Below are positions 1 to 64,000 of a DNA stretch of 64,000 bases, in pieces. The position numbers and the translations under genes were made by a program. Numbering within the stretch: position 1 is the stretch's first letter; every line of letters starts with the position of its first letter. Source of the DNA: Candidatus Thorarchaeota archaeon MP8T_1 (GTDB lineage Archaea; Asgardarchaeota; Thorarchaeia; Thorarchaeales; Thorarchaeaceae); contig PJER01000001.1 of the NCBI GenBank assembly GCA_002825465.1, positions 157,865-221,864 of the forward strand, given 5' to 3'. The notes under the pieces were generated by a model. That model did not search any database and was not told the DNA's origin. It saw only the letters and a list, made by a program, of their open reading frames with translations.

Positions 1-606
1 CAACATGATGTAATACTTCTTTATGCTACAAACGCTCAGAATTTTCAGATACAACCAATATACAGAGAACATGATAGTAAGTCTATGAAACCTTATAGCT
101 ATAAGGATGATAAAGGAAGATTCAGACTCATTGAGATAGAAGCACAGGGAATCCAAAGGACTCCTGATAGAAAACAATTCGAATGGAGAGGGAGAACCGC
201 ACCGTATCTCTATAGACAGGAAACTCTGGATGAGTGGTGGGAGCAAGGTATAATCTATAGAAGTAGGAACGGCAGATATACGAAGAAGCAGTATCTCAAA
301 GATTCTCCTGGAATATTGGTATCCGATCTCTGGCATGATATAGCTCCAGTGCAAGGGGCTTCGAAGGAAAATACTGGATTTCTGACGCAGAAACCAGAAG
401 CTCTACTTGAACGAGTAATCTCATCAGCAACAGAGGAAGGAGACCTTGTGGGTGATTTCTTTGCTGGTTCAGGAACGACTGCAATCGCATCAGAAAAGCT
501 GAATCGTAGATGGGTGTTGTGTGACCAGTCTGAATCATCACTTGATGTCATTAGGAAACGTTTCGAAGGTTTTGAGGAAAAAGTGAATTATGAAGAAGTA
601 TTATGA
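1..606 (+). CDS. DNA methyltransferase, beta class (N6-adenine/N4-cytosine), 3' part
   Basis: The frame is open from base 1, so the gene starts outside the window and only about 201 C-terminal residues are visible. The late FAGSGTT motif (motif I, SAM binding) followed by a strand ending in D matches beta-class methyltransferases, where the catalytic (D/N/S)PPY motif lies upstream of motif I; that catalytic motif is not visible here. The preceding variable part would be the target-recognition region. The family includes type III Mod proteins and orphan methylases. No restriction gene is seen on this side, so whether it belongs to a restriction-modification system cannot be decided. Confidence 0.8.
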   Translation, partial: QHDVILLYATNAQNFQIQPIYREHDSKSMKPYSYKDDKGRFRLIEIEAQGIQRTPDRKQFEWRGRTAPYLYRQETLDEWWEQGIIYRSRNGRYTKKQYLKDSPGILVSDLWHDIAPVQGASKENTGFLTQKPEALLERVISSATEEGDLVGDFFAGSGTTAIASEKLNRRWVLCDQSESSLDVIRKRFEGFEEKVNYEEVL

Positions 607-675
607 CTATCCGTTCTCAAATGTAAAAGGGTATATAGGAATTTAATCAATGTAAGTATAGGAACGTGATTGAGC

Positions 676-915
676 ATGCAACAACTGATTGATTTTATGG
701 GTGTCATCATCGCAACTGCTATATTTTGGGGTTTGATCATTCTCTACTTAGGCGCTGATAGAGTAGGCCTTAGATCACGCGAACACGTCGATAGACCATC
801 AGATATGTCAAGCTCAGATAAACTCCGCATGTCAAAAGCAGATGGCTTCTTTGATGGCGAGTCTGAAGATTATGCAGAGCATATGTCTCGTTTGCGACAG
901 TACGGTGGAGCTTGA
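676..915 (+). CDS. Small single-helix membrane protein, unknown function
   Basis: About 79 residues: one hydrophobic helix (roughly residues 5-27) followed by a charged Ser/Asp/Arg-rich tail, so probably N-terminally anchored with a soluble tail. I start at ATG 676; an in-frame TTG at 670 sits closer to the AGGA at 659-662 and is possible. A TATA-like stretch (GGTATATAGG, about 629-638) lies upstream. It converges on sdhB, so it is not co-transcribed with the SDH genes. I do not recognise the family. Confidence 0.5.
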   Translation: MQQLIDFMGVIIATAIFWGLIILYLGADRVGLRSREHVDRPSDMSSSDKLRMSKADGFFDGESEDYAEHMSRLRQYGGA

Positions 916-924
916 GATTCTGTC

Positions 925-1656
925 CTAGAGATTCTTCAACTTTCGAATTGCTCCGCCAGGAGCAACACCCTTAGGACATGCCTTAACGCAGTTCATAATG
1001 AGATCACAGAGTGGAACTCCGTTTAGTACATTTGCTGCTTCGATATACCTCTCAGGATTCTTTACTCTACTATCTTCAGCAAACCGCCAAGCCTTAGCAA
1101 GAGCAGCAGGACCAATGTATTCAGGTTGTTCTGCATTTACCGGACATGAGCCATAGCAGATAGCACAGAGAATGCAGTTCACATAACGTTCAATCTTCTT
1201 TCGATCATCAGGATTCTGTAACCGTGCCTCGTCACCCTCTTCTGCATCAACCCACAATTTCATACTTTCAAGTGAGTGATAGAACTTGGTCATATCAACA
1301 ACAAGATCTTTTTCTATTGGCATATTGGGTAATGGTTCAATAAGGATCTCCTCCTCATAATTCCAACCCTGAGGAGATGAAGTGAGTGCGGGGAATTCTT
1401 TGAGCTTCATAGATTGATTACGCACCTCACTCACCTGCGTTCTACATGCAAGTCGAGGTTCCTTGTTTATGAGCATTGAACAACTGCCACACACAGCTCC
1501 ACGACAGGAATATCTGAAGGAGAGCGATGGATCCATCTTATCTTGAACTTGAAAGAGTGCATCAAGAATTGTCATTCCTTTTCTTAGTTCAAACTTATAG
1601 AGATCGTAGTGTGTAATTTTGCCACCATGTCGACTACGAGCGATTCTCAATTTCAT
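925..1656 (-). CDS. sdhB: Succinate dehydrogenase/fumarate reductase iron-sulfur subunit
   Basis: 243 residues, near the family's usual size. The N-terminal half carries the plant-type [2Fe-2S] motif (CRGAVCGSC plus a later Cys in LACRT). The C-terminal half carries CILCAICYGSCP and CDLIMNCVKACPKG, which supply the cysteines for the [4Fe-4S] and [3Fe-4S] clusters, so all three clusters look intact. The subunit passes electrons between the flavoprotein and a membrane or soluble acceptor. Its start codon overlaps the stop of sdhA by one base, so the two are translationally coupled. No SdhC/SdhD membrane anchor gene follows; the neighbour downstream is on the other strand. Confidence 0.95.
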   Translation of the reverse strand: MKLRIARSRHGGKITHYDLYKFELRKGMTILDALFQVQDKMDPSLSFRYSCRGAVCGSCSMLINKEPRLACRTQVSEVRNQSMKLKEFPALTSSPQGWNYEEEILIEPLPNMPIEKDLVVDMTKFYHSLESMKLWVDAEEGDEARLQNPDDRKKIERYVNCILCAICYGSCPVNAEQPEYIGPAALAKAWRFAEDSRVKNPERYIEAANVLNGVPLCDLIMNCVKACPKGVAPGGAIRKLKNL

Positions 1657-3347
1657 TAGTAAGATCTCTCCTTCACTTCGAATTTTCCAAGATTCACATC
1701 GATATATTCGGTCTTGATATAATCTTCAATTTTTGTGAATAATGAGTGTTTCAAGAAATTCTCATCATCACGCTCTGGATAATCGGTACGCCAATGTGCA
1801 CCGCGACTTTCACGGCGCATAAGAGCTCCCATTGTTATCACTTCAGCGAGTTCGATCATATTCTCAAGTTCGAGAATCCGGATTAGTGAGTAATTGAATC
1901 GTTTTTCACTGTGGCCTGCATAGACCTTCTTGAATCGTTCCTTTAGTTCGCGAATCATGTTTAAAGCAGCTTTTAGATCAGACTCTTGTCGATAAACTCC
2001 TACAAGACTATCCATGGTACTGCCCAACACTTCACGAATCTCCGCCGGGGACTCTCCCGTTTCTTTTAATACCAATTCCTGAAGTTTCTCACGAATTCTG
2101 AAAGCCTCATCATCAACACAATTAGAATCAGGTTCGGGAAATGAAGGCAGGTATGCACCTATCTTTTCACCTACAACTCTCCCAAACACAAGGGTCTCAA
2201 GGAGCGAGTTACCACCCAAGCGATTCGCTCCATGGACACTCATGCAGGATGCTTCACCAACAGAATATAGTCCAATTATCGGAGTCTCTCCATGCTTGTT
2301 TGTATGAACTCCTCCCATAGAGTAATGTTGTCCTGGTTTAATGGGAATTGGTTCGTCAATTGGATCAACTCCAGCAAAATAGATTGATATTTCACGTATT
2401 CCAGGAAGTCGTTCAAGAATTTTCTCTCGCCCCAGATGTCTTAGGTCAAGATGCACATATTCACCATTGATACCACGCCCCTCATTGATTTCAGTTCTTA
2501 TAGCGCGAGCTACAATATCTCTTGGAGCCAATTCCATTTTTTCTGGAGCATATTTGTCCATGAATCGATTGCCATCAGAATTTACGAGGTAGCCACCTTC
2601 TCCACGAGCACCTTCACTCATCAGGATACTAGATCCATGAAGGGTAGTGGGATGGAACTGAATGAATTCCATATCTTTCAAAGGAGCACCAATTCGAAAG
2701 GCAAGTGCACATCCATCACCCGTATTAATGAGCGCGTTTGTTGAATGACCATATACTCGACCGAACCCACCAGTTGCAACAACAACAGATTTTCCAATAA
2801 AACTGTGAACTTCACCAGTAGCAATATCAAGAGCAGTTAGACCGCAGATGTGGTCTTTGTCTTTGACAAGTGAGGTAACAAACCACTCGTTGTAGAATGT
2901 CACTCCACTCTTGAGCGCTTGCTCGAATGTTGTATGAAGCAGATTATGACCTGTTCTGTCAGCCGCATAACAGGTTCTTGGATATGCTGCACCTCCAAAG
3001 GGTCTCTGAGCAATCCTCCCATCTTCTGTTCGAGAGAATGCTGTTCCCCAACGTTCATTTTCAATAACTACAGCAGGTGCCTCTTTTGCAAGAAGCTCAA
3101 CCACATCTTGATCTGCCAGATAATCAGACCCTTTGACAGTATCAAATGCATGACTCTCCCATGAGTCACCCTCTCCTAACGATGCATTGATACCCCCCTG
3201 TGCTGCAACTGAGTGTGACCGTAGTGGGTGCACTTTAGATAAAACAGCTACATTGAATTTACCTGCAAGTTGAATGGCGACTCTAAGTCCAGATAGACCA
3301 GCCCCAATAATGAGCACATCATGTTTGTGTTGGGTTATTGTTGACAC
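1656..3347 (-). CDS. sdhA: Succinate dehydrogenase/fumarate reductase flavoprotein subunit
   Basis: 563 residues. The N-terminal Rossmann motif GAGLSGLR binds FAD; the RSHSVAAQGG segment holds the His that is covalently flavinylated in this family. HPTTLHG and the late RRESRGAHWRTDYP segment match the substrate and C-terminal signatures of SdhA/FrdA. It interconverts succinate and fumarate. It lies directly upstream of sdhB and 41 bp downstream of the fumarase gene on the same strand, with korAB beyond, so the cluster encodes part of a TCA cycle. Direction (oxidation or fumarate reduction) cannot be read from sequence. Confidence 0.95.
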   Translation of the reverse strand: MSTITQHKHDVLIIGAGLSGLRVAIQLAGKFNVAVLSKVHPLRSHSVAAQGGINASLGEGDSWESHAFDTVKGSDYLADQDVVELLAKEAPAVVIENERWGTAFSRTEDGRIAQRPFGGAAYPRTCYAADRTGHNLLHTTFEQALKSGVTFYNEWFVTSLVKDKDHICGLTALDIATGEVHSFIGKSVVVATGGFGRVYGHSTNALINTGDGCALAFRIGAPLKDMEFIQFHPTTLHGSSILMSEGARGEGGYLVNSDGNRFMDKYAPEKMELAPRDIVARAIRTEINEGRGINGEYVHLDLRHLGREKILERLPGIREISIYFAGVDPIDEPIPIKPGQHYSMGGVHTNKHGETPIIGLYSVGEASCMSVHGANRLGGNSLLETLVFGRVVGEKIGAYLPSFPEPDSNCVDDEAFRIREKLQELVLKETGESPAEIREVLGSTMDSLVGVYRQESDLKAALNMIRELKERFKKVYAGHSEKRFNYSLIRILELENMIELAEVITMGALMRRESRGAHWRTDYPERDDENFLKHSLFTKIEDYIKTEYIDVNLGKFEVKERSY

Positions 3348-3388
3348 CTCAGATTATTCATTACATACCCTTCGTTATATTCTGTTCC

Positions 3389-4807
3389 CTAGACCATCTT
3401 TGATGGGTCAAGTAGTTCATTAAGATTCTCAATTTCTAGTTCTTCTTCTTCAACAACCTCACGAATTGTCTTTCCCTCTCTAAGAGCCTTCTTTGCTATC
3501 TCTGCTGCTTTATCATACCCAATCACAGGAGCCAATCGTGTGGCAAGCATTAGACTCTGGTCAAGATGTTGTTTAATCCCCTCTTGATTGGCTTTGAGAC
3601 CCTTCAGGCAATTATTTGCAAAAGATTCAATTCCAGCCCCCAAAAGATTCATCGATTCCAAGAGATTTACAATCATAACAGGCTTGGCTACATTGAGATC
3701 CAATATACTTCCATGAGCCTCAGCTGCTGCGATAGTTGCATCATTACCAATAACCTGAAGACAGACTTGAATGAGAGCCTCAGATTGAGTTGGATTGACT
3801 TTTCCTGGCATGATTGAAGATCCAGGTTCATTCTCAGGAAGTAACAACTCACCCAATCCAGCACGAGGGCCACTGCCCATCCATCTGATATCATTAGCCA
3901 TCTTTAAACAAATCAATGCTAAACTTCTCATTGCAGAACTTGCACGTACAATAGCTTTGTGAGAGGATATACCTTCTGCTGGCACAGGATTAGCAGTGAA
4001 CTCATATCCGGAAATCCATTTTTCAAAGTTGGTAATTCTGTTAAGTTCCTCAATTGCTAAATTGGTAAATCCTTTCGGAGTATTGAGTCCTGTTCCAAGA
4101 GCAGTACCTCCGATTGGAACAACCATCAATCCTTCAACAACTGCAACCAAGTCTTTCTTTCTCCAGGTTTCGATTTGTTCAAGATAGACTTCAAACTCAG
4201 TACTAAGTGGAATTGGCACTGCATCCATAAGATGTGTTCGACCAACTTTCACAATGCCACGAAATTCCTCTATTTTGTCCTTTAGAGCGGCATAAAGAGA
4301 AACAAGAGATTTTGTTATGTTCCTTTTAATTGCATCAAGAGTAGCGAGATGCATTGCAGTTGGGATGACATCATTTGAGGATTGAGAAGCATTAGCGTGA
4401 TCATTGGGGTGAACAGGGGTTTTCGTACCTTTAGGATATCCAAGAATTTCATTTGCTCTGTTACTTAGAACCTCATTCATATTGACATTTGTCTGTGTTC
4501 CAGAACCAGTCTGAAATACATCAATAGGAAACTGGTCGAGATATTTACCTTCATTAATGATCTCGTCAACCGCTTGAAGTAATGCACCTCCGATAGTGCT
4601 GTCTATCTTACCCTTACGCATGTTTGCTAGTAAGCATGCTTTCTTAACCTGAGCTAGAGCAATAATGAAGTCTTTTGGAAAGATCTTCCCACTGATTTTG
4701 AAGTTCATCAATGCTCGTTGAGTATTGATGCCCCAGTACACATCAGTAGGAACTTCTAGTTCTCCAATCGAATCCTTCTCGCTTCTCATTGAACCCATTC
4801 GTTTCAT
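3389..4807 (-). CDS. fumC: Fumarate hydratase, class II
   Basis: 472 residues, the length of class II fumarases. The family signature GSSIMPGKVNP is present and followed by TQSEA, which favours fumarase over aspartate ammonia-lyase; GSGTQTNVNMNEV and VKVGRTHLMDAVP are the other conserved blocks of the fumarase/aspartase superfamily. It interconverts fumarate and malate in the cytoplasm. The start may be the second Met (MGSMRSE), because GAGG lies about 9 nt before it but directly abuts the first ATG. It sits between korB and sdhA on the same strand, likely one metabolic operon. Confidence 0.93.
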   Translation of the reverse strand: MKRMGSMRSEKDSIGELEVPTDVYWGINTQRALMNFKISGKIFPKDFIIALAQVKKACLLANMRKGKIDSTIGGALLQAVDEIINEGKYLDQFPIDVFQTGSGTQTNVNMNEVLSNRANEILGYPKGTKTPVHPNDHANASQSSNDVIPTAMHLATLDAIKRNITKSLVSLYAALKDKIEEFRGIVKVGRTHLMDAVPIPLSTEFEVYLEQIETWRKKDLVAVVEGLMVVPIGGTALGTGLNTPKGFTNLAIEELNRITNFEKWISGYEFTANPVPAEGISSHKAIVRASSAMRSLALICLKMANDIRWMGSGPRAGLGELLLPENEPGSSIMPGKVNPTQSEALIQVCLQVIGNDATIAAAEAHGSILDLNVAKPVMIVNLLESMNLLGAGIESFANNCLKGLKANQEGIKQHLDQSLMLATRLAPVIGYDKAAEIAKKALREGKTIREVVEEEELEIENLNELLDPSKMV

Positions 4808-4835
4808 CCTCGCTATTAGGATGACAGTGACACTA

Positions 4836-5705
4836 CTATAGCATCATGTCATCAATTATTTTTTGGACATCCTTGAGATCTGTAATATGATCTTTCAGAG
4901 TGCCATTTTCTGGGAGTGCAATACCTGATGCAAGGTCTGGCCGCTCAACCTTATAGAAGACTCCAACAGGATAACGGTCTCCATTCTCCATCGCTTTCTG
5001 CAGCGCTTGGAACTTGTCTGTGATATCATGCCCACCTTCCTGTAGGGAATATGTATGTTCGTTGTAATATTTCCAAGTTAATTGTCGATTCCAAGTTACA
5101 CAGGGCTGTAGGATGTCAATAACAGCAAACCCTTTGTGCTGCATAGCTTCGACCATGAGTTTCACGAGACCCTTCTGGTCGCCCGAGAATCCGCGAGCTA
5201 CGTACGTTGCTCCAGCAGTTATTGCTTGTGCAGCTGGATTCACTGGGTCCATTGGAGAACCAGGTGGAGGAGGAGATGTCTTTGAAACGTATCCTCGTGG
5301 TGCTGATGGTGAGAATTGCCCTTTGGTTAGTCCATTGACTCCATTATTATGAATGAAAACTGCCAAGTTTACATTTCTTCTTGCAGCATGAACAAAATGT
5401 CCGAGACCTTCAGCTAAGCAATCACCATCACCGGTATGAACGATGACTTGTAAGTCTGTATTCACAAGATGGATTCCTGTAGCAATCGGAATGGGACGAC
5501 CATGAAGAGTATGTATACTATTCACTCCACCAATATAGTGGGGGATCTTACTCGAACATCCAATTCCAGAGGAGATTGTAATCTCGTGAATAGGTCTGCC
5601 TAGTTCGATGACTGCTTTCTTCAGTGCAGCCAAGATTCCAAAATTACCGCAACCTGTGCACCAAGTGACTTTTTGTGGTTCTTCGAGCATCTCTGGTGTA
5701 ATCAT
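4836..5705 (-). CDS. korB: 2-oxoacid:ferredoxin oxidoreductase, beta subunit
   Basis: 289 residues. The N-terminus has WCTGCGNFG, part of the cluster/ThDP-binding region of KorB-type subunits; GDGDCLAEG followed by NNGVNGLTKGQFSP is the ThDP/Mg2+ motif and the family's TKGQ.SP block. With KorA it decarboxylates a 2-oxoacid to acyl-CoA, reducing ferredoxin. The start overlaps the korA stop by 4 bp (ATGA). No separate ferredoxin-like delta subunit is seen, as in two-subunit archaeal enzymes. Its place beside fumarase and SDH suggests 2-oxoglutarate as substrate, but this is inference; pyruvate or branched-chain oxoacids remain possible. Confidence 0.9.
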   Translation of the reverse strand: MITPEMLEEPQKVTWCTGCGNFGILAALKKAVIELGRPIHEITISSGIGCSSKIPHYIGGVNSIHTLHGRPIPIATGIHLVNTDLQVIVHTGDGDCLAEGLGHFVHAARRNVNLAVFIHNNGVNGLTKGQFSPSAPRGYVSKTSPPPPGSPMDPVNPAAQAITAGATYVARGFSGDQKGLVKLMVEAMQHKGFAVIDILQPCVTWNRQLTWKYYNEHTYSLQEGGHDITDKFQALQKAMENGDRYPVGVFYKVERPDLASGIALPENGTLKDHITDLKDVQKIIDDMML

Positions 5706-7426
5706 GCAATACCTGCCTCCTTTAGTTCATTGATTATCCATCTTGGTGTCATGGGTCTTCCATCATACTTGTTGATATGTTGAGTGACTTCTAATCCAGT
5801 TTGCATCTTAGCAAGTTGAGCAAACTGAGAAGTTATGTTCTGTTCAACAGCTATTACCTGCTTCGATGAAGCAAATACCTCTCTGAGTTTGACAGTACGG
5901 AGAGGATAGACATCACAAAAGTGTAATTGATTGATTGACAATCCGTTAGATGCAAGTGTTTCCATTGCTTCATTTGCTGCACCCCAAGTAGAACCCCAGG
6001 TGAGGAGAGTCGTTTCTGCCTTTTCTTCACCGTATATCTTTGGTGGTTCTAAATCAGCCATGATGGCAGGTATCTTGTTCATAAATTTCTCAACCATTAG
6101 TTTCCTAGTTTCCTGATCTTCGACTATATGACCATCTTCACGATGAACATTTCCAGATGCAACAATTGTTTTACCTTCATCTCCTGGAAAGGCGCGAGGG
6201 GAGATTCCATCCTTTGTCAATAGATATCGCTTATAGTCAGGATCAGGTCCATCCTTAGCTAATTTACCATAATCTCGTTTAACACCTGAAACATCGATTC
6301 TTGGAAGATTCATTGATGTGTCTGCGAAATATTGATCACCCATAATCATAACAGGAATCTGGAATTTATCAGCAAGATTGAAAGCTCTAGTGCCAACATC
6401 GAATCCTTCAATTGGATCTTTTGGAGCGAGGATAATTCGAGGGAATTCTCCCTGACTCGCAAAAGTCATGAAAAGGAGATCAGCTTGTTCTGTTCTTGTG
6501 GGCAGACCTGTACTAGGACCAGGTCTCTGAGCATTATAGATAACAACAGGAGTCTCAGTCATGGCAGCTAATCCAAGAGCTTCGACCATCAAAGAGAATC
6601 CACCACCAGAAGTTGTAACCATCGAGCGTGCCCCTGCGTAAGATGCTCCGATCGCCATTCCTAATGATGCAATCTCATCCTCTGTCTGGAGTGTTCCAAT
6701 TTTCAATTCAAATGCATGATCAACAATGTCCTGAAAAGCAGAAGTTGAAGGACTCATTGGATATGATGAGATCCATTTCACGTTTGCTGCAAGGGCTCCA
6801 AGTGCTAGTGCTTGATTTCCAGTAAGTATCAGCCGATCCTTGCAGGGACCTTGTTTAACGGTCTCAAGATTAGAACTACAAGTTCCTGTGAAATTATCCT
6901 TTGTCAAATCATAAAGAGCTTTTGCAACTTTGATATTTCCTTGGACAATTTTTTCACCCTTTCTTCCAAAGATTCCAGTCAGAGCTTCTTCAGCAAGTGA
7001 GAATGGAAAATTAATGACAGAAAGTGCTGCACCTAATGCTGCAGCATTCATCATGCGAGCGTTACCTCCTACATCACGTGCAGTTTTTTCAAGAGGTGCA
7101 GGAAAATGACATTCCTCTAAATCATTAAATTCAATCCCTTCATCTAATATGATGACACCCCCATCTTGAAGGTTCTCACGTTTATCAGTAACTGCATCTT
7201 TTGATAGAGCAATGATTATGTCTATATGATCAACTGAGGCATGAATTGGTTTGTCACTGACACGAATCTGAGTGAAGTTATATCCACCCCGAATTCTTGA
7301 TTGAAAATCCTTTATCGTAAAGGTATAGAAGCCAGCTTGCACAAACACCTGAGTGAGTAAATCACCAATAGTGTCAATTCCTTGACCAGCTTCTCCACCA
7401 ATATTAAAACTAATATCCATTGTCAC
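5702..7426 (-). CDS. korA: 2-oxoacid:ferredoxin oxidoreductase, fused gamma-alpha subunit
   Basis: 574 residues. Residues 1 to about 190 are the gamma domain, starting with the GGEAGQGIDTIG loop typical of the family. From about residue 200 the alpha domain follows, with YPMSPS in place of the YPITP substrate-binding motif. The fused gamma-alpha organisation plus a separate beta chain matches the two-subunit archaeal type. First gene of the korA-korB-fumC-sdhA-sdhB run on the minus strand; adjacent genes overlap or are 28-41 bp apart. The YPMSP variant may change substrate preference. Confidence 0.92.
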   Translation of the reverse strand: MTMDISFNIGGEAGQGIDTIGDLLTQVFVQAGFYTFTIKDFQSRIRGGYNFTQIRVSDKPIHASVDHIDIIIALSKDAVTDKRENLQDGGVIILDEGIEFNDLEECHFPAPLEKTARDVGGNARMMNAAALGAALSVINFPFSLAEEALTGIFGRKGEKIVQGNIKVAKALYDLTKDNFTGTCSSNLETVKQGPCKDRLILTGNQALALGALAANVKWISSYPMSPSTSAFQDIVDHAFELKIGTLQTEDEIASLGMAIGASYAGARSMVTTSGGGFSLMVEALGLAAMTETPVVIYNAQRPGPSTGLPTRTEQADLLFMTFASQGEFPRIILAPKDPIEGFDVGTRAFNLADKFQIPVMIMGDQYFADTSMNLPRIDVSGVKRDYGKLAKDGPDPDYKRYLLTKDGISPRAFPGDEGKTIVASGNVHREDGHIVEDQETRKLMVEKFMNKIPAIMADLEPPKIYGEEKAETTLLTWGSTWGAANEAMETLASNGLSINQLHFCDVYPLRTVKLREVFASSKQVIAVEQNITSQFAQLAKMQTGLEVTQHINKYDGRPMTPRWIINELKEAGIA

Positions 7427-7519
7427 TCTTCGCTCCCAGAATTACCCTTGGTTAGTTGTAGTCATTCTTATGTGCTTCGCTAGGACATTAATGGATGTTA
7501 GATACTACTCAGGTTCAAA

Positions 7520-8137
7520 TCATTCGTTATCTACATCTGTCTTTTCCTTCAGTGGAGATTCATCTATATATGAAGGAAATATACGTGACCACCATTCAGG
7601 CCGTTTTGGTTTCCACCATGAGCGATCTTCTAAATCGCCCCTCCATGGAGAGGTCATCTCAGGGCCAGGAACCTTATACAAGAAGATCAGACCTGCAATG
7701 AACTGAAGAGGAATTGGTCCTACAAATAACCATCCACCTGTAGGACTAAGTATACTCGTCGTTGCAAGAGCAATGAGAGCAGGTAAGGTTATGCTTAGTA
7801 GTCCAACCCAAACTACACTATATCTGGTACATTGACCTCGATAGTAGCGAATCATCTTCCAGATGTATGCAATATTAAAAATAGTCAGAGGGAGTGTAAA
7901 CCAGATATTGAATAAGAAGAATAAAGGCATCAAACTGAAGGGAATCCAGAATTCCGGAATGTAGATCCAAATAAGAGAATACATCATGAAGTTCACCGGA
8001 GCATATCCACCAAGAACGATGAATGCGTTAAACGGAATAATGCCCATAGGAACAATGAGTGAAATTAGGATCATAAAGAACGCAATGACACCAGGACTGG
8101 TCCCATATAACTCGTAATCAGAATCTTCTTCATTCAT
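7520..8137 (-). CDS. Polytopic membrane protein, paralogue 1 of a three-member family
   Basis: About 205 residues with five to six predicted helices. I start at MNEEDSDYELYG (ATG 8137), which overlaps the upstream gene's stop in ATGAATGA and has a GAGGAAGAGAG Shine-Dalgarno; the longer open frame would run deep into that gene. The N-terminal E-L-Y-G-T-S-P motif before helix 1 and the C-terminal P-x-P-x-x-F-I-A-G ... Y-K-V-P-G-P-E motif followed by a Trp-rich tail recur in the genes at 8130-8678 and 9304-10023. I recognise no transporter or enzyme family. It sits upstream of korA on the same strand, but a functional link is unproven. Confidence 0.65.
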   Translation of the reverse strand: MNEEDSDYELYGTSPGVIAFFMILISLIVPMGIIPFNAFIVLGGYAPVNFMMYSLIWIYIPEFWIPFSLMPLFFLFNIWFTLPLTIFNIAYIWKMIRYYRGQCTRYSVVWVGLLSITLPALIALATTSILSPTGGWLFVGPIPLQFIAGLIFLYKVPGPEMTSPWRGDLEDRSWWKPKRPEWWSRIFPSYIDESPLKEKTDVDNE

Positions 8138-8678
8138 TACTCTCTTCCTCCTCGTTATCACCAGTGAATGATGACAAAGTTGGAATATCAACTATTGGTC
8201 CAGGTACACGATACAGCATAATTAATCCAATAATCAACATTAAGGGATATGGCCCGTAGTATGATTCAGTGAATGCACCTTCTATACTGAAATACCCACA
8301 AAGGAACAGATCTATACCTAGGGGAAAGAGAAAGCTAAAGATTCCTACTGCTATCGTATCCCACTTTGATGCAATTGCATTATAGTATCTAACTATAAAC
8401 AAGATGAATATGATATTGAGAATAATAGTTGGCGTGACATGGAGCAGGAAATTATAATCAAACCATGCGAAATTCAGTTCGAATTGAGTACCTATCAAAG
8501 TCCAGAAGATACCATAAACCATGGGAACATAATAGAACCATTCCAAATCGAATGGCACTGGAACTAGAACTGGTATTGCTCCTAGAGGAACGACAATCAT
8601 AAGAAAGAACAAAATCTGACCCATCATCAATGGACTAACACCTACCAACTCTGATTCGAATTCGTGTTGTGGTGTCAT
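8130..8678 (-). CDS. Polytopic membrane protein, paralogue 2 of a three-member family
   Basis: About 182 residues from MTPQHEFESE (ATG 8678), supported by GAGGGAGT about 9 nt upstream. Five to six hydrophobic helices. It shares with its neighbours the N-terminal E-L-V-G-V-S-P motif followed by a helix containing VPLGAIP, and the C-terminal G-P-Y-P-L ... Y-R-V-P-G-P-I motif, but lacks the Trp-rich tail. The stop overlaps the start of paralogue 1 by 8 bp, so the pair is translationally coupled. Function unknown. The 122 bp to the divergent V4R-like gene must hold both promoters. Confidence 0.65.
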   Translation of the reverse strand: MTPQHEFESELVGVSPLMMGQILFFLMIVVPLGAIPVLVPVPFDLEWFYYVPMVYGIFWTLIGTQFELNFAWFDYNFLLHVTPTIILNIIFILFIVRYYNAIASKWDTIAVGIFSFLFPLGIDLFLCGYFSIEGAFTESYYGPYPLMLIIGLIMLYRVPGPIVDIPTLSSFTGDNEEEESNE

Positions 8679-8800
8679 TATTGTTACTCCCTCATGTGCC
8701 AATTTAGATACTGCATTAAAAAGGAAATCGAAAGTGAAATGGATGTACATATCCATAGGCGATGCTGTTATATCTTCTTTTTACACGGAAACTCAGAGCC

Positions 8801-9286
8801 ATGGAACCCTCAATGAACACCGAAACGAGACAAGTGGATGCCTATCTCTCGATATTGACGACAATCAACAAAGGCATAGTAGAATTACTCGGTCCAGCAT
8901 CAAAGGGGCTGATCTTTGGAACTGGAGTAGAAGAAGGAAAACGACTTGCAGATGGTCTTGAGAAAACAGATACGATTCAGAAAGCAATAAAGACACTCAA
9001 TGAGGTTTATCATGGTGTTTGGGGCATCGAGTTGCACCATAAAGAGGGAGAGTCATATTTCTACATGGACGACCTTGGACAACCATCATTCAATATAATG
9101 ATACGCGAGTGTCCAATAAGACCAGCAGTGAAACTCAAAGGATTGGAACAATGTGGACCAATCTGTTATCTAACAAATGGATATCTCTGCGGTATGTTAG
9201 GAGAGATATTAGGAGAGAAAGTGGGTATGGAGATAGTCCATGCTGGACCTCTTGCTTGCAAAAAGAGGATATTCTTCAGGAACTAA
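8801..9286 (+). CDS. V4R-like (4-vinyl reductase/hydrocarbon-binding) domain protein
   Basis: About 161 residues from ATG 8801 (ATG 8813 is also possible). The C-terminal half has a C-G-P-I-C-Y-L-T-N-G-Y segment and ends with GPLACKKRIFF, resembling the V4R fold's final C-x(n)-C-x-F element, where Cys residues may bind metal. Such domains act as small-molecule sensors or as chaperone-like parts in archaea. It is divergent from one member of the membrane-protein family and convergent with another. The assignment rests on pattern only, so confidence is moderate. Confidence 0.5.
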   Translation: MEPSMNTETRQVDAYLSILTTINKGIVELLGPASKGLIFGTGVEEGKRLADGLEKTDTIQKAIKTLNEVYHGVWGIELHHKEGESYFYMDDLGQPSFNIMIRECPIRPAVKLKGLEQCGPICYLTNGYLCGMLGEILGEKVGMEIVHAGPLACKKRIFFRN

Positions 9287-9303
9287 ATCCATCATCCCTT
9301 CAA

Positions 9304-10023
9304 TTATTCATCATAGCTCTCTAACCAATCTGCATCATGTTCTCTTAGCAAGTTTGTGATATTGATGACCTTTGGATCAGGATCATGGATTGAATGGCGA
9401 AGACGAATCCACCAGGACCAATCCAGATAGAAGCCTTTCCAAGGAGAAATCACTTCTGGTTCTCGATACTTGTAAAGGAGAACTATACCTGCAAAGAACT
9501 GAATGGGAATAGGTGTGATCACAAATGGTATATCGTACATCGCCCACAATGCTACTGTTATGATACTTGGTAAGATCATACTTGCTACACCAAGTGTCAA
9601 TGCAATATCACGAGAGGTCTTCCCTTGAAAGAACCGATTGACCTGGCGGATAAAGAGTAAATTAAATCCACAGAGAGGAATAGTCACCCAGAGTGCTGGA
9701 AATAGTTGCCCAGGTCTGAAGAAGAAATATGAAGTATATTCTCCACCCAATAGCCAGAATCCGCTATAGATGTAACCTGGAACCAATTGATAATCTTGAT
9801 AGATATTGATGATACCTACTGGAAGAAATATTGTAACAAGAATCATTAGAATTCCTATAACCCGTGGGCTTGTTCCATAGAGTTCTTCTTCCTCGTCGGG
9901 GTAGGTCTTATAATTCTTCATGAAATTACCAATCAGTGCAACAACTCTATGCTCCAGACTCCCTTTCTCTTTGGACGCTCGGTCATTATCATTTTGCAAA
10001 GTGGTCAACCCCTCATTATACAT
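9304..10023 (-). CDS. Polytopic membrane protein, paralogue 3 of a three-member family
   Basis: 239 residues: a charged N-terminal extension of about 45 residues, then E-L-Y-G-T-S-P and five to six helices. The C-terminus has P-I-P-I-Q-F-F-A-G, then Y-K and a W-S-W-W motif, close to paralogue 1 (R-S-W-W-K). The family-typical start would be MKNYKTYPDEE (9921), but no clear Shine-Dalgarno precedes it, so I keep the upstream ATG at 10023. It is separated from paralogues 1 and 2 by the V4R-like gene, so a duplication was followed by insertion or rearrangement. Divergent from the thermosome gene. Confidence 0.6.
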   Translation of the reverse strand: MYNEGLTTLQNDNDRASKEKGSLEHRVVALIGNFMKNYKTYPDEEEELYGTSPRVIGILMILVTIFLPVGIINIYQDYQLVPGYIYSGFWLLGGEYTSYFFFRPGQLFPALWVTIPLCGFNLLFIRQVNRFFQGKTSRDIALTLGVASMILPSIITVALWAMYDIPFVITPIPIQFFAGIVLLYKYREPEVISPWKGFYLDWSWWIRLRHSIHDPDPKVINITNLLREHDADWLESYDE

Positions 10024-10136
10024 TGCATATTGTCGCCTAAAAAAGAAGACGACTGTAGAACTAACGTACCTAAATAGCCAAAATACAGACAGTTGGTAAG
10101 TTTTAAAAGCGAAGAGCTAGCACAGTTTTATTAGTG

Positions 10137-10158
10137 GTACAAGCCGAAGTGCTTGTAC
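10137..10158. promoter_or_regulatory. Inverted repeat upstream of thermosome gene
   Basis: GTACAAGC and GCTTGTAC form a perfect 8-bp inverted repeat with a 6-nt spacer, about 80 bp before the thermosome start and downstream of a TATA-like TTTTAAAAG (10101-10109). Thermosome genes are often heat-regulated in archaea, so an operator is plausible; a 5' UTR hairpin is the alternative. Confidence 0.4.
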
Positions 10159-10239
10159 AGTTTTAGCAAATGAATAGCAGACTACTTTGGAATAGGTATC
10201 AAAGTGGCTTGCGAAAAATTAACCTTAAGGGGAATAACA

Positions 10240-11895
10240 ATGGCACAGTTGTCAGGTACACCCGTCCTCATTCTTAAGGAGGGTACCAATCGAACACGCG
10301 GTAAAACCGCTCAACAGAACAACATCATGGCAGGTATTGTTATCTCTGATGCTGTAAAATCAACTCTGGGTCCTCGTGGAATGGACAAGATGTTGGTGGA
10401 CAGTCTTGGAGATGTGACAATCACCAATGACGGTGCTTCAATCCTAAAAGAGATTGACGTACAGCACCCAGCCGCAAAGATGCTTGTTGAAGTCGCAAAG
10501 AGCCAAGACCAGGAAACTGGTGACGGTACAACAACCTCAGTTGTCATCGCTGGAGAACTTTTGAAGAGAGCCCAGGAACTGCTTGAGAAGAAAATTCATC
10601 CCACAATTCTTGTTGGTGGTTATCAGAAGGCTGCTGAAGAGGCAACCAAGATACTCAATGAGATAGCAGTACCCATGGAAGGAATGGACAAGAAAACCTT
10701 GACCAAGATTGCTGCTACTTCAATGAACAGCAAGTCAGTTGTTGGTGCGAAAGACCACTTTGCAAAGATTGCAGTCGACTCAGTCCTTCAGATTTCTGAG
10801 GACAGAAATGGCAAGGTCAAAGCAGATATTGACATGATTGAGATCATCAAGAAGCAAGGTAAGAGCCTAATTGAAACAGAGCTTGTTACTGGTATGGTCA
10901 TTGACAAAGAGATCGTTCATGCATCCATGCCACGAAAAGTAGAAGGTGCAAAGATCGCTCTTGTTGATGCAGCTATTGAAGTCGAGAAGACCGAGTTCGA
11001 TGCAGAGATTAGAATTGACAGTCCTGAACAGATTCAGGCTTTCCTCAATGAAGAAGAACGCATGCTCCGCAGCATGGTCGAGAAGATCGTTGCCTCTGGT
11101 GCAAATGTCCTCGTCTGTCAGAAAGGAATTGATGATGTGGCTCAACACTATTTGGCCAAGGAAGGCATTGTTGCAATCCGTAGAGCCAAGAAGAGCACAT
11201 TAGAGAAACTAGGTAAAGCCACTGGTGCAAAGACAGCCACTAACTTGGATGAGCTTGATGACAGCTACCTCGGTTCAGCAGGTGTTGTTGAAGAGGTCAG
11301 AATTGGTGACGACAAGCTTGTCTACGTGAGAGACTGCAAAGATCCTAAGGCCGTATCCATCGTCATTCGCGGTGGTACTGAGCACGTAGTTGATGAAGCA
11401 GATAGAGCACTCCATGATGCACTCTGTGTTGTTAGGAATGTTGTCGAGGATGGAACTTACGTTGCTGGTGGTGGCTCAACAGAGGCAGAGATTGCCAGAC
11501 GCTTAGAGACCTTCGCTAACAAGGTTGGCGGTCGTGAGCAACTAGCAATAGAGGCTTTCGCTGAATCACTTAGAATCGTTCCAAAGACCCTTGCTGAGAA
11601 TGGTGGTCATGACCCCATTGACATCATCGCTGACCTTAACAAAGACCACTCTGGTGAAAGTGGCCTCTGGTTCGGCGTAGATGTTGAAAAGGGTAAAAGC
11701 AGTGACATGATGAAAGCAGGAGTAATAGAACCTGCTCGTGTCAAGAGCCAAGCAATCCGTTCAGCTGCAGAGGCTGCACAGATGATCCTTCGTATCGACG
11801 ATGTCATCGCAGCAAAAGCAACCGCAGGTCCACCGCCAGGTGCTGGTGGCATGGGTGGTATGGGCGGAATGGGCGGCATGCCTGGAATGATGTAG
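10240..11895 (+). CDS. Thermosome (group II chaperonin) subunit
   Basis: 551 residues from ATG 10240, preceded by AAGGGGAATAACA; an open GTG frame from 10204 lacks this support. The N-terminal equatorial domain has [12 protein letters not shown] and the ATP-binding GDGTTT segment; the apical domain is in the middle; the end has the second nucleotide-binding part ([16 protein letters not shown]). The Gly-Met repeat tail (GGMGGMGG type) is typical of thermosomes and CCT. It forms the double-ring ATP-dependent folding chamber in the cytoplasm. Single gene with its own terminator; other subunits, if any, lie elsewhere. Confidence 0.97.
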
Positions 11896-11923
11896 TAAAA
11901 GCACATAAAGACTTAGATGAATT

Positions 11924-11956
11924 GGAGCCGCAAGGCTCCTCTCACTTTCTTTTTTT
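11924..11956 (+). terminator. Terminator of the thermosome gene
   Basis: GGAGCC-GCAA-GGCTCC is a perfect 6-bp stem closed by a GNRA tetraloop, followed by CTCACTTTC and a run of seven T before the next gene. It lies 28 bp after the thermosome stop. Confidence 0.75.
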
Positions 11957-11970
11957 CAGAGGTTTAACAC

Positions 11971-12840
11971 GTGACTAGAATCTTGATAGTAGGAGCACAA
12001 ACATTCGACTCAGGCAAGACTCAATTTGCTATAGAACTCGGACGGTTCCTGCAAGATTCTGGTCAGTCAGTGACTTATTTCAAACCAGTCAGTGGACATA
12101 ACTACTGGTACAATTATGAGCACACAAAGATATGCCTAAAGAGAGGTCAATTAATCTCAAAGGATGCTAGACGAGCAATAGAAGAACTTGGAATCACCTC
12201 AGGCCCATATCTAATCAATCCAATTCATAGTCTATTTGTTCCAGCAAGGATTGAGAGACCCCTTCAGAACTTACATTCTAGCCTAGGTCTTGCTGGTGCA
12301 AGCTCGATTCTGGTTATGCAAAGATTTAGCAAGCCAGAGGGTGATGGGTTTGATACAACAATGCTCGTTGCTGATGAACTTGTGGAAGAAGAGAGAGTGA
12401 TGATTGGTCTTGATGAAGTAGGTAAATTATCTCACGAAGCAAGTATTTACTCAGCAGACAGTTTGGAGACTTTTCAAGAATTTGAAAATCAGCATTTTGA
12501 AAATTATGTTACAAAGGCATTTTCACAGATTGAAAAGACTGCTGATAATGTGATTGTTGAATCATTCAATGATTCTGCATGGCCCTGGGAGAATCTCTTG
12601 GAAGTCGATCATGTTCTTGTGGTGTCACCGGGACATGTTTTCAGCTATGATCCAGAACGGTTCCGGAAAGGAACTTTCCTCTATCATCGAGGGCATTTTC
12701 CAATTCGTGAAGTGACATTTGGTAAGATGTCAGACCTGTTAAAACCAAGTAGTAGACTCGACTTGAAACCAGACACTCATCTGGATGCTCAAAATGCTAA
12801 GGAGCTGGGTATTGAGTACCACACAGGAAAGAATGATTAA
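11971..12840 (+). CDS. P-loop ATPase of the dethiobiotin-synthetase-like superfamily
   Basis: 289 residues from GTG 11971 with GAGG about 10 nt upstream. GAQTFDSGKTQ at residues 8-18 is a Walker A loop in the arrangement of dethiobiotin synthetase/CobQ-type P-loop proteins, and FKPVSG follows the first helix as in that superfamily. Later segments (VIVESFNDSAWPW, HVLVVSPGHVF) resemble the partner-strand region. No biotin or cobalamin gene is nearby. The substrate is unknown, and I would not assign bioD. It lies between the thermosome and thioredoxin reductase genes in the same direction. Confidence 0.6.
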   Translation: MTRILIVGAQTFDSGKTQFAIELGRFLQDSGQSVTYFKPVSGHNYWYNYEHTKICLKRGQLISKDARRAIEELGITSGPYLINPIHSLFVPARIERPLQNLHSSLGLAGASSILVMQRFSKPEGDGFDTTMLVADELVEEERVMIGLDEVGKLSHEASIYSADSLETFQEFENQHFENYVTKAFSQIEKTADNVIVESFNDSAWPWENLLEVDHVLVVSPGHVFSYDPERFRKGTFLYHRGHFPIREVTFGKMSDLLKPSSRLDLKPDTHLDAQNAKELGIEYHTGKND

Positions 12841-12897
12841 GCACAAAATGATGTTTTCACACAGCACAACAGGGACCAAAGGAATGGAGAAACAAAA

Positions 12898-13851
12898 GTG
12901 ACAGAAGACTTAGACTGGGAATTGATTATCATTGGTGGTGGACCTGCTGGAATGACAGCGGCTATCTACGGGGCTAGATATGGACTCAAGACTCTTCTAC
13001 TTGAGGGAAAGGTCCTTGGTGGTGCACAAGCGACTAGCCCAGGTATAGAGAACTATCCTGGTTACACATACATTGTTGGAATAGAGCTTGCTACAAAAAT
13101 GAAAGAGCAAGTGAAGAAGTGTGGTGCAATCATCAAAGAGATCACTGATGTGCGTTCAATTGAACGTGAAGGGGACAATGGTGATTTCCTTTTAGATACT
13201 CGGCGAGGTGTCTACCGAGCAAAAGCAATCGTTATTGCAACTGGGGGTGGGCATAAACATCTTGGTGTCCCAGGAGAAGAGAAGCTTACTGGTCGAGGTG
13301 TGAGTTTTTGTGCCACGTGCGATGGTCCGCTATTCCGAGACAAAACAGTCGCAGTTGTAGGTGGAGGTAACACTGCTGTTACTGAAGCGCTCTATCTAGC
13401 AGAATTGACAAAGAAGGTCTATCTGATTCATCGTAGAGATGAACTCAGAGCAGAGAAAATAGTTCAGGATTATGTCTTCAAATCGGATGTTGAGATTATC
13501 TGGAATTCTGTTGTGAAAGAGATCAAGGGAGAGGATCTCATTAACGCACTTGTTCTTGAAAACGTGAAGACAGGTGAACAGAAAACACTAGAAGTCGATG
13601 GTGCCTTTATCGCTCTTGGTTCAAAACCTGAAAGTGCACTTGCAAAGAGCATCGGTGTTGAAACAAATGAAAGAGGAGAAATCCTTGTCAATGCAAAACA
13701 AGCAACCAACATCGTTGGAGTCTTTGCAGCTGGAGATGTAGTGGAGTCAATGAAGCAGATTGCTGTTGCTGTGGGCCATGGCGCAATTGCTGCAGACTCT
13801 GCCTATTCATACATTAGACAACTTCAGAGAGGACCAATTGGATATGCATAG
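12898..13851 (+). CDS. trxB: Thioredoxin reductase
   Basis: 317 residues, the low-molecular-weight type. The FAD-binding motif GGGPAGMTAAIYGAR is near the N-terminus, the redox-active CATC follows in SFCATCDGP, the second dinucleotide motif is GGGNTAVTEALYL, and the C-terminal FAD block is GVFAAGDV. After GGGNTA the NADPH-binding HRRDELRA arginines are present. It reduces a thioredoxin or glutaredoxin-like protein with NADPH. GTG start with GGAG about 9 nt upstream. No thioredoxin gene is adjacent. Confidence 0.95.
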   Translation: MTEDLDWELIIIGGGPAGMTAAIYGARYGLKTLLLEGKVLGGAQATSPGIENYPGYTYIVGIELATKMKEQVKKCGAIIKEITDVRSIEREGDNGDFLLDTRRGVYRAKAIVIATGGGHKHLGVPGEEKLTGRGVSFCATCDGPLFRDKTVAVVGGGNTAVTEALYLAELTKKVYLIHRRDELRAEKIVQDYVFKSDVEIIWNSVVKEIKGEDLINALVLENVKTGEQKTLEVDGAFIALGSKPESALAKSIGVETNERGEILVNAKQATNIVGVFAAGDVVESMKQIAVAVGHGAIAADSAYSYIRQLQRGPIGYA

Positions 13852-13917
13852 AGAATGAGTGGCAAGTCTCAGCTGCTCACCGTTTCGTCATTGCGTTATG
13901 CTCCGATTATAGTAATG

Positions 13918-13946
13918 GCCTCATCGACTGCCATAGATGATGAGGC
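13918..13946. terminator. Hairpin between convergent genes, likely bidirectional terminator
   Basis: GCCTCATC and GATGAGGC form a perfect 8-bp inverted repeat with a 13-nt loop, midway between the stops of trxB and the convergent membrane-protein gene. Confidence 0.5.
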
Positions 13947-13958
13947 ATGAATTCCTTA

Positions 13959-14408
13959 TCAGTCTGTGGAATGAGTCTCGTATTCATTATAAGCCCATTT
14001 ACTTCTCAAAAACGAAATCCCAAGATACACACAAATAATTCCCTCAATAATTAGAGAACAAGCGAAAACAAGGGCTTCGATGTCAGGAAGAGTCCATGTG
14101 TTGGCGAGGTCAAATATGTATACTACTGAGAAAACTGCAGAATATAGGTATATAGTCAAAAGGGGTAGATAGAGGATTAAAGCTATTTTTTTCTTCAATA
14201 GAATAAAGACACCACTTAGTAACTCTATAGAGGAGAATATCAAAGTAATAATCACAAGAGGGTTTCCAAATATTGCAAAAGAATAGAGAAAGGGTATTAT
14301 TGATATGAGAAGTCTTGAGAAGAGAGCAAATCGAAGCAGATGAAGATATCCTACGAAACGTACATATTTTATCTGTTCTACGAAAAACGTTCTATTTTGG
14401 TCATCCAA
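13959..14408 (-). CDS. Small four-helix membrane protein, tandem paralogue A
   Basis: 149 residues with four hydrophobic segments. Start is TTG at 14408 with GGAGGGAG about 13 nt upstream. Helix 2 has S-I-E-L-L-S-G-V-F-I-L-L-K-K-K and helix 4 has E-G-I-I-C-V-Y-L-G-I-S-F-L-R-S-K-W, both recurring closely in paralogue C (E-M-L-V-G-I-L-I-L-M-R-K-K and E-G-I-L-C-I-Y-L-G-I-S-W-I-R-S-N-W). No known family recognised. It has its own promoter copy, duplicated with paralogue B (see repeats). Confidence 0.6.
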   Translation of the reverse strand: MDDQNRTFFVEQIKYVRFVGYLHLLRFALFSRLLISIIPFLYSFAIFGNPLVIITLIFSSIELLSGVFILLKKKIALILYLPLLTIYLYSAVFSVVYIFDLANTWTLPDIEALVFACSLIIEGIICVYLGISFLRSKWAYNEYETHSTD

Positions 14409-14479
14409 TTTTGAATATCTCCCTCCACAATAACTACAATACCATTTTTCTCAAACTTGGATAAAAGTAAGATGGTCAC
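14404..14479. repeat. 76-bp promoter/5' repeat, copy 1
   Basis: This segment aligns without gaps to 14955-15030 with 8 mismatches by my count (about 89% identity). On the minus strand it carries a TATA-like CTTTTATC, the Shine-Dalgarno and the TTG start of paralogue A, so the promoter was duplicated with the gene. Confidence 0.85.
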
Positions 14480-14494
14480 ATACGGTGGAATGAA

Positions 14495-14959
14495 TTAGTA
14501 AGAAGAGTTACGGATCCTCCTTTCTTGATGAATAATTAGAAACAGAAGTAATATTATTTCTATCAAATTCAAGGCACCAATCATTAATTCGATAGAAAGC
14601 CAAGGAGGAACAAATCCATAGTTTGCAATGTTGGGGAGAATAAAAACAAGATATCGTAGTGATCTATCAATGGGATGAGCGGCTAGTATTCCAGTCGCAA
14701 AATAGAGAAGTGCGAGGTATATAACCCGAAACCTTCTCGTTAAGAACATAAATCCAATCAACATTTCAACGAACATTGAAGTGATATACACAATAATAAT
14801 CAAAAAATAAGTTTCACCTGAGATAACTGTAAGCGATGTCGCTAATTCATAAATTATCACAATACAGCGTATGAAATGTAAGGTGGCAAGTGCTTGAAAA
14901 GCCCAAATTCTATCTGTTTGCCAAGTTCGTTTCGTTGCGTCCTGATTTTGATTCTCCAA
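14495..14959 (-). CDS. Small four-helix membrane protein, tandem paralogue B
   Basis: 154 residues from TTG 14959, with GGAGAG about 12 nt upstream. Four hydrophobic segments in the same layout as paralogues A and C. The N-terminal part (W-A-F-Q-A-L-A-T-L-H-F-I-R) matches paralogue C's out-of-frame N-terminus (L-I-A-I-L-H-F-F-R) and A's G-Y-L-H-L-L-R. The protein has diverged more than its upstream DNA. Function unknown. Confidence 0.6.
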   Translation of the reverse strand: MENQNQDATKRTWQTDRIWAFQALATLHFIRCIVIIYELATSLTVISGETYFLIIIVYITSMFVEMLIGFMFLTRRFRVIYLALLYFATGILAAHPIDRSLRYLVFILPNIANYGFVPPWLSIELMIGALNLIEIILLLFLIIHQERRIRNSSY

Positions 14960-15030
14960 TTCCGAATTGCTCTCTCCACAATAACTACAATACCATTTTC
15001 CTCAAACTTGGATAAAAGTAGAATGGTCAC
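14955..15030. repeat. 76-bp promoter/5' repeat, copy 2
   Basis: Partner of 14404-14479. It includes the TTG start and upstream region of paralogue B and the same TATA-like CTTTTATC on the minus strand. A weaker, partly similar stretch lies upstream of paralogue C (about 15490-15530). Confidence 0.85.
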
Positions 15031-15049
15031 TGTCTGTAGAATGAGTTTT

Positions 15050-15462
15050 CTAAGTATCAGAAACCCAATTACTTCTAATCCACGATATTCCTAGATATAT
15101 ACATAGAATTCCCTCGACTAGTACTGATCCAAATGGAATCAATTGCCAAAGGTTATGCAGAAACCAATTCCACATCAATAGAATATACAGGCATTGGATG
15201 AAAAGAAAGGGAAGAGAAATAATTAGAGCGAGTTTTTTCCTCATTAGAATGAGAATTCCTACTAGCATCTCTACCAGAGAAATAATGAAAGTAGGGTCTA
15301 GTGTAATTGTGCCGACTAGACTTGGACTTGGGATAAAAAGAATTGAGTAAGTAAAAAAATATATGACCGAAAGAAATGCAGAATTGCGATTAGATTGATA
15401 GACCAACGATTAGATTCTATAAACCAATTCTTGCTTTTTAGAGCTGTTTGGTTGGTCTCCAT
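15050..15462 (-). pseudogene. Small membrane protein, tandem paralogue C, frameshifted
   Basis: The open frame from TTG 15406 gives 118 residues and lacks a family-like N-terminus. In another frame, ATG 15462 opens a peptide beginning METNQTALKSKNW with N-R-W-S-I-N-L-I-A-I-L-H-F-F-R, which matches paralogues A and B and stops soon after. Joining the two frames at the seven-A run 15353-15359 gives about 137 residues, close to the 149 and 154 of its sisters. One missing base in the homopolymer would restore the gene. It may be a real mutation, a phase-variable tract or a sequencing error. Confidence 0.65.
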
Positions 15463-15651
15463 TATATACTACTCTCACATAACGATGGTAACTACCTCAA
15501 CATAATAGGTGACCTTCGTTAAAAGTAGTGTGTATCCGTAGATAGTACGATTCCGTAGTAATGGGAAACGTTAATAACGCCACCCTAGTCCGATGCTCAA
15601 CACGCTGAGTACACCTTCTCAGCAGCATTAAAATCTGACCGGGATGTCGAC

Positions 15652-16848
15652 ATGAAAAGGGTCAAGGTAATTTCAATTGCATTAGCATTTATGTTCGTGT
15701 TAGTGGCAGTTTCAGTACAACCTGTATCTGCTGCAAGTAGATCTGATTCACTTAGATCCTATATCAGTGATAGATTTGATACTGTAAGAGGTGGATATAG
15801 TCCTCCTTCTGATGATGTTGTTCGAGTTGACGCAACATATGGAGCTGTTCTAGCCCAGTATGAACTGGGACTTCTCAGCACTAGACCTCCGCCGGTCAAC
15901 CTTACGAAAGTTCTCAATAGTATTGCTTTGCGACAGTGGCTCACAAACGATCCTGACAATGATTTAGATCAGAAGAGATACGGTGGTTTCGGCGAGTACT
16001 TGGTTGGACCTGTTACAATGTCCATGACATTGAAAGGTGTACAGGCTATTGAGATGCTTGAAGAACAGGCAGATTACCCTGGAGTTACATCCATCGAGAT
16101 TGATGAAGAAGCCTTGCTTTCATATGTCAATAGAAGCTTATCCGATTCTGGAGGATTCAGCAGTATTCCTGGTAATAGTCCAGATATCGTTTCAACCTAT
16201 CAAGCTCTATACATCCTAGACTACCTTGATACAACCTATGGTCTAAATATCGAAGATACATGGAATGAAACAGCTACACTAGAATGGATCAATGAATGCC
16301 GAGTCGTTCAAACCTTCAAGCTTAGTCCTACTTCAGATACAGTCGGAGTGACAGCAACTAGTGCGGGTATTCTTGCACTCAGCCTACATCCTAGTGATCC
16401 AGCAATTACGCAACTTCAGGAAGCTGTTAATTGGGTATTAGATAGACAAATCCTAGATGGCCCGGATGATAGATTTGTTGGTGGATTTGAGGAAGGAATT
16501 CAGACCGATGATGTGAATTTTCAGACAACATATAACGCATTGAAATTGTTAGATTTCGCAAATGCGCTCGTTTCAGTCAATGAAACACTTGTTGTCGATT
16601 TTATCCTGAATTGCCAAGTCGAGGATGGTTCATGGGGATTTGTTCCAGATGCTACTGTAGGAACTTTAGTTTATGCAGGACAAGCATGTGAATTACTAAA
16701 CATGTTTGGAAATGCAGCCAACATTCTTGCAAGCTCAGAAGACCCCTACAGTCCAGGTGGATTCGAATTGGACTGGAGATATCTCCTCTTCGGTGGTATT
16801 ATAGTGCTCGCACTTGTGATAGCAATAATAATGGTCAGGAGAGATTGA
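15652..16848 (+). CDS. Secreted, C-terminally anchored alpha/alpha-toroid (prenyltransferase-like repeat) protein
   Basis: 398 residues. A signal peptide covers about residues 1-28 (ending V-S-A-A) and a C-terminal helix (about 373-395) ends in MVRRD, so the bulk faces outside. In between are repeats of a G-G-F/G-S-W-G-F motif followed by a helix with Y-A-L: GGFSSIPGNSPD, GGFEEGIQTDD and GSWGFVPDATVGT. These match the prenyltransferase/squalene-cyclase-like toroid repeat. No catalytic DxDD or zinc ligands are evident, so a binding or structural surface role is more likely. Monocistronic in appearance. Confidence 0.65.
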   Translation: MKRVKVISIALAFMFVLVAVSVQPVSAASRSDSLRSYISDRFDTVRGGYSPPSDDVVRVDATYGAVLAQYELGLLSTRPPPVNLTKVLNSIALRQWLTNDPDNDLDQKRYGGFGEYLVGPVTMSMTLKGVQAIEMLEEQADYPGVTSIEIDEEALLSYVNRSLSDSGGFSSIPGNSPDIVSTYQALYILDYLDTTYGLNIEDTWNETATLEWINECRVVQTFKLSPTSDTVGVTATSAGILALSLHPSDPAITQLQEAVNWVLDRQILDGPDDRFVGGFEEGIQTDDVNFQTTYNALKLLDFANALVSVNETLVVDFILNCQVEDGSWGFVPDATVGTLVYAGQACELLNMFGNAANILASSEDPYSPGGFELDWRYLLFGGIIVLALVIAIIMVRRD

Positions 16849-16886
16849 GACAAACCTTTATCACATCTCTGCTATAACTAGCCAAT

Positions 16887-16904
16887 GTGGCCAATACAGG
16901 CCAC
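16887..16904. promoter_or_regulatory. Short inverted repeat before 16920 gene
   Basis: GTGGCC-AATACA-GGCCAC, a 6-bp inverted repeat just upstream of the chosen ATG. It overlaps the alternative GTG start (16887), which is why I prefer 16920. Could be a terminator stem of the upstream gene or an operator. Confidence 0.3.
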
Positions 16905-16919
16905 ATTCAGGTGCGATTC

Positions 16920-18500
16920 ATGGCGTATTCCAAAATAGATGAAGATTCAATTCCACGTTACAAACGGGGATACGAGTGGTTCTCCCACTTAGCAAATTCA
17001 CATACATCTAAAAAGCAATGGAGACGTCTTGGTCTATTTTCATTTTATGACGCACCTTATGCCGAGAGTGATCTGCTCTATCTGTCACCAAAGCAAGTTA
17101 TGCTTACAATGGCGAAAATTGCCAAGAAACGTGAGTCTGGACTAATATTAGTGGTTGATGCATTAGATAAGGGAGAGATGGGGCTTAGTACAAGATCCGG
17201 TTTTGATCAATTCATGGAGATTTTCAGTGGACTTTTCCCTGATGCTATCAAATACTACTTCGGACCAAAAGAATCAGAACGAAATTGGCTGCACGAGTAT
17301 CAGAGTCTGAAGATACCATTAAGCTGGTTAGCTAAGCGTCCCAATATATTCTCAGAAGTTCTATCAGATGCTTCACCGGTAGGAGAAAATATTGGTCCTG
17401 CTGATGCTTCATTTGAAAACTTTGAAGGGATGATTGAGGTCCTAATAGAAAAATTAGGTCCACCATCATTGACAGAAGAAGTTATGGGCAAAATACGTAG
17501 TGCTGAAGCAAGCGAATATGCAGGTGAGGCAGTAGGACTTATGACTGTCTTCATCAGTCCGACTACAGCAGTCTCTCGTGGAGTGAAGTATCTTGGCAAA
17601 TTCATGAGTATGGTCAAGGATCGAAGAAAACAGGAAATGAAAGAAGTCTACCAAGAATGGACTGAGAGAGTGGAAAAGGGCTATTCTGAGGAAAATCTCA
17701 GGAAGTTCTTTGACGACTCTCCAGATTTCACTTCAGGTCTTATTGAAGCAGTTAGTTCTTTCAAACCAATTCTATTAGTAACAGAAACAAGGGGTACGCT
17801 GTACGATCTTTTCCTTCCATTGATATTACAACACCTCGTTGAAGAAATTGGTTATATTCCACCCCACCGTCGACCTAAACACATCGACGATGCAAAGAAG
17901 AAAGACAAGAAAAGAAGTGATATCGATGATGAAGACATGTCCTATGAGTCATTAGATGATATCTCAGAAGAAGATCTTCCCCCTGTAACAGACCAACTCA
18001 TTCAGACTATAATAGAAAAGGATGAGGATATAGATGAATCAGGTATTGACATGTCAGAGGACGAATTCGAAGGAAAGCCTGAGACAATCCTCTTCTTGGA
18101 TGCTGCAACGCATCTCTCAAAATTCAATAGATCGTTTAATTTTGCTCTAAATATTCCTGAGAAGTTTCCCAATATGTCAGTAGCAGCTTCATTCTTCACT
18201 GATAGGGAGAAAATCAGTAGTGCCTTACAAGAAGGAGTACTTGAATACATGAAGGACCGAGCACTCATTTTTGATTTACATCCATCCCTCTTTGATATGG
18301 CTACAATACGGATGCCTGTATCCCGAAAAGCATGGCTCAATGGAAAACTCCAAGAGATGGAGAAAATTAGATCCGGAGGCGAAGTAGCCTTTCTAGAATA
18401 CTGCCATGATGAGACTCCCAAATGGCATCTACGAGTGGTAGAGAAACCAGAGATGGAAGCATTGACTAGAATTCGAAGATGGTTTGGCTCAAGGGAATGA
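16920..18500 (+). CDS. Unrecognised protein with acidic linker
   Basis: 526 residues from ATG 16920 (GTG 16887 would add 11). I do not recognise the family. Hydrophobic strands ending in acid, G-L-I-L-V-V-D-A-L-D-K-G (about residue 80) and E-T-I-L-F-L-D-A-A-T-H-L (about 395), look like Walker-B-like or Rossmann strands, but no Walker A lysine loop is visible. A hydrophobic stretch near residue 205 (V-G-L-M-T-V-F-I-S-P) could be an amphipathic helix. A Lys/Asp/Glu-rich linker runs from about 320 to 385. No signal peptide; probably cytoplasmic. It may be a degenerate NTPase, but that is a guess. Confidence 0.55.
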   Translation: MAYSKIDEDSIPRYKRGYEWFSHLANSHTSKKQWRRLGLFSFYDAPYAESDLLYLSPKQVMLTMAKIAKKRESGLILVVDALDKGEMGLSTRSGFDQFMEIFSGLFPDAIKYYFGPKESERNWLHEYQSLKIPLSWLAKRPNIFSEVLSDASPVGENIGPADASFENFEGMIEVLIEKLGPPSLTEEVMGKIRSAEASEYAGEAVGLMTVFISPTTAVSRGVKYLGKFMSMVKDRRKQEMKEVYQEWTERVEKGYSEENLRKFFDDSPDFTSGLIEAVSSFKPILLVTETRGTLYDLFLPLILQHLVEEIGYIPPHRRPKHIDDAKKKDKKRSDIDDEDMSYESLDDISEEDLPPVTDQLIQTIIEKDEDIDESGIDMSEDEFEGKPETILFLDAATHLSKFNRSFNFALNIPEKFPNMSVAASFFTDREKISSALQEGVLEYMKDRALIFDLHPSLFDMATIRMPVSRKAWLNGKLQEMEKIRSGGEVAFLEYCHDETPKWHLRVVEKPEMEALTRIRRWFGSRE

Positions 18501-18588
18501 TTTTTCAGTCGACCCACAAGAGATATAATCAAGACGTACAAAGTGCGTAATGACTGTCCGGAGGCAGATATGTTTGACCAAAGGCGAT

Positions 18589-18987
18589 ATGACTCAAGCA
18601 AGAGTTCTAAAAATTGAGAAGGGTGACACTATCACTCTCCCAGCAGAGTTCATTGAGAAAATCGGTCATAAATATGGTTTGACCATTCTCATTATGAAAG
18701 ATGGCAATGTGAAAATGTACCCGGTTGATAGCGCGCATGTTATGTACCTAAAACTCGTGATTGATAAACTCAGTAAAAGCTTCCTTGAAGAGCTCACAAT
18801 GGTCTTTATGGAGGTAGGGCTTGAGGATATTCTATTCACTAGCGGTATCTGTCAAGCGGCAGACCAGTGTTATTATGAGTGCTATTTTACTCCACAACAA
18901 TTGACAGTTGAAGTGGACGCCTTCAATAGAAGACTGAATAAAATAACAGGTGTCAATCAGGTCATACTCCAAGATGTTCCTAAATAA
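18589..18987 (+). CDS. AbrB/SpoVT-like N-terminal domain protein
   Basis: 132 residues from ATG 18589, which has AAAGG 4 nt upstream; the ATG at 18550 has none. Residues 4-45 (VLKIEKGDTITLPAEFIEKIG, then K-Y-G-L-T-I-L) resemble the swapped-hairpin AbrB DNA-binding fold. The rest (about 55-132) is a second domain with four Cys (three in C-Q-A-A-D-Q-C-Y-Y-E-C) and a D-V-P-K end, unlike plain AbrB regulators. A 15-codon ORF (18570-18617) with a strong GGAGG overlaps the start out of frame and might couple or modulate translation. Likely a regulator, target unknown. Confidence 0.5.
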   Translation: MTQARVLKIEKGDTITLPAEFIEKIGHKYGLTILIMKDGNVKMYPVDSAHVMYLKLVIDKLSKSFLEELTMVFMEVGLEDILFTSGICQAADQCYYECYFTPQQLTVEVDAFNRRLNKITGVNQVILQDVPK

Positions 18988-19048
18988 TCAAACATCAGTT
19001 CATTCAGGTACATGAGTTATACAAACGCTTAGGGGACATTTCGTTCAT

Positions 19049-19936
19049 ATGACAGGTCTTGCAACGCGACCGGAAGTACAGCGTGATGCAGACCCAGTTC
19101 AAATCTTGAAACTTTTACATAGGCATCTGAAAGATGCTTTCAAACCCATAGAGAACAAGACTAGATGCGCAGTCCTCTTTTCCGGTGGTGTTGATAGTTC
19201 TCTTGCTGCTATGATGACAAAGAAAGTGTGTGATAATACATTACTAATCACTGCCCGTGCAGAGAACTCGCATGATGCTAAAAATGCTATTCGTGCAGCA
19301 AGATTGATGAATTTACCACTTGTGGAAATCGAACTTACTTCGAGAATGATTTGGAACATACTGCCTGAAATAATGAAGGAAATTGATAGTAGGAAGAGAA
19401 TGGATATAGAGATAGTAATCCCCTTCTTTGTTGCAGCGAGAGAGGCGAAATCAAGAGGTTATGAACTTCTGGTGTCAGGACAAGGTCCAGATGAAATATT
19501 CGGGGGATATGCAAGATACGAGAAGATGATGGTTGAAAAAGGTCCACAGGCTGTAGAGATGGCACTCTGGGCAGATTTCTCCATTACTGATCAAGTCAAT
19601 CTAACACGAGACTCGAAAGCTGTCAAGGCACATGGAATCGATGTGTTTTTCCCATACTCGTATACAGAGTTTGCTAGGACTGCTTTGACTATACCAGCTT
19701 CTTTGAACATCATTCCATCTAAGCGACCTTCCAGAAAACTAGTCTTTCGTGAATTAGCAATGAATCTCGGAGTGCCTGCGGAGGTTGCGCTCACTCCAAA
19801 GAAAGCAACACAGTACAGTTCAGGTTCTGCACGACTATTAGAACAAGCTATTCGTGATAATGTATATGCAATGAGAGGATTAACAAAGAGAGAGTTATCT
19901 TCTGCAATTCAAGATTTTCTGGATTCATTTATCTAA
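19049..19936 (+). CDS. Asparagine-synthase-like PP-loop ATPase (no glutaminase domain)
   Basis: 295 residues. FSGGVDSS near residue 50 is the PP-loop that binds ATP pyrophosphate, and SGQGPDEIFGGYARY near residue 150 matches the SGxGxDExFGGY block of asparagine synthetase B. The N-terminal glutamine-hydrolysing domain with its Cys nucleophile is absent, so it would have to use free ammonia, a partner amidase or another nucleophile. The 3' end is 4 bp from a convergent ThiS/MoaD-like gene, which raises the possibility of a sulfur-transfer or modification role. True asparagine synthesis is not established. Confidence 0.65.
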   Translation: MTGLATRPEVQRDADPVQILKLLHRHLKDAFKPIENKTRCAVLFSGGVDSSLAAMMTKKVCDNTLLITARAENSHDAKNAIRAARLMNLPLVEIELTSRMIWNILPEIMKEIDSRKRMDIEIVIPFFVAAREAKSRGYELLVSGQGPDEIFGGYARYEKMMVEKGPQAVEMALWADFSITDQVNLTRDSKAVKAHGIDVFFPYSYTEFARTALTIPASLNIIPSKRPSRKLVFRELAMNLGVPAEVALTPKKATQYSSGSARLLEQAIRDNVYAMRGLTKRELSSAIQDFLDSFI

Positions 19937-19940
19937 GATC

Positions 19941-20159
19941 TTAGCCGCCAGCAATTCTCGGTAGAATTACAACGCTTTCATTTTCATCTAGCTGAAAGTC
20001 CAAGGGAACACTCTTTCCATCAACTAAGACAACGTGATCAGTGGATAGACCAAGATCAATAAGCAATTGAGCAACCGTCTTCGCTTCTTCCAAGGTGATC
20101 TTTTGAATTCGTTTTTCCTTGAGTGTATCCGACAAATGTTCCACCAAATGAATATACAC
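19941..20159 (-). CDS. ThiS/MoaD/SAMP-like ubiquitin-fold sulfur carrier
   Basis: 72 residues from GTG 20159. It ends in I-A-G-G, the diglycine needed for adenylation and thiocarboxylation, and its V-L-V-D-G-K followed by D-E-N-E-S-V-V-I-L-P-R-I-A-G-G matches the last strands of beta-grasp sulfur carriers. Such proteins deliver sulfur to molybdopterin, thiazole or tRNA thiolation, or modify proteins. No E1-like MoeB/ThiF gene is in the window. Convergent with the PP-loop ATPase gene. Confidence 0.75.
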   Translation of the reverse strand: MYIHLVEHLSDTLKEKRIQKITLEEAKTVAQLLIDLGLSTDHVVLVDGKSVPLDFQLDENESVVILPRIAGG

Positions 20160-20435
20160 GTCCGGCCTTATGAGGTTAATTCACACAGCATTCTTCGACA
20201 AAGAGCTAAGGAGAAATCAGCAATCAGCGTTGTTCTGTCGTTAGGAATAAATAGTATAACGAGCTCAAAATCCTGTCGGCATTAACCGAAGGAGATAGAG
20301 AATAATCGGTGATAGTCGTTACAAAACTATCGGCTTCAACGCAATATTCATAAGAACCTTGCCAGAACCACCTTAAAATAATGACGTAACGCAATTCGAC
20401 GTTCACCGATTTGTTATACAAGGAGAGAATTGCCT
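20160..20435. promoter_or_regulatory. Divergent intergenic region before HMG-CoA synthase
   Basis: 276 bp between the divergent ThiS-like gene and HMG-CoA synthase. A TATA-like CCTTAAAATAATG at about 20372-20384 is suitably placed for the HMG-CoA synthase transcript. No RNA gene or ORF with support is seen. Confidence 0.4.
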
Positions 20436-21479
20436 ATGGTTGGTATTATTGGATATGGAGTCTACATCCCACGCTATCGGATAAAAACTACAGACATTGC
20501 GGAAGTCTGGGGTGATTTTAGTGGGACTATCGGAAAAGGACTTGGTGTCTTTGAAAAATCAGTTCCAGGACCCGATGAAGATGTTGCCACAATTTCTGTA
20601 GAGGCAGCACGCAATGCAGTAAAACGCGCAGAGATAGATCCTAGAGAAATTGGAGCAGTATATGTTGGGTCTGAGTCTCATCCCTACGCGGTAAAACCCA
20701 CAGGAACAATTGTTGCTGAAGCAATTGGAACAACTCATGATATGACATGTGCAGATTTGGAATTCGCATGTAAAGCCGGTACCGCGGGTATTCAGATGGC
20801 AATGGGACTTGTGCAATCTAAGATGATTAAGATCGGCTTGGCAATTGGCTCAGATACAGCACAGGGAAGACCTGGTGATGCACTAGAATATTCAGCAGCA
20901 GCAGGTGGCGCAGCTTTTCTGATTGGGATGAAAAAGCCACTAGCGACAATCAATGAAACAGTATCGTTTACCACTGATACTCCAGACTTTTGGAGAAGAG
21001 AAGGTGAGGACTATCCATCACATGGCGCGCGATTTACTGGGGAACCAGCTTACTTTCGACATGTTGAAGCAGGTGCAAAATCCTTGTTGAAGAAAACAAA
21101 GACGACAATTGACGATTATGATTACTTTGTATTCCACATGCCAAATGGAAAATTCCCAGTCGCAATGGGTGCACAATTAGGTGTCCCCGCAGCGAAGCTT
21201 GAAGATAGTCTTGTTGTACGTCAGATTGGCAATACCTATTCAGGTTCTGCTATGATGGGATTGGCACGACTTTTGGATATTGCTAAACCTGGATCAAGAA
21301 TCTTTATGGTAGCCTATGGTTCAGGTGCAGGAAGTGATGCTTTCTCAATAACAGTTGAAGATGATATAGAAGAGAGGAGAGGAGAAGTTCCTACCGTTGA
21401 TGATTATATCAATCGTAAGACCTACGTAGATTATGCAACATATGCAAAGTACCGGAGGAAAATCAAAGCACTTGGTTAA
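20436..21479 (+). CDS. Hydroxymethylglutaryl-CoA synthase
   Basis: 347 residues from ATG 20436 with AAGGAG about 10 nt upstream (TTG 20430 is closer to the Shine-Dalgarno and also possible). The thiolase-fold nucleophile is in LEFACKAGT, the catalytic His in FHMPNGKFP, and [11 protein letters not shown] is a conserved C-terminal block. It condenses acetyl-CoA with acetoacetyl-CoA for the mevalonate pathway that makes archaeal isoprenoid lipids. It is followed after 12 bp by an acetyl-CoA acetyltransferase and then a DUF35 protein; in archaea these three form a channelling complex. Confidence 0.95.
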
Positions 21480-21491
21480 GGAGGTCTAAGA

Positions 21492-22652
21492 ATGGGAAAT
21501 AGAGTAGCAATTGCTGGAGTTGGAATGGCAAAGTTTGGAGAACTTTGGGACAAAAATATTAGAGACCTCTCTCTAGAGGCTGGAATGTATGCAATTTTTG
21601 ACGCGGGAGTACCTGGGTCAGATATTGATGGTATGGTCATAGGAAACATGAGTGCGGGTAGATTCACTGGCCAAGAGCATCTTGGTGCCCTTGCTGTGGA
21701 TATGGGGGGTCTTGGCGATATTCCTGCGTACAGTGTTGAAGCTGCTTGTGCTAGCGGCGGTGCAGCTGTCAGGCAAGCCTACATGGCAATCAAATCAGGT
21801 GAACATGATGTCATGCTTGTTCTTGGTAGCGAAAAGATGAGTGATGTCAATCAGACTGAAGCAATGAATACAATTTCTGTTGCTAGTGATTGGGAATGGG
21901 AAGGCATGTTTGGTGCAACATTCCCTGCACTTTATGCATTTATGGCACGAAGACATATGCACGAGTTTGGAACCACTGAGGAACATCTAGCACTACCTAC
22001 AGTGAAAAATCATGCAAATGCGGTACATAATGAATTTGCTCAGTTTCAAAAAGCAGTACCACTTGAAGTTGTGATGAAATCTGGAATGCTTGCAGACCCT
22101 CTGCGAGTACTACATTCTTCTCCAGTTACTGATGGAGCTGCAGGTCTTGTGATGTGCAGAGAGGATCTAGCTAGGAAATACACAGATACTCCTGTCTATA
22201 TTGAATCATCAGAACAACGTAGTGATACTCTTGCATTGCATGATAGAAAATCCATCACTAGAATGGATGCAGTTGTGACCTCAACCAAAAATGCACTCAA
22301 AGAAGCAAATCTCGAAATCAAGGATATAGATGTTCTTGAGTTGCACGATAGTTTCTCCATAGGTGAGATCATACTGACTGAAGATGTTGGAATCTGTCCA
22401 AAGGGTGAAGGTGGAAAAACCCTACAAGAAGGTATCACTGAGATAGGTGGTAAATTCCCTGTCAACACATCTGGCGGTCTCAAGGCTCGCGGTCACCCAG
22501 TAGGTGCGACAGGAGTGGCACAGATAGTCGAGATAGCTTTGCAGCTCAGAGGTGATGCGGATAAGCGTCAAGTCGATGGAGCAGAGAAAGGACTCGCAGT
22601 GAACATAGGTGGTACAGGTGCCACCAGTATAGTTCACATTATTGGGAGATGA
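21492..22652 (+). CDS. Acetyl-CoA acetyltransferase (archaeal thiolase)
   Basis: 386 residues. The nucleophilic Cys is in VEAACASGGAAV, and the C-terminal catalytic block GGLKARGHPVGATG carries the conserved His; in this archaeal clade the second Cys-containing motif of classic thiolases is altered. LELHDSFSI matches the conserved D-A-F/D-S-F region. It makes acetoacetyl-CoA and passes it to HMG-CoA synthase. Shine-Dalgarno AAGGAGG is 8 nt before the ATG. The stop is 6 bp before the DUF35 gene. Confidence 0.92.
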   Translation: MGNRVAIAGVGMAKFGELWDKNIRDLSLEAGMYAIFDAGVPGSDIDGMVIGNMSAGRFTGQEHLGALAVDMGGLGDIPAYSVEAACASGGAAVRQAYMAIKSGEHDVMLVLGSEKMSDVNQTEAMNTISVASDWEWEGMFGATFPALYAFMARRHMHEFGTTEEHLALPTVKNHANAVHNEFAQFQKAVPLEVVMKSGMLADPLRVLHSSPVTDGAAGLVMCREDLARKYTDTPVYIESSEQRSDTLALHDRKSITRMDAVVTSTKNALKEANLEIKDIDVLELHDSFSIGEIILTEDVGICPKGEGGKTLQEGITEIGGKFPVNTSGGLKARGHPVGATGVAQIVEIALQLRGDADKRQVDGAEKGLAVNIGGTGATSIVHIIGR

Positions 22653-22658
22653 TATCAA

Positions 22659-23081
22659 ATGGCAGAACAAGGTGTTGCTCAAGTCTGGCGACGAATACAT
22701 TCAATGTACAGGATTGAAGGAAATATGTGTGAAACATGTAGTACCCACTTCTTCCCTCCACGTCCCGTATGTCCAGAATGTAGAAGAAAAGGAAAACTAG
22801 TCGATTTCACTTTCAAGGGATTGGGTAAAATCTACTCATTCTCCATAGTGCGTCAAGCTCCTGAAGATTTCAAACGACAAATCCCGTATGTCGTTGCTCA
22901 AGTCGAACTCGATGAAGGTACTCGATTGACAGCGCAAGTTGTTAATATTGATCCTGAAGATGTCAAAATTGGAATGCGCGTCCGTGCTTGCTTCCGAAAA
23001 ATCAAGGAATTTGGTCAAGGTGGGATTATTGTCTACGGGTACAAGTTCGAGCCTGTAATGAAAGTCACAGGACATGAGTAG
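22659..23081 (+). CDS. DUF35 zinc-ribbon/OB-fold protein of the HMG-CoA synthase-thiolase complex
   Basis: 140 residues. The zinc ribbon C-E-T-C followed by C-P-E-C (residues about 22-42) leads into an OB fold, the DUF35 architecture. In archaea this protein bridges thiolase and HMG-CoA synthase and shares their CoA-binding site, allowing direct transfer of acetoacetyl-CoA. The order synthase-thiolase-DUF35 with short gaps matches the known archaeal arrangement. It is convergent with a metallophosphoesterase gene, 2 bp apart. Confidence 0.92.
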   Translation: MAEQGVAQVWRRIHSMYRIEGNMCETCSTHFFPPRPVCPECRRKGKLVDFTFKGLGKIYSFSIVRQAPEDFKRQIPYVVAQVELDEGTRLTAQVVNIDPEDVKIGMRVRACFRKIKEFGQGGIIVYGYKFEPVMKVTGHE

Positions 23082-23083
23082 AC

Positions 23084-23743
23084 TCAAAGATTAATCTCAG
23101 TAATGGATCCTACTGTTGGTAGAGCCACGTTAAATACCGGCGTGGACTCTACTACAACTTTGTTTTCTATTGAATCATGAATATGCCCATGCACAATTAA
23201 TGAGGGTCTATGATTTTCTATCGCCTTTCCAAACCACCAAGAGAATGATAATTCATTTTCTGCAAGAGGACTATAATGGGATAAGATGATTACTTCAGAT
23301 GCAAAAGCAGCTAGTTCTTTGAGGGATTGCGAAATCCATCGAGTCTGTTTTTCAAACACAGAACGAATGGCAGAAACCTCCTTTACCCGCCCACTAACAA
23401 TGGATACTCCTACAATTCCGATGTTTGAATCCTTTATTGAAAAAGAGGTCGATTCGTTGTCAAGGAATATCACACGTCTTCCGACCAAGTTCACAATTTG
23501 TTGTTCATTATGGGATATATTGTAGTCTTCATTTCCAAAGCAGGCTACGATTGGAATCCCTCTGAAGTATGAATCGATTGCATCGATAACAATTGGATAA
23601 CCCTCTGAATTCCCTCGATTTACAATATCTCCTGCTAAAAGGAAAATATCAGGTCTGTCTATATTTTTGAGAGAATTCTCAAATTGAGAGAAGAACCGAG
23701 GATAGTGAATGTCAGCCACTGCTGCAATTTTCATGTGTTTCAT
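23084..23743 (-). CDS. Calcineurin-like metallophosphoesterase, paralogue 1
   Basis: 219 residues. The metal ligands are visible in order: D-I-H (near residue 12), G-D-I-V-N-R-G, G-N-E-D (in place of GNHD), L-S-H-Y-S and G-H-I-H. The substrate (nucleotide, phosphoprotein or other phosphoester) cannot be told from sequence. Its start overlaps the upstream paralogue's stop by 4 bp (ATGA), so the two come from tandem duplication and are co-translated. Confidence 0.88.
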   Translation of the reverse strand: MKHMKIAAVADIHYPRFFSQFENSLKNIDRPDIFLLAGDIVNRGNSEGYPIVIDAIDSYFRGIPIVACFGNEDYNISHNEQQIVNLVGRRVIFLDNESTSFSIKDSNIGIVGVSIVSGRVKEVSAIRSVFEKQTRWISQSLKELAAFASEVIILSHYSPLAENELSFSWWFGKAIENHRPSLIVHGHIHDSIENKVVVESTPVFNVALPTVGSITEINL

Positions 23744-24435
23744 TCCCAGATGTCTAATTCAGTGATTCTACCAACAGCTGGTAGAGACACGTTATGAATC
23801 AATGTATTTCCAATCATTGCCTTGTGTATCTTTGAATTGTGCACATGTCCATGGATGACCAAATCTGGTTGATAGTCCCTAACAACTCTGTAGAATTTTC
23901 TACTCCCTAACCAGGAGAATGCTCGTTCATCCTCACCTTCACATGTTTCTAGACAGGGGCTATAATGCATTAGAAGAATTTTCTTGTCAATGGATTCATC
24001 CATCTTCTTAAGAAGTGAAGCCGCTCTTCTAGCCCGTCTCTCGAATACTCCCTTAACTCTAGGCATATTTCTTCGTTGCCAGCTTGTTGCTTTATCGAGA
24101 GACCCTTGTGTGCCAATTATTCCAAGTTTTAACGAGTCAATTTCAATAGTTGTTGATTTTTCATCAAGAAAGACCATCCTATCCCCAATCAAGGAGAGTA
24201 TCTCTTTTCGTACCTCATTATACTCCTCATTTCCAAAACAAGCAACTATGGGAAAACCAGTACCTAATTTCTCCTCGATTAGGTCAAGGATCGTCAAATA
24301 TTCTTCAGCTTTACCTCTATTGATCATGTCACCAGCAAAGAAGAAGACCTCAGGTGCACTGAATTGCTCTAGAGATTGCTTGAATTCAGGAAGGAATCTC
24401 GGACAATGTACATCTGCGACAGCTAGCATCTTCAC
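23740..24435 (-). CDS. Calcineurin-like metallophosphoesterase, paralogue 2
   Basis: 231 residues from GTG 24435 (ATG 24429 is equally possible). Ligands: D-V-H, G-D-M-I-N-R-G, G-N-E-E, M-H-Y-S and G-H-V-H. Both paralogues share the unusual G-N-E-(D/E) in place of G-N-H, so one canonical metal-site or catalytic His is replaced in both, which may define a subfamily. The gene is divergent from the PPAT-DPCK fusion with a very short promoter region. Confidence 0.88.
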   Translation of the reverse strand: MKMLAVADVHCPRFLPEFKQSLEQFSAPEVFFFAGDMINRGKAEEYLTILDLIEEKLGTGFPIVACFGNEEYNEVRKEILSLIGDRMVFLDEKSTTIEIDSLKLGIIGTQGSLDKATSWQRRNMPRVKGVFERRARRAASLLKKMDESIDKKILLMHYSPCLETCEGEDERAFSWLGSRKFYRVVRDYQPDLVIHGHVHNSKIHKAMIGNTLIHNVSLPAVGRITELDIWE

Positions 24436-24522
24436 TAGTTAATACATCCCTTTTCGTTGAAACTTGAAAGGAAACCAATTATATTAAGTGTTCCAATTTC
24501 GGTTAATTATAGCGTGAGTGAT

Positions 24523-25509
24523 ATGGTAACATGGGCTTTGAATCTCTTTGATCGTCTTCATCTTGGGCATCAGATCATGATTGATCGGTTAGCAGAAATG
24601 CCAGACCCCGTTGCTGGTGTGACTGATGGTGATCTAATCAGCAGAGATTTAGAACTAGAAAGTCTAATTCAACCACTTGATATACGTATCAAGCGACTTA
24701 AGGAGTATATCACAGATTGCAAATTAGATGGGATAATAGAGGTTAGAGGTATCACAAAGAACGAAGAGCTACTCTCCTTGGATGAAGATGCAGTATTTTT
24801 GATGTACGAAGGACCATGCTGTACAGAGATTCAATCAGGTGCTTTGGATTTCAGAAAGAAGAAACTTGGTGTTGAAGATAGTATCGAATTTTTACTACCT
24901 GTTCGTGCTCATGATGGTGACAAACTGGCATCAGCTAGAATCAGAAATGGACAAATTGATCGACTCGGAAGGAAACTAAGGGGAACCCAAGAACCACCTC
25001 GGCTTCTTCAATTCGGAGGACGAGCGGGATTAGCTACACCAAAAGGAGATGTTTATGATGCCAAGGATGGACCTCCAGAGAAACGAGTCGTCAAAAGAAT
25101 AGAAGACGAGTCTCCAAAGATGGTGATTGCAGTTGGCGACGTAACAGTTGCAACAATTCTAGACCTAGGGTACACACCTCATGTAATGATAATTGACGGT
25201 ATTACAAAGAGAGGAACATATCAAAGAGAATTCCAAGCACCGTGTGAGTACCTCATCTATAATCCTGCAGCAGTCATTTATCCTGAAGCTTGGTCGACAA
25301 TTGATACAGCAATACAGAATGAAGAGACCACACTTGTGAAAGTTGATGGAGAAGAAGACCTACTTGGTTTTCCTGCAGTTTTATTAGCTCCAGAAGGTTC
25401 TGTTTTACTCTATGGTCAGCCAGATGTTGGTATAGTTTGGGTTCCAATCACTAAGGAAAATAAGATTCTAGCTCGCGACCTTCTTGAACAGATGCCCATC
25501 ATTGAGTAG
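24523..25509 (+). CDS. Fused phosphopantetheine adenylyltransferase-like / GTP-dependent dephospho-CoA kinase
   Basis: About 328 residues from ATG 24523; GTG 24514 or TTG 24457 are alternatives, but a TATA-like TTATATTAAG (24479-24488) favours the later starts. N-terminal half: FDRLHLGHQ is the nucleotidyltransferase HxGH motif, and S-A-R-I-R-N-G-Q-I-D matches the (S/T)xxR end of archaeal PPAT. C-terminal half: VGDVT, MIIDGITKRG and VDGEEDLLGFP with LLYGQP are the DUF359 (archaeal GTP-dependent DPCK) blocks. It would do the last two steps of CoA synthesis. Odd: the GGT before FD in the first motif is replaced (A-L-N-L-F-D), so PPAT activity is uncertain. Confidence 0.82.
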   Translation: MVTWALNLFDRLHLGHQIMIDRLAEMPDPVAGVTDGDLISRDLELESLIQPLDIRIKRLKEYITDCKLDGIIEVRGITKNEELLSLDEDAVFLMYEGPCCTEIQSGALDFRKKKLGVEDSIEFLLPVRAHDGDKLASARIRNGQIDRLGRKLRGTQEPPRLLQFGGRAGLATPKGDVYDAKDGPPEKRVVKRIEDESPKMVIAVGDVTVATILDLGYTPHVMIIDGITKRGTYQREFQAPCEYLIYNPAAVIYPEAWSTIDTAIQNEETTLVKVDGEEDLLGFPAVLLAPEGSVLLYGQPDVGIVWVPITKENKILARDLLEQMPIIE

Positions 25510-25526
25510 TTGTAGGATAGGTTGAC

Positions 25527-27044
25527 CTAGAATTTTAAGAATACATCAGGTATCTTCTCGATGCAATCGGTGGCAACAATGTGTTCTCCCTTTTCACCTG
25601 CAGCTAATTCACCAGCTACACCAGATACAAAAGCTCCGGCAGAGGCTGCTTGAAATGCATTGCCCCTTCTAGAGAGAAGAGATGCGATTATACCAGTCAA
25701 TACATCACCAGTACCTCCGACTGTCATCGCAGGTACACCAGTTCTGTTGAGTTTTGTTGTTCCATCAGGATACGCAATGACATCTACATGACCTTTAAGT
25801 AAAACTACGCTTTCATATTGCATGGCGGCATCCAGAGCTCGCTGTGTACGATTTTCAAGGTCATTAGACTCACCAATATCTGCGTGCATTATGATCTTCA
25901 ATTCACCCCAATGCGGCGTCAAAACAGTTCTATCGGGATGTAGTTTAATCTGTGATTTTTCAAGAGCCTTGAGACCATCTGCATCAATAACCATGGGTTT
26001 CTGAAGTTCGACCATCCTAGCAATGAAAGTTTGTACAGCAACATAGGTCTCGGGATGTTCTCCTAGACCAGGACCGATGACTGTCACATCATTTTTCATA
26101 GCCAGATCAATAGCCAGGTCGACTGATTCTGGTTGGAAAATTTTTGTTCCCAGACTGGTGACCATCAAGTTTGGATTGTATTCACGAATTGCAGGAACAA
26201 CGGGTTCTGGAGCGAGAATGCTAACTAAATCAGATCCGGTTCTCAATGCTGCCATCCCGGAGAGCGCAGGAGCTCCTGAATATACATCGCTCCCACCGAT
26301 GACCAGAATTTTGCCTGAGTCACCTTTCTTAGCAGTTGTGCTGCGGGGGTAATTATATGCCGCCAAATCACCTGGTCCGCATGTATATGATGCTTCCCTC
26401 GGAATTCCTATTGTTACGATGTGGATTTTACCTGAATGCTCCTTAGCATGCAAAACACCAATTTTTGTTGCATGAAGAGAGATTGTATGATCAGCTTTTA
26501 CAGCATCACCATGGACTGCTCCTGTATCAGAATCAATACCTGTAGGTACATCGATAGAATATTTGGTTGCTTTTGATTTGTTAATGAATTTCACTGCAGT
26601 TAGGAGAGGTTCCCTAAGTTTTGAATGCAGTCCAAATCCCATTATTCCATCAATGAGAATATCTGCTCTTTCAATAGATTTGCAAGATTTAACATCAGAC
26701 TCAGTTTTGAGAGTGGCAATGGATATGCGTTTTAGATTTTTGAGAATATTCCAGTTTGTGGCTGTGTCTTCATTTGAGATAGTCTTCTCATGACCTAAGA
26801 GGAAGACCTCGACATGGGCACCTACCTCATCAAGATACCTTGCTGCAACAATGCCATCTCCACCATTTCCACCAAGACCAGACATAATTACTATTGATTT
26901 ATGCTCAACCTGTTCATTATCAATGATTACTCGAGCAACCTCTCTGCCAGCAATCTGCATTAGAATACTATGCGAAACTCCAAGATATTTAGCATTCAGT
27001 TCAAGAGACCTCATCTCTTGAGTGGAAATCGGGAGTGAATCCAT
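25527..27044 (-). CDS. nnr: Bifunctional NAD(P)HX epimerase / ADP-dependent NAD(P)HX dehydratase
   Basis: 505 residues. The N-terminal YjeF_N epimerase domain (to about 215) has GLGGNGGDGIVAARYL and the D-V-P-T-G-I-D-S-D-T-G block. The C-terminal ribokinase-like dehydratase domain has VIGPGLGEHPET, VIDADGLKAL and GGTGDVLTGII. It repairs hydrated NADH and NADPH. The two-domain fusion is the usual bacterial and archaeal form. Convergent with the CoA gene (17 bp between stops); monocistronic. Confidence 0.93.
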   Translation of the reverse strand: MDSLPISTQEMRSLELNAKYLGVSHSILMQIAGREVARVIIDNEQVEHKSIVIMSGLGGNGGDGIVAARYLDEVGAHVEVFLLGHEKTISNEDTATNWNILKNLKRISIATLKTESDVKSCKSIERADILIDGIMGFGLHSKLREPLLTAVKFINKSKATKYSIDVPTGIDSDTGAVHGDAVKADHTISLHATKIGVLHAKEHSGKIHIVTIGIPREASYTCGPGDLAAYNYPRSTTAKKGDSGKILVIGGSDVYSGAPALSGMAALRTGSDLVSILAPEPVVPAIREYNPNLMVTSLGTKIFQPESVDLAIDLAMKNDVTVIGPGLGEHPETYVAVQTFIARMVELQKPMVIDADGLKALEKSQIKLHPDRTVLTPHWGELKIIMHADIGESNDLENRTQRALDAAMQYESVVLLKGHVDVIAYPDGTTKLNRTGVPAMTVGGTGDVLTGIIASLLSRRGNAFQAASAGAFVSGVAGELAAGEKGEHIVATDCIEKIPDVFLKF

Positions 27045-27166
27045 AACAAGTCACGCTCTTTCTATATTCTGTTTAGGTAAACTTGGTATTTCAATGCAGT
27101 TATTCCAAGTCTGATTAAAGAATAAAATTCATTTGATGATAAACGAAACGTAAGTTGGGATTAATC

Positions 27167-27646
27167 GTGGAAAATAAGGTCGATAATAGGAGCACTAGCT
27201 TTTACATCCTACGATTTGTAAAAGTATCAAGAATCATCTTCTTTGGAAGTTCGATAGGGATTTTAGCTTACTTTACCCTATCAAGTGGAATCGTGGATTA
27301 TCTATCATCAATAGCAGGACCATGTTTCATAATTATAATGGATCTGTTAATGTTTAACAGAAGTAGAAATCATTTCAAGGAATTCTATCTGGTTTCTATC
27401 ATCATATGCCTAATGGCATTGGGTATAACCATGGTGACACTTTTACCGCTCATGCTATTTCTCTACATATCGAATTTTATTGTAGCCCTTTTCTATCTCA
27501 TTGGTCTCGGTGTAATGGGTGTTTCATTTATTGAACTATTCACACTCATCTATCTTACTCGTCCTCAAGAAGATTACAGTGAACCTGTCTGGGAAGAGAA
27601 GGATGAGGTCTGGGATAAGAAAAAGGATACTATCGACATTCAATGA
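27167..27646 (+). CDS. Four-helix membrane protein, unknown function
   Basis: About 159 residues from GTG 27167 (TTG 27155 adds four). Four hydrophobic helices lie between residues 15 and 135, followed by a charged cytoplasmic tail with W-E-E-K-D-E and W-D-K-K-K. Layout resembles the small four-helix proteins at 14-15.5 kb, but I see no clear motif match. Not assigned. Confidence 0.5.
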   Translation: MENKVDNRSTSFYILRFVKVSRIIFFGSSIGILAYFTLSSGIVDYLSSIAGPCFIIIMDLLMFNRSRNHFKEFYLVSIIICLMALGITMVTLLPLMLFLYISNFIVALFYLIGLGVMGVSFIELFTLIYLTRPQEDYSEPVWEEKDEVWDKKKDTIDIQ

Positions 27647-27684
27647 GAAAACATAACTAGAATTGACACCTGAGATAGGTCAGA

Positions 27685-28356
27685 ATGAGTCACTACTACT
27701 CTCAGAAGTTGTCATCAGACCGACTAAAGAGATGTTATGATATCGCACCTCTAAGAGTCCAAAAGTATCTCACTGCGGAGATTGATTTTGTTCTAAGTCA
27801 TGTAGAAAAATCAGATTGCGTTTTGGAATTGGGATGTGGGTATGGACGAGTGCTAGAGAAATTAATTCCAAAGAGTTTCAAGATTATTGGAATCGATGTA
27901 TCCCAAGATAGTTTGACACTAGCAAAGGAATACACTGCACTCAATCCAAAGTTACATTTAATCCAAGCCAATGCAAAATGCCTTCCGTTCCCAAAAGAAG
28001 TTTTTGACAAGGTAATATGCATCCAGAATGGAATTTCTGCATTCAAGATAAATCCGCAAATCCTCATACAAGAAAGTGTAAGAATCACAAGACCAGGTGG
28101 CAAGTGTATATTTTCGAGTTATTCCGATAAATTCTGGGAGTCTCGCCTACAATGGTTCGAGATGCAATCTAACGAGGGGCTCCTTGGAAAAATTGATTGG
28201 GAGAAGACAAAGAACGGAGTTATTGTTTGCGATGACGGATTTACAGCTACTACCTTCAATCAAACTGATTTTGAGGAGTTATCCACAAATCTCGATCTGG
28301 ATATGGAATTAATTGAGGTTGATAATTCGAGTGTGTTTTGTATCATCTCTGTCTGA
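27685..28356 (+). CDS. Class I SAM-dependent methyltransferase
   Basis: 223 residues. VLELGCGYGRVLEKL is motif I (SAM binding), IIGIDVSQDSLTLAKEY the acidic second strand, and ANAKCLPFPKEVFDKVICIQ motifs III/IV. R-I-T-R-P-G-G-K-C matches the post-motif strand. Fold and cofactor are well supported; the substrate is unknown. It follows the membrane-protein gene by 38 bp in the same direction and converges with the substrate-binding protein gene. Confidence 0.85.
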   Translation: MSHYYSQKLSSDRLKRCYDIAPLRVQKYLTAEIDFVLSHVEKSDCVLELGCGYGRVLEKLIPKSFKIIGIDVSQDSLTLAKEYTALNPKLHLIQANAKCLPFPKEVFDKVICIQNGISAFKINPQILIQESVRITRPGGKCIFSSYSDKFWESRLQWFEMQSNEGLLGKIDWEKTKNGVIVCDDGFTATTFNQTDFEELSTNLDLDMELIEVDNSSVFCIISV

Positions 28357-28368
28357 ATATTGAAACAT

Positions 28369-30105
28369 CTAGTCATACTTCTGGATTCCGAGAGCTATAA
28401 CTGCAAATCCACCAGACCCAATAAAAAGTGTCAATAACGCCTGCAAAGTGTTAAGAAGACTCGGACTCGTTACATACGGGCTCAGGGAACTTGTTGGTAA
28501 TGAAGCATATACAGAAAGATATTGAATCTTTGCAGCAGCTGTCCACCGAGACTGCACTGTCGAACTATATGCTGAGTCATATGTCATGTCGTGATTTATT
28601 CTCAAGGCATAATCAAGTGTGAATTTCTCTAAGACGGAGGTTTTGGGATCCGTAATTGAAACTGGGTCGCCCATCTGACTTGCATACATGTCAAGCTCTG
28701 ATTTTGTGATAGTACCAAGATAATACTGTTCAACAATACCTTGCCAGCAATTTACCAGCTCCACATGTGAATCAGTTAGGACTGATTCATAATATCGTGC
28801 AAAGGGTAAGGAGGTCAATAAAGACTGAGTTTGGTTAATCGCGAATGAAATACTTCTTGCAGTCTGATTAAATATTGAATAGAGGTCTTCAACTCCTGTA
28901 ACTCCTGACACCTTGAAAGCATCTCGCATTATAGGCAACCGTTGGATATCTTCATCAAACCAAAGAGATTGACCATAGGGGGAGAGAACAAAGTCAATGA
29001 ATCCCTCAGCCATTGTCTTGTTAGCTGTTGAGTTAGCAATTGCAATCGGATCAGGAGAGATTACGGTCCCATCACATGGGACAATGTACTCACAGGAAGG
29101 ATTGTTTGATTGAGTCCTAAATCCATAATAGTCGATACAAGGAATAATACCTCTCTCTCCATTCTCAACAGCCATCTGAGCTTCAATACTCCCACCATAA
29201 ATAGCAGCATTCCCTGCCATTCTACTTAGATGAATCCATCCATCATCCCAACCCATTAGTTGTACAATCATATCATAGATGTACTTGTGAGATGCAGAAT
29301 CTGGAGCATTAGCCATTGCGATTGATGGCACAGTAGGGAGTAGACTTCCATAGATTGGTTCTGAAAGATTAGCCCAAGCTGTTGGAACAGGTAATGAAAA
29401 TGACTCTAAGAAATCATGATTCACGGTGAATCCAAAGGAGGAGATCTCGGATCCAATCCAGACTAATTGGTCAGCTGTATTGTTACGTTTTGCTGGCATT
29501 CCTGCAATAGTATCGTTGACTCTGGATTCAACTTCTTGCATCAGTGGACTAGTGAGGGGAGATAAATAATTACCAGTAATAAGCCAATCAAATAGTTCTG
29601 AACCCCCACCCCAACAGACATCAATAGTTCCAGCTTCGATAAGGTCATCCCAGTATTCATCAGCAGGTGTCCGCCAAGTTATACCATCAATATTATTCTC
29701 GATAGCAAAGGATGAAGCAAGAAATGCAGATTCAAAGACATCTTGAACTGATATATCATGTCGTGACAAAACTACTAACGTGTAAGGTTCTTGAGTAGTT
29801 GTTGTCGTTGTCGTTGTGGTCCCTGTCGTGGTGGTAGTTGTACCAGTAGTAGTCGTTGTTGTATCAGTGGTCGTAGGGGTAGTTCCTGTTGTGATTGTAT
29901 CTGTAATAGTTGATGTTGTAGTATCTGTTGTACTCGTTGTATCTGTGGTTGAAGTTGTTGTGTCAGTAGTTGAAGTTGTTGTACTAGTTGTCGTAGTTGT
30001 TCCAGGGTTTAAATTTTGAAAGATACCCATTGTAATAAGAAGACCACCAATTCCAATTATGATGACAGCACAAACAGCGACCATTTGATTAGTTCGTTGG
30101 CTCAC
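28369..30105 (-). CDS. Membrane-anchored ABC-type substrate-binding protein with Thr-rich stalk
   Basis: 578 residues. An N-terminal helix (about 7-29) is followed by a roughly 70-residue low-complexity Thr/Ser/Asp stalk (about 36-105), then a periplasmic-binding-like domain starting TLVVLSRHDIS with the D-V-C-W-G-G-G-S-E-L segment, resembling iron/thiamine-type extracellular binding proteins. A second hydrophobic helix at the C-terminus (about 550-573) precedes a short tail. No permease or ATPase gene is adjacent, so its transporter is elsewhere or it acts as a sensor. Thr-rich stalks of this kind are usually glycosylated in archaea. Internal DNA repeats at 29,800-30,000 simply encode the stalk. 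Confidence 0.7.
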   Translation of the reverse strand: MSQRTNQMVAVCAVIIIGIGGLLITMGIFQNLNPGTTTTTSTTTSTTDTTTSTTDTTSTTDTTTSTITDTITTGTTPTTTDTTTTTTGTTTTTTGTTTTTTTTTQEPYTLVVLSRHDISVQDVFESAFLASSFAIENNIDGITWRTPADEYWDDLIEAGTIDVCWGGGSELFDWLITGNYLSPLTSPLMQEVESRVNDTIAGMPAKRNNTADQLVWIGSEISSFGFTVNHDFLESFSLPVPTAWANLSEPIYGSLLPTVPSIAMANAPDSASHKYIYDMIVQLMGWDDGWIHLSRMAGNAAIYGGSIEAQMAVENGERGIIPCIDYYGFRTQSNNPSCEYIVPCDGTVISPDPIAIANSTANKTMAEGFIDFVLSPYGQSLWFDEDIQRLPIMRDAFKVSGVTGVEDLYSIFNQTARSISFAINQTQSLLTSLPFARYYESVLTDSHVELVNCWQGIVEQYYLGTITKSELDMYASQMGDPVSITDPKTSVLEKFTLDYALRINHDMTYDSAYSSTVQSRWTAAAKIQYLSVYASLPTSSLSPYVTSPSLLNTLQALLTLFIGSGGFAVIALGIQKYD

Positions 30106-30174
30106 TCAATTCAACTCCCATTGAGGTAAAATCCTCATATAGTAGTAGCAACTAGTGTAGAAAAAAGTTGTTAA

Positions 30175-30211
30175 AATTAGAAAAGAAAATACAGGGGTCA
30201 CCATGACCCCT
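30175..30211 (-). terminator. Terminator of the nfn operon
   Basis: AGGGGTCA-CCA-TGACCCCT is a perfect 8-bp stem 9 bp after the nfnB stop. Read on the minus strand, it is followed by a T-rich tract (complement of the A-rich 30,177-30,191). Confidence 0.7.
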
Positions 30212-30219
30212 CTCACTTC

Positions 30220-31638
30220 TTATTTACTCAGGTAATCGTGAATTCCTCGAGCTGCACGTTTTCCAGCACCCATAGCTGAAATAACTGTTGCAGCACCAGT
30301 CACAATATCTCCACCAGCAAATACTCCTGAAACGTCAGTCATGCCGGTTTCCTCATTAATCTCGATGGTTCCCCATTTTGATATCTTGAGACCGGGTGTG
30401 GTCTCAGGAATGATGGGATTCGGAGAATTACCAATAGCGACAATCACCATATCAACATCAAAATCAAATTCAGAACCCTCAACAGGCTCGGGTCGCTGTC
30501 TGCCAGAAGCATCAGGTTCACCAAGCTCCATACGAATGCATCTCATTCCCTTAACAGAACCTTTCTCATCTCCAAGTACTTCAATTGGATTCACCAAGAA
30601 GTTGAACTTGACTCCTTCTTCTTCTGCATGATGCACCTCTTCTAAACGGGCGGGTAATTGCTCACGAGCCCTTCTGTAGATAATAATGACCTCATCTGCA
30701 CCAAGCCGTAGAGATGTTCTTGCAGCATCCATAGCTACGTTCCCTCCACCGATGACTGCTACTCTCTTACCAATCTTTACTGGTGTATCATAGTCAGGAA
30801 ATTCGTAAGCTTTCATGAGATTTACACGAGTAAGGAATTCGTTGGCGGAGAAGACATTGATCAAGTTCATTCCATCGATGGGCATGAAGTTTGGAGCACC
30901 AGCGCCGCTCCCAATGAAGACCGCCTCATAGTCATCTTCTTTCATGAGTTCTTCGATAGTTCTAATCTTCCCAATTACATGGTTTAGTTTAACCTCAACA
31001 CCAAGTTTCTCCAGAAAATCTACTTCTGCCATGACAATGTCTTTTGGAAGTCGGAATTCTGGGATTCCATAGACCAGAACACCACCTGGTTTGTGAAAGG
31101 CTTCATAGATTGTGACATCATAACCCATATTGATGAGGTCTCCAGCACAGGTTAAACCAGCAGGACCTGCACCAACAACAGCAACCCTCTTTCCAATCTT
31201 AGGCGGAAGTTCTGGTAGAGGCTCACCGTGCTCACGTGCATAATCTGCAACAAAGCGTTCAAGCCTACCAATTGCAATTGGTTCATTACGAATACCATAG
31301 ATGCAGGATGCTTCACACTGGGTCTCCTGAGGGCAGACACGACCGCAGACAGCAGGAAGACTGTTTGTCTCCTTGATCTTAGCAGCAGCTTCCATGAATT
31401 TACCTTCTTTGACAAGATTCACGAAATCTTTGATTGGTACTTCAACGGGGCATCCGCTTATGCATTTAGGATTTCTGCACTGCATACACTTCTCTGCTTC
31501 TTCTACTGCCTGTTTTGCTGAATATCCAAGAGCAACTTCATTGAAATTATGAGCTCGTTTCTTGGCATTTTGTTCAGGCATTGGAACTTTCTTTGTCGGA
31601 GGTTTTCGCTCTTTCTTTGGTTTTTCTGCGTCAGTCAT
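30220..31638 (-). CDS. nfnB: NADPH-dependent NfnB/GltD-type flavoprotein subunit
   Basis: 472 residues from ATG 31638, with GGGAGGTG 8 nt upstream overlapping the end of the partner gene; the longer open frame adds 10 unsupported residues. The N-terminus has the two-cluster domain (C-M-Q-C-R-N-P-K-C and C-P-V-E-V-P, then C-G-R-V-C-P), followed by two Rossmann folds: GAGPAGLTCAG (FAD) and GGGNVAMDAARTS (NADPH), and the G-V-F-A-G-G-D end. With NfnA it forms NADH-dependent ferredoxin:NADP oxidoreductase, an electron-bifurcating enzyme. Sequence alone cannot exclude a glutamate-synthase or sulfide-dehydrogenase role, but the NfnA neighbour favours Nfn. Confidence 0.88.
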   Translation of the reverse strand: MTDAEKPKKERKPPTKKVPMPEQNAKKRAHNFNEVALGYSAKQAVEEAEKCMQCRNPKCISGCPVEVPIKDFVNLVKEGKFMEAAAKIKETNSLPAVCGRVCPQETQCEASCIYGIRNEPIAIGRLERFVADYAREHGEPLPELPPKIGKRVAVVGAGPAGLTCAGDLINMGYDVTIYEAFHKPGGVLVYGIPEFRLPKDIVMAEVDFLEKLGVEVKLNHVIGKIRTIEELMKEDDYEAVFIGSGAGAPNFMPIDGMNLINVFSANEFLTRVNLMKAYEFPDYDTPVKIGKRVAVIGGGNVAMDAARTSLRLGADEVIIIYRRAREQLPARLEEVHHAEEEGVKFNFLVNPIEVLGDEKGSVKGMRCIRMELGEPDASGRQRPEPVEGSEFDFDVDMVIVAIGNSPNPIIPETTPGLKISKWGTIEINEETGMTDVSGVFAGGDIVTGAATVISAMGAGKRAARGIHDYLSK

Positions 31639-31640
31639 TC

Positions 31641-32480
31641 TTAGGCACCTCCCTGTTCCTTCTTCCATCTTTCATTCGCTATTTTTTCTTGCTCAACATA
31701 AGCATTCAATCGGGACAGCAATTCGTTGAAGTCAACCTTATGACCATCGAACTCTGGTCCATCAACACAAGCGAACTTCATCTTTCCATCAACACTGACT
31801 CTGCAAGCCCCGCACATTCCAGTTCCATCCACCATTATGGAGTTTAGACTGACCAATGTGTGAATCTTAGCTTCTTCGGTTGTCTTTGCAACAAACTTCA
31901 TCATTGGGGCGGGTCCAACTGCAAACACGAGGTCTATCTTTCTGCCTTGTTTTATCAAATCGCCAAGAACAGTCGTAACAAATCCATGAGTACCACAGGT
32001 ACCATCATCAGTGGTTTCGTACCACTCATCACTAATTTCCTTGAGTTGGTCTCGATAGAGGAGGAGATCCATTGTCCTTGCACCATTAATTGTAATGAGT
32101 GTGTTTCCTGCCTCTTTGAATGCTCTAGCAACAGGATAGACAATCGCACTTCCGCAACCACCACCAACAGCAACGACAGTTCCATAAACCTTGTCTACTG
32201 GAGAAGGTTTGCCTAGCGGACCAACAAAGTCCATGATATAATCACCAACGTTCAGGCTACCGAGTAGTCTTGTAGACTTACCAACCTCTTGGAAAGTGAT
32301 TGTCACTGTTTCTTTTTCACGGTCAAAATCAGCCACTGTTAGGGGAAATCGTTCACCAGTTTCATTAACACGAATCATGACAAATTGACCTGGTTTACAG
32401 ACTCTCGATACATCAGGAGCCCTTACAACCATCATCTTTGTAACATCGTTGAGAATTTTCTTGTCGAGAACCTCGTACAT
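31641..32480 (-). CDS. nfnA: NfnA-type ferredoxin-NADP reductase subunit
   Basis: 279 residues. N-terminal FAD-binding barrel (R-F-P-L-T-V-A-D), then an NAD-binding domain (AVGGGCGSAIVYPVA) and a C-terminal [2Fe-2S] site M-C-G-A-C-R-V ... F-A-C-V-D-G-P-E-F-D-G-H, the hallmark of this family. It passes electrons between NADH and the NfnB subunit and ferredoxin. Its own promoter region (32,481-32,574) has a TATA-like CTTTTATC on the minus strand and GAGG 9 nt before the ATG. Gene order nfnA-nfnB with a 2-bp gap. Confidence 0.9.
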   Translation of the reverse strand: MYEVLDKKILNDVTKMMVVRAPDVSRVCKPGQFVMIRVNETGERFPLTVADFDREKETVTITFQEVGKSTRLLGSLNVGDYIMDFVGPLGKPSPVDKVYGTVVAVGGGCGSAIVYPVARAFKEAGNTLITINGARTMDLLLYRDQLKEISDEWYETTDDGTCGTHGFVTTVLGDLIKQGRKIDLVFAVGPAPMMKFVAKTTEEAKIHTLVSLNSIMVDGTGMCGACRVSVDGKMKFACVDGPEFDGHKVDFNELLSRLNAYVEQEKIANERWKKEQGGA

Positions 32481-32574
32481 GAATAAAGACCTCTAAGGAG
32501 CCCTCTAAGTAGTGAGGGTAACGAACTGATTCCCGCGGCATGCACGAGATAAAAGTTTCTGTGGAGCAAATCAC

Positions 32575-34314
32575 CTATTTTTTCCTGTAAACAGAACGAA
32601 CTTCACGGACTACTAATCCTGGCAGATCTTTCACAGATTTAATCGGATAGACTGAAGCCCCAGCTTTGACCAATGACTCGTGTATCTTTTTTGTTCGATT
32701 GCTTGTTCCTGCACCAATATGGAACATGAAGAGTTTATGTTCCTGCATTGATAATCGATTGATTGTGCTGACCATCTGCTTCCAGTTTGCTACCTCAGCG
32801 TCAGTGATGAGAAGAGTTATGACTTTGGATTCAGCCTTTGCACATGCATCAATGATTTTTTGTGTAGGCGCTACAGTACCTCCACCCTGATATGTCAAGA
32901 GAACTCGTTCTACAGGTGCACGTTCATTGGACCAATCACTCGTCTGAGTTCCATCGCTGAAATTAATAGCGGATACTCTACACCCACGGCGAAATGCAAA
33001 CTCCATAGCCGCAAAAGCAGCAACCAATGCTGTATGATAGCTACCTGAGATCTTTTTATTGCTAGTTGACCAAGTCATCGATCCAGATGAGTCGATAACT
33101 ATCAACATATCAGGCATCGATTTTCTAGCCTCTAAGCTTGTTGTCTCGAACTGCTGCCATTTACGGGTTGTTCTGTTTGGAATAAGAACTGGAAATGCCT
33201 GAAGCGATTGCACGATATCTAACTCATCCATAGGATCTCCCAATCGCCAAGTATCAGGTGTAAGAGGTACTGCACTAGTTTTTCGGACTTTCTCAACCTC
33301 GAATCTAATCTCACCACGTGCTTTTGCTCTGTACCAAAATCGTATCCAAGCAGCTCGCTCATCCCCGATACCTGCAGTCAGGTAAACACCTTGTAGATCT
33401 TCGAGATCTCCACCGAGACGTTCTACCTCTATTGCAAGACGCCCCATCTCTTCTTCGGTATCTGATGACTTTGTGTTTTCATTGCACTTGGATGCACGGT
33501 CACCATTACGTATCTCAATAGGATTGCCCATTATTGCATCTACATCAATTGGTATTTCTAATCTTTCAGATGACCCATCCAGATTTTCCTTTACTACATT
33601 CTTGGAATCCCCTGGACTGGAACCAGGAAGACCACTCTCATTCTCAGGCAACACATCGGAGATGATCTTTGCAATCTTCTGACAGGCCTTAGGCCAGCGG
33701 TGCTCTTGGTCTATTGACTTTCTTGCAAGAGCTATTATTTTTGTTGCCACATCAAAGATGGATTGGTCTATACTGATTGTAGGTGGAATTGGAAATCCCC
33801 ACATCACTCTATAACAAGCAACAATCAGTTTCCAAAGGTCACTATGGTCATGAATTCGTACAGCAGAATCATGGATTGATGAATTAATCCGCTGATGTGT
33901 GAGAGTTGGAAATCTTTTCAGAAGATTAGAATCAACAACAAGGTCTGCATATAAATTACAGATAAACATCGCAGTCGCATCATTGACATGCTTACGAGCA
34001 GCTGTGAACATTCGCCCGTTCATAATACCATCAAAAGGACACAGAAGATAGTGTTGAATCTCATGATGACATACAGATGTTAGATATTGTTCTGCATCCG
34101 ATGATATCATATGAACTGGAACACCTGCAGTATTCAGATGAACTGTCCAGCTCTCCGAGTCTATATAGAAGAAACTTGATGCATTGTGGTCATGTTCAAC
34201 CACAGGTTCTGGGAGTGGTGGATAATAGAAATCTTGAATTGCTTGAGACCATGCATTTCCAGCAACCAATCTGAGGGTATCACTACCAGTAGATTCGTTG
34301 CTTATTGTATCCAT
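32575..34314 (-). CDS. VWA-domain protein with N-terminal HExxH metallopeptidase-like domain
   Basis: 579 residues. HHEIQHY near residue 85 contains HExxH, as in the metallopeptidase-like domain of the DUF2201/COG3864-type proteins. After an acidic linker (about 220-290), a VWA domain begins at M-L-I-V-I-D-S-S-G-S-M (MIDAS, about residue 407) with a later I-T-D-A-E. The stop of the MoxR-type AAA+ gene lies 11 bp upstream, and MoxR/VWA pairs act as chaperones that insert metals or remodel complexes. Client unknown. The peptidase part may be active or only a metal-binding relic. Confidence 0.75.
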   Translation of the reverse strand: MDTISNESTGSDTLRLVAGNAWSQAIQDFYYPPLPEPVVEHDHNASSFFYIDSESWTVHLNTAGVPVHMISSDAEQYLTSVCHHEIQHYLLCPFDGIMNGRMFTAARKHVNDATAMFICNLYADLVVDSNLLKRFPTLTHQRINSSIHDSAVRIHDHSDLWKLIVACYRVMWGFPIPPTISIDQSIFDVATKIIALARKSIDQEHRWPKACQKIAKIISDVLPENESGLPGSSPGDSKNVVKENLDGSSERLEIPIDVDAIMGNPIEIRNGDRASKCNENTKSSDTEEEMGRLAIEVERLGGDLEDLQGVYLTAGIGDERAAWIRFWYRAKARGEIRFEVEKVRKTSAVPLTPDTWRLGDPMDELDIVQSLQAFPVLIPNRTTRKWQQFETTSLEARKSMPDMLIVIDSSGSMTWSTSNKKISGSYHTALVAAFAAMEFAFRRGCRVSAINFSDGTQTSDWSNERAPVERVLLTYQGGGTVAPTQKIIDACAKAESKVITLLITDAEVANWKQMVSTINRLSMQEHKLFMFHIGAGTSNRTKKIHESLVKAGASVYPIKSVKDLPGLVVREVRSVYRKK

Positions 34315-34325
34315 TAGTTCGACTC

Positions 34326-36050
34326 CTATGATTTTAATTGATTCTCTAAATCCTGTTTTAATTTCATTGCCTCAGAACCTCCTGATATTTCCAAAAATAC
34401 TGGTGACTCTGGTGATTTACCTGTAACATAGATTACAAGGGTGAGACCATCTATTCTGAGGACTTTCCGTTTCGGGGGTTCAAGGGTCTCCTTGAGCACG
34501 GGTGTTAATTTTGGATAAGTGATACCAATAGAACTCCAAATGTCTTCCCACTGATCAAAGGTTAATTCGAATTGAGTCAGTGTTAATTTATGGAGCGCAT
34601 CGGTTGTCTGTTTTAATAGCATACTTCTATTTGGAAAATCAGTATCAAGAAGCAGTTGATCTCGTAACTCTGAGAGTCTATCGATGTTCTTGCTTTTGAT
34701 TCCCTTTTCTATATCTTGTACGGTCTTTGTATACTTTGATTTTCCGAGGTCCTTTGCAAATTGAGCATAATCAAGACGAACAAGAAGATCGCTCTTTGCC
34801 ATTTCTTTGAGCTCATCTAACGATTCCTTCGATTGTTTTCCAATCTTCATATTTTCTATAATTTCGATTGCAGGACTCCTCTGTGCAAACCTAGAAGTAG
34901 CTAATTCAACAAGATGTTGTGTAAAAGCATAGATATCGCCATAGTAAGGAGACCGTTCAAGTTCATCCCGGATATATCGGGTTCGATGCCAGAATACAAG
35001 GGGTGCTAAAGACTTCACAATTTCAATTGAAACCTCTTGGGCACCAACCAGCCATGCTGCAGCCTTTGCATACCTGTTCAAATCCTTTACAGCACGTACA
35101 CTTAATGGAATGATTACTTTGTTACATACACTCTTTGCAGTATTGAAGTGACAACCATCACAGAGACCCGTTTCAACGGTTAAGCCAGAGGATTGACTCT
35201 TATCGCCGCGTATACAAGCACCAAACTCTCGAACTAGTGACCTCATATACTCAGAGGCTTCTGTAGAAACAGGAATCTTATCTGCAAGATTCCATATGGT
35301 CAAAAGGTTCTCCTCGGTTAGAAGAGCTGGAACTTGCCACAATTCATCATATCCAAACAATCGATCATCACGCGAAGCAAGAATAAGTTCCAAGTCACTA
35401 ACTGTAGGCATCGTAATTGGTACAGCCATTCCAAATCTATCAAGGAACGGAGGTCCTATGTCAAATGTACCCACATCTGCAGGATTCAGTGTAGCATACA
35501 GACAGAATTCATCACATCTCTTTACTTCATCATAATACTTGACTTCACCTTCAGCTAGTAGAGAAAGTAAGATATTCTGAGAATGGGGTGTAAGACGATT
35601 AACCTCATCTATTATCTTCCAGAAACCGGTCACAAATGAACGCCAAACAACAACTTCAATCCCCTCTTTCATTAGTGGACCCGGACGTAGAGTGGCAACC
35701 ATCTTCTCTTCGGTCAGTTGTGGGTGTCCACGCAGAATTCCATTATCAATCTCCTCAAGACCTTTACTGGTCATCATCCGACCTAGAACTTTTGCCAATG
35801 TCGTCTTACCGCCCCCATGTCCACCTACAAGTAGTATTGCAGACCGGGGAACGAGCGCATTAAGAACACAGGAGCCAACAATTAGCGGCAATCTAGTTGT
35901 CTGTACTTTGTTCGTTGTACCATCTGTATACTTGATTTCTAAATCAGTTGAGTGAACAAAGAGACCTCTACTCTCCACGGTTGTAATCACAGAATTGACA
36001 AGTTCTCTTAGCTTAGCTGAAGGAATACTCATTGTAACACGACCATACAT
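34326..36050 (-). CDS. MoxR-type AAA+ ATPase
   Basis: 574 residues (start 36050, or MSIPSAKL at 36032). GGHGGGKTT is Walker A near residue 77; I-I-D-E-V-N-R is Walker B; L-N-P-A-D is the sensor 1 strand; P-F-L-D-R-F-G holds the arginine finger. Residues about 285-310 carry a Cys/His set (C-D-G-C-H-F and C-N-K) that could bind zinc or a cluster, unusual for MoxR. The C-terminal 200 residues are helical. Operon with the VWA/HExxH gene downstream. It likely powers a remodelling reaction with that partner. Confidence 0.82.
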   Translation of the reverse strand: MYGRVTMSIPSAKLRELVNSVITTVESRGLFVHSTDLEIKYTDGTTNKVQTTRLPLIVGSCVLNALVPRSAILLVGGHGGGKTTLAKVLGRMMTSKGLEEIDNGILRGHPQLTEEKMVATLRPGPLMKEGIEVVVWRSFVTGFWKIIDEVNRLTPHSQNILLSLLAEGEVKYYDEVKRCDEFCLYATLNPADVGTFDIGPPFLDRFGMAVPITMPTVSDLELILASRDDRLFGYDELWQVPALLTEENLLTIWNLADKIPVSTEASEYMRSLVREFGACIRGDKSQSSGLTVETGLCDGCHFNTAKSVCNKVIIPLSVRAVKDLNRYAKAAAWLVGAQEVSIEIVKSLAPLVFWHRTRYIRDELERSPYYGDIYAFTQHLVELATSRFAQRSPAIEIIENMKIGKQSKESLDELKEMAKSDLLVRLDYAQFAKDLGKSKYTKTVQDIEKGIKSKNIDRLSELRDQLLLDTDFPNRSMLLKQTTDALHKLTLTQFELTFDQWEDIWSSIGITYPKLTPVLKETLEPPKRKVLRIDGLTLVIYVTGKSPESPVFLEISGGSEAMKLKQDLENQLKS

Positions 36051-36211
36051 CTGTAATGCTATAATGCTTATGAACTTCGTAACAGGCGGCGCGGAACAAT
36101 AACCTTACTCTTCATGATATTAGGACGTTAATCATGTTAATTTAAATGGAAAAAAGCCTTCGCAACATCCTCATAAAACTAGATTTCAACGTGAAGGGGG
36201 AAAAATATGGA

Positions 36212-37159
36212 ATGCAGGAGCTAATTATTGAGTTCTGTTTGGTAGCATTTCTATCATTTATAATCGGGATTGGTGCATCCATGGTTGGAATCAGTGGAGG
36301 AGCTTTCAAGACCCCAGTATTGATTATAGTATTTGGATTAGGGGCGCATTTCTCAACAGGAGTCTCTCTTTTCTCAGCACTCTTTCTAGCAATTCCTAGT
36401 ACAATCGAGTATAATAGAAATCAGAGGAAACCAATAATGTTCAAAGTTGGAATAATCATTGCTCTGATCTCAATCCCAGGATTATATGTTGGAGTTCTTC
36501 TAAAAGCGTTGATAACGGATGATTTCATTTTCCGAATAGTCTTCGGCGTGTGCCTATTTCCTATAGCTTTGATGATGCTATTCTCTCGAAAGAAGCAAAA
36601 TGGAGAAAATACATTCTATGAGATTAGGAAATACCAACTCCCACTTAATGACAAATCTAAGTTAGCGTTTGCAGGAGCGGGATTCTTCATCACGGGGATT
36701 GCAGCAGGATTACTTGGAATAGGCGGTGGAATACTCTATGTTCCGATCATGTGTCTTGTTCTTGGAATGCCTATGCTTGTTGCAGCAGCTACATCTGTTT
36801 TTATAATGATCTTCTCATCATCTGCTGGTACAATCATTAATTTGATACTCATGCCAGAAGTTTTCAATACTTACCTCTTCTTGTTCTACAGCTCTGCATT
36901 AGGAATTGGCTTTGTATTTGGCTCAAAAATAGGCGTAGATTATGCCTGCTCAATTGATAGCATTAGACTCAAGAGGTTCTTTGGAGGAATTCTTGTATTT
37001 CCATTAGTTCATCTAATGAAACTTGGTCAGATATGGCTCGATCCACAAGGAGTTGATGTTCTTGTAGCTACTCTGGGAGACCTTCTAATCTGGTCCTTCA
37101 TCATCCTTGCGTCAGGAATCATCTGGATGAGATGGAGAGGACAAGAAAAAGATTCATAG
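36212..37159 (+). CDS. TauE/SafE-family sulfite/organoanion exporter-like permease
   Basis: 315 residues from ATG 36212 (GGGGG about 12 nt upstream); an upstream in-frame ATG at 36146 is less supported. Eight or so hydrophobic helices; the two halves carry related motifs, G-I-G-A-S-M-V-G-I-S-G-G-A-F-K-T-P-V and A-A-G-L-L-G-I-G-G-G-I-L-Y-V-P, the paired GxGGG..P pattern of the TauE family. Substrates in the family are sulfite, sulfonates and other small anions. The gene precedes the AAA+/SMC run in the same direction, but a functional link is not expected. Confidence 0.85.
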   Translation: MQELIIEFCLVAFLSFIIGIGASMVGISGGAFKTPVLIIVFGLGAHFSTGVSLFSALFLAIPSTIEYNRNQRKPIMFKVGIIIALISIPGLYVGVLLKALITDDFIFRIVFGVCLFPIALMMLFSRKKQNGENTFYEIRKYQLPLNDKSKLAFAGAGFFITGIAAGLLGIGGGILYVPIMCLVLGMPMLVAAATSVFIMIFSSSAGTIINLILMPEVFNTYLFLFYSSALGIGFVFGSKIGVDYACSIDSIRLKRFFGGILVFPLVHLMKLGQIWLDPQGVDVLVATLGDLLIWSFIILASGIIWMRWRGQEKDS

Positions 37160-37177
37160 TCTTTCGTGTTCTATCTT

Positions 37178-38338
37178 ATGACTGAACCGCGCGCCATATG
37201 TACTCGCTCCGAAGCTGTAATATGGGTTCATGAAAAAATTCCAGAGGCCTATAAGTGGGGTTGCAAGTTGAGCGGAAAAGAAAGTTTTGCAGAAGCAGTC
37301 ACGCTGACAGAACCAGAAAAGTTACCAGCTGAGAGAATAAGTCAATACTCAGTCGTAACGAAAGCCATGGAGTATCATTCCTTAATGAACAGGTATGATA
37401 CGCTGAAACAGAGTTTCTCAGAAATGGTTCTAGAATTTGGTGGAAGAGTGCTTCTTATTGGTCCACCAGGAATGGATTTTGAATCATTTTCTCATCATCT
37501 TTGTCGGGAGGTGCCATTGAAACTTGTGCGATTAAAGATGAATGAAATTCTAAATGAGGATAAAAGAGGTTCAGGGTTACTAAGAGTAGGGTTTGAGTTC
37601 GCAAGGAGGAACTCTCCTTCTGTTATGTTAGTAGAGAGGGTGGATGCAATCGCACCTAGCAATACTGACCAGTCCGCAATACTTCTAGAAGAGATAACTC
37701 GTACAAGTTGGGATCTAGATGAGGTCTTAGTAATCGGTACTACTACTCGACCAGGCGAAATTGATGCAGAGTTGTTATCATCATTTGATAATACATATGT
37801 CTTCGAAGGAACTTCATTAGAAGACAGGGTTCGAGTTCTTGAGCAAGTTCTGCGTAACCGAGAAGATATTGATCCAACCGTAGTTGCTGAACTTACAGAA
37901 GGATGGAGTTTTGCAAGTATGAAGCGATTAGCAGTATCACTCTTCATGTTAGAATCGACGGACTCAGCACAGATTCCTCGGGAACAAATTGAGGACCTAA
38001 TTGGAAAAAGCGGAGTCATCCCATTGAATAATCCGCGATATCTTGATGCAATAATGCGAAAGACCACAGGGACAACCCAACCACAATTAGACAAACTCAG
38101 TGGACAGTATCCTGATGATTTCTTGGACCAACTCTACCTTATGGCAGTTGGAGAAGATTATACGGGAACTCAGCGAATCATAGAAGTACTGAATGATGGG
38201 ATGCCTCTCTCTAAAGAGGATCATGATTTCCTTGCAAGACATCCATACCTCTTGAATGGCTCTCCAGAAGATCGACTTACAAGATTACTGAGAGCAAAGA
38301 AGAGCAGTGATAGACTTCAGAGAATAATGGGTCGTTAA
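37178..38338 (+). CDS. Degenerate AAA+ (FtsH/CDC48-like) protein upstream of SMC
   Basis: 386 residues from ATG 37178. The core has the AAA+ order: G-P-P-G at about residue 95, then a helix, P-S-V-M-L-V-E-R-V-D-A-I where Walker B (hhhhDExD) should be, I-G-T-T-T-R-P at sensor 1 and a C-terminal small helical domain. Walker A is G-P-P-G-M-D-F-E-S: the essential G-K-(T/S) is lost, and Walker B reads V-E-R-V-D. It is therefore probably not an ATPase. The stop is 14 bp before SMC and the spacing suggests an operon. It could be a regulatory or loader-like partner of the SMC complex. Confidence 0.7.
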   Translation: MTEPRAICTRSEAVIWVHEKIPEAYKWGCKLSGKESFAEAVTLTEPEKLPAERISQYSVVTKAMEYHSLMNRYDTLKQSFSEMVLEFGGRVLLIGPPGMDFESFSHHLCREVPLKLVRLKMNEILNEDKRGSGLLRVGFEFARRNSPSVMLVERVDAIAPSNTDQSAILLEEITRTSWDLDEVLVIGTTTRPGEIDAELLSSFDNTYVFEGTSLEDRVRVLEQVLRNREDIDPTVVAELTEGWSFASMKRLAVSLFMLESTDSAQIPREQIEDLIGKSGVIPLNNPRYLDAIMRKTTGTTQPQLDKLSGQYPDDFLDQLYLMAVGEDYTGTQRIIEVLNDGMPLSKEDHDFLARHPYLLNGSPEDRLTRLLRAKKSSDRLQRIMGR

Positions 38339-38352
38339 CTAGGGGAACGATA

Positions 38353-41300
38353 GTGAGCACAGTAAGAGCATATATTGAATCTGCAAAGTTGGATAACTTC
38401 CTCTCATTCTACTCGGGAGTAGTTCAATTTGACAAAGGCCTTACAGTGCTTGCTGGCCCGAATGGGTCCGGTAAGACATCAATCTTTCATGCCCTTAAAT
38501 TTGCTTTAGGCTCTAATCAACGAGAGAACCGTTATTCGAAGTGGAGTGATTTCATTAGACACGGAGCCAGTACAGCTCAAGTAGAAGTATCTGTAAAAGT
38601 GAATGGACAAAATAGAAAATTCCTTCGGAAAATTGACAGAGATGGAATCCCTCGAGCTTATGTTGATGGACGTAGAGTTAAAGCTGCAGAACTCCGTCAC
38701 ATCGTTTCGTCATTTGGATTAGATACTGATAATCCACTTGTCTTCATTCCTCAAGAGAGAATCAATGCTTTACGAGACATGAATCCTCATGAAGTACGAC
38801 GATTGATTGAAGAAGGAACTGGACTTGATTCGCTGAGGGATAGGATTGTACTTCAAGAAACAGAAGTCATCCAGAGTAGGCAAAGATTAGAAACTGCCTT
38901 AGCCGAATCAAAATCTGTTGAACGAGAATTGGAATTACTTCAACATGACCTGAGTAGACTGGAGAAAAAGAGAGCACTACTAGAGCAGGAAAAAGAACTG
39001 GAATTTGAATTGAAGTGGTCGTCTTTTGACGATCTTTCTGAAAAAGTATCCAGTATTAAAACAGAGATTGATGGTAAAGAATCGGGATTAGTAGGAATAC
39101 TTGAAGAACAGACTCAAGTAGAAATAAGCATAGAAGAAAATGAAAGAGAAACAGAGAACCTCAATCAATCATTATCGGGCATTCAGGTAGAAATGGGTAG
39201 AATTGATGCAAAGATAGAAGAAGAGGAAAGAAATCTAGCTCGATTGGAAGGGGATTCTAAACATCGTGTCACTGAACTTCGAGAATTAGAAAGACAGGTC
39301 AAGTCAAGTAAAAGTCGAAAAGAAAAACTGCGAGACGACATCGATAGAATAGTTGCAACCAAAGAAGGGACCATGGAAAAGCAAAGAGAACTCCAGGAAG
39401 AAATTCAATCTATTGAAGAAGAAAGAACAAAACTGAGAGATGAACTCGAAGCCTTTGCGGATTGGAATACAAAGAGAGCAGAGGCACATGGCAAGTATAA
39501 AGCACTCCAGGTAGAGATCGAGGGAAAAGATTTACTCCTCCGTAGTGTTAGAGAGAGACTACAAATCGAAGAAGCTGAGTTAGAATCCATCGAGAGTAAG
39601 TGGTCCAATGTTTGGACAATAATGGAGAAAACTGATGAGAAAGAACTAGTCCTAAGAAAAGGCCAGCTAGAGAGAGAACTCGCATCATTGAATGAGGAAC
39701 GGTTCACTCAGAGTAGTCTTGTATCATCACTACAAAAAGAGATTGACGAATTAAATCTAAGATTATCAGAAACCTCAAAGAGGATTCCTGAAAGTGTTAG
39801 AGAATTAAAAGATGCAATTGCAGAGCACAAATTGGAGTCAGTAACAGGACCACTAATTGAAATATTTTCAGCAGATGACACAATTGCTTCTGCAGTTGAA
39901 GCCGTGCTTTCCAATAACCTAGCTATGGCATTCATTGTAAAAGAGGAATCAGATTTTCAAATACTTCAGAAACTAAGAGATAATGCAGATGCGCCTTCAC
40001 CAATAATTCTTCTACAAGATAATGGGAAAGATGCTGAACGACCTACTCTCAAAGTGACAGCAGGAATTGAAGGGTGGCTCTGGGATATGCTAAATATTGA
40101 TTCTGAATCACAGATTCTTCTACAGAGAGCAATTGGAGATTTCGTACTTACAAAAACGCCAAAGATTGCAACGAGACTAGCTACTAAAGAAAATCTCAGA
40201 GCAGTATCAATGGATGGTAGTATCGTCATACCAGAGGATGGAAAGATTACGAGTAATCCAAAAATAATTCCATCAGGAATGGTTTCAACAGCTCCACTTC
40301 AGAATAGATTATCACGAGCATCAAAAGAATTGACCATTGCACGAAAACAACTCACTGATATTGTTACACATCTAGATACTCTCACTTCCCAAAGAGAAGA
40401 GATTCTAGATCTTATCAGTCAGATGACAAGATGGGGAGGCACCTGGGAAAGAAGAAAGAAATTGCTCGAATCAATTCCAAAACAGGAAGAACGTATTGTC
40501 GGAATAGATGATGAATTAAAATCACTACAAGCGGAATTAGAAAAAGCTGAACGAGAATTGAGAAAACTTGACAATTCACAACCTCCTGAGAGAAGCAGAC
40601 TGGTTGGACAGGATTCTGCTTTGAGAATCAAACACAGAAGATTACAGACTGAACTTACAAAGGTTGATAGTAGAGCAAATGCCGCAGAACGCGATGAGGA
40701 AATAAAACGACAAGATTTGACCAGAATCTCTGAATCATTAGATATGCTTTCTAGTAGCCTAGAAGATCTTCGTAAAGAGATTAAGGAGTCACAGAATGCA
40801 TCTTCAGAGATACTTGAAAAGATCGAAGCTCTAAAAGATAGTCAAGAACAAACAAAGAAAAAACGTACATCCATCCTTGAGGAGTTATCAGAACTCAGAG
40901 AATCAAATCGTGCAATGAGTAAAAGATTGGTAGAACTTAATTTGATGGTTAAAGAACGCAAGATGCAAGTCCTGCAAGCAAAAAGGCAACTAACCAATAT
41001 GACATATGAATTAGAGAATCTACAGTCTGAACTCGAAGGATTGGAAAGACCTCCTTCTATAAAGCCGCTAGACACAGTAAGAAATGAACTCGTCAAATTA
41101 CGTCACATACTTGATGATTATCAAGATGTATCAGAGAGCGTTGCTCACACTGAAAACCAACTCAAAAGTCGATTATTGACACTTGTGGAGAGAGTTTCAG
41201 AGCTAAAGGAAGAACTTGATGAAGCAGAATCTGCTGTGAAAAACATTAGAGAGCAATATCATAATGGTATGAACGAAACGCTTCGTAAAGTAGAGAAACA

Positions 41301-41724
41301 GGTCAATGAGGTACTTGGAAGTGTACAGTTTCCAGGAAGTGTACGATTTGAATTAGCTCTACGCGAAGGCGATTATGGAGTTGAGTTCAAGTCAAGAATT
41401 AAGGCAGAGGGTTTTGGTGATATCAGTGCAGGGTCAGGGGGAGAAAAGTCGCTCATTGCAATTTCATTAATCCTAGCACTCCAAAGATTCAACCCTGCCC
41501 CCGTCTATGTTCTTGATGAAGTAGATACATTTCTTGATGCTACCAACACCGAGCTTGTTAGCAGATTATTCCATGATGCATCAAGAAGAAGCCAATTTGT
41601 TCTGTTGACACCCGCGAAAAGTACACATCTTTTGAAACATGCAGACAAGCTACTTGGTGTTGTTTCTCCAAATGGAACAGAACCTTCAATTATAATTGAA
41701 AGCCCGAAGTTCAAGGGGCAGTAG
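38353..41724 (+). CDS. smc: Chromosome segregation ATPase SMC
   Basis: 1123 residues from GTG 38353 with GGGGA upstream. N-terminal head with G-P-N-G-S-G-K-T-S (about 34-42); Q-loop F-I-P-Q-E-R; two long coiled coils (about 165-490 and 635-1000); a hinge domain (about 495-620) beginning V-T-G-P-L-I-E-I-F; C-terminal head with S-A-G-S-G-G-E-K-S (signature) and V-Y-V-L-D-E-V-D-T-F-L-D (Walker B). Length fits archaeal/bacterial SMC, not Rad50 (no zinc hook). It organises and segregates chromosomes. Followed after 6 bp by a kleisin-like gene. Confidence 0.95.
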   Translation: MSTVRAYIESAKLDNFLSFYSGVVQFDKGLTVLAGPNGSGKTSIFHALKFALGSNQRENRYSKWSDFIRHGASTAQVEVSVKVNGQNRKFLRKIDRDGIPRAYVDGRRVKAAELRHIVSSFGLDTDNPLVFIPQERINALRDMNPHEVRRLIEEGTGLDSLRDRIVLQETEVIQSRQRLETALAESKSVERELELLQHDLSRLEKKRALLEQEKELEFELKWSSFDDLSEKVSSIKTEIDGKESGLVGILEEQTQVEISIEENERETENLNQSLSGIQVEMGRIDAKIEEEERNLARLEGDSKHRVTELRELERQVKSSKSRKEKLRDDIDRIVATKEGTMEKQRELQEEIQSIEEERTKLRDELEAFADWNTKRAEAHGKYKALQVEIEGKDLLLRSVRERLQIEEAELESIESKWSNVWTIMEKTDEKELVLRKGQLERELASLNEERFTQSSLVSSLQKEIDELNLRLSETSKRIPESVRELKDAIAEHKLESVTGPLIEIFSADDTIASAVEAVLSNNLAMAFIVKEESDFQILQKLRDNADAPSPIILLQDNGKDAERPTLKVTAGIEGWLWDMLNIDSESQILLQRAIGDFVLTKTPKIATRLATKENLRAVSMDGSIVIPEDGKITSNPKIIPSGMVSTAPLQNRLSRASKELTIARKQLTDIVTHLDTLTSQREEILDLISQMTRWGGTWERRKKLLESIPKQEERIVGIDDELKSLQAELEKAERELRKLDNSQPPERSRLVGQDSALRIKHRRLQTELTKVDSRANAAERDEEIKRQDLTRISESLDMLSSSLEDLRKEIKESQNASSEILEKIEALKDSQEQTKKKRTSILEELSELRESNRAMSKRLVELNLMVKERKMQVLQAKRQLTNMTYELENLQSELEGLERPPSIKPLDTVRNELVKLRHILDDYQDVSESVAHTENQLKSRLLTLVERVSELKEELDEAESAVKNIREQYHNGMNETLRKVEKQVNEVLGSVQFPGSVRFELALREGDYGVEFKSRIKAEGFGDISAGSGGEKSLIAISLILALQRFNPAPVYVLDEVDTFLDATNTELVSRLFHDASRRSQFVLLTPAKSTHLLKHADKLLGVVSPNGTEPSIIIESPKFKGQ

Positions 41725-41730
41725 GAGGAA

Positions 41731-42390
41731 ATGAGCTTGACTGAGAATACGACTCTCGCAGAAAAAGTGTATCAAATTGTTCAGGCAGCTCGTTCTGGTG
41801 ATATAGATCCACTTGAGATAAGACTCCTCGAGCCATACAAAGAACTTCAGGCACTAGTTGAAAAAATCGATAATAGAATTGATATTGATGAGATGTTGAA
41901 TGAAATTCTTAGTTCAAAGGTCAATCGTGTTCAGGAGCTTGCGCGAGTCCTTGCCTCTCCAGAAGTTTATGTTGCAAAATTGAAGAGAAAGTCCACAAAT
42001 CAACTTGCCAAGTTATTAGTTGCTAGACAACCTGTTGTTATAGGACATCTTGAACATGAAGCACTTGGAGGTTCTCTTGAACGCGTTGTGCAACTCATCG
42101 AGGCACTATCTAAAGAACCACCCGAAGAAAAGATTCCTGAGATGACACCCTTACCTAAGGGTTTTGCACTTGATACTGAAGATTCTGTTTTCCTAGAAGA
42201 TCTCGATAAATTCCTGAAAACAATACCAAATGATGGAAAGATTATCTTCGATAATTTAGTGGACAATCAGGAGTTTGATGTTTTCCTAAAGCACTTTCTT
42301 TACGTCATAATTCTGGTTTCAAAAGGAAGATTGCTCTACAATCCGGTGACACGAGAGATCTGGAGACCTCAGGTGCCTGAAGCAACCTGA
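41731..42390 (+). CDS. ScpA-like kleisin
   Basis: 219 residues. The N-terminal helical part (A-A-R-S-G-D-I-D-P-L-E-I-R) resembles the kleisin segment that binds the SMC neck, and the C-terminal part (F-L-K-H-F-L-Y-V-I-I-L-V-S-K-G-R-L-L) looks like the winged helix that binds the SMC head. The position directly after smc, where archaeal scpA is commonly found, strengthens the call; similarity by eye alone is modest. Start may be TTG 41737, which has a better spacing to GGAGG than ATG 41731. Confidence 0.6.
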   Translation: MSLTENTTLAEKVYQIVQAARSGDIDPLEIRLLEPYKELQALVEKIDNRIDIDEMLNEILSSKVNRVQELARVLASPEVYVAKLKRKSTNQLAKLLVARQPVVIGHLEHEALGGSLERVVQLIEALSKEPPEEKIPEMTPLPKGFALDTEDSVFLEDLDKFLKTIPNDGKIIFDNLVDNQEFDVFLKHFLYVIILVSKGRLLYNPVTREIWRPQVPEAT

Positions 42391-42394
42391 GGTC
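42365..42394. terminator. Bidirectional terminator between kleisin and MFS genes
   Basis: GACCTCAGGT and ACCTGAGGTC form a perfect 10-bp inverted repeat with a 10-nt loop, overlapping the last codons of the kleisin gene and lying 15 bp from the convergent MFS stop. Confidence 0.65.
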
Positions 42395-42409
42395 GAGTTG
42401 TGAAAACTA

Positions 42410-43759
42410 TTATGCAATAATCTCGACGGGTTCAATGTCTATTTCTTGAACCTCGTCTTTTTGACTATCAACCTTCTTTTCAGGAAGACGTGAGTGCAGT
42501 TTGAAGACAGCCACAGCTGCAAATCCAATCAATGCAACTACGACAAGTCCAATCCCAGCTCCAATCATTGGTGGAGCTGTAGAACCAGCAGTTTCGGCCC
42601 AAACACCACCAATACCCATTCCAACAACTTGGAATGCTGTAAAGGCAACATTGAGGAGAGCAAATACACGACCTCTCAATTCATCGCTAACTAACTCTTG
42701 CATCAGAACAGTGAGAGGAATGTTCAGCATAACATCGACTGCACCAATCATTGCCCATGATAACATGACTGTTACAAGGTCGAATGCAAGAACCATAGCA
42801 AAGACAGCTACACCAGCAAGAAGTCCTGCAATTGCAACAACGTATAGTGGCTTGTCTATGTTCTGTTTTCGGCTAAAGTAGATTGCAGTGACTGCTCCAG
42901 TGGCAGCCCCAGCACTTAGAACAAGTCCAATCTGTGCTGAACCTAATCCTAACTCGCCCTCAAAATAAGGCATGAGCAATGCATTGAGTATTCCTGAAGA
43001 TACTGCGAGCATCATTGCAAATACAAACAGGAATGAGAGGATTGCATTACCTATAACAAATCTGCCACCTTCAATGATTTGGGAACGAAGAGTTTCCTTA
43101 TCCAAATCAAATCGAGTAGGAATGAGATTCGTTTCAATTCCACGAAGTGCAACAGCTGAGAAGAGGAATGTTGATGCGGTTATAGCAAATGCCAGGAAAT
43201 AATCAGGGGCAAGGAGTGCAACAAGAATACCACCAATGGGAGGAACAACTAGTTGAACAACTTGGAAAGTCATCTGAGATAGAGAGTTTGCAGCTACAAG
43301 TTCATCCCCTTCAACAAGATTGGGAATCGATGCGCTCCTTGCCGGAAAGAACCACGCATTGGCTGAAGCGTAGATAAATGTGAGAATGTATACCCAATAT
43401 ATTGTGGGTAAGAAAGATGGAAAGTATATTGTCAGAGGAATCAGAAGGATAGTTACTGCGCGAATGAGATCAGAAGCAACCATGATTTTCTTTCGGTTCC
43501 ATTGATCAACATAGACTCCAACAAATCCGGCGAAAATAACTACTGGTGCAGTTTGAACCATAGCCAAAATAGCCATTGCCATTGCAGAGCCAGTCAATCC
43601 AAAGGCATAGAACATCAGTGCCAGTGAAGAGATACCTGTGCCTATATTAGACACTAGTTGACCAGACCAGAGACGCGCATAATCACGATGTGCAAGAACA
43701 GCTCTGAATCCTTTGGATTCGATCAAGTCTTCGGAAGGTTCAACAAGAACTTCAGTCAC
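42410..43759 (-). CDS. MFS transporter (MFS_3/enterobactin-exporter-like)
   Basis: 449 residues from GTG 43759, with a strong AGGAGG about 8 nt upstream that forms the end of the preceding micro-ORF. Twelve hydrophobic helices; D-Q-W-N-R-K-K between helices 2 and 3 is the MFS motif A (D-x-x-x-R-(K/R)) and R-D-Y-A-R-L-W at the N-terminus is typical of the MFS_3 subgroup that includes exporters of siderophores, drugs and small peptides. A polar tail follows helix 12. It is the last gene of a minus-strand run that begins with four micro-ORFs, so it may export their products or other compounds. Confidence 0.85.
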   Translation of the reverse strand: MTEVLVEPSEDLIESKGFRAVLAHRDYARLWSGQLVSNIGTGISSLALMFYAFGLTGSAMAMAILAMVQTAPVVIFAGFVGVYVDQWNRKKIMVASDLIRAVTILLIPLTIYFPSFLPTIYWVYILTFIYASANAWFFPARSASIPNLVEGDELVAANSLSQMTFQVVQLVVPPIGGILVALLAPDYFLAFAITASTFLFSAVALRGIETNLIPTRFDLDKETLRSQIIEGGRFVIGNAILSFLFVFAMMLAVSSGILNALLMPYFEGELGLGSAQIGLVLSAGAATGAVTAIYFSRKQNIDKPLYVVAIAGLLAGVAVFAMVLAFDLVTVMLSWAMIGAVDVMLNIPLTVLMQELVSDELRGRVFALLNVAFTAFQVVGMGIGGVWAETAGSTAPPMIGAGIGLVVVALIGFAAVAVFKLHSRLPEKKVDSQKDEVQEIDIEPVEIIA

Positions 43760-43764
43760 TTCAT

Positions 43765-43863
43765 TTACCTCCTGAAGAATACCATTGCAATAGCATCTGT
43801 GGAAATCTTGCGTTTTTCACTGTTTAATTTTCGACGAGCTGGATTTAACTTTGCCAAAGCCAT
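43765..43863 (-). CDS. Micropeptide A2 (32 aa), paralogue of A1
   Basis: ATG 43863 with GAGGTGAT 4 nt upstream; stop TAA overlaps the MFS gene's AGGAGG. Peptide begins MALAKLN and holds K-R-K-I-S-T-D-A-I-A, ending F-F-R-R; it is basic. It shares MAL, N, R and the K-R-x-(I/V)-S-T-D-A-(I/V)-A block with the peptide at 44120-44221. In the S-T-D-A-x-A block the two genes differ by third-base synonymous changes (TCC/TCA, ACA/ACT, GCT/GCA, GCA/GCT), with an I/V swap (ATT/GTT), which argues for real translation. Function unknown. Confidence 0.6.
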   Translation of the reverse strand: MALAKLNPARRKLNSEKRKISTDAIAMVFFRR

Positions 43864-43867
43864 AATA

Positions 43868-43978
43868 TCACCTCAATGAAGAAGAGTGAGAAAGTGTCAA
43901 GAGCTCAGAGGTCAATACTCTGATGTCCCTGTGTTCCATTGACAATCGGATCATCCGAGAATTATCATCTTGATTCAT
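43868..43978 (-). CDS. Micro-ORF C (36 aa)
   Basis: ATG 43978 to TGA 43868, with TAGGAG about 13 nt and GTGAT about 6 nt before the ATG. The stop TGA lies within the GAGGTGA that is the Shine-Dalgarno of micropeptide A2, 4 nt before its ATG. Peptide begins MNQDDNSRM and ends S-H-S-S-S-L-R. No paralogue seen; coding evidence is only the packing between neighbours, so this call is weaker. Confidence 0.35.
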   Translation of the reverse strand: MNQDDNSRMIRLSMEHRDIRVLTSELLTLSHSSSLR

Positions 43979-43994
43979 TTTTAATCACAAACTC

Positions 43995-44114
43995 CTATAC
44001 GTTGGTCACAGGATATGGTGTTTCTGAGACTGACTGACCATTTCTTTGGTCACTTGGTGACCATCGATTCGCTTCAGGTAGTAGCCAAGTAACTGAGCGT
44101 TCAGTGTAACTCAT
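43995..44114 (-). CDS. Micro-ORF B (39 aa)
   Basis: ATG 44114, 5 nt after the stop of micropeptide A1, whose GAGGTAA end serves as its Shine-Dalgarno (7 nt spacing). Peptide starts MSYTERSVTW and ends Y-P-V-T-N-V; polar, with three Pro and two Trp. The tandem GTGACCA inverted repeats (44047-44063) lie inside it. No homologue recognised; coding status rests on its tight coupling to A1. Confidence 0.4.
   Translation of the reverse strand: MSYTERSVTWLLPEANRWSPSDQRNGQSVSETPYPVTNV
44047..44063. repeat. GTGACCA inverted repeat
   Basis: TGGTCAC-TTG-GTGACCA, a perfect 7-bp inverted repeat; TGACCA-TTTCTT-TGGTCA overlaps it to the left (44036-44053). It may be an operator or a by-product of micro-ORF B's coding sequence. 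Confidence 0.35.
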
Positions 44115-44119
44115 CGGAA

Positions 44120-44221
44120 TTACCTCACAACGGTCAAGTAAGCATAAGCAACTGCATCAGTTGATACATTGCGTTTGTTCTTCATTGCGATGTTAGTTCG
44201 GTTGTTAGTTGTTAGAGCCAT
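44120..44221 (-). CDS. Micropeptide A1 (33 aa), paralogue of A2
   Basis: ATG 44221 to TAA 44120. Peptide begins MALTTNN and holds K-R-N-V-S-T-D-A-V-A, ending L-T-V-V-R. First of four head-to-tail micro-ORFs ahead of the MFS gene. On the minus strand a TATA-like TATATATA (44253-44260) lies about 30 nt upstream of the ATG, so the leader is very short. The shared motif with A2 is described there. I know no family with this motif. Confidence 0.6.
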   Translation of the reverse strand: MALTTNNRTNIAMKNKRNVSTDAVAYAYLTVVR

Positions 44222-44252
44222 AATAGTTCACAAGAATTACTGCTCAAATTTA

Positions 44253-44308
44253 GTATATATACCGAAGCCACTTGTTAGGGTCACAAGTAAGAGTCACATA
44301 TTGTGACT
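44253..44308. promoter_or_regulatory. Divergent promoter with AGTCACA operator
   Basis: TATATATA at 44253-44260 is nearly symmetric and can serve both the micro-ORF operon (minus) and the gene at 44361 (plus). Downstream in the plus direction lies AGTCACA-TAT-TGTGACT (44292-44308), a perfect 7-bp inverted repeat near the expected transcription start, and a half-site GGTCACA at 44278-44284. This placement suits a repressor. Confidence 0.5.
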
Positions 44309-44360
44309 ATGTTGAAGGCGCTTCTACCGGGCAGAAAGCCAGACTTTAAACAGGTATACG

Positions 44361-44879
44361 ATGATTGATAGATACCTCATGAACGAATATGCAGTCTTGG
44401 TAAAATTGCTAACAAGAACAGGAACGCCAATTGGGGCAAGCATAGAGGATATGCTAGATGCGTTAGGACTTCCTGAAGATACTGGACGATACTTATTGTT
44501 TCAGAAACTCGGAAGTCTTCACAAGCAAATCTCTCTTCTCGGTCTTTATGTGAAACATAATCCTGTTGAAGGCGTATTCTACTTAGACACTTCTGATGAA
44601 GTGACCCTTGCACATGATGGAGCTGCACTTCCAGACAGGTTGGCAGCAACACTTCTTATTGTCATTACCCTTGCATACCAAGAGGGGGGATGGGTCTCTG
44701 TAGATCGAGTGCGTGAGTTCAGGAAGAAGGCTCTAAAAGGTGTAATGGCAGACCTCCGAGAACTACAGGGTCAGGGATATGTTGAGATAGATTCAGATAA
44801 GAAACATGTACGTCTAGGAACCCGAGTACCCTTTGAGATTGATTATGAATCATTCTTCAAAGAACTTGCAGATAGTTAG
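44361..44879 (+). CDS. Tandem winged-helix protein, possibly ScpB/kite-like
   Basis: 172 residues. Two helix-turn-helix-like units are visible: residues 5-60 (Y-A-V-L-V-K-L-L-T-R-T-G ... S-I-E-D-M-L-D-A-L-G) and about 95-165 (L-A-A-T-L-L-I-V-I-T-L-A-Y-Q-E ... G-V-M-A-D-L-R-E-L-Q-G-Q-G-Y-V-E-I). This two-winged-helix layout and size match kite proteins (ScpB, MukE), and smc plus a kleisin lie 2 kb away. It could equally be a plain DNA-binding regulator of the divergent micro-ORF operon. Not firmly assigned. Confidence 0.5.
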   Translation: MIDRYLMNEYAVLVKLLTRTGTPIGASIEDMLDALGLPEDTGRYLLFQKLGSLHKQISLLGLYVKHNPVEGVFYLDTSDEVTLAHDGAALPDRLAATLLIVITLAYQEGGWVSVDRVREFRKKALKGVMADLRELQGQGYVEIDSDKKHVRLGTRVPFEIDYESFFKELADS

Positions 44880-44955
44880 GGTCCCTATGGAATTTCTATG
44901 CGTCTTCGCTAGTTTTATCAATAGTTCATTTTTCCTTCAAACTTGGTCGAAATCA

Positions 44956-45315
44956 ATGTCAAACAGACGAACACTAAGATTCTCGAAGACGACATGCCCA
45001 ATCTGTGGTAGCAAGGAAGTCGCCCGAGATGATCATAAGGGAGACCTTCTCTGTACAAACTGCGGTCACATTATAATCCGTACTGAATCAAGAGCGGTTG
45101 GGAAATTCGACATCGCTCAACATCTCAAGCGTAATGGAAAGATGAACTTCACACGTCTGAAGGAAGTAACAGGAGCATCTGATGACAAGCTCTATGGTGT
45201 TCTTCAGAACATGGAAGATATGGACTTGGTGATGCAAATTAGTGGCAACTGGTCCCTCACTAAGAAGGGCCAGCGTTGGTATCGTCAGAGATTAGGTCAA
45301 GAGTGGGGATACTAA
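44956..45315 (+). CDS. TFIIB-type zinc-ribbon plus winged-helix protein
   Basis: 119 residues from ATG 44956; the open frame extends upstream into the previous gene but without support. C-P-I-C-G-S near residue 14 and C-T-N-C-G near residue 32 form a zinc ribbon like that of TFIIB/TFE. From residue 50 a winged helix follows (F-D-I-A-Q-H-L-K-R-N-G-K-M-N-F, V-L-Q-N-M-E-D-M-D-L-V). Likely a transcription regulator or accessory factor. It lies 76 bp behind the kite-like gene and ends in a hairpin terminator. Confidence 0.65.
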   Translation: MSNRRTLRFSKTTCPICGSKEVARDDHKGDLLCTNCGHIIIRTESRAVGKFDIAQHLKRNGKMNFTRLKEVTGASDDKLYGVLQNMEDMDLVMQISGNWSLTKKGQRWYRQRLGQEWGY

Positions 45316-45320
45316 AATCC

Positions 45321-45338
45321 CAGGGGACACAACCCCTG
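45321..45338 (+). terminator. Hairpin after zinc-ribbon gene
   Basis: CAGGGG-ACACAA-CCCCTG, a 6-bp inverted repeat 5 bp after the stop; no strong T run follows closely, so termination is likely but not certain. Confidence 0.45.
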
Positions 45339-45480
45339 CTCATTAGTGGACACTATCTTTCTTCCAGAACTGCTCAATTGAGACCTTAATTCTCTTATTT
45401 TTTCAGAATTTGTCGATGAAACATTCGGCGTTATTATTATAATTTTTACAATAAAAACAATATTTATTAAGCCACCAGTT

Positions 45481-45570
45481 CCGGTTGACTCAGGATTCGA
45501 TTCACTAATTCCTTAGTTCTTCAATCTCCCTCCTAACCACGCGATAAGAACGTGCTACCTCGGTAGCATC
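45481..45570 (+). ncRNA. Candidate structured RNA element, copy 1
   Basis: This lies in the 351-bp gap between the zinc-ribbon gene and the 45667 gene; the rest of the gap is AT-rich with no ORF. A TATA-like ATATTTATTAAG sits about 45460-45471. The 17-nt core CCCTCCTAACCACGCGA (45528-45544) recurs exactly at 46117-46133, and a hairpin TGCTAC-CTCG-GTAGCA (45553-45568) follows. The second copy has a hairpin at the same place with different pairs but the same CTAC/GTAG inner stem. The strand is inferred from the promoter; it may instead be a leader of the 45667 gene. Confidence 0.5.
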
Positions 45571-45666
45571 TCATTGATCTCGAATCGAATTCCTACTTTT
45601 CCTTCCTAGTCACTTGGATAGAAGAAATTATTTTGGTCCATCTAGATTCATGCCAGGGAAATAAAA

Positions 45667-45969
45667 ATGGTAGGAAAAATTGGAAAAGCATCAGCAGTAA
45701 TAGCTTCAGTTGCTTGGGGGCTTTTTGTTGTGCCTGGTTTCTTTTTGTGTATGCCAGCTGCCATAGCAACGAGTTTTCATGAATCACCGCTGTGTCCATT
45801 TATTGAAAGATCAGCAATTTTTCTAATACCCATCTTTGCTCTCTTCACTGGGATATTCATTCTCTCTATCGTTTGTGATGATTCTCAATCAGAAAAGGAG
45901 ATGCATCGTCAAATCGAATTAGAGAAGCAAAAAGAGGCTCAGAGTAAGACTAGAAAACAACTCGATTGA
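45667..45969 (+). CDS. Small two-helix membrane protein with charged tail
   Basis: 100 residues: helices at about 8-33 and 48-68, then a tail rich in Glu, Lys and Gln (about 75-100) likely helical and cytoplasmic. No clear Shine-Dalgarno (AGGGAA at 45656-45661 is plausible). Family unknown. It follows the first structured element by about 100 bp, as the 46260 gene follows the second. Confidence 0.5.
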   Translation: MVGKIGKASAVIASVAWGLFVVPGFFLCMPAAIATSFHESPLCPFIERSAIFLIPIFALFTGIFILSIVCDDSQSEKEMHRQIELEKQKEAQSKTRKQLD

Positions 45970-46080
45970 CTTATTCTATTTCTCTGCATAAGAGATTATG
46001 AAAACCATAAATGAGTATTTACTCAAAGATAATTATTCTTAATGTACCTAACAAATACTTAATATATCATCTGAAAAGAA

Positions 46081-46155
46081 ACGGTCATAGGGTTCGGTGA
46101 AGAGATATTCAAACTCCCCTCCTAACCACGCGAATATCCTACAGCAGTAGGATCT
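46081..46155 (+). ncRNA. Candidate structured RNA element, copy 2
   Basis: The 290-bp gap 45970-46259 holds a TATA-like ACTTAATATATC (about 46057-46068), then the core CCCTCCTAACCACGCGA (46117-46133) and a 7-bp hairpin ATCCTAC-AGCA-GTAGGAT (46136-46153). Relative to copy 1, the outer stem pairs have changed on both sides (TG/CA to ATC/GAT) while CTAC/GTAG is kept, which is compensatory change. Both copies also share CGGT about 17-19 nt after the TATA centre and TTCAA before the core. Confidence 0.5.
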
Positions 46156-46259
46156 ACTTTCCCTAATTTTCTCCGATCCGGGCCCATATTATCTTTTTAT
46201 CCAATCAATCCTTTAGAAACATTCATACCTATCTTTTACAAAATGAAAGACGAACACTG

Positions 46260-46589
46260 ATGAGAAGACCAGCAGTACGACCGAAACCTCCCCGAGGGAC
46301 TAAGAGAATTAGACCGAGAGTAATTCAAGGATTGATGCGGGTTGCTGTTGGTCCTGCAATAGTTTACCTTGCTGCTGGTACCAATAATGCATACAAGCTC
46401 ACAAGAGAGAATGTCGAGATTCTTGAGGTAGATACAAGAAAAATGGTAGAAGAACTCACCGAGGATGAAGTCAGAAAAACAATGGATAAGTTAAATGTAA
46501 AATCACTGCCATTAACAGATGATGAAGAGCAAATTGTGAGATTAGCTTCAAAGTATGTTCTTGCAGGATACTTCATCCTGAAGGAATAG
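46260..46589 (+). CDS. Small basic-acidic protein, unknown function
   Basis: 109 residues. The first 25 residues are strongly basic with Pro (MRRPAVRPKPPRGTKRIRPR), a short hydrophobic stretch follows (about 30-42, V-A-V-G-P-A-I-V-Y-L-A-A-G), and the rest is acidic and helical with E-E-L-T-E-D-E-V-R-K. It may bind nucleic acid through the N-terminus. No family recognised. Convergent with the WD40 gene, 5 bp apart. Confidence 0.5.
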   Translation: MRRPAVRPKPPRGTKRIRPRVIQGLMRVAVGPAIVYLAAGTNNAYKLTRENVEILEVDTRKMVEELTEDEVRKTMDKLNVKSLPLTDDEEQIVRLASKYVLAGYFILKE

Positions 46590-46594
46590 CATCA

Positions 46595-47743
46595 CTACTT
46601 TTTGATTACTAAATGTGGGCCATCGATCTTGACTGGCATTTCAGGTGGCAGATCGAGCAACCAATCTTCAAGTTCTTCCAGACTCTCGAATCGTAATAAG
46701 GTAGCAAGTCTCAACAAGGGAAGGGTCTCGTAGCGAGTCATAACCTTCTTCAGCTGTACCATTCTGAAGGCCTCAAGTTCAGCTTTTGCTTCTTCAGCAA
46801 GTTCTTTGGATGAATCAATCCATGGACTGTTCAAATCAAAATCCCAGACCTGAATCAATCCGTCAATATTCCCAGTAATTACATGACGACAATCCTTTGT
46901 AATAGTAAGTGCATGAACATTCTCCGTGTGTGTGAGGTTTGCAAGAAGTACACCTCCTCTCAAGACCCACACTCGAACAGTGCCATCTGGCGAACCAGTA
47001 ATTACGTGTTGACCATCATATGAAATATGAATTTTCAGAATTGGGGCATTGTGACCAGACATTGTTTTAATTAACGTACCAGTTTCGAGATCCCACAGGT
47101 AGACATTGCCATGCTGGTCTCCTGAAAGAATGTACTTGGAATCTGCAGTCATTGTTATTGCAGTAACATGGCCCTTATGACCACTAAGGGTATGAATCAG
47201 AGTATCAAGTTCGAAATCACGAACCCATACCACTCCAGGATATCGCTCACCAGGAATTCGTCGACTTCCCACTAGCAAGTGTCTTCCATCAGGACTGATT
47301 GTCATGGAATATATTCCATATTCATGCTCTGTCTTTCTGAGTAGAACACCTCTATCAACATCCCATGTACGAACAAGACCATCTTCTCCACCAGTCACTA
47401 TAAATCGCTGGTCAGGACTTACTGCAACCGCAGCAATATGAGCTGAATTTGGAGCAAGGGAACTGACAAGCTCACGTTTATGAATATCCCAAATCTTCAC
47501 AGCGAGGTCTTTGTCAGCAACAGATACCAGATGTTTCCCATCAGGCATCATTGCCATGTTATAGACAGGACCTTCGTGCCCGACAAATCGGTGGAGTTCT
47601 TTTCCACTTGAAAAATCCCAGAGACGAATAGTTGCATCCTGCCCTCCAGAAATGATCATTTGTCCTGTGGGAGTAGTAACAAGTGACCATATTGTAAATT
47701 CATGGCCTTCCATCTGATTACTAGGCGTTAGTTCACTATCCAA
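46595..47743 (-). CDS. WD40 beta-propeller protein
   Basis: About 382 residues from TTG 47743, supported by GAGGGGGCG about 9 nt upstream; GTG 47782 would place the start inside a palindrome, and ATG 47710 (MEGHEF) is a minimal start. Seven repeats with G-H ... (V/I)-x-x-W-D spacing (IRLWDF, VKIWDI, VRTWDV, VYLWDL, VRVWVL, IQVWDF and one divergent V-W-V-R-D-F), so one full propeller. The last 80 residues form a helical extension. Such proteins are scaffolds and are common in eukaryotes and Asgard archaea. Partner unknown. Confidence 0.85.
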   Translation of the reverse strand: MDSELTPSNQMEGHEFTIWSLVTTPTGQMIISGGQDATIRLWDFSSGKELHRFVGHEGPVYNMAMMPDGKHLVSVADKDLAVKIWDIHKRELVSSLAPNSAHIAAVAVSPDQRFIVTGGEDGLVRTWDVDRGVLLRKTEHEYGIYSMTISPDGRHLLVGSRRIPGERYPGVVWVRDFELDTLIHTLSGHKGHVTAITMTADSKYILSGDQHGNVYLWDLETGTLIKTMSGHNAPILKIHISYDGQHVITGSPDGTVRVWVLRGGVLLANLTHTENVHALTITKDCRHVITGNIDGLIQVWDFDLNSPWIDSSKELAEEAKAELEAFRMVQLKKVMTRYETLPLLRLATLLRFESLEELEDWLLDLPPEMPVKIDGPHLVIKK

Positions 47744-47761
47744 GTCTTGACGCCCCCTCAA

Positions 47762-47780
47762 GTTTACTGGCGCAGTAAAC
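47762..47780. promoter_or_regulatory. Palindrome upstream of WD40 gene
   Basis: GTTTACTG-GCG-CAGTAAAC, a perfect 8-bp inverted repeat about 20 nt before the preferred TTG start. It is placed as an operator or a leader hairpin of the WD40 gene. Confidence 0.45.
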
Positions 47781-47825
47781 ACGTATGAAATGAATCAACA
47801 AAAGGTTGTCGTTTGTTGCTAGAAC

Positions 47826-47865
47826 AAAAAAGAAGAGAGGTGGGTGGTAACAAGTACCACCACCT
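47826..47865 (-). terminator. Terminator of the pyrophosphatase gene
   Basis: AGGTGGGTGGTA and TACCACCACCT pair over 11 bp with one bulged G and a 5-nt loop, 18 bp after the hppA stop. On the minus strand it is followed by CTCTTCTTTTTTG. Confidence 0.7.
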
Positions 47866-47883
47866 TAGACTATTGATTTTACT

Positions 47884-50289
47884 CTATATTGCTTCTGCAG
47901 CTACTTCTTCACCAACACCAAAGTCAGCGGGTTTCATGCTCTTGCGGATTGACCAGAGGGTCAGCAAGAAGAGTAACAGAAGAGCTAACAAAGCAGGGAC
48001 CATCATTCCTATCCAGTCGTTCTCAATCATGACGAGAACAGGAGCAAGAATTAAAGCTAGTAGATTAACTACCTTAATCATTGGGTTGAGTGCTGGACCA
48101 GCGGTGTCCTTCAATGGGTCACCTACAGTATCACCAACAACTCCACACTTATGACGCTCTGAGCCTTTACCTGTATTATGCTCTGGATCGCATACTTCAT
48201 CTTCGATGGCTTTCTTAGCGTTATCGTATGCACCACCAGTGTTGGACATAAAGACAGCGAGTAACTGACCAGACACGATGATTCCACCAAGGAAACCACC
48301 AAGAGATGCGACCCCGAATAGGATTCCAACAATAATTGGAATGCTAACAGTCATAGCTGCTAGGGAAATGAGTTCCTTCTGAGCAGCTGTTGTAGAGATA
48401 TCGACAGCTCTATCATAGTCAGGTTCCTTAGTACCTTCAAGAATTCCAGGGATCTTAAACTGTCTCCGAACCTCTTTGACCATTTCTCCTGCAGCACGAG
48501 TAACTGCTTTGATATTCACTGCTGAGAACAGCCATGGAAGTGCAGCACCCAAGAGGAGTCCTGAGAAGACTCTGGGGTCATCAAGGAACAAGTGCGCCAC
48601 TGGAGTAGCTAATCTATGGAGGGCAACTACCACAAAGCTATCGAAGAGGCTTACAGCTGCAATGACTGCAGAAGCGATTGCAACACCCTTAGTGATAGCC
48701 TTGGTTGTGTTACCAACAGCATCTAGCTCTGCCATTGTTTTCATAGATTCTTTGTCAAAGTCACCAGGTGAGAGTTCACCAATACCAGCTGCATTGTCTG
48801 AGATTGGCCCGAAGCTGTCCATAGCTACGTTATTACCAGTATGTGAAAGCATACCAATACCAATCAGAGCAATTCCATAGAGAGTCCAGAGTGTACCACT
48901 CATAGCAGCAACAGTGAACGGAAGCGCAATTATTCCTGAGAAGAGGAACCAAGCAATTCCAAATGTTGCAACAATTACAATAACAGCCGCAACTGCTGAC
49001 TCGTATCCGGCAACTAATCCTGAGAGAATCATGGTTGCAGTACCAGTATCTGTTGCCTTGACAATCTCCTGAACCGGAGGTTTCTTGAGTGAAGTGAAGT
49101 AACTTGTAATTGGATTGAATGATACAGCTAGCATAACACCTACTGCGATGAGTATTCCAAATCGGATATCACCAACATATAACCAAGACAACAACATTGT
49201 AAGAACTATAGTAAAGATACTTGATGCTTCATATGAGAGAAACATTGCCTTCTCTGCGTAGACTGCACGCTTCTTGAGCAGTTTTGGCCATACTGGTACC
49301 ATCACAGTACCAATCATTGAACTAATGACACCTACTGCTCTAACAAAGAGTGGGAACACAACAACTGCGAGTGCTCCACCAGGGAGAAGAGATGCATTGT
49401 GTGCAGGGTCAATGTATAGGACAATAGCAAGAATCAAGGCAGAAACAATAGTGACTTCATATGATTCGAAGATGTCTGCTGCCATTCCAGCACAGTCTCC
49501 AACGTTGTCACCAACAAGATCAGCAATAACTGCTGCATTTCTTGGGTCATCTTCTGGAAGTCCCTGTTCAACCTTGCCAACTAAGTCTGCACCAACATCA
49601 GCGGCCTTTGTGTAAATACCACCACCAACTCTCATGAAAAGAGCAAGAAGTGTACCACCAAGACCAAATCCAAGGAGTGCATCTGGTGCGGCTATACCAT
49701 AGATAATGAATATCATAGTACCACCAAGCAGACCAAGACCATCGGTCAGCATTCCAGTGAATGTTCCTCCACGGTAGGAGATGGTTAGTGCTCGATTATA
49801 TCTATTAGTACCTTCTCGAGTAGCCTGAGCAACACGTATGTTTGATTCAACTGCGATACGCATACCAAGTTGACCAACCATAAGTGAGAAGCTAGCACCT
49901 AATACAAATGCTATTGATCGACCGATACCAACTATTATTCTTGCATTCTCAAGAGCAATTGGATCTGCTCCGATATCTTCAAGATCAATACCAAAAAGTG
50001 CTGCAGTTCCTGCCTCAGGAATTGTGATGTATACAGTGAAGAAGAGAAGGAATGCTAGAACAACTAGAATTGGAATGATTGTCTTAAGCTGCCTATCAAG
50101 ATAAGACAAGGCACCTTCACGAATACCATTCCAGACCTTCTGCATCTGCTCTGTACCCTTTGGTTGGGCCATTACGCCTTTCCTGAGCCACCAGGCATAC
50201 GCGAGACTTACGAATGCTGCTGCTACGACAATCCAAATCATGACTTGTTCGTACCAATGCATTCCCAAGAATGTCTCGAATAATTGCAT
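47884..50289 (-). CDS. hppA: Membrane-bound ion-pumping pyrophosphatase, K+-independent type
   Basis: 801 residues, about 16 helices, longer than the roughly 670-700 of many homologues. The catalytic loop D-V-G-A-D-L-V-G-K-V-E and D-L-V-G-D-N-V-G-D-C-A-G-M-A-A-D (about 230-272) and the C-terminal D-N-A-K-K-x-I-E and G-D-T-V-G-D-P-L-K-D-T blocks are intact. Near residue 525 the motif G-N-T-T-K-A-I-T-K-G has Lys where K+-dependent enzymes have Ala, pointing to the K+-independent, proton-pumping class. It hydrolyses PPi and exports H+, recovering energy from biosynthetic PPi. Monocistronic. Confidence 0.95.
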   Translation of the reverse strand: MQLFETFLGMHWYEQVMIWIVVAAAFVSLAYAWWLRKGVMAQPKGTEQMQKVWNGIREGALSYLDRQLKTIIPILVVLAFLLFFTVYITIPEAGTAALFGIDLEDIGADPIALENARIIVGIGRSIAFVLGASFSLMVGQLGMRIAVESNIRVAQATREGTNRYNRALTISYRGGTFTGMLTDGLGLLGGTMIFIIYGIAAPDALLGFGLGGTLLALFMRVGGGIYTKAADVGADLVGKVEQGLPEDDPRNAAVIADLVGDNVGDCAGMAADIFESYEVTIVSALILAIVLYIDPAHNASLLPGGALAVVVFPLFVRAVGVISSMIGTVMVPVWPKLLKKRAVYAEKAMFLSYEASSIFTIVLTMLLSWLYVGDIRFGILIAVGVMLAVSFNPITSYFTSLKKPPVQEIVKATDTGTATMILSGLVAGYESAVAAVIVIVATFGIAWFLFSGIIALPFTVAAMSGTLWTLYGIALIGIGMLSHTGNNVAMDSFGPISDNAAGIGELSPGDFDKESMKTMAELDAVGNTTKAITKGVAIASAVIAAVSLFDSFVVVALHRLATPVAHLFLDDPRVFSGLLLGAALPWLFSAVNIKAVTRAAGEMVKEVRRQFKIPGILEGTKEPDYDRAVDISTTAAQKELISLAAMTVSIPIIVGILFGVASLGGFLGGIIVSGQLLAVFMSNTGGAYDNAKKAIEDEVCDPEHNTGKGSERHKCGVVGDTVGDPLKDTAGPALNPMIKVVNLLALILAPVLVMIENDWIGMMVPALLALLLLFLLTLWSIRKSMKPADFGVGEEVAAEAI

Positions 50290-50406
50290 AGTTCATTTCA
50301 CCATCCCGTCTCTCTAGGCATGTAGATACTTTCGGTAGCACAAATGTGCAAGCCTAGATTCCGGTATGAATTGACACTCAAGCCAAAAAAACCACTTCTT
50401 AAGGGT

Positions 50407-50469
50407 ATCCTTGAAGGATTAATGAGTATTCGATAGTAGGAAGTTTTTTAGAATACTTTACCATGGTAA
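50407..50469. promoter_or_regulatory. Upstream region of the BMP-PLD gene with two palindromes
   Basis: ATCCTT-G-AAGGAT (50407-50419) and TTACCATGGTAA (50458-50469) are perfect palindromes about 90 and 35 bp before the start codon. Either could be an operator; short palindromes arise by chance. Confidence 0.3.
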
Positions 50470-50500
50470 CTTCAACCAATCTGTGAATTGAGGGAAATAG

Positions 50501-53500
50501 ATGGCTAATCAAACCAGATTACTGAGTCTTTTTGTAGTGTCCATTATGCTTCTGGGATTGTTCGTTGGTCAATCAATAGATATCACATCCAATACGCAAT
50601 CAAAAGTTGAGGAAAGCTATGATAGTGCTGCTCTATCTTGGAAAGTAGCAGTAGTATTCTCAACTGCGGGATTAGGAGATGACAGTTGGAACGATCAAGT
50701 ATACAAAGGATTGGTTGAAGCCAAAAATAGATGGCGTATTGACTTTGAATATTCTGAACCAAGTCAAATCAGCCAATATGAATCACACCTTCGTAACTTT
50801 CTTGAAAATCCTAGTTATTCAGAACCATATGATCTTGTAATCTGTGTTGGTTATGACCAACAAGTTGCTCTAGAATCAGTAGCTGCGGACTATCCAAGTC
50901 AATACTTTGCAATTGTGGAAGCAACTCCAGATACCATAACTTATCCAAATATAGCGGCTTTACGATTTGATGTGGCTGAAGGAGCAGCCTTGGTTGGAGC
51001 TATGGCAGGTTTGATGACCGTTGCCAATAATGTAAGCTTCATTGGTGGATTCAATGTTCCATGGGTCAACTTGAACAGAGATGGTTTCATTTTTGGTGCG
51101 GAGTATTACAATCCAACAATAATCAGTAATTATGAATATACTAATGATTGGGTGGATACCACAACTGCGCAGAACCTTGCTGATGAACTGTATTCAGGTG
51201 GAACCGATATCATCTATACATTTGCTGGACGTGCTGAGGAAGGTGTCTTTACAAGTGCCAAGAACAACAATGGAACACCGGGTTTTGATAATCCATTGTG
51301 GGTCATAGGATCAGATACACGAAGGATGTACCTAGGTTGTGCAGATCCTGAAAACCCAACCGCTCCAACTGTTGCACTTACTACTATGATAATGAATGCA
51401 ACACCTGGAATAGTGAGTGTTATCAGTCATGTTCTAAATGGAACATTCACAGGAGGAATAAAGGTACAAAATGCTGAATCCAAAGGAGTCCACATTGAGA
51501 TTCGTTCAGAATTGCTTGAAATCCCTCAAAACATACTCGATGAAGTTGAAGATTTCAGACAAGGCATCATCAATGGAAGCATAACTGTACCAGGAAGTCT
51601 CGGTGGAACAACACTGACAGAGAAAGATGTTAGTAATTTCAAACCGATCACATTCAAAACAATAACAAATGATATGAATATGACAACTTTTGCATCTCCA
51701 GATGGAAGTCGAGATGCTCTTTGGAAATTCCTGAATGCAGCGAATGAGAGCATCTATGTTGAAGTTTTCGGGATAAATCATCCGGATATTCTAGAACTTG
51801 TTAAAGATATACATACAACAAAACCATGGATCGATATGAAATTCCTGATTGGATGGAATAGTATTGGATATTATAGTCCGAATGATTATGTCGCAAATAA
51901 TCTAACACTTGCAGGAATTCCTGTCAAGTGGACTAATTCTTCTGACTTCACTTATGCTCATCAGAAGTTCGTTGTTATAGACAACAAAACTACCATAGTG
52001 CATTCAGGCAATTGGGCAAAGACAAGCTTCCCAGACCTAACGTATGATGCAAACAGAGAATGGAATATTGCATTAACAGACACTGAAGTTGCGGATTGCT
52101 ATCTCTCAGTATTTCACAAAGATTGGAATAGAGGAACTGACTACAATGCGACTCTTCATGGAACAGGGTCACCTCTGACTGATCCAACTGCAACAAGTAC
52201 CTATCCAAGGCCTTTTGCTACTGCAGGTGAATTCAGTGGTGTTACCTCAGTCACACCGATTTTCAGCCCAGAAACTAGTCTTGAGGGAATTCTATGGTGT
52301 ATAAATCAGGCAAGATTTACACTTGATATCCAGATTCCTTACTTTACAAATGTTGGAGATGGAGGACAAGTCGATGAGATTGTCAATGCCATTCTCGCAG
52401 CAAAGGATCGAGGAGTGACTGTTCGTGTTATTTCAGAAGAGAGTTATGATTGGGTAGAGATAGAGCAGATTCTAGTCGAGCATGGTATTCCAATTGTTTG
52501 GATGGACACAAGATGGTTCACAGCGAATCATAACAAAGGAATTATCGTTGATGGATCAATAGTTCTTGTTAGTAGTATCAACTATAGTGACAACAGTATT
52601 GTAGATAATCGTGAGGCAGGCATTATTATACAACATGAAGGAGTTGCGCAGTGGTTCCAAGATATATTCGATTTCGATTGGGGAATCGCAGATGCTGATG
52701 GAATGGAGCAAGTCAATCTGTATTGGTCACCGAACATTCCAACTAGTACTGATACAACAAATGTCACAGTTTATACTCAGCAACTCTACTCAGATGTGAC
52801 AGAAGTCATTCTAGGTGTCAAAATAGGGAGTGGAATTTGGACCAATCATACCATTACATCAAATGTCTATCCATCTTCTGAAGGACAGTTAGAAAATTAC
52901 TATTATGAGATTGCACCACAACCCCATGGAACTAGAATACTCGTACAAGCATTTGTACAAGCTCTAGGTGTGTGGCACAAAGGGCTCAATATGACAATTC
53001 ATGTCCTTGATAGCACAATAGATTATTGTGATGTTGATAATCCATCAGATATCTACTATGAAGAGGGAACAATCGGAAATGAAATCGTCTGGTCGCCTAG
53101 TGCCTTGACACCGGACAAGTATATCATTTTCCAAGATAATGTTTCAATAGATTCAGGTGATTGGGACGGGTCTCAAATTAGCTGGATAATAGATGGACTG
53201 GTTGTAGATACTTACAACTTTACAATAATGGTAAACGACACACTTGGTGATACAGCAATCAGTACTGTCTGGGTTAATGTCTTACCTCCTGAGGCACCAA
53301 TAATCACGGGTCCTAGCGACCTTGAAATGGAAATTGGGACAACAGGATGGGTAGTTGAATGGGAGGGTGAAGATGTTACACCGCACAGCTATGAGATCTT
53401 TAGAAATGATACATCTCAAATATCCAATTCCTGGAGTGCCTCACCTTGGACATTCAATTTCTCATTAGACGGACTAGAATTGGGAGTGTATAACTTCACA

Positions 53501-54289
53501 CTCTATCTGGAAGATGGACTTGGCAATAGTGCTTCAGATACAATCTGGGTCACAGTGGTCGATACAACAGATCCAACATTTATAGGAATTCCAGTTGGTT
53601 TTACCTATGAATACGGTTCAACACCATCATATCTGCGCTGGTATGCAGACGATTTAACATTAGATAGTTTTGAACTCTTACTGAATAGTGTTCATGAAAT
53701 GGGTGGGGATTTGACAGCTCCTATGGATTCCATCACTTATTACATTGACACACTTCAACCCAATGAATACAATATCACCGTAATTATTTGGGATGTAGCA
53801 GGGAATAGTAATAGTCATACTGTCTATACGACAATTGTAGACACAACAGATCCTACTGTTTCCCATCCGGATGATATAAGCTTCGTAGTCGGTACAACTG
53901 GGCAATCAATAACTTGGTCAGGTAATGACCTTCTGACATGGAATTATTCGGTTTATAGAGATACAGTTCAAATCATGTCAAATCAATGGAATTCTTCAAG
54001 CGAGAGTATAACAGTCGATCTCGATGACTTGGCTGTCGGTGAATACACGTTTACTCTCACTCTGTGGGATACAAGTGGCAATAGTGTCACCGATACTGTG
54101 ATTGTTACTGTCACTGAAGAAATCATCACAACGACCTCCTCATCGACAACAAGTACCACAACAAATACAACCACAGGTACTTACACTGGAACATCCGAAG
54201 GAACACCTTTAGAACAGATTGTCATGATTGCCATCGGGGCTGTTGTAGTTCTCATTGGGATATTATGTGGAGTAAAGAAAAAACGGTAA
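50501..54289 (+). CDS. Giant surface protein: BMP-type binding domain + phospholipase D domain + Ig-like repeats
   Basis: 1262 residues; signal peptide (about 1-27), start set by GAGGGAAATAG. Residues about 47-345 resemble the BMP/PnrA family of nucleoside- or lipoprotein-type binding proteins (K-V-A-V-V-F-S-T-A-G-L-G-D-D-S-W-N, V-G-Y-D-Q-Q). From about 400 two HKD motifs follow, HQKFVVID (residue 486) and HNKGIIVD (676), so a complete PLD active site. Then four Ig-like repeats of about 95 residues (T-x-x-W-x-x-x-x-L/V-T-P ... Y-x-F-T-L-x-L-x-D), a Thr/Ser stalk and a C-terminal helix ending KKKR. An anchored ectoenzyme that may bind a ligand and cleave phosphodiesters. Confidence 0.75.
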   Translation: MANQTRLLSLFVVSIMLLGLFVGQSIDITSNTQSKVEESYDSAALSWKVAVVFSTAGLGDDSWNDQVYKGLVEAKNRWRIDFEYSEPSQISQYESHLRNFLENPSYSEPYDLVICVGYDQQVALESVAADYPSQYFAIVEATPDTITYPNIAALRFDVAEGAALVGAMAGLMTVANNVSFIGGFNVPWVNLNRDGFIFGAEYYNPTIISNYEYTNDWVDTTTAQNLADELYSGGTDIIYTFAGRAEEGVFTSAKNNNGTPGFDNPLWVIGSDTRRMYLGCADPENPTAPTVALTTMIMNATPGIVSVISHVLNGTFTGGIKVQNAESKGVHIEIRSELLEIPQNILDEVEDFRQGIINGSITVPGSLGGTTLTEKDVSNFKPITFKTITNDMNMTTFASPDGSRDALWKFLNAANESIYVEVFGINHPDILELVKDIHTTKPWIDMKFLIGWNSIGYYSPNDYVANNLTLAGIPVKWTNSSDFTYAHQKFVVIDNKTTIVHSGNWAKTSFPDLTYDANREWNIALTDTEVADCYLSVFHKDWNRGTDYNATLHGTGSPLTDPTATSTYPRPFATAGEFSGVTSVTPIFSPETSLEGILWCINQARFTLDIQIPYFTNVGDGGQVDEIVNAILAAKDRGVTVRVISEESYDWVEIEQILVEHGIPIVWMDTRWFTANHNKGIIVDGSIVLVSSINYSDNSIVDNREAGIIIQHEGVAQWFQDIFDFDWGIADADGMEQVNLYWSPNIPTSTDTTNVTVYTQQLYSDVTEVILGVKIGSGIWTNHTITSNVYPSSEGQLENYYYEIAPQPHGTRILVQAFVQALGVWHKGLNMTIHVLDSTIDYCDVDNPSDIYYEEGTIGNEIVWSPSALTPDKYIIFQDNVSIDSGDWDGSQISWIIDGLVVDTYNFTIMVNDTLGDTAISTVWVNVLPPEAPIITGPSDLEMEIGTTGWVVEWEGEDVTPHSYEIFRNDTSQISNSWSASPWTFNFSLDGLELGVYNFTLYLEDGLGNSASDTIWVTVVDTTDPTFIGIPVGFTYEYGSTPSYLRWYADDLTLDSFELLLNSVHEMGGDLTAPMDSITYYIDTLQPNEYNITVIIWDVAGNSNSHTVYTTIVDTTDPTVSHPDDISFVVGTTGQSITWSGNDLLTWNYSVYRDTVQIMSNQWNSSSESITVDLDDLAVGEYTFTLTLWDTSGNSVTDTVIVTVTEEIITTTSSSTTSTTTNTTTGTYTGTSEGTPLEQIVMIAIGAVVVLIGILCGVKKKR

Positions 54290-54444
54290 GAAGAGGCGAC
54301 ACATTCCATCGTATCTATCTTCGAGTCTGCAGCTGTAGAAGAGGAGATAAGCATCTGTATCATTGTATTTTGGTAGAATGCATTAGAAGCTTGAAAAATT
54401 GGATAGCAACTAATGCATCAATCTATACAGGAGCGAAATTTTTC

Positions 54445-54552
54445 ATGATTCAGTGCAATAGATGTAAGAAGAAGATTAGAGGAGAACCAACCTATGTTGG
54501 GTCTTCAAAGAGTCCCTACTGCAAAACTTGTGCAGGTAAGCTAACGAAATAA
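54445..54552 (+). CDS. Mini zinc-ribbon protein (35 aa)
   Basis: ATG 54445 with CAGGAGCG about 10 nt upstream; the open frame extends upstream without support. C-N-R-C near the start and C-K-T-C near the end form one zinc site in a 35-residue protein. The next gene, 24 bp on, also carries zinc-binding Cys pairs. Likely a small structural or nucleic-acid-binding module; function unknown. Confidence 0.6.
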   Translation: MIQCNRCKKKIRGEPTYVGSSKSPYCKTCAGKLTK

Positions 54553-54576
54553 GTATGTTAGTAGGAGGGGAACTCT

Positions 54577-54909
54577 ATGGACAAATATCCGTATGAAGGG
54601 CAATACGGAAACCCACACCCACGATGTGATTGGTGTGGTAGACTCTTCGAGCATAGTATCTTAGACCCATTAGGGCAGATACCATATTGCTCATATGAGT
54701 GTAGAATGGCAGGATATTATGAACTAGGAAAAGGATTACTTGGAATATTCATATGTCTTGCAGTTCTCACAACAATACCATTCATTGATGTCATTCTGAG
54801 GCATGGCCTTGTTTACATCCCGATCATTCCAATCTTTTTGTGGATAACTGTCGCTTATTTCTGGAGAGGTGTGAAGATCGCTCGTAAGATGAGAGGTATG
54901 ACTAATTAG
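54577..54909 (+). CDS. Zinc-binding two-helix membrane protein
   Basis: 110 residues with a strong TAGGAGGGG upstream. C-D-W-C near residue 17 and C-S-Y-E-C near residue 38 form a zinc-binding domain with a H in between; helices at about 52-70 and 78-95 follow, then a basic tail. Operon with the mini zinc ribbon. It ends 6 bp before the tRNA on the opposite strand. Confidence 0.6.
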   Translation: MDKYPYEGQYGNPHPRCDWCGRLFEHSILDPLGQIPYCSYECRMAGYYELGKGLLGIFICLAVLTTIPFIDVILRHGLVYIPIIPIFLWITVAYFWRGVKIARKMRGMTN

Positions 54910-54915
54910 AAATAG

Positions 54916-54992
54916 TGGTGGACCGGGCGTGATTTGAACACGCGGCCTCATGGATGCAAACCATGCGATCTGCCGGGCTAATCTACCGGCCC
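54916..54992 (-). tRNA. tRNA-Ala (UGC)
   Basis: On the minus strand: acceptor GGGCCGG/CCGGTCC, D arm GATT/GATC, anticodon stem CATGG/CCATG with loop TTTGCAT (anticodon TGC), T arm GCGTG/CACGC with TTCAAAT loop, discriminator A, and encoded CCA. Total 74 nt plus CCA, no intron. Fits tRNA-Ala, including the archaeal-type G10 and A73. Confidence 0.96.
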
Positions 54993-55023
54993 ACTGTTAT
55001 TGAGGACTCTGAATGAGTGATTT

Positions 55024-55635
55024 TTAACCCTTGTGCTCTGAATAGTCTTCCCGTAGAGTATCAACCCAGAAGGGTGCACCTTTCAATTTTGATGCTTGTT
55101 CTGTAGTCAGTTCCTCGTATTTCACTAATGTCATATCATCTGGCAGAATTCCACTCACACCTGCAGGGTCTTCCATAATTAGAGTAAAGGAGAATTCGCC
55201 CTTGATTGCCATCTCCATTTGATTGAGAATCTCATAGGCCCGGTCTTTCTCAGATTCATCATCTGCAAAATTTGCAGCGGTCTCAATGACCGAACGAACT
55301 CTGTAGAGAAGACCTTCAATATTTGTTATGAAAGATTCAGCCATTGGACCAGGTTCTACATCTATTCCCCATTCAAGGAATCTATACGTACAAGAACCTG
55401 ATCTTATCACTCTGATATTAAGATGTGAGACATCGTTGACATGCATTGTGAACCTACTAGGTTTGCGTTGCTCAGCAGAGAAGACATCACTATGACGGAA
55501 TCCGCACTCAGGGCATTCCATATGGAACATGGCCAATTCATTGAAGAATGGAACGCTATAGAGCATAGATTGTATTCTCAACTTACCCTTGCCACATGCA
55601 GGACATATAGAAGCGATTTCATCCTCTGACGACAT
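55024..55635 (-). CDS. ZPR1-type zinc-finger protein
   Basis: 203 residues from ATG 55635 (MSSEDE); the longer frame starting at 55680 lacks a Shine-Dalgarno. C-P-A-C-G and C-P-E-C-G spaced by about 30 residues form the ZPR1 zinc finger, followed by the Zpr1 beta-domain with F-N-E-L-A-M-F-H-M-E-C-P and I-E-G-L-L-Y-R-V. The eukaryotic homologue helps fold and release eEF1A; archaea carry single-domain forms. Likely cytoplasmic. Downstream of, and codirectional with, tRNA-Ala. Confidence 0.85.
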   Translation of the reverse strand: MSSEDEIASICPACGKGKLRIQSMLYSVPFFNELAMFHMECPECGFRHSDVFSAEQRKPSRFTMHVNDVSHLNIRVIRSGSCTYRFLEWGIDVEPGPMAESFITNIEGLLYRVRSVIETAANFADDESEKDRAYEILNQMEMAIKGEFSFTLIMEDPAGVSGILPDDMTLVKYEELTTEQASKLKGAPFWVDTLREDYSEHKG

Positions 55636-55835
55636 TCTGACCGATTTTCTCCTAAAAGCTGGTCCTATAAGGCTGACCATCTGGCAGTAGAGGTCTCATT
55701 GAGTAGGGAATACATCACTAAAATCCTCAAAAGGAACTAGGATTTACATAATATAGTGCACGCTAGCACTTGTGACAGGCCTAACAGAAGATGCATGACA
55801 GAGGATGTAAGGCAGAGACGAGAGGAGTGTGAATA

Positions 55836-57029
55836 ATGGACATCAATAGTATCTACATCATAAAACGAGATACTGGGATGTGCATGTACTATAAAGACTT
55901 CTCAGGAACTGCATTTGATCCTCAGCTTCTCTCGTCGTTCCTTGTTGCTATGACATCGTTCTTTGATGAAGCTACAAGATCAGTGAAGTCTCAAGCTCGA
56001 GCATTTGAAGGGGCAGATTACACAATTCTTGTTGAATTTGGAGAATGGACTCTGGGAGCCATTTCAACTAAGGGAGATAGTGCAAATATTCGTAAGAAAT
56101 TGAAAAGAACCATCGAGAAATTTGAAGAGCAATTCAGTGTTCTCAAGTGGGTAGACCTAGATCTTGCTGTACAGACCAGATTTGAACAACGAGTCATCGA
56201 CGAATTCATTCGAGAACGGATAAGTCCTGAAACTTTGATTACAGTCAAAGGAGAATGGGAACATTATACCCGTAGACCAGATGTTGTATCATTTCTACGA
56301 CTTATTCCTGCAATTTGTGCAGTAAAAGATGCTGCAGAATTCCTTGAGGTTCCTGTTGAGATTGCACTCAACCTTGCAGCAGAAGCATTATGGGAAGGAG
56401 CAATTCAAGTAGCAAACCCAGTGAAGCCGGATGATATTTACCAGACGACCTCATTGACTCATGATGAAAGTGCATTAGAGGGACTCTCTCCTGAAGCAGC
56501 AAGAGCATTAACAGAGCTCGACGGAGAAACACCTTTGTCTATTGCTGCTGAACGGCTAAAAACAATTGATCTAAAACGTTTCCTAGAAGAAGTCGCATTC
56601 TTAGAGCAACGAAAGATGGTTGAGCTTGTGACTCCATCACAAGCAGTGATAGTACGATATTCATCAGCACTTCAAGGATTACTAAAAAGATTTGGAAACA
56701 TTATTGGATTCCAAGCGATGCGTGACATCTTTTTTGATGCGAGGACAGAATTAGTCGAAAACTATCCATGGCTTGGTTTTGTCACATTGGAGGATGGAGT
56801 AGATATTGAGATGAGAAGCTCTCTTTTGTCTGCTACATTGAAAGGATCAATTGAACCAGATATATTGGAAGACGGTCTGCGTGTTTTAACTCAATTCATC
56901 ACACGCAGAGTCAAGGATTTGATGGGAAAGGATCCTGTAAATAGAGTGCTCTCAAAGACTAAAAGTGAAATAGAACTTCGTTTCCCAAGTACTGTGTATC
57001 ACATTGAATGGGAAACCTTCAATGTATAA
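55836..57029 (+). CDS. Longin-like N-terminal domain protein, unknown function
   Basis: 397 residues with GAGGAG upstream. Residues 1-100 (I-Y-I-I-K-R-D-T-G-M-C-M-Y-Y, D-P-Q-L-L-S-S-F-L-V-A-M) fit the longin/roadblock fold seen in Asgard small-GTPase partners: strand, turn, strand, amphipathic helix. The following 300 residues are largely helical with a possible winged helix (A-A-E-F-L-E-V-P-V-E-I-A). No transmembrane segment. It may be a scaffold for a GTPase complex, but no GTPase gene is in the window; the call rests on pattern only. Confidence 0.5.
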   Translation: MDINSIYIIKRDTGMCMYYKDFSGTAFDPQLLSSFLVAMTSFFDEATRSVKSQARAFEGADYTILVEFGEWTLGAISTKGDSANIRKKLKRTIEKFEEQFSVLKWVDLDLAVQTRFEQRVIDEFIRERISPETLITVKGEWEHYTRRPDVVSFLRLIPAICAVKDAAEFLEVPVEIALNLAAEALWEGAIQVANPVKPDDIYQTTSLTHDESALEGLSPEAARALTELDGETPLSIAAERLKTIDLKRFLEEVAFLEQRKMVELVTPSQAVIVRYSSALQGLLKRFGNIIGFQAMRDIFFDARTELVENYPWLGFVTLEDGVDIEMRSSLLSATLKGSIEPDILEDGLRVLTQFITRRVKDLMGKDPVNRVLSKTKSEIELRFPSTVYHIEWETFNV

Positions 57030-57116
57030 TATTGGGATTTAGATACAACATAAGCACAATATACAAAACAGAGAATTGTCGTTTTCGAATAACTACTAGT
57101 TAGGAGCAGGAAATAC

Positions 57117-57881
57117 TTGAGAAGGATAGACTGGCAGAATACTCTTGTTATCGTCAGTCTTGGTCTTCTATATCTAGTAGTAAGCATTCTATTGATTACT
57201 ACAGGCTTTGGAAGTTCTCTATTAGGAGTCAATGGAATATTAACTCCTCTAGTAGCACTCTTCCTTGGAGTTATGGGAATTAGAATTTACGGGAGAGATT
57301 ATACCGCAAGAGCAGACAAATTTTACACCATGAATTTATGGTTTGCAATTGGTTTAATCATGCTAAGCCTTGCTGAAATTGCAAAGTCAATAATCAGCTT
57401 CACGTTAAACTTGAGTGGAATGATATCGATTGTCGCACTCATTCAACTTCCAGGACTTTTGTTGTGGGGAATAGGAATTATTCAGTATCTTCGCTCATTA
57501 AATTCAGCGATGGATTATTTTCCAACGAATACGTTTTGGACAATTCTCTTCATCATTATTACTATTGCAACAGCAGGATTCATTGTAAGTAATGCAATGT
57601 TATTTCCAACAATAGGTATCTTCGAAAATATCGTTCTATCACCAATTATTGTGGGTCTAATGCTATTCAGTGTAAGCAATGCTATCTTAGTATGGATTTT
57701 CAGAAAGGGAAGTCTGGCTCAACCACTATTCCTAATATTTGGCGCACTCGGTCTCTATCTAGTAAGATGTATCCTTTGGCTATTCATGAACACTGCATTA
57801 GAAACACCAACAGATGGTCTGATAGCTATTGAATCATTCATACTATGTGGTGCAGCACTTCAACTAGCTAGAGACCTATGA
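57117..57881 (+). CDS. Seven-helix membrane protein, unknown function
   Basis: 254 residues from TTG 57117 with TAGGAG about 10 nt upstream. Seven hydrophobic segments, few charged residues in between, short ends. Layout is like a 7TM sensor or transport protein, but I see no rhodopsin Lys or other motif. Not assigned. Confidence 0.55.
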   Translation: MRRIDWQNTLVIVSLGLLYLVVSILLITTGFGSSLLGVNGILTPLVALFLGVMGIRIYGRDYTARADKFYTMNLWFAIGLIMLSLAEIAKSIISFTLNLSGMISIVALIQLPGLLLWGIGIIQYLRSLNSAMDYFPTNTFWTILFIIITIATAGFIVSNAMLFPTIGIFENIVLSPIIVGLMLFSVSNAILVWIFRKGSLAQPLFLIFGALGLYLVRCILWLFMNTALETPTDGLIAIESFILCGAALQLARDL

Positions 57882-57884
57882 AGA

Positions 57885-57906
57885 ATTGACACAAAGACCT
57901 GTCAAT
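57885..57906. terminator. Bidirectional terminator between convergent genes
   Basis: ATTGACA-CAAAGACC-TGTCAAT, a perfect 7-bp inverted repeat between the stops at 57881 and 57916. Confidence 0.5.
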
Positions 57907-57915
57907 CCGTCTGGA

Positions 57916-60153
57916 TTATTCTCCTTCCTTCTCAAGCATCTTCTCGAAATGGCTATGCATATGAGCTGGAACGGAGCTTGGATCTTTCTTGTATTGCTCT
58001 AAGAGTCGCTTCATCATCTCTGGAGAAGGTCTACCAGAGCCAATGGGGCCTCCATGACCGACAGTTTCACTAGCATGTACTTTTCCAGACTCGTCCTTTT
58101 CTTTATTCTCTACCATTTTTTTAATCATCTCTCTCATTGGTTCAGGAATAGACTCAGGATCAGACTTGTATCTTTCCATTATCTTTTCCATCATTTCGGG
58201 TGATGGTTGCATTCCAGCCATCATTCCCATTCCACCCATTCCCATCATCATTCCATGACTAGGAGCGGTAGTTTCTGTCACACCATACTTCTCAACTTCT
58301 TCCTTTGCAACCTCAGCAACTTCTTCAGAGATCTCTCCAATTCCCTGATGGGAATAATAGGTCTCATAGAGTGCTTTGAATTGACCTCCTAAATTGAGAA
58401 GTTCTTCATGTGTTCCTTCCTCAATTAATTCACCGTGATCGAACATCAAGATTCTGGATGCATTTGCAATTGTAGTAAGACGATGAGCAATCACAATTGT
58501 GGTTCTATCCGAAAAGAGTCGCTCCTGTGCATCTTGAACTAGTGATTCGCTGTATGCATCTAACCTGCTTGTAGCCTCATCTAAAATGAGTATTTTTGGA
58601 TCAGCAAGCATAGTACGGGCGATTGTAATCATCTGGCGTTGGCCAGCACTAAGATTCTTACCATTTTGAATTATCTTTGTTTGATAACCATCGGCGAGAA
58701 CTTCAATGAACTCATCTGCACCTAATAGCCTACATAATTCTATAATCTCTTCATCAGTAGCGCTAAGTTTCCCGTATCTGATATTCTCCATTATTGTGTC
58801 ATCAAATAGATAGGGTTCTTGAGGAATCAAGGACATCGATTGATGAAGGGAGTGTAATTTTACATTACGAATATTTTGATCACCAATATAGATTGCACCG
58901 CTTGTAGGGTCATAAAATCGATTCACTAAAGCTGCAATTGTTGTCTTTCCAGCTCCAGTATGACCAACAATAGCTACGGTCTCACTGGGATTAATCGAGA
59001 AATTCACATTTTTCAAGACTTGTGTATCTTTGACATATTCAAATGAAACATCTTTGAAGTAGATACCATCATTTTCGGGTTGCAGCTCAATTGCATCATC
59101 ACTATCAGTAATTGCAGGTTTTGATTCGAGAACATCTGAGACTCGATCCATTGCGGCTAATGATGCTTGAACCTGAGTTGCCATCATACTCAATCCTAGA
59201 AGAGGAAAGAGGATACCTCTAACTAGAGAGACTCCAAGGAAGATGTCTCCAAGAGAGAGAATGGGTAATGTACCTACAGCAAGCGTACCTGCAACAAATA
59301 ACATGGCAGCAATTGCAAACTGACCAATAGACATCATCAATGGCTGCATAGATGTCATGAGAATCATGAATCTGAACCCAAAACGGTATGATTTCTGATT
59401 AAGCTCCAGTAAATCCTCTGCAAGTTCGTCTTCTCGATTGAATGCCTTGGCTACATGAATTCCACCAAGATTCTCTGCAATTTGCCCTGACACTTCTCCT
59501 GCAGCTCGTTGGGATGCAAGCATGATCCTCTGTCCTACTGTACCAAACAATCCAGCAATAAAGAGGATACCAGGAACAACTACCAGAGATGTTAAGGCAA
59601 GGAATGGCGACATCAACCATAGAATCACAAAGGATGCAACAAGGGTGAGGATTTGACCTGCAAAGTGTATCAATACCTGAATTCCAGTACTCAGACTGGT
59701 TGAATCATTTGTAACTCTAGAAGTAACATTACCTGCTTGTTCAGCCTTATGATATGAAAGATCTGCTTGGACTAGATGTTTATAGACATCCTCTTGAACA
59801 GATTGAACTAATCCAGCTTGTGCGATTGACATTATCCATGTATTAACACCATTCATTATCCATGTAATAACGGATAGAATCAGGAAGATTGTAGTCAACA
59901 GGATTAAGATATTGACAGAGCCAACTTGATAGACTGAATTGATACCATCTCTCAGGATAAGTGGAGTAATCACTCCAACAATGGTTGCCACCAGTGATAG
60001 AATAGCTCCAATAGCTGTAATTCGTTTGAATTTTCCAAGGTAACCAACCATCTTTCCCAATAAGACTCGCACTGGTCGGCTACGTTTCTCTTTCTTTCCC
60101 ATCATTCCGCGAGGACCACGTCCTCTTCCAGGGCCTCCAGGTCCATGCATCAT
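57916..60153 (-). CDS. ABC exporter half-transporter, catalytic subunit
   Basis: 745 residues from ATG 60153 with GGAGGTGG 8 nt upstream (the frame's GTG at 60165 is less likely). A Gly/Arg/Met-rich N-terminus leads into six helices, then an ABC domain with G-H-T-G-A-G-K-T-T, L-S-A-G-Q-R-Q, L-I-L-D-E-A-T-S-R-L-D and an H-loop I-A-H-R, all intact. After the ABC domain is a Met-rich tail (about 620-745) with a repeated P-S-P-E-M-M ... D-P-x-S-(I/V)-P motif. Works as a heterodimer with the gene at 60155, which has a degenerate site. Confidence 0.9.
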   Translation of the reverse strand: MMHGPGGPGRGRGPRGMMGKKEKRSRPVRVLLGKMVGYLGKFKRITAIGAILSLVATIVGVITPLILRDGINSVYQVGSVNILILLTTIFLILSVITWIMNGVNTWIMSIAQAGLVQSVQEDVYKHLVQADLSYHKAEQAGNVTSRVTNDSTSLSTGIQVLIHFAGQILTLVASFVILWLMSPFLALTSLVVVPGILFIAGLFGTVGQRIMLASQRAAGEVSGQIAENLGGIHVAKAFNREDELAEDLLELNQKSYRFGFRFMILMTSMQPLMMSIGQFAIAAMLFVAGTLAVGTLPILSLGDIFLGVSLVRGILFPLLGLSMMATQVQASLAAMDRVSDVLESKPAITDSDDAIELQPENDGIYFKDVSFEYVKDTQVLKNVNFSINPSETVAIVGHTGAGKTTIAALVNRFYDPTSGAIYIGDQNIRNVKLHSLHQSMSLIPQEPYLFDDTIMENIRYGKLSATDEEIIELCRLLGADEFIEVLADGYQTKIIQNGKNLSAGQRQMITIARTMLADPKILILDEATSRLDAYSESLVQDAQERLFSDRTTIVIAHRLTTIANASRILMFDHGELIEEGTHEELLNLGGQFKALYETYYSHQGIGEISEEVAEVAKEEVEKYGVTETTAPSHGMMMGMGGMGMMAGMQPSPEMMEKIMERYKSDPESIPEPMREMIKKMVENKEKDESGKVHASETVGHGGPIGSGRPSPEMMKRLLEQYKKDPSSVPAHMHSHFEKMLEKEGE

Positions 60154-60154
60154 C

Positions 60155-62023
60155 TTACATGCCACCTCCAGATGCAGAAACAGTCGCTAGTAATTCCTGT
60201 GCTCCAGGAAGTCTTTCAAAGACACGACGATAATGTTCAGAGTCCCTAAGTAATTCTTCATGAGTTCCAGCTGCTACAAGTTGACCTTTGTCTAAGATAA
60301 TCACCATATCTGATTCCATCAGTGTTCGTAACCGCTGGGTAACTGTAATACTTGTCCTTCCTCTCATGACCTCGTCCAGTGCTTTTCTCATCAAAAATTC
60401 AGTCTGAGCATCAACCGCACTTACTGAATCGTCCAAAAGCAGAATCTTTGGATCTTGAACTATTGCTCTAGCGATAGCCAATCGCTGTCGTTGGCCACCG
60501 CTTAGTGTCATTCCTCGTTCACCAATTTCTGTATCATACTTTTCTGGCAAATCTAGAATGAATTCCTCTGCTTGTGCACGTCTGGCAGCACTGACAATTT
60601 CATCTTCAGAGGCATTTGATCTACCAAATGCAATATTCTCACGTACACTCATTCTAAAGAGAAAGATATCCTGCTCGACTAATCCGACAACATCTCGGAC
60701 AGATTTTGTCGATACATCACGAAGATTTACACCTCCGACACGAATTTCTCCTTTTGTCGGATCATAAAGGCGCAACATGAGCTTGAGGACTGTACTCTTG
60801 CCAGCTCCTGGGCCTCCAATTAATGCGACTCTAGAGCCTCCAGGGATTCTAATTGAGAGGTCTTTAATTGCATAGTGCGGATTATTATTTTCTTCATGAC
60901 CATATCTAAAACTTACTTGATCAAAGACAATTTCGCCAGTCCATTCAACATCAGGAATTTCCTGCTCGGGTTCTGACATGGGGTCTTGCCAATTGAGGAT
61001 ATCTACAATTCGTTGAGCATTTACATACCCTCCTCTCAACATGAGGAGCATCATAGGAAACTGGAAATTAAGACCAACTAATGAAGTCAGTAGACCCAGA
61101 ACAGTAATCATCTGACCAGGGGTCAGGATTCCTGCGATGACTGCATAACCAGCATACCAGAATGCAACAGTTGTCATCCCTGCAAGAATTAGAGCTGGAA
61201 GATAGAAAGCAGAGAGTTTTCCTTCCCTTGCTGTGAGGTCTTCTTGTTCTTTACTTACATCATGGAATTTCTTTACTTCGAGATCTTCAGCATCAAAAGC
61301 CCTTACAACCTCGATTCCCTGAAACACACCTTGTGTAACAGATGATAATGCTTCATTGTTCTCAGAACGCATTCGCCTCACAGGTTCAATTGAATTCGCA
61401 TAACGATATGAGAAGTAGAAATATATCGGTGCACCAATTATCATAATTAGACTAAATCCAAAAACAGGCAAAGTGTAACTTCCAAGTTGGATCTGGAACA
61501 TTGTACTCAAGCCTGGGAGAAAGTCTGTCTGTATCAATAAGACAGCAGTAACAAAGAAGGATGCAAGACCGCTTGCAATATTCCTCATTGCAGGATTGAG
61601 CGAGAAACGAACCCAGGAGATATCCTGCATTGCTACAGCAAGTAATCTCTTACTATCATACTCGTCATGAAAGGTCATACTATATACCTGAAGAGCTTCA
61701 AAGAAATCCTGTCGGGCATCTCGTTCCCAACGGAGAGTGAGGATTGCCCATACCCAGCCTCCAACAAAGAAGAGTGCCATATAGATGAGGGCAAAGATTA
61801 CAATCAACCAAACATATGTCATAAATTGAGCAGTTATTGCTGCTGTTGTCTGTATCTCATTTACTGCTAAACCAATGAATACAGATGGAAATACAGTAAG
61901 GATTGTTGAAAACATTGTTAGGGTTAGACCTACTAATGCCACTGCTTTATTCCGAGTCATTCCACTAAGCATGTATCGCCAGGGACTCTTTCGAATAGTT
62001 GCGCCACCGTTATTTCGTGCCAT
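60155..62023 (-). CDS. ABC exporter half-transporter, degenerate-site subunit
   Basis: 622 residues from ATG 62023 (MARNNGG), one base after the PadR stop. Six helices, then G-G-P-G-A-G-K-S-T (Walker A) and L-S-G-G-Q-R-Q-R (signature). Walker B reads L-L-L-D-D-S-V-S-A-V-D, so the catalytic Glu is Asp, and the H-loop reads T-V-T-Q-R instead of A-H-R: two changes typical of the non-catalytic site in asymmetric heterodimeric exporters. Stop is one base before the partner's ATG. Together they likely export drugs or lipids. Confidence 0.9.
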   Translation of the reverse strand: MARNNGGATIRKSPWRYMLSGMTRNKAVALVGLTLTMFSTILTVFPSVFIGLAVNEIQTTAAITAQFMTYVWLIVIFALIYMALFFVGGWVWAILTLRWERDARQDFFEALQVYSMTFHDEYDSKRLLAVAMQDISWVRFSLNPAMRNIASGLASFFVTAVLLIQTDFLPGLSTMFQIQLGSYTLPVFGFSLIMIIGAPIYFYFSYRYANSIEPVRRMRSENNEALSSVTQGVFQGIEVVRAFDAEDLEVKKFHDVSKEQEDLTAREGKLSAFYLPALILAGMTTVAFWYAGYAVIAGILTPGQMITVLGLLTSLVGLNFQFPMMLLMLRGGYVNAQRIVDILNWQDPMSEPEQEIPDVEWTGEIVFDQVSFRYGHEENNNPHYAIKDLSIRIPGGSRVALIGGPGAGKSTVLKLMLRLYDPTKGEIRVGGVNLRDVSTKSVRDVVGLVEQDIFLFRMSVRENIAFGRSNASEDEIVSAARRAQAEEFILDLPEKYDTEIGERGMTLSGGQRQRLAIARAIVQDPKILLLDDSVSAVDAQTEFLMRKALDEVMRGRTSITVTQRLRTLMESDMVIILDKGQLVAAGTHEELLRDSEHYRRVFERLPGAQELLATVSASGGGM

Positions 62024-62024
62024 T

Positions 62025-62567
62025 CTATGATACACCAGTTCTAAGTTTGTCAATGATAGTTGTTAATTGATCAGCCATCCTTTCGAGTTGCTGAAGTAGC
62101 TGTTTTTGTTGCTTCTTGTCCAACGAACCTATGACTGATTCAAAGGAGTCAATTGAATGAAGCATTCCATGCAGATGAAATCTGATTCGTTCATCAGGTT
62201 CTAGAAGTTGTTCCCAAATCCTTGGTCCCAACCGAGTCTTCTGTCCAACTTCACTTGTCATCCTTTTGATGGCTTTTAGCATCTGTTTCTTGCCTTCTTC
62301 AGTAAGACAATAGGTCTTACTTCGACCTTCAGTAGTTGCAGCCTCAATGACTCCTTCAACCTCTAATGAGGAGAGTAGCGGATAAATTGTTCCGGGGCTT
62401 GGATTCCATTGATTCTCAGTGATCTCACTTAATCGCTGCATAATGTCAGTTCCAGTCATTTCCTGTCTGTACAACAATCTAGGGATTATGTGACGAAGCA
62501 GCCCACGTGGTATTGACTGAGGCATCTCCATATGCTCACAATCAGATTTTGATGGGTCTTCTGCCAT
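62025..62567 (-). CDS. PadR-family transcriptional regulator
   Basis: 180 residues from ATG 62567 (MAEDPSKS), with CTGGAG about 10 nt upstream; the longer frame runs through the operator. Residues 20-95 form the PadR winged helix (L-L-R-H-I-I-P-R-L-L, S-P-G-T-I-Y-P-L-L-S-S-L-E, C-L-T-E-E-G-K-K); the rest is the C-terminal dimerisation helices. In many genomes PadR genes regulate the ABC exporter next to them. Here it leads the exporter operon and the palindromic operator sits over its promoter. Confidence 0.92.
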   Translation of the reverse strand: MAEDPSKSDCEHMEMPQSIPRGLLRHIIPRLLYRQEMTGTDIMQRLSEITENQWNPSPGTIYPLLSSLEVEGVIEAATTEGRSKTYCLTEEGKKQMLKAIKRMTSEVGQKTRLGPRIWEQLLEPDERIRFHLHGMLHSIDSFESVIGSLDKKQQKQLLQQLERMADQLTTIIDKLRTGVS

Positions 62568-62585
62568 GTTCCAAGTCTCCAGTAT

Positions 62586-62624
62586 TATCGGATGCGATAT
62601 CGAATACGATATCGGATGCGATAT
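62586..62624. promoter_or_regulatory. Tandem operator over the PadR promoter
   Basis: TATCGGATGCGATAT occurs twice exactly (62586-62600 and 62610-62624, 24 bp apart), each an imperfect palindrome, and the middle holds CGATATCG-AATA-CGATATCG. On the minus strand the adjoining CTTTATATC is a TATA-like box, so a bound PadR would block it. ATATAAAG on the plus strand could serve the divergent DUF2070 gene. Confidence 0.7.
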
Positions 62625-62748
62625 AAAGCTTTTCTTCCAACCAAACAACTGACGACTAAAGACAAGTTTGATAAGACACAGGATTGACGGAACCAAAACA
62701 CAAGAGAGTGACTTCGAAGTGGGAGAAAAAGCAAAAGTAAAGGAAACC

Positions 62749-64000
62749 GTGCGGCTGTATACCAAGGTATGGCAATTACCAACCTATAGACAGATACTCA
62801 GTATTCTTGCTTTGTTAACAATCTGTACTTCGTTACTAGCAGCTGCAGCCAAGACTCTCACGATGATTTCTACAGATTTTCTTGGTACATGGTTTTGCTA
62901 TCTAATTCTACTTGGTGTTCCTGTATTTCTCGGGACCACTCTCCTCTATCTAATTGCCAGAGATAAAGGGTCACCAATGGATGCAAGGAGAACTGCAGGA
63001 GCTGTAATGTTTGGTCTTATCTTCTGGTTCATCTTTGGGATGATTGGAGTGATTGTTGATGGTGTTCTAGGAACATCAGGATATGAAACGAAATTTCTCT
63101 TCCTCGGAGCAAGTATTGCATATTTCATGTTTGCATTTCTCACAAATGGTCTCAGTGATCATTCGATGATTCGGAATTTCATAGGTGCTTTGAGTCCCGT
63201 CATCCTTTGGCTACTCCTTGAAATTTATTTACCAACTGTAAACCATGCACTTCCAAGCTTGGGAACATACTGGTATATCACGATTATATTGCTAGTTCTA
63301 ATTCCGTCGATTGTGGTATGGTATATCTATCGAGCTGTGAGTGTCCCATTCGAGAGAGACCTTGGAATTAATGGACCACAATTGCTTCGCGCATTTGGTC
63401 ACGATTATCTGGCAGATAACTCAGAACCTCTTGAAACAATTCTGACGAAGATATCTACAATTCAAAGTGTGCCTATGGAGATTATCATCTTCAAAGATGA
63501 GACTGAAGCTATTGCTTGCGGAATAATAGAATATGTGCATCCGGGCCCTTTCAGAGATATTGGTAGTAGTTCATTACCATCAACCATAATGAAACATATC
63601 AGAGAAAAGCATGGGATTCCAGCGTTTGTGCTACATGGTAGTTGCACGCATCATCAGAATCTCACTACGAAGAATGATTTTCCGAAGGTCCTAAATGAGA
63701 TCGATAGGTTGATTGAGGAAACAGAGACCTATCCCACAATTTCTGGTCCACATTGGACAGATGGTGATAAGTTCAAAGTATGGACATTATTTGCAGGTCC
63801 AGATGTTTTAACTATAAGTACCAGTGCTCCAGAGTTTACAGATGATATTTCCTTAGAAGTCGGATATGATACTGCAAATATGATTCGACAACAGAGTCCA
63901 GAGATTAAAGGAATCTCAATTGTTGATGCACACAATTGTATCAATGATGATGCAGTATCAGTAATGAGAGGAGATTCTGAAGCAAGTGAGTATGTTGGAA
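62749..64000 (+). CDS. DUF2070-family membrane protein, 5' part
   Basis: The gene runs past the window's right edge; about 417 residues visible. GTG 62749 with AAAGGAAACC is the best start; GTG 62719 and TTG 62668 are in frame upstream. Six or so hydrophobic helices (to about residue 200) are followed by a soluble domain with H-P-G-P-F-R-D-I-G-S-S-S-L-P and L-H-G-S-C-T-H-H-Q-N, matching the conserved H-P-G-P-F and H-G-(A/S)-x-T-H blocks of archaeal DUF2070 proteins. Function unknown in the family. Divergent from padR. Confidence 0.8.
   Translation, partial: MRLYTKVWQLPTYRQILSILALLTICTSLLAAAAKTLTMISTDFLGTWFCYLILLGVPVFLGTTLLYLIARDKGSPMDARRTAGAVMFGLIFWFIFGMIGVIVDGVLGTSGYETKFLFLGASIAYFMFAFLTNGLSDHSMIRNFIGALSPVILWLLLEIYLPTVNHALPSLGTYWYITIILLVLIPSIVVWYIYRAVSVPFERDLGINGPQLLRAFGHDYLADNSEPLETILTKISTIQSVPMEIIIFKDETEAIACGIIEYVHPGPFRDIGSSSLPSTIMKHIREKHGIPAFVLHGSCTHHQNLTTKNDFPKVLNEIDRLIEETETYPTISGPHWTDGDKFKVWTLFAGPDVLTISTSAPEFTDDISLEVGYDTANMIRQQSPEIKGISIVDAHNCINDDAVSVMRGDSEASEYVG

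Follow-up and report, generated by a model that had tools for sequence, protein, structure and literature searches.

A multi-locus operon of cationic micropeptides behind a shared palindrome in Thorarchaeota

Why should four very short ORFs run head to tail on the minus strand into the gene of an MFS transporter? The locus lies in a 64,000-nt stretch of a Candidatus Thorarchaeota genome, hereafter the window, and the original prediction saw in it a micropeptide cassette with its exporter or a peptide-sensed transporter. Comparison with related genomes suggests a wider answer. On this evidence, the thorarchaeal micropeptide operon exists at several loci, and the window holds one of its MFS-linked copies; from the window alone, neither the sharing of the operator nor the multi-locus regulon nor the existence of dispersed copies can be seen.

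Layout and coding status of the micropeptide operon

The order, lengths and spacing of the predicted ORFs stand after their coordinates were re-derived. A1 (44120..44221, 33 codons), B (43995..44114, 39 codons, overlapped by an array of half-sites), C (43868..43978, 36 codons) and A2 (43765..43863, 32 codons), all on the minus strand, are separated by 5, 16 and 4 nt, and A2 ends 5 nt before the GTG start of a gene for a 449-aa transporter on the same strand (42410..43759), which we class as MFS type 1 (MFS_1/MFS_3, drug:H+ antiporter-like). A1, C and A2 each have a stop that overlaps the Shine-Dalgarno of the next gene (GAGGTAA, GAGGTGA and AGGAGGTAA, respectively), again as claimed, and the final codons of A2, AGG AGG TAA, are themselves the Shine-Dalgarno of the MFS gene. 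The proposed paralogy of A1, a P1-type micropeptide of 33 aa, and A2, a P2-type micropeptide of 32 aa, is borne out as well, as both carry MAL and K-R-x-(I/V)-S-T-D-A-(I/V)-A; of the 10 codons in this block, four have synonymous differences and three have N/K or V/I replacements. Upstream of A1 lie a putative operator, the palindrome GTCACANNNTGTGAC (GTCACATATTGTGAC; 44293..44307, no strand assigned), 86 nt 5' of the P1 ATG; a TATA box, TATATATA (44254..44261, minus), at -40 relative to that ATG; and, immediately 5' of the P1 start, the half-site-like CTTGTGAAC (44226..44234, minus), a position where both the locus I alignment and the dispersed copies keep TGTGAA. On the operator's other side runs a divergent 172-aa gene (44361..44879, plus), which has no match in Pfam or NCBIfam and no assigned function; it is present in 10 of 14 related loci, and in one of them (L008) it lies about 0.9 kb from P1, so it is not tightly tied to P1.

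These 14 related loci, 13 of them from Candidatus Thorarchaeota, were gathered by SMC search and have identities of up to 81%. Among the 11 relatives that reach the locus, tblastn (E <= 1) recovers A1 in all 11, A2 in 10, C in five and B, whole or as its C-terminal part, in 10; the ORFs keep their order 5' of the same MFS gene in the 11 loci reaching the place, ORFs at the position of C are present in further loci beyond the five matches, and L004 and L005 have an extra A copy. Selection was measured in five sister pairs (three for B and two for the MFS gene; one of the A1 pairs is identical, leaving four informative). For A1, pN/pS is 0.34 in frame versus 0.90 and 1.69 in the other frames, and for A2 it is 0.26 versus 1.03 and 1.15; C has 0.34 in its own frame, the other frames of A1, C and A2 together spanning 0.90-1.69. 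The values are 0.47 versus 0.86 and 1.25 for B (three pairs) and 0.10 for the MFS gene as a control (two pairs). The dN/dS-type comparison and the tblastn search (the latter for A1 and A2), both proposed in the original prediction, come out in its favor, with purifying selection on A1, C and A2 in their own frames (pN/pS 0.26-0.34). Judged from sequence comparison, these three are conserved coding genes. The null reading offered at the time, that the ORFs arose by chance in a leader and would lack conservation or carry frameshifts and stop codons in relatives, retains a negligible probability; it is refuted for A1, C and A2 by conservation, by the spread of the family and by frame-specific selection, and B is the ORF that behaves as it expects, in one clade.

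In that clade of four relatives (L006, L007, L008, and L010), the frame of B is closed a few codons upstream and left without a usable start, while it is intact in L005. The TGGTCA-rich DNA of B stays conserved where the ORF is broken, which argues that B acts, in part at least, as an element of DNA or RNA; it is probably not a retained gene but a cis-element. We considered B as a fourth peptide and doubt it, given the broken ORF of those four loci; nor does it belong to the A1/A2 micropeptide family. Within B of the window are half-sites TGGTCAC / GTGACCA (44003..44063, no strand assigned), with TGGTCAC at 44003-44009, 44047-44053, and 44057-44063; the whole window contains 12 copies of TGGTCAC versus 7.3 expected. 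Among 100 micropeptide clusters from the order (see below), an array of the form TGGTCA-N3-8-TGGTCA occurs in 20 of the 28 that are MFS-linked versus none of the 36 that end in the peptide P3 (MFS type 1, 13/17; MFS type 4, 7/11; other, 2/31; cut by a contig end, 0/5), a count to which the window does not contribute, its half-sites being arranged differently.

C is a different case. Its counterparts by position in the four loci with a broken B match the model of the A1/A2 family at 26.7-42.5 bits, the counterpart of L006 being itself a row of that model, and the window's own C does not match it; C is probably a diverged P1-like paralogue and a member of the family. The original prediction of four micro-ORFs in one series therefore holds for their order and positions but not for their equivalence, as A1 and A2 form one family to which C probably belongs and B stands outside it.

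A cationic micropeptide family and its clusters

By the same comparisons, A1 and A2 are the P1 and P2 of a family of cationic micropeptides of about 30 residues, apparently undescribed before. A 13-row alignment of A1 finds 7-13 matches in each of five thorarchaeal genomes out of five (E <= 1) and matches 44 of the 47 genomes of the order at E <= 0.01. When a 27-row alignment is searched against 227 genomes of the Asgard phylum at E <= 0.001, 46 of the 47 order genomes match, and none of the 180 others does. Annotation usually passes over genes as short as these, of about 30 codons, which is how a family found in all order genomes but one can go unseen. MAG contigs often end in or beside P1/P2 (L118, L120, L127, and L128, from G043 and G030; C150 and C181 of G042), as expected if near-identical copies break assembly, and copy numbers taken from MAGs are probably underestimates.

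The fetched loci contain 192 family peptides with distinct DNA at E < 0.01, or 184 distinct sequences, every one of them with a positive net charge (mean +5.4). P1 has about 32-36 aa and reads like MALATNNRNSSVLKNK..QSTDALxYAYMTVVR, and P2 has about 27-33 aa and reads like MALAK..ISTKAITxAYFRR; both termini are conserved, and the middle is variable. The C-terminal endings among the 192 are RR in 104, VR in 35, and YR in 12, and the RR codons often serve also as a Shine-Dalgarno. AlphaFold models, of low confidence (mean pLDDT 65.6 for P1 and 64.7 for P2), have a C-terminal helix in both peptides and a second helix in P1. The C-terminal 13 residues are not amphipathic, as their hydrophobic moment has a mean z of -0.42 versus shuffles, and we do not favor membrane-disrupting amphipathic peptides, since this moment is not above that of shuffled sequences. 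HbYX is a C-terminal motif for docking to the proteasome, and we dropped it as an explanation of the P2 peptides that end in YR, so few of the 192 having that ending.

Searches of databases place the family nowhere in particular. Of 27 members, a single one has a weak match to one Pfam family (E 0.14), none matches PDB at E <= 10, and Rfam has no match at E <= 1 for window positions 42300-44500. No modifying enzyme of the RiPP type stands out as recurring among the next same-strand genes, the neighbors that were listed, and in the part of the literature surveyed nothing resembles the peptide family or the regulon. A virus-borne element was considered and rejected: five stretches in viral contigs match the P1 pattern, none of which encodes a P1 relative, and the single match to the promoter pattern in viral contigs (L180) has no such cassette adjoining and was dropped as chance.

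What follows the peptides was read from 100 distinct clusters, found with the A4 model (its rows come from six thorarchaeal genomes, including the window) in loci fetched from part of the 47 order genomes; some loci are 3 kb long or reach the end of a contig, so that the following gene may be missing. With MFS classes assigned by short motifs, MFS type 1 follows 17 clusters and MFS type 4 follows 11; P3 follows 36, neither is detected in 31, and five run into a contig end. One cluster with MFS type 4 (L127) carries P3 too, and the motif overlooked a P3-like peptide at the end of one classed as other (L036). P3, of 30-40 aa, has some form of E-V-L-x-L-E-A-T as its C-terminus, an ending conserved partly by construction, as P3 was assigned by its C-terminal motif. 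It is mostly acidic (mean charge -1.9, with five of 36 positive), and one P3 used as a query finds five database relatives of 40 aa each, without a Pfam domain. In three genomes (L026, L033, and L042), a P1-P2-P3 copy lies downstream of a desulfoferrodoxin gene (Pfam). In G011 (L105:2411-3883), an S41-family peptidase gene lies about 21 nt after one micropeptide with its own operator.

An adjacent P1-P2 pair, with gaps of 4-9 nt, is present in 68 of the 100 clusters and a single family peptide in 20; in MFS-linked loci of the window's kind, the copies may be 143-396 nt apart. P1 and P2 have no evident leader, their stops often lie inside the next Shine-Dalgarno, and translational coupling probably links P1, P2, and the following cistron wherever these adjoin. 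One could take from this that P1-P2 are regulatory leader ORFs, on which ribosome passage or stalling would control MFS translation, as for mef-type pumps; stops in the next Shine-Dalgarno mean that MFS translation is probably coupled to P2, and the pump of the window is Mef-like. We consider this improbable, as selection acts on the amino acids and more than a third of the clusters end in P3, not a pump. Locus II speaks against it too. Its last peptide ends in YRR in all five copies (L025, L029, L032, L041, and L128), written AGG CGC or AGG CGG, and there is no same-strand gene within 700 nt 3' of it in L025 and L029, the next one lies 335-383 nt away in L032 and L128, and the contig ends in L041. 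As YRR is kept without an ORF directly following, the ending is kept as protein. After the last stop, all five copies have a short inverted repeat (e.g. GATAGA...TCTATC) and pyrimidine-rich DNA, possibly a terminator.

The MFS gene of the window matches Pfam MFS_1 and MFS_3 and, in NCBIfam, the models for the H+ antiporter, EntS, Mef, Tap, and Tet(V), all below their curated cut-offs; against TIGR00900 (drug:H+ antiporter), it scores 217 bits, below the cut-off of 319.6. MFS types 1 and 4 have no significant similarity to each other (BLASTP E 0.25). In one locus (L002:6011-6370), an internal deletion has reduced the MFS gene to a 123-codon ORF of its N- and C-terminal parts, and the micropeptides are intact; this is possibly a natural uncoupling of peptides and pump, the alternative being an assembly fault. 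The original prediction of a micropeptide cassette with its exporter is thus upheld in one part, a paralogous cassette that reads as translated beside an MFS gene, an arrangement shared by 28 of the 100 clusters, and weakened in the other, given the clusters that end in P3 or show neither. The latter two groups argue that the peptides are not simply the cargo or the leader of one pump.

The operon is also found as dispersed copies. In G020 (five of six fetched loci) and G021 (four of four), copies of 398-418 bp with 88-98% identity stand between unrelated flanks; in the other genomes compared, the common stretch is shorter or weaker. The unit of about 410 bp spans the palindrome TAGTCACAAATTGTGACTA, a TATA box, P1, P2, and P3, and ends just past the P3 stop. 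Indels in the ORFs of these copies are multiples of three (6 nt in P1 and 3 nt in P3), and a 1-nt indel sits in the P1-P2 spacer. The five copies in one genome and four in the other, with sharp ends and unrelated flanks, are what one would expect if the unit were a mobile or selfish element, a non-autonomous repeat that the peptides help to spread. We rate this as very unlikely, since gene duplication with conversion would be enough, several loci keep their upstream neighbor across genomes, viral contigs contain no P1 relative, and no terminal inverted repeats or target duplications are seen by eye in the alignment of the copies, which includes about 100 nt of flank.

The shared operator and its proposed regulon

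Promoters were compared in the 95 clusters with at least 100 nt upstream. Counted from the first ATG, the palindrome GTCACA-N3-TGTGAC is at -84 to -87 in 53 of them in its strict form and in 67 with one free base allowed per half; the remaining 28 have no palindrome there even so. In its looser form, it is present in all 16 MFS type 1 clusters (10 of them strict), all nine of MFS type 4, 27/35 of the P3 type, 11/30 of the others, and 4/5 of those cut by a contig end. A TATA-like match lies at -36 to -43 in 75 of the 95. In the window, the operator is the sole match at up to one mismatch, and 14 of 100 shuffles of the window also have at least one match. Across 16 hand-chosen genomes, there are 57 palindromes versus 4 sites of the reversed pattern, and the palindrome is found in 73 of the 227 genomes, with 137 sites versus 9 reversed controls in the order and 64 versus 7 in the other Asgards.

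The palindrome is not confined to the peptides. Among operator loci read in detail, which were hand-picked, the order sites without a thorarchaeal peptide include eight genomes in which it lies 76-91 nt before a bactofilin-like gene; in 8/8 of the order-genome bactofilin-like loci read, an HTH_45-related gene ends 9-36 nt before the palindrome. Pfam confirms Bactofilin for L148 and L153 and HTH_45 for L148. Divergent from this HTH_45-operator-bactofilin block is a gene of about 245 aa (L148:791-1531 and L153:833-1570), of which the L148 copy has no Pfam match and which we take, by resemblance, to be longin/roadblock-like. The palindrome also precedes MFS type 4 and membrane-protein-like genes, and at least five of 24 extra order-genome sites lie inside larger ORFs (L151, L155, L160, L168, and L171) and may be incidental. 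Relatives of the HTH_45 protein (E <= 1e-15) are present in 68 of the 227 genomes, 42 of them in the order. In counts that ignore kinship, 55 of the 227 genomes have both the HTH_45 relative and the palindrome, 13 the former only, 18 the latter only, and 141 neither; for the 180 genomes outside the order, the corresponding numbers, likewise ignoring kinship, are 17, 9, 15, and 139.

Outside the order, palindromes were read without a peptide model, and 22 of 42 have an ATG-started ORF of 24-42 codons at a distance of 70-118 nt on either strand, versus 18% at random. Among 24 order sites not chosen by peptide, the enrichment of micro-ORFs is weak, with 8 of 24 versus 26% at random positions. Two further peptide families emerge here. 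One, MNFKKQKIQKQVKKEIEQIRIRVCLLSGC with its partner, reaches E <= 0.01 in 10 of 227 genomes: G102-G110 account for nine, each with 2-14 matches, and the tenth genome matches weakly; 12 of 20 loci picked by its model have the palindrome (one free base per half) 103-116 nt upstream. The other, with members like MNKKLAIKLKLRKELKTERNDGLKTYILLKGSL, reaches E <= 0.01 in 14 of 227 genomes, of which just six have strong matches (E < 1e-12). Nine of its 10 strongest matches start 73-74 nt from a palindrome, in a comparison of positions by eye in which six of the 10 are rows of the model itself, found through the operator, and the independent matches number three of four. Both families resemble P1/P2 in charge and length, not in sequence. 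Bactofilin-like genes, too, stand behind the palindrome in other Asgards (L181, L184, L187, L191, and L194), and of six such proteins, four pass the cut-off of Pfam Bactofilin, one falls below it and one has no match. L181 (where one is cut by the contig end) and L184 have two bactofilin-like genes in a row.

Taken across the phylum, these sites raise the idea of an ancient Asgard regulon, comprising GTCACA-N3-TGTGAC, an HTH_45-type regulator, bactofilin, and MFS pumps, whose main output would be sets of cationic micropeptides replaced wholesale at least twice between clades, and which may be a general stress or signaling system; we hold the chances for and against it to be even. If true, such an Asgard micropeptide system is not known to have been described before. 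A replacement of the peptide sequences with promoter and layout left in place would imply that sequence matters less than charge, size, and dose. An operator that stands before three peptide families unrelated to each other prompts one to ask what is being preserved, if not the sequence.

For what the peptides do, the explanation that we favor, tentatively and with somewhat less than even confidence, is a stress-induced regulon, in which one factor would induce cationic micropeptides acting inside the cell together with an MFS pump that is not their exporter. A single transcription factor, most likely the HTH_45 winged-helix protein beside the bactofilin operator, would activate all palindrome-linked genes in response to envelope or toxic-compound stress, the inducing stress being guessed from the presence of pumps and bactofilin in the gene set. 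Archaeal activators commonly bind upstream of the TATA box, and we favor an activator because the palindrome has just this placement, with constant spacing from the TATA box. P1 and P2, made in similar amounts, would act intracellularly by binding an acidic partner, which may be nucleic acid, the ribosome, or a protein such as P3. As not every copy has a pump, and as bactofilin and membrane-protein-like genes stand behind this operator too, we read pump and peptides as parallel outputs, the pump being co-induced.

The main rival to this explanation is peptide export, which we regard as less likely. P1 and P2, with C or P3, would be secreted intact as a leaderless multi-peptide signal or weapon; the MFS protein would be the exporter, acting in trans for cassettes without one, and P3 may be an immunity or chaperone peptide. 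The peptides are indeed short, cationic, and multi-copy, two MFS types without significant mutual similarity follow their cassettes (17 and 11 of 100), and the S41 peptidase gene after one copy in G011 would fit as well. Their lineage-specific turnover behind the same palindrome also belongs on this side, and it is a counterpoint to our favored explanation, as a change of peptide sequence between clades behind one promoter fits exported, fast-evolving peptides too. However, most clusters have no detected adjoining MFS gene, the C-terminal segment is not amphipathic, the peptides are under purifying selection within the order, and the operator also precedes bactofilin-like genes, which are not secretion genes. 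We therefore keep the co-induced, intracellular reading as the preferred one.

Comparison with known systems

Judged against databases and the part of the literature surveyed, no known family or system fits the micropeptide operon. With the peptide family defined, the operator given precisely, a regulator proposed, and the genes of the set named, small-protein biology becomes testable in the archaea closest to eukaryotes. Ribo-seq of Methanosarcina mazei (PMC11456600) is reported to show that many unannotated small ORFs are translated in an archaeon. Among transporters, the EntS, Mef, and Tap exporters are relatives of MFS type 1, yet it falls below every curated NCBIfam cut-off.

Three kinds of systems share features with the operon. 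The phenol-soluble modulins of staphylococci are leaderless peptides made in tandem under one regulator, amphipathic, and exported by the ABC transporter Pmt. P1 and P2 are likewise leaderless and in tandem under what would be one regulator; however, the hydrophobic moment of their C-terminal segment does not exceed that of shuffles, and the linked pump is an MFS protein, not an ABC transporter. The leaderless multi-peptide bacteriocins aureocin A70 and enterocin DD14 also consist of short cationic leaderless peptides in tandem, sometimes with a transporter. Their transport is by ABC or PH-domain proteins, whereas here it would involve MFS, and the present peptides differ from them in a non-amphipathic C-terminal segment, several loci per genome, and one palindromic operator. 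Finally, leader-peptide attenuation as reported for mef(E)/mel (PMC4335068) resembles the window in placing a short ORF before an MFS drug pump; here, by contrast, no pump is detected beside most copies of the peptides, whose amino-acid sequences are conserved.
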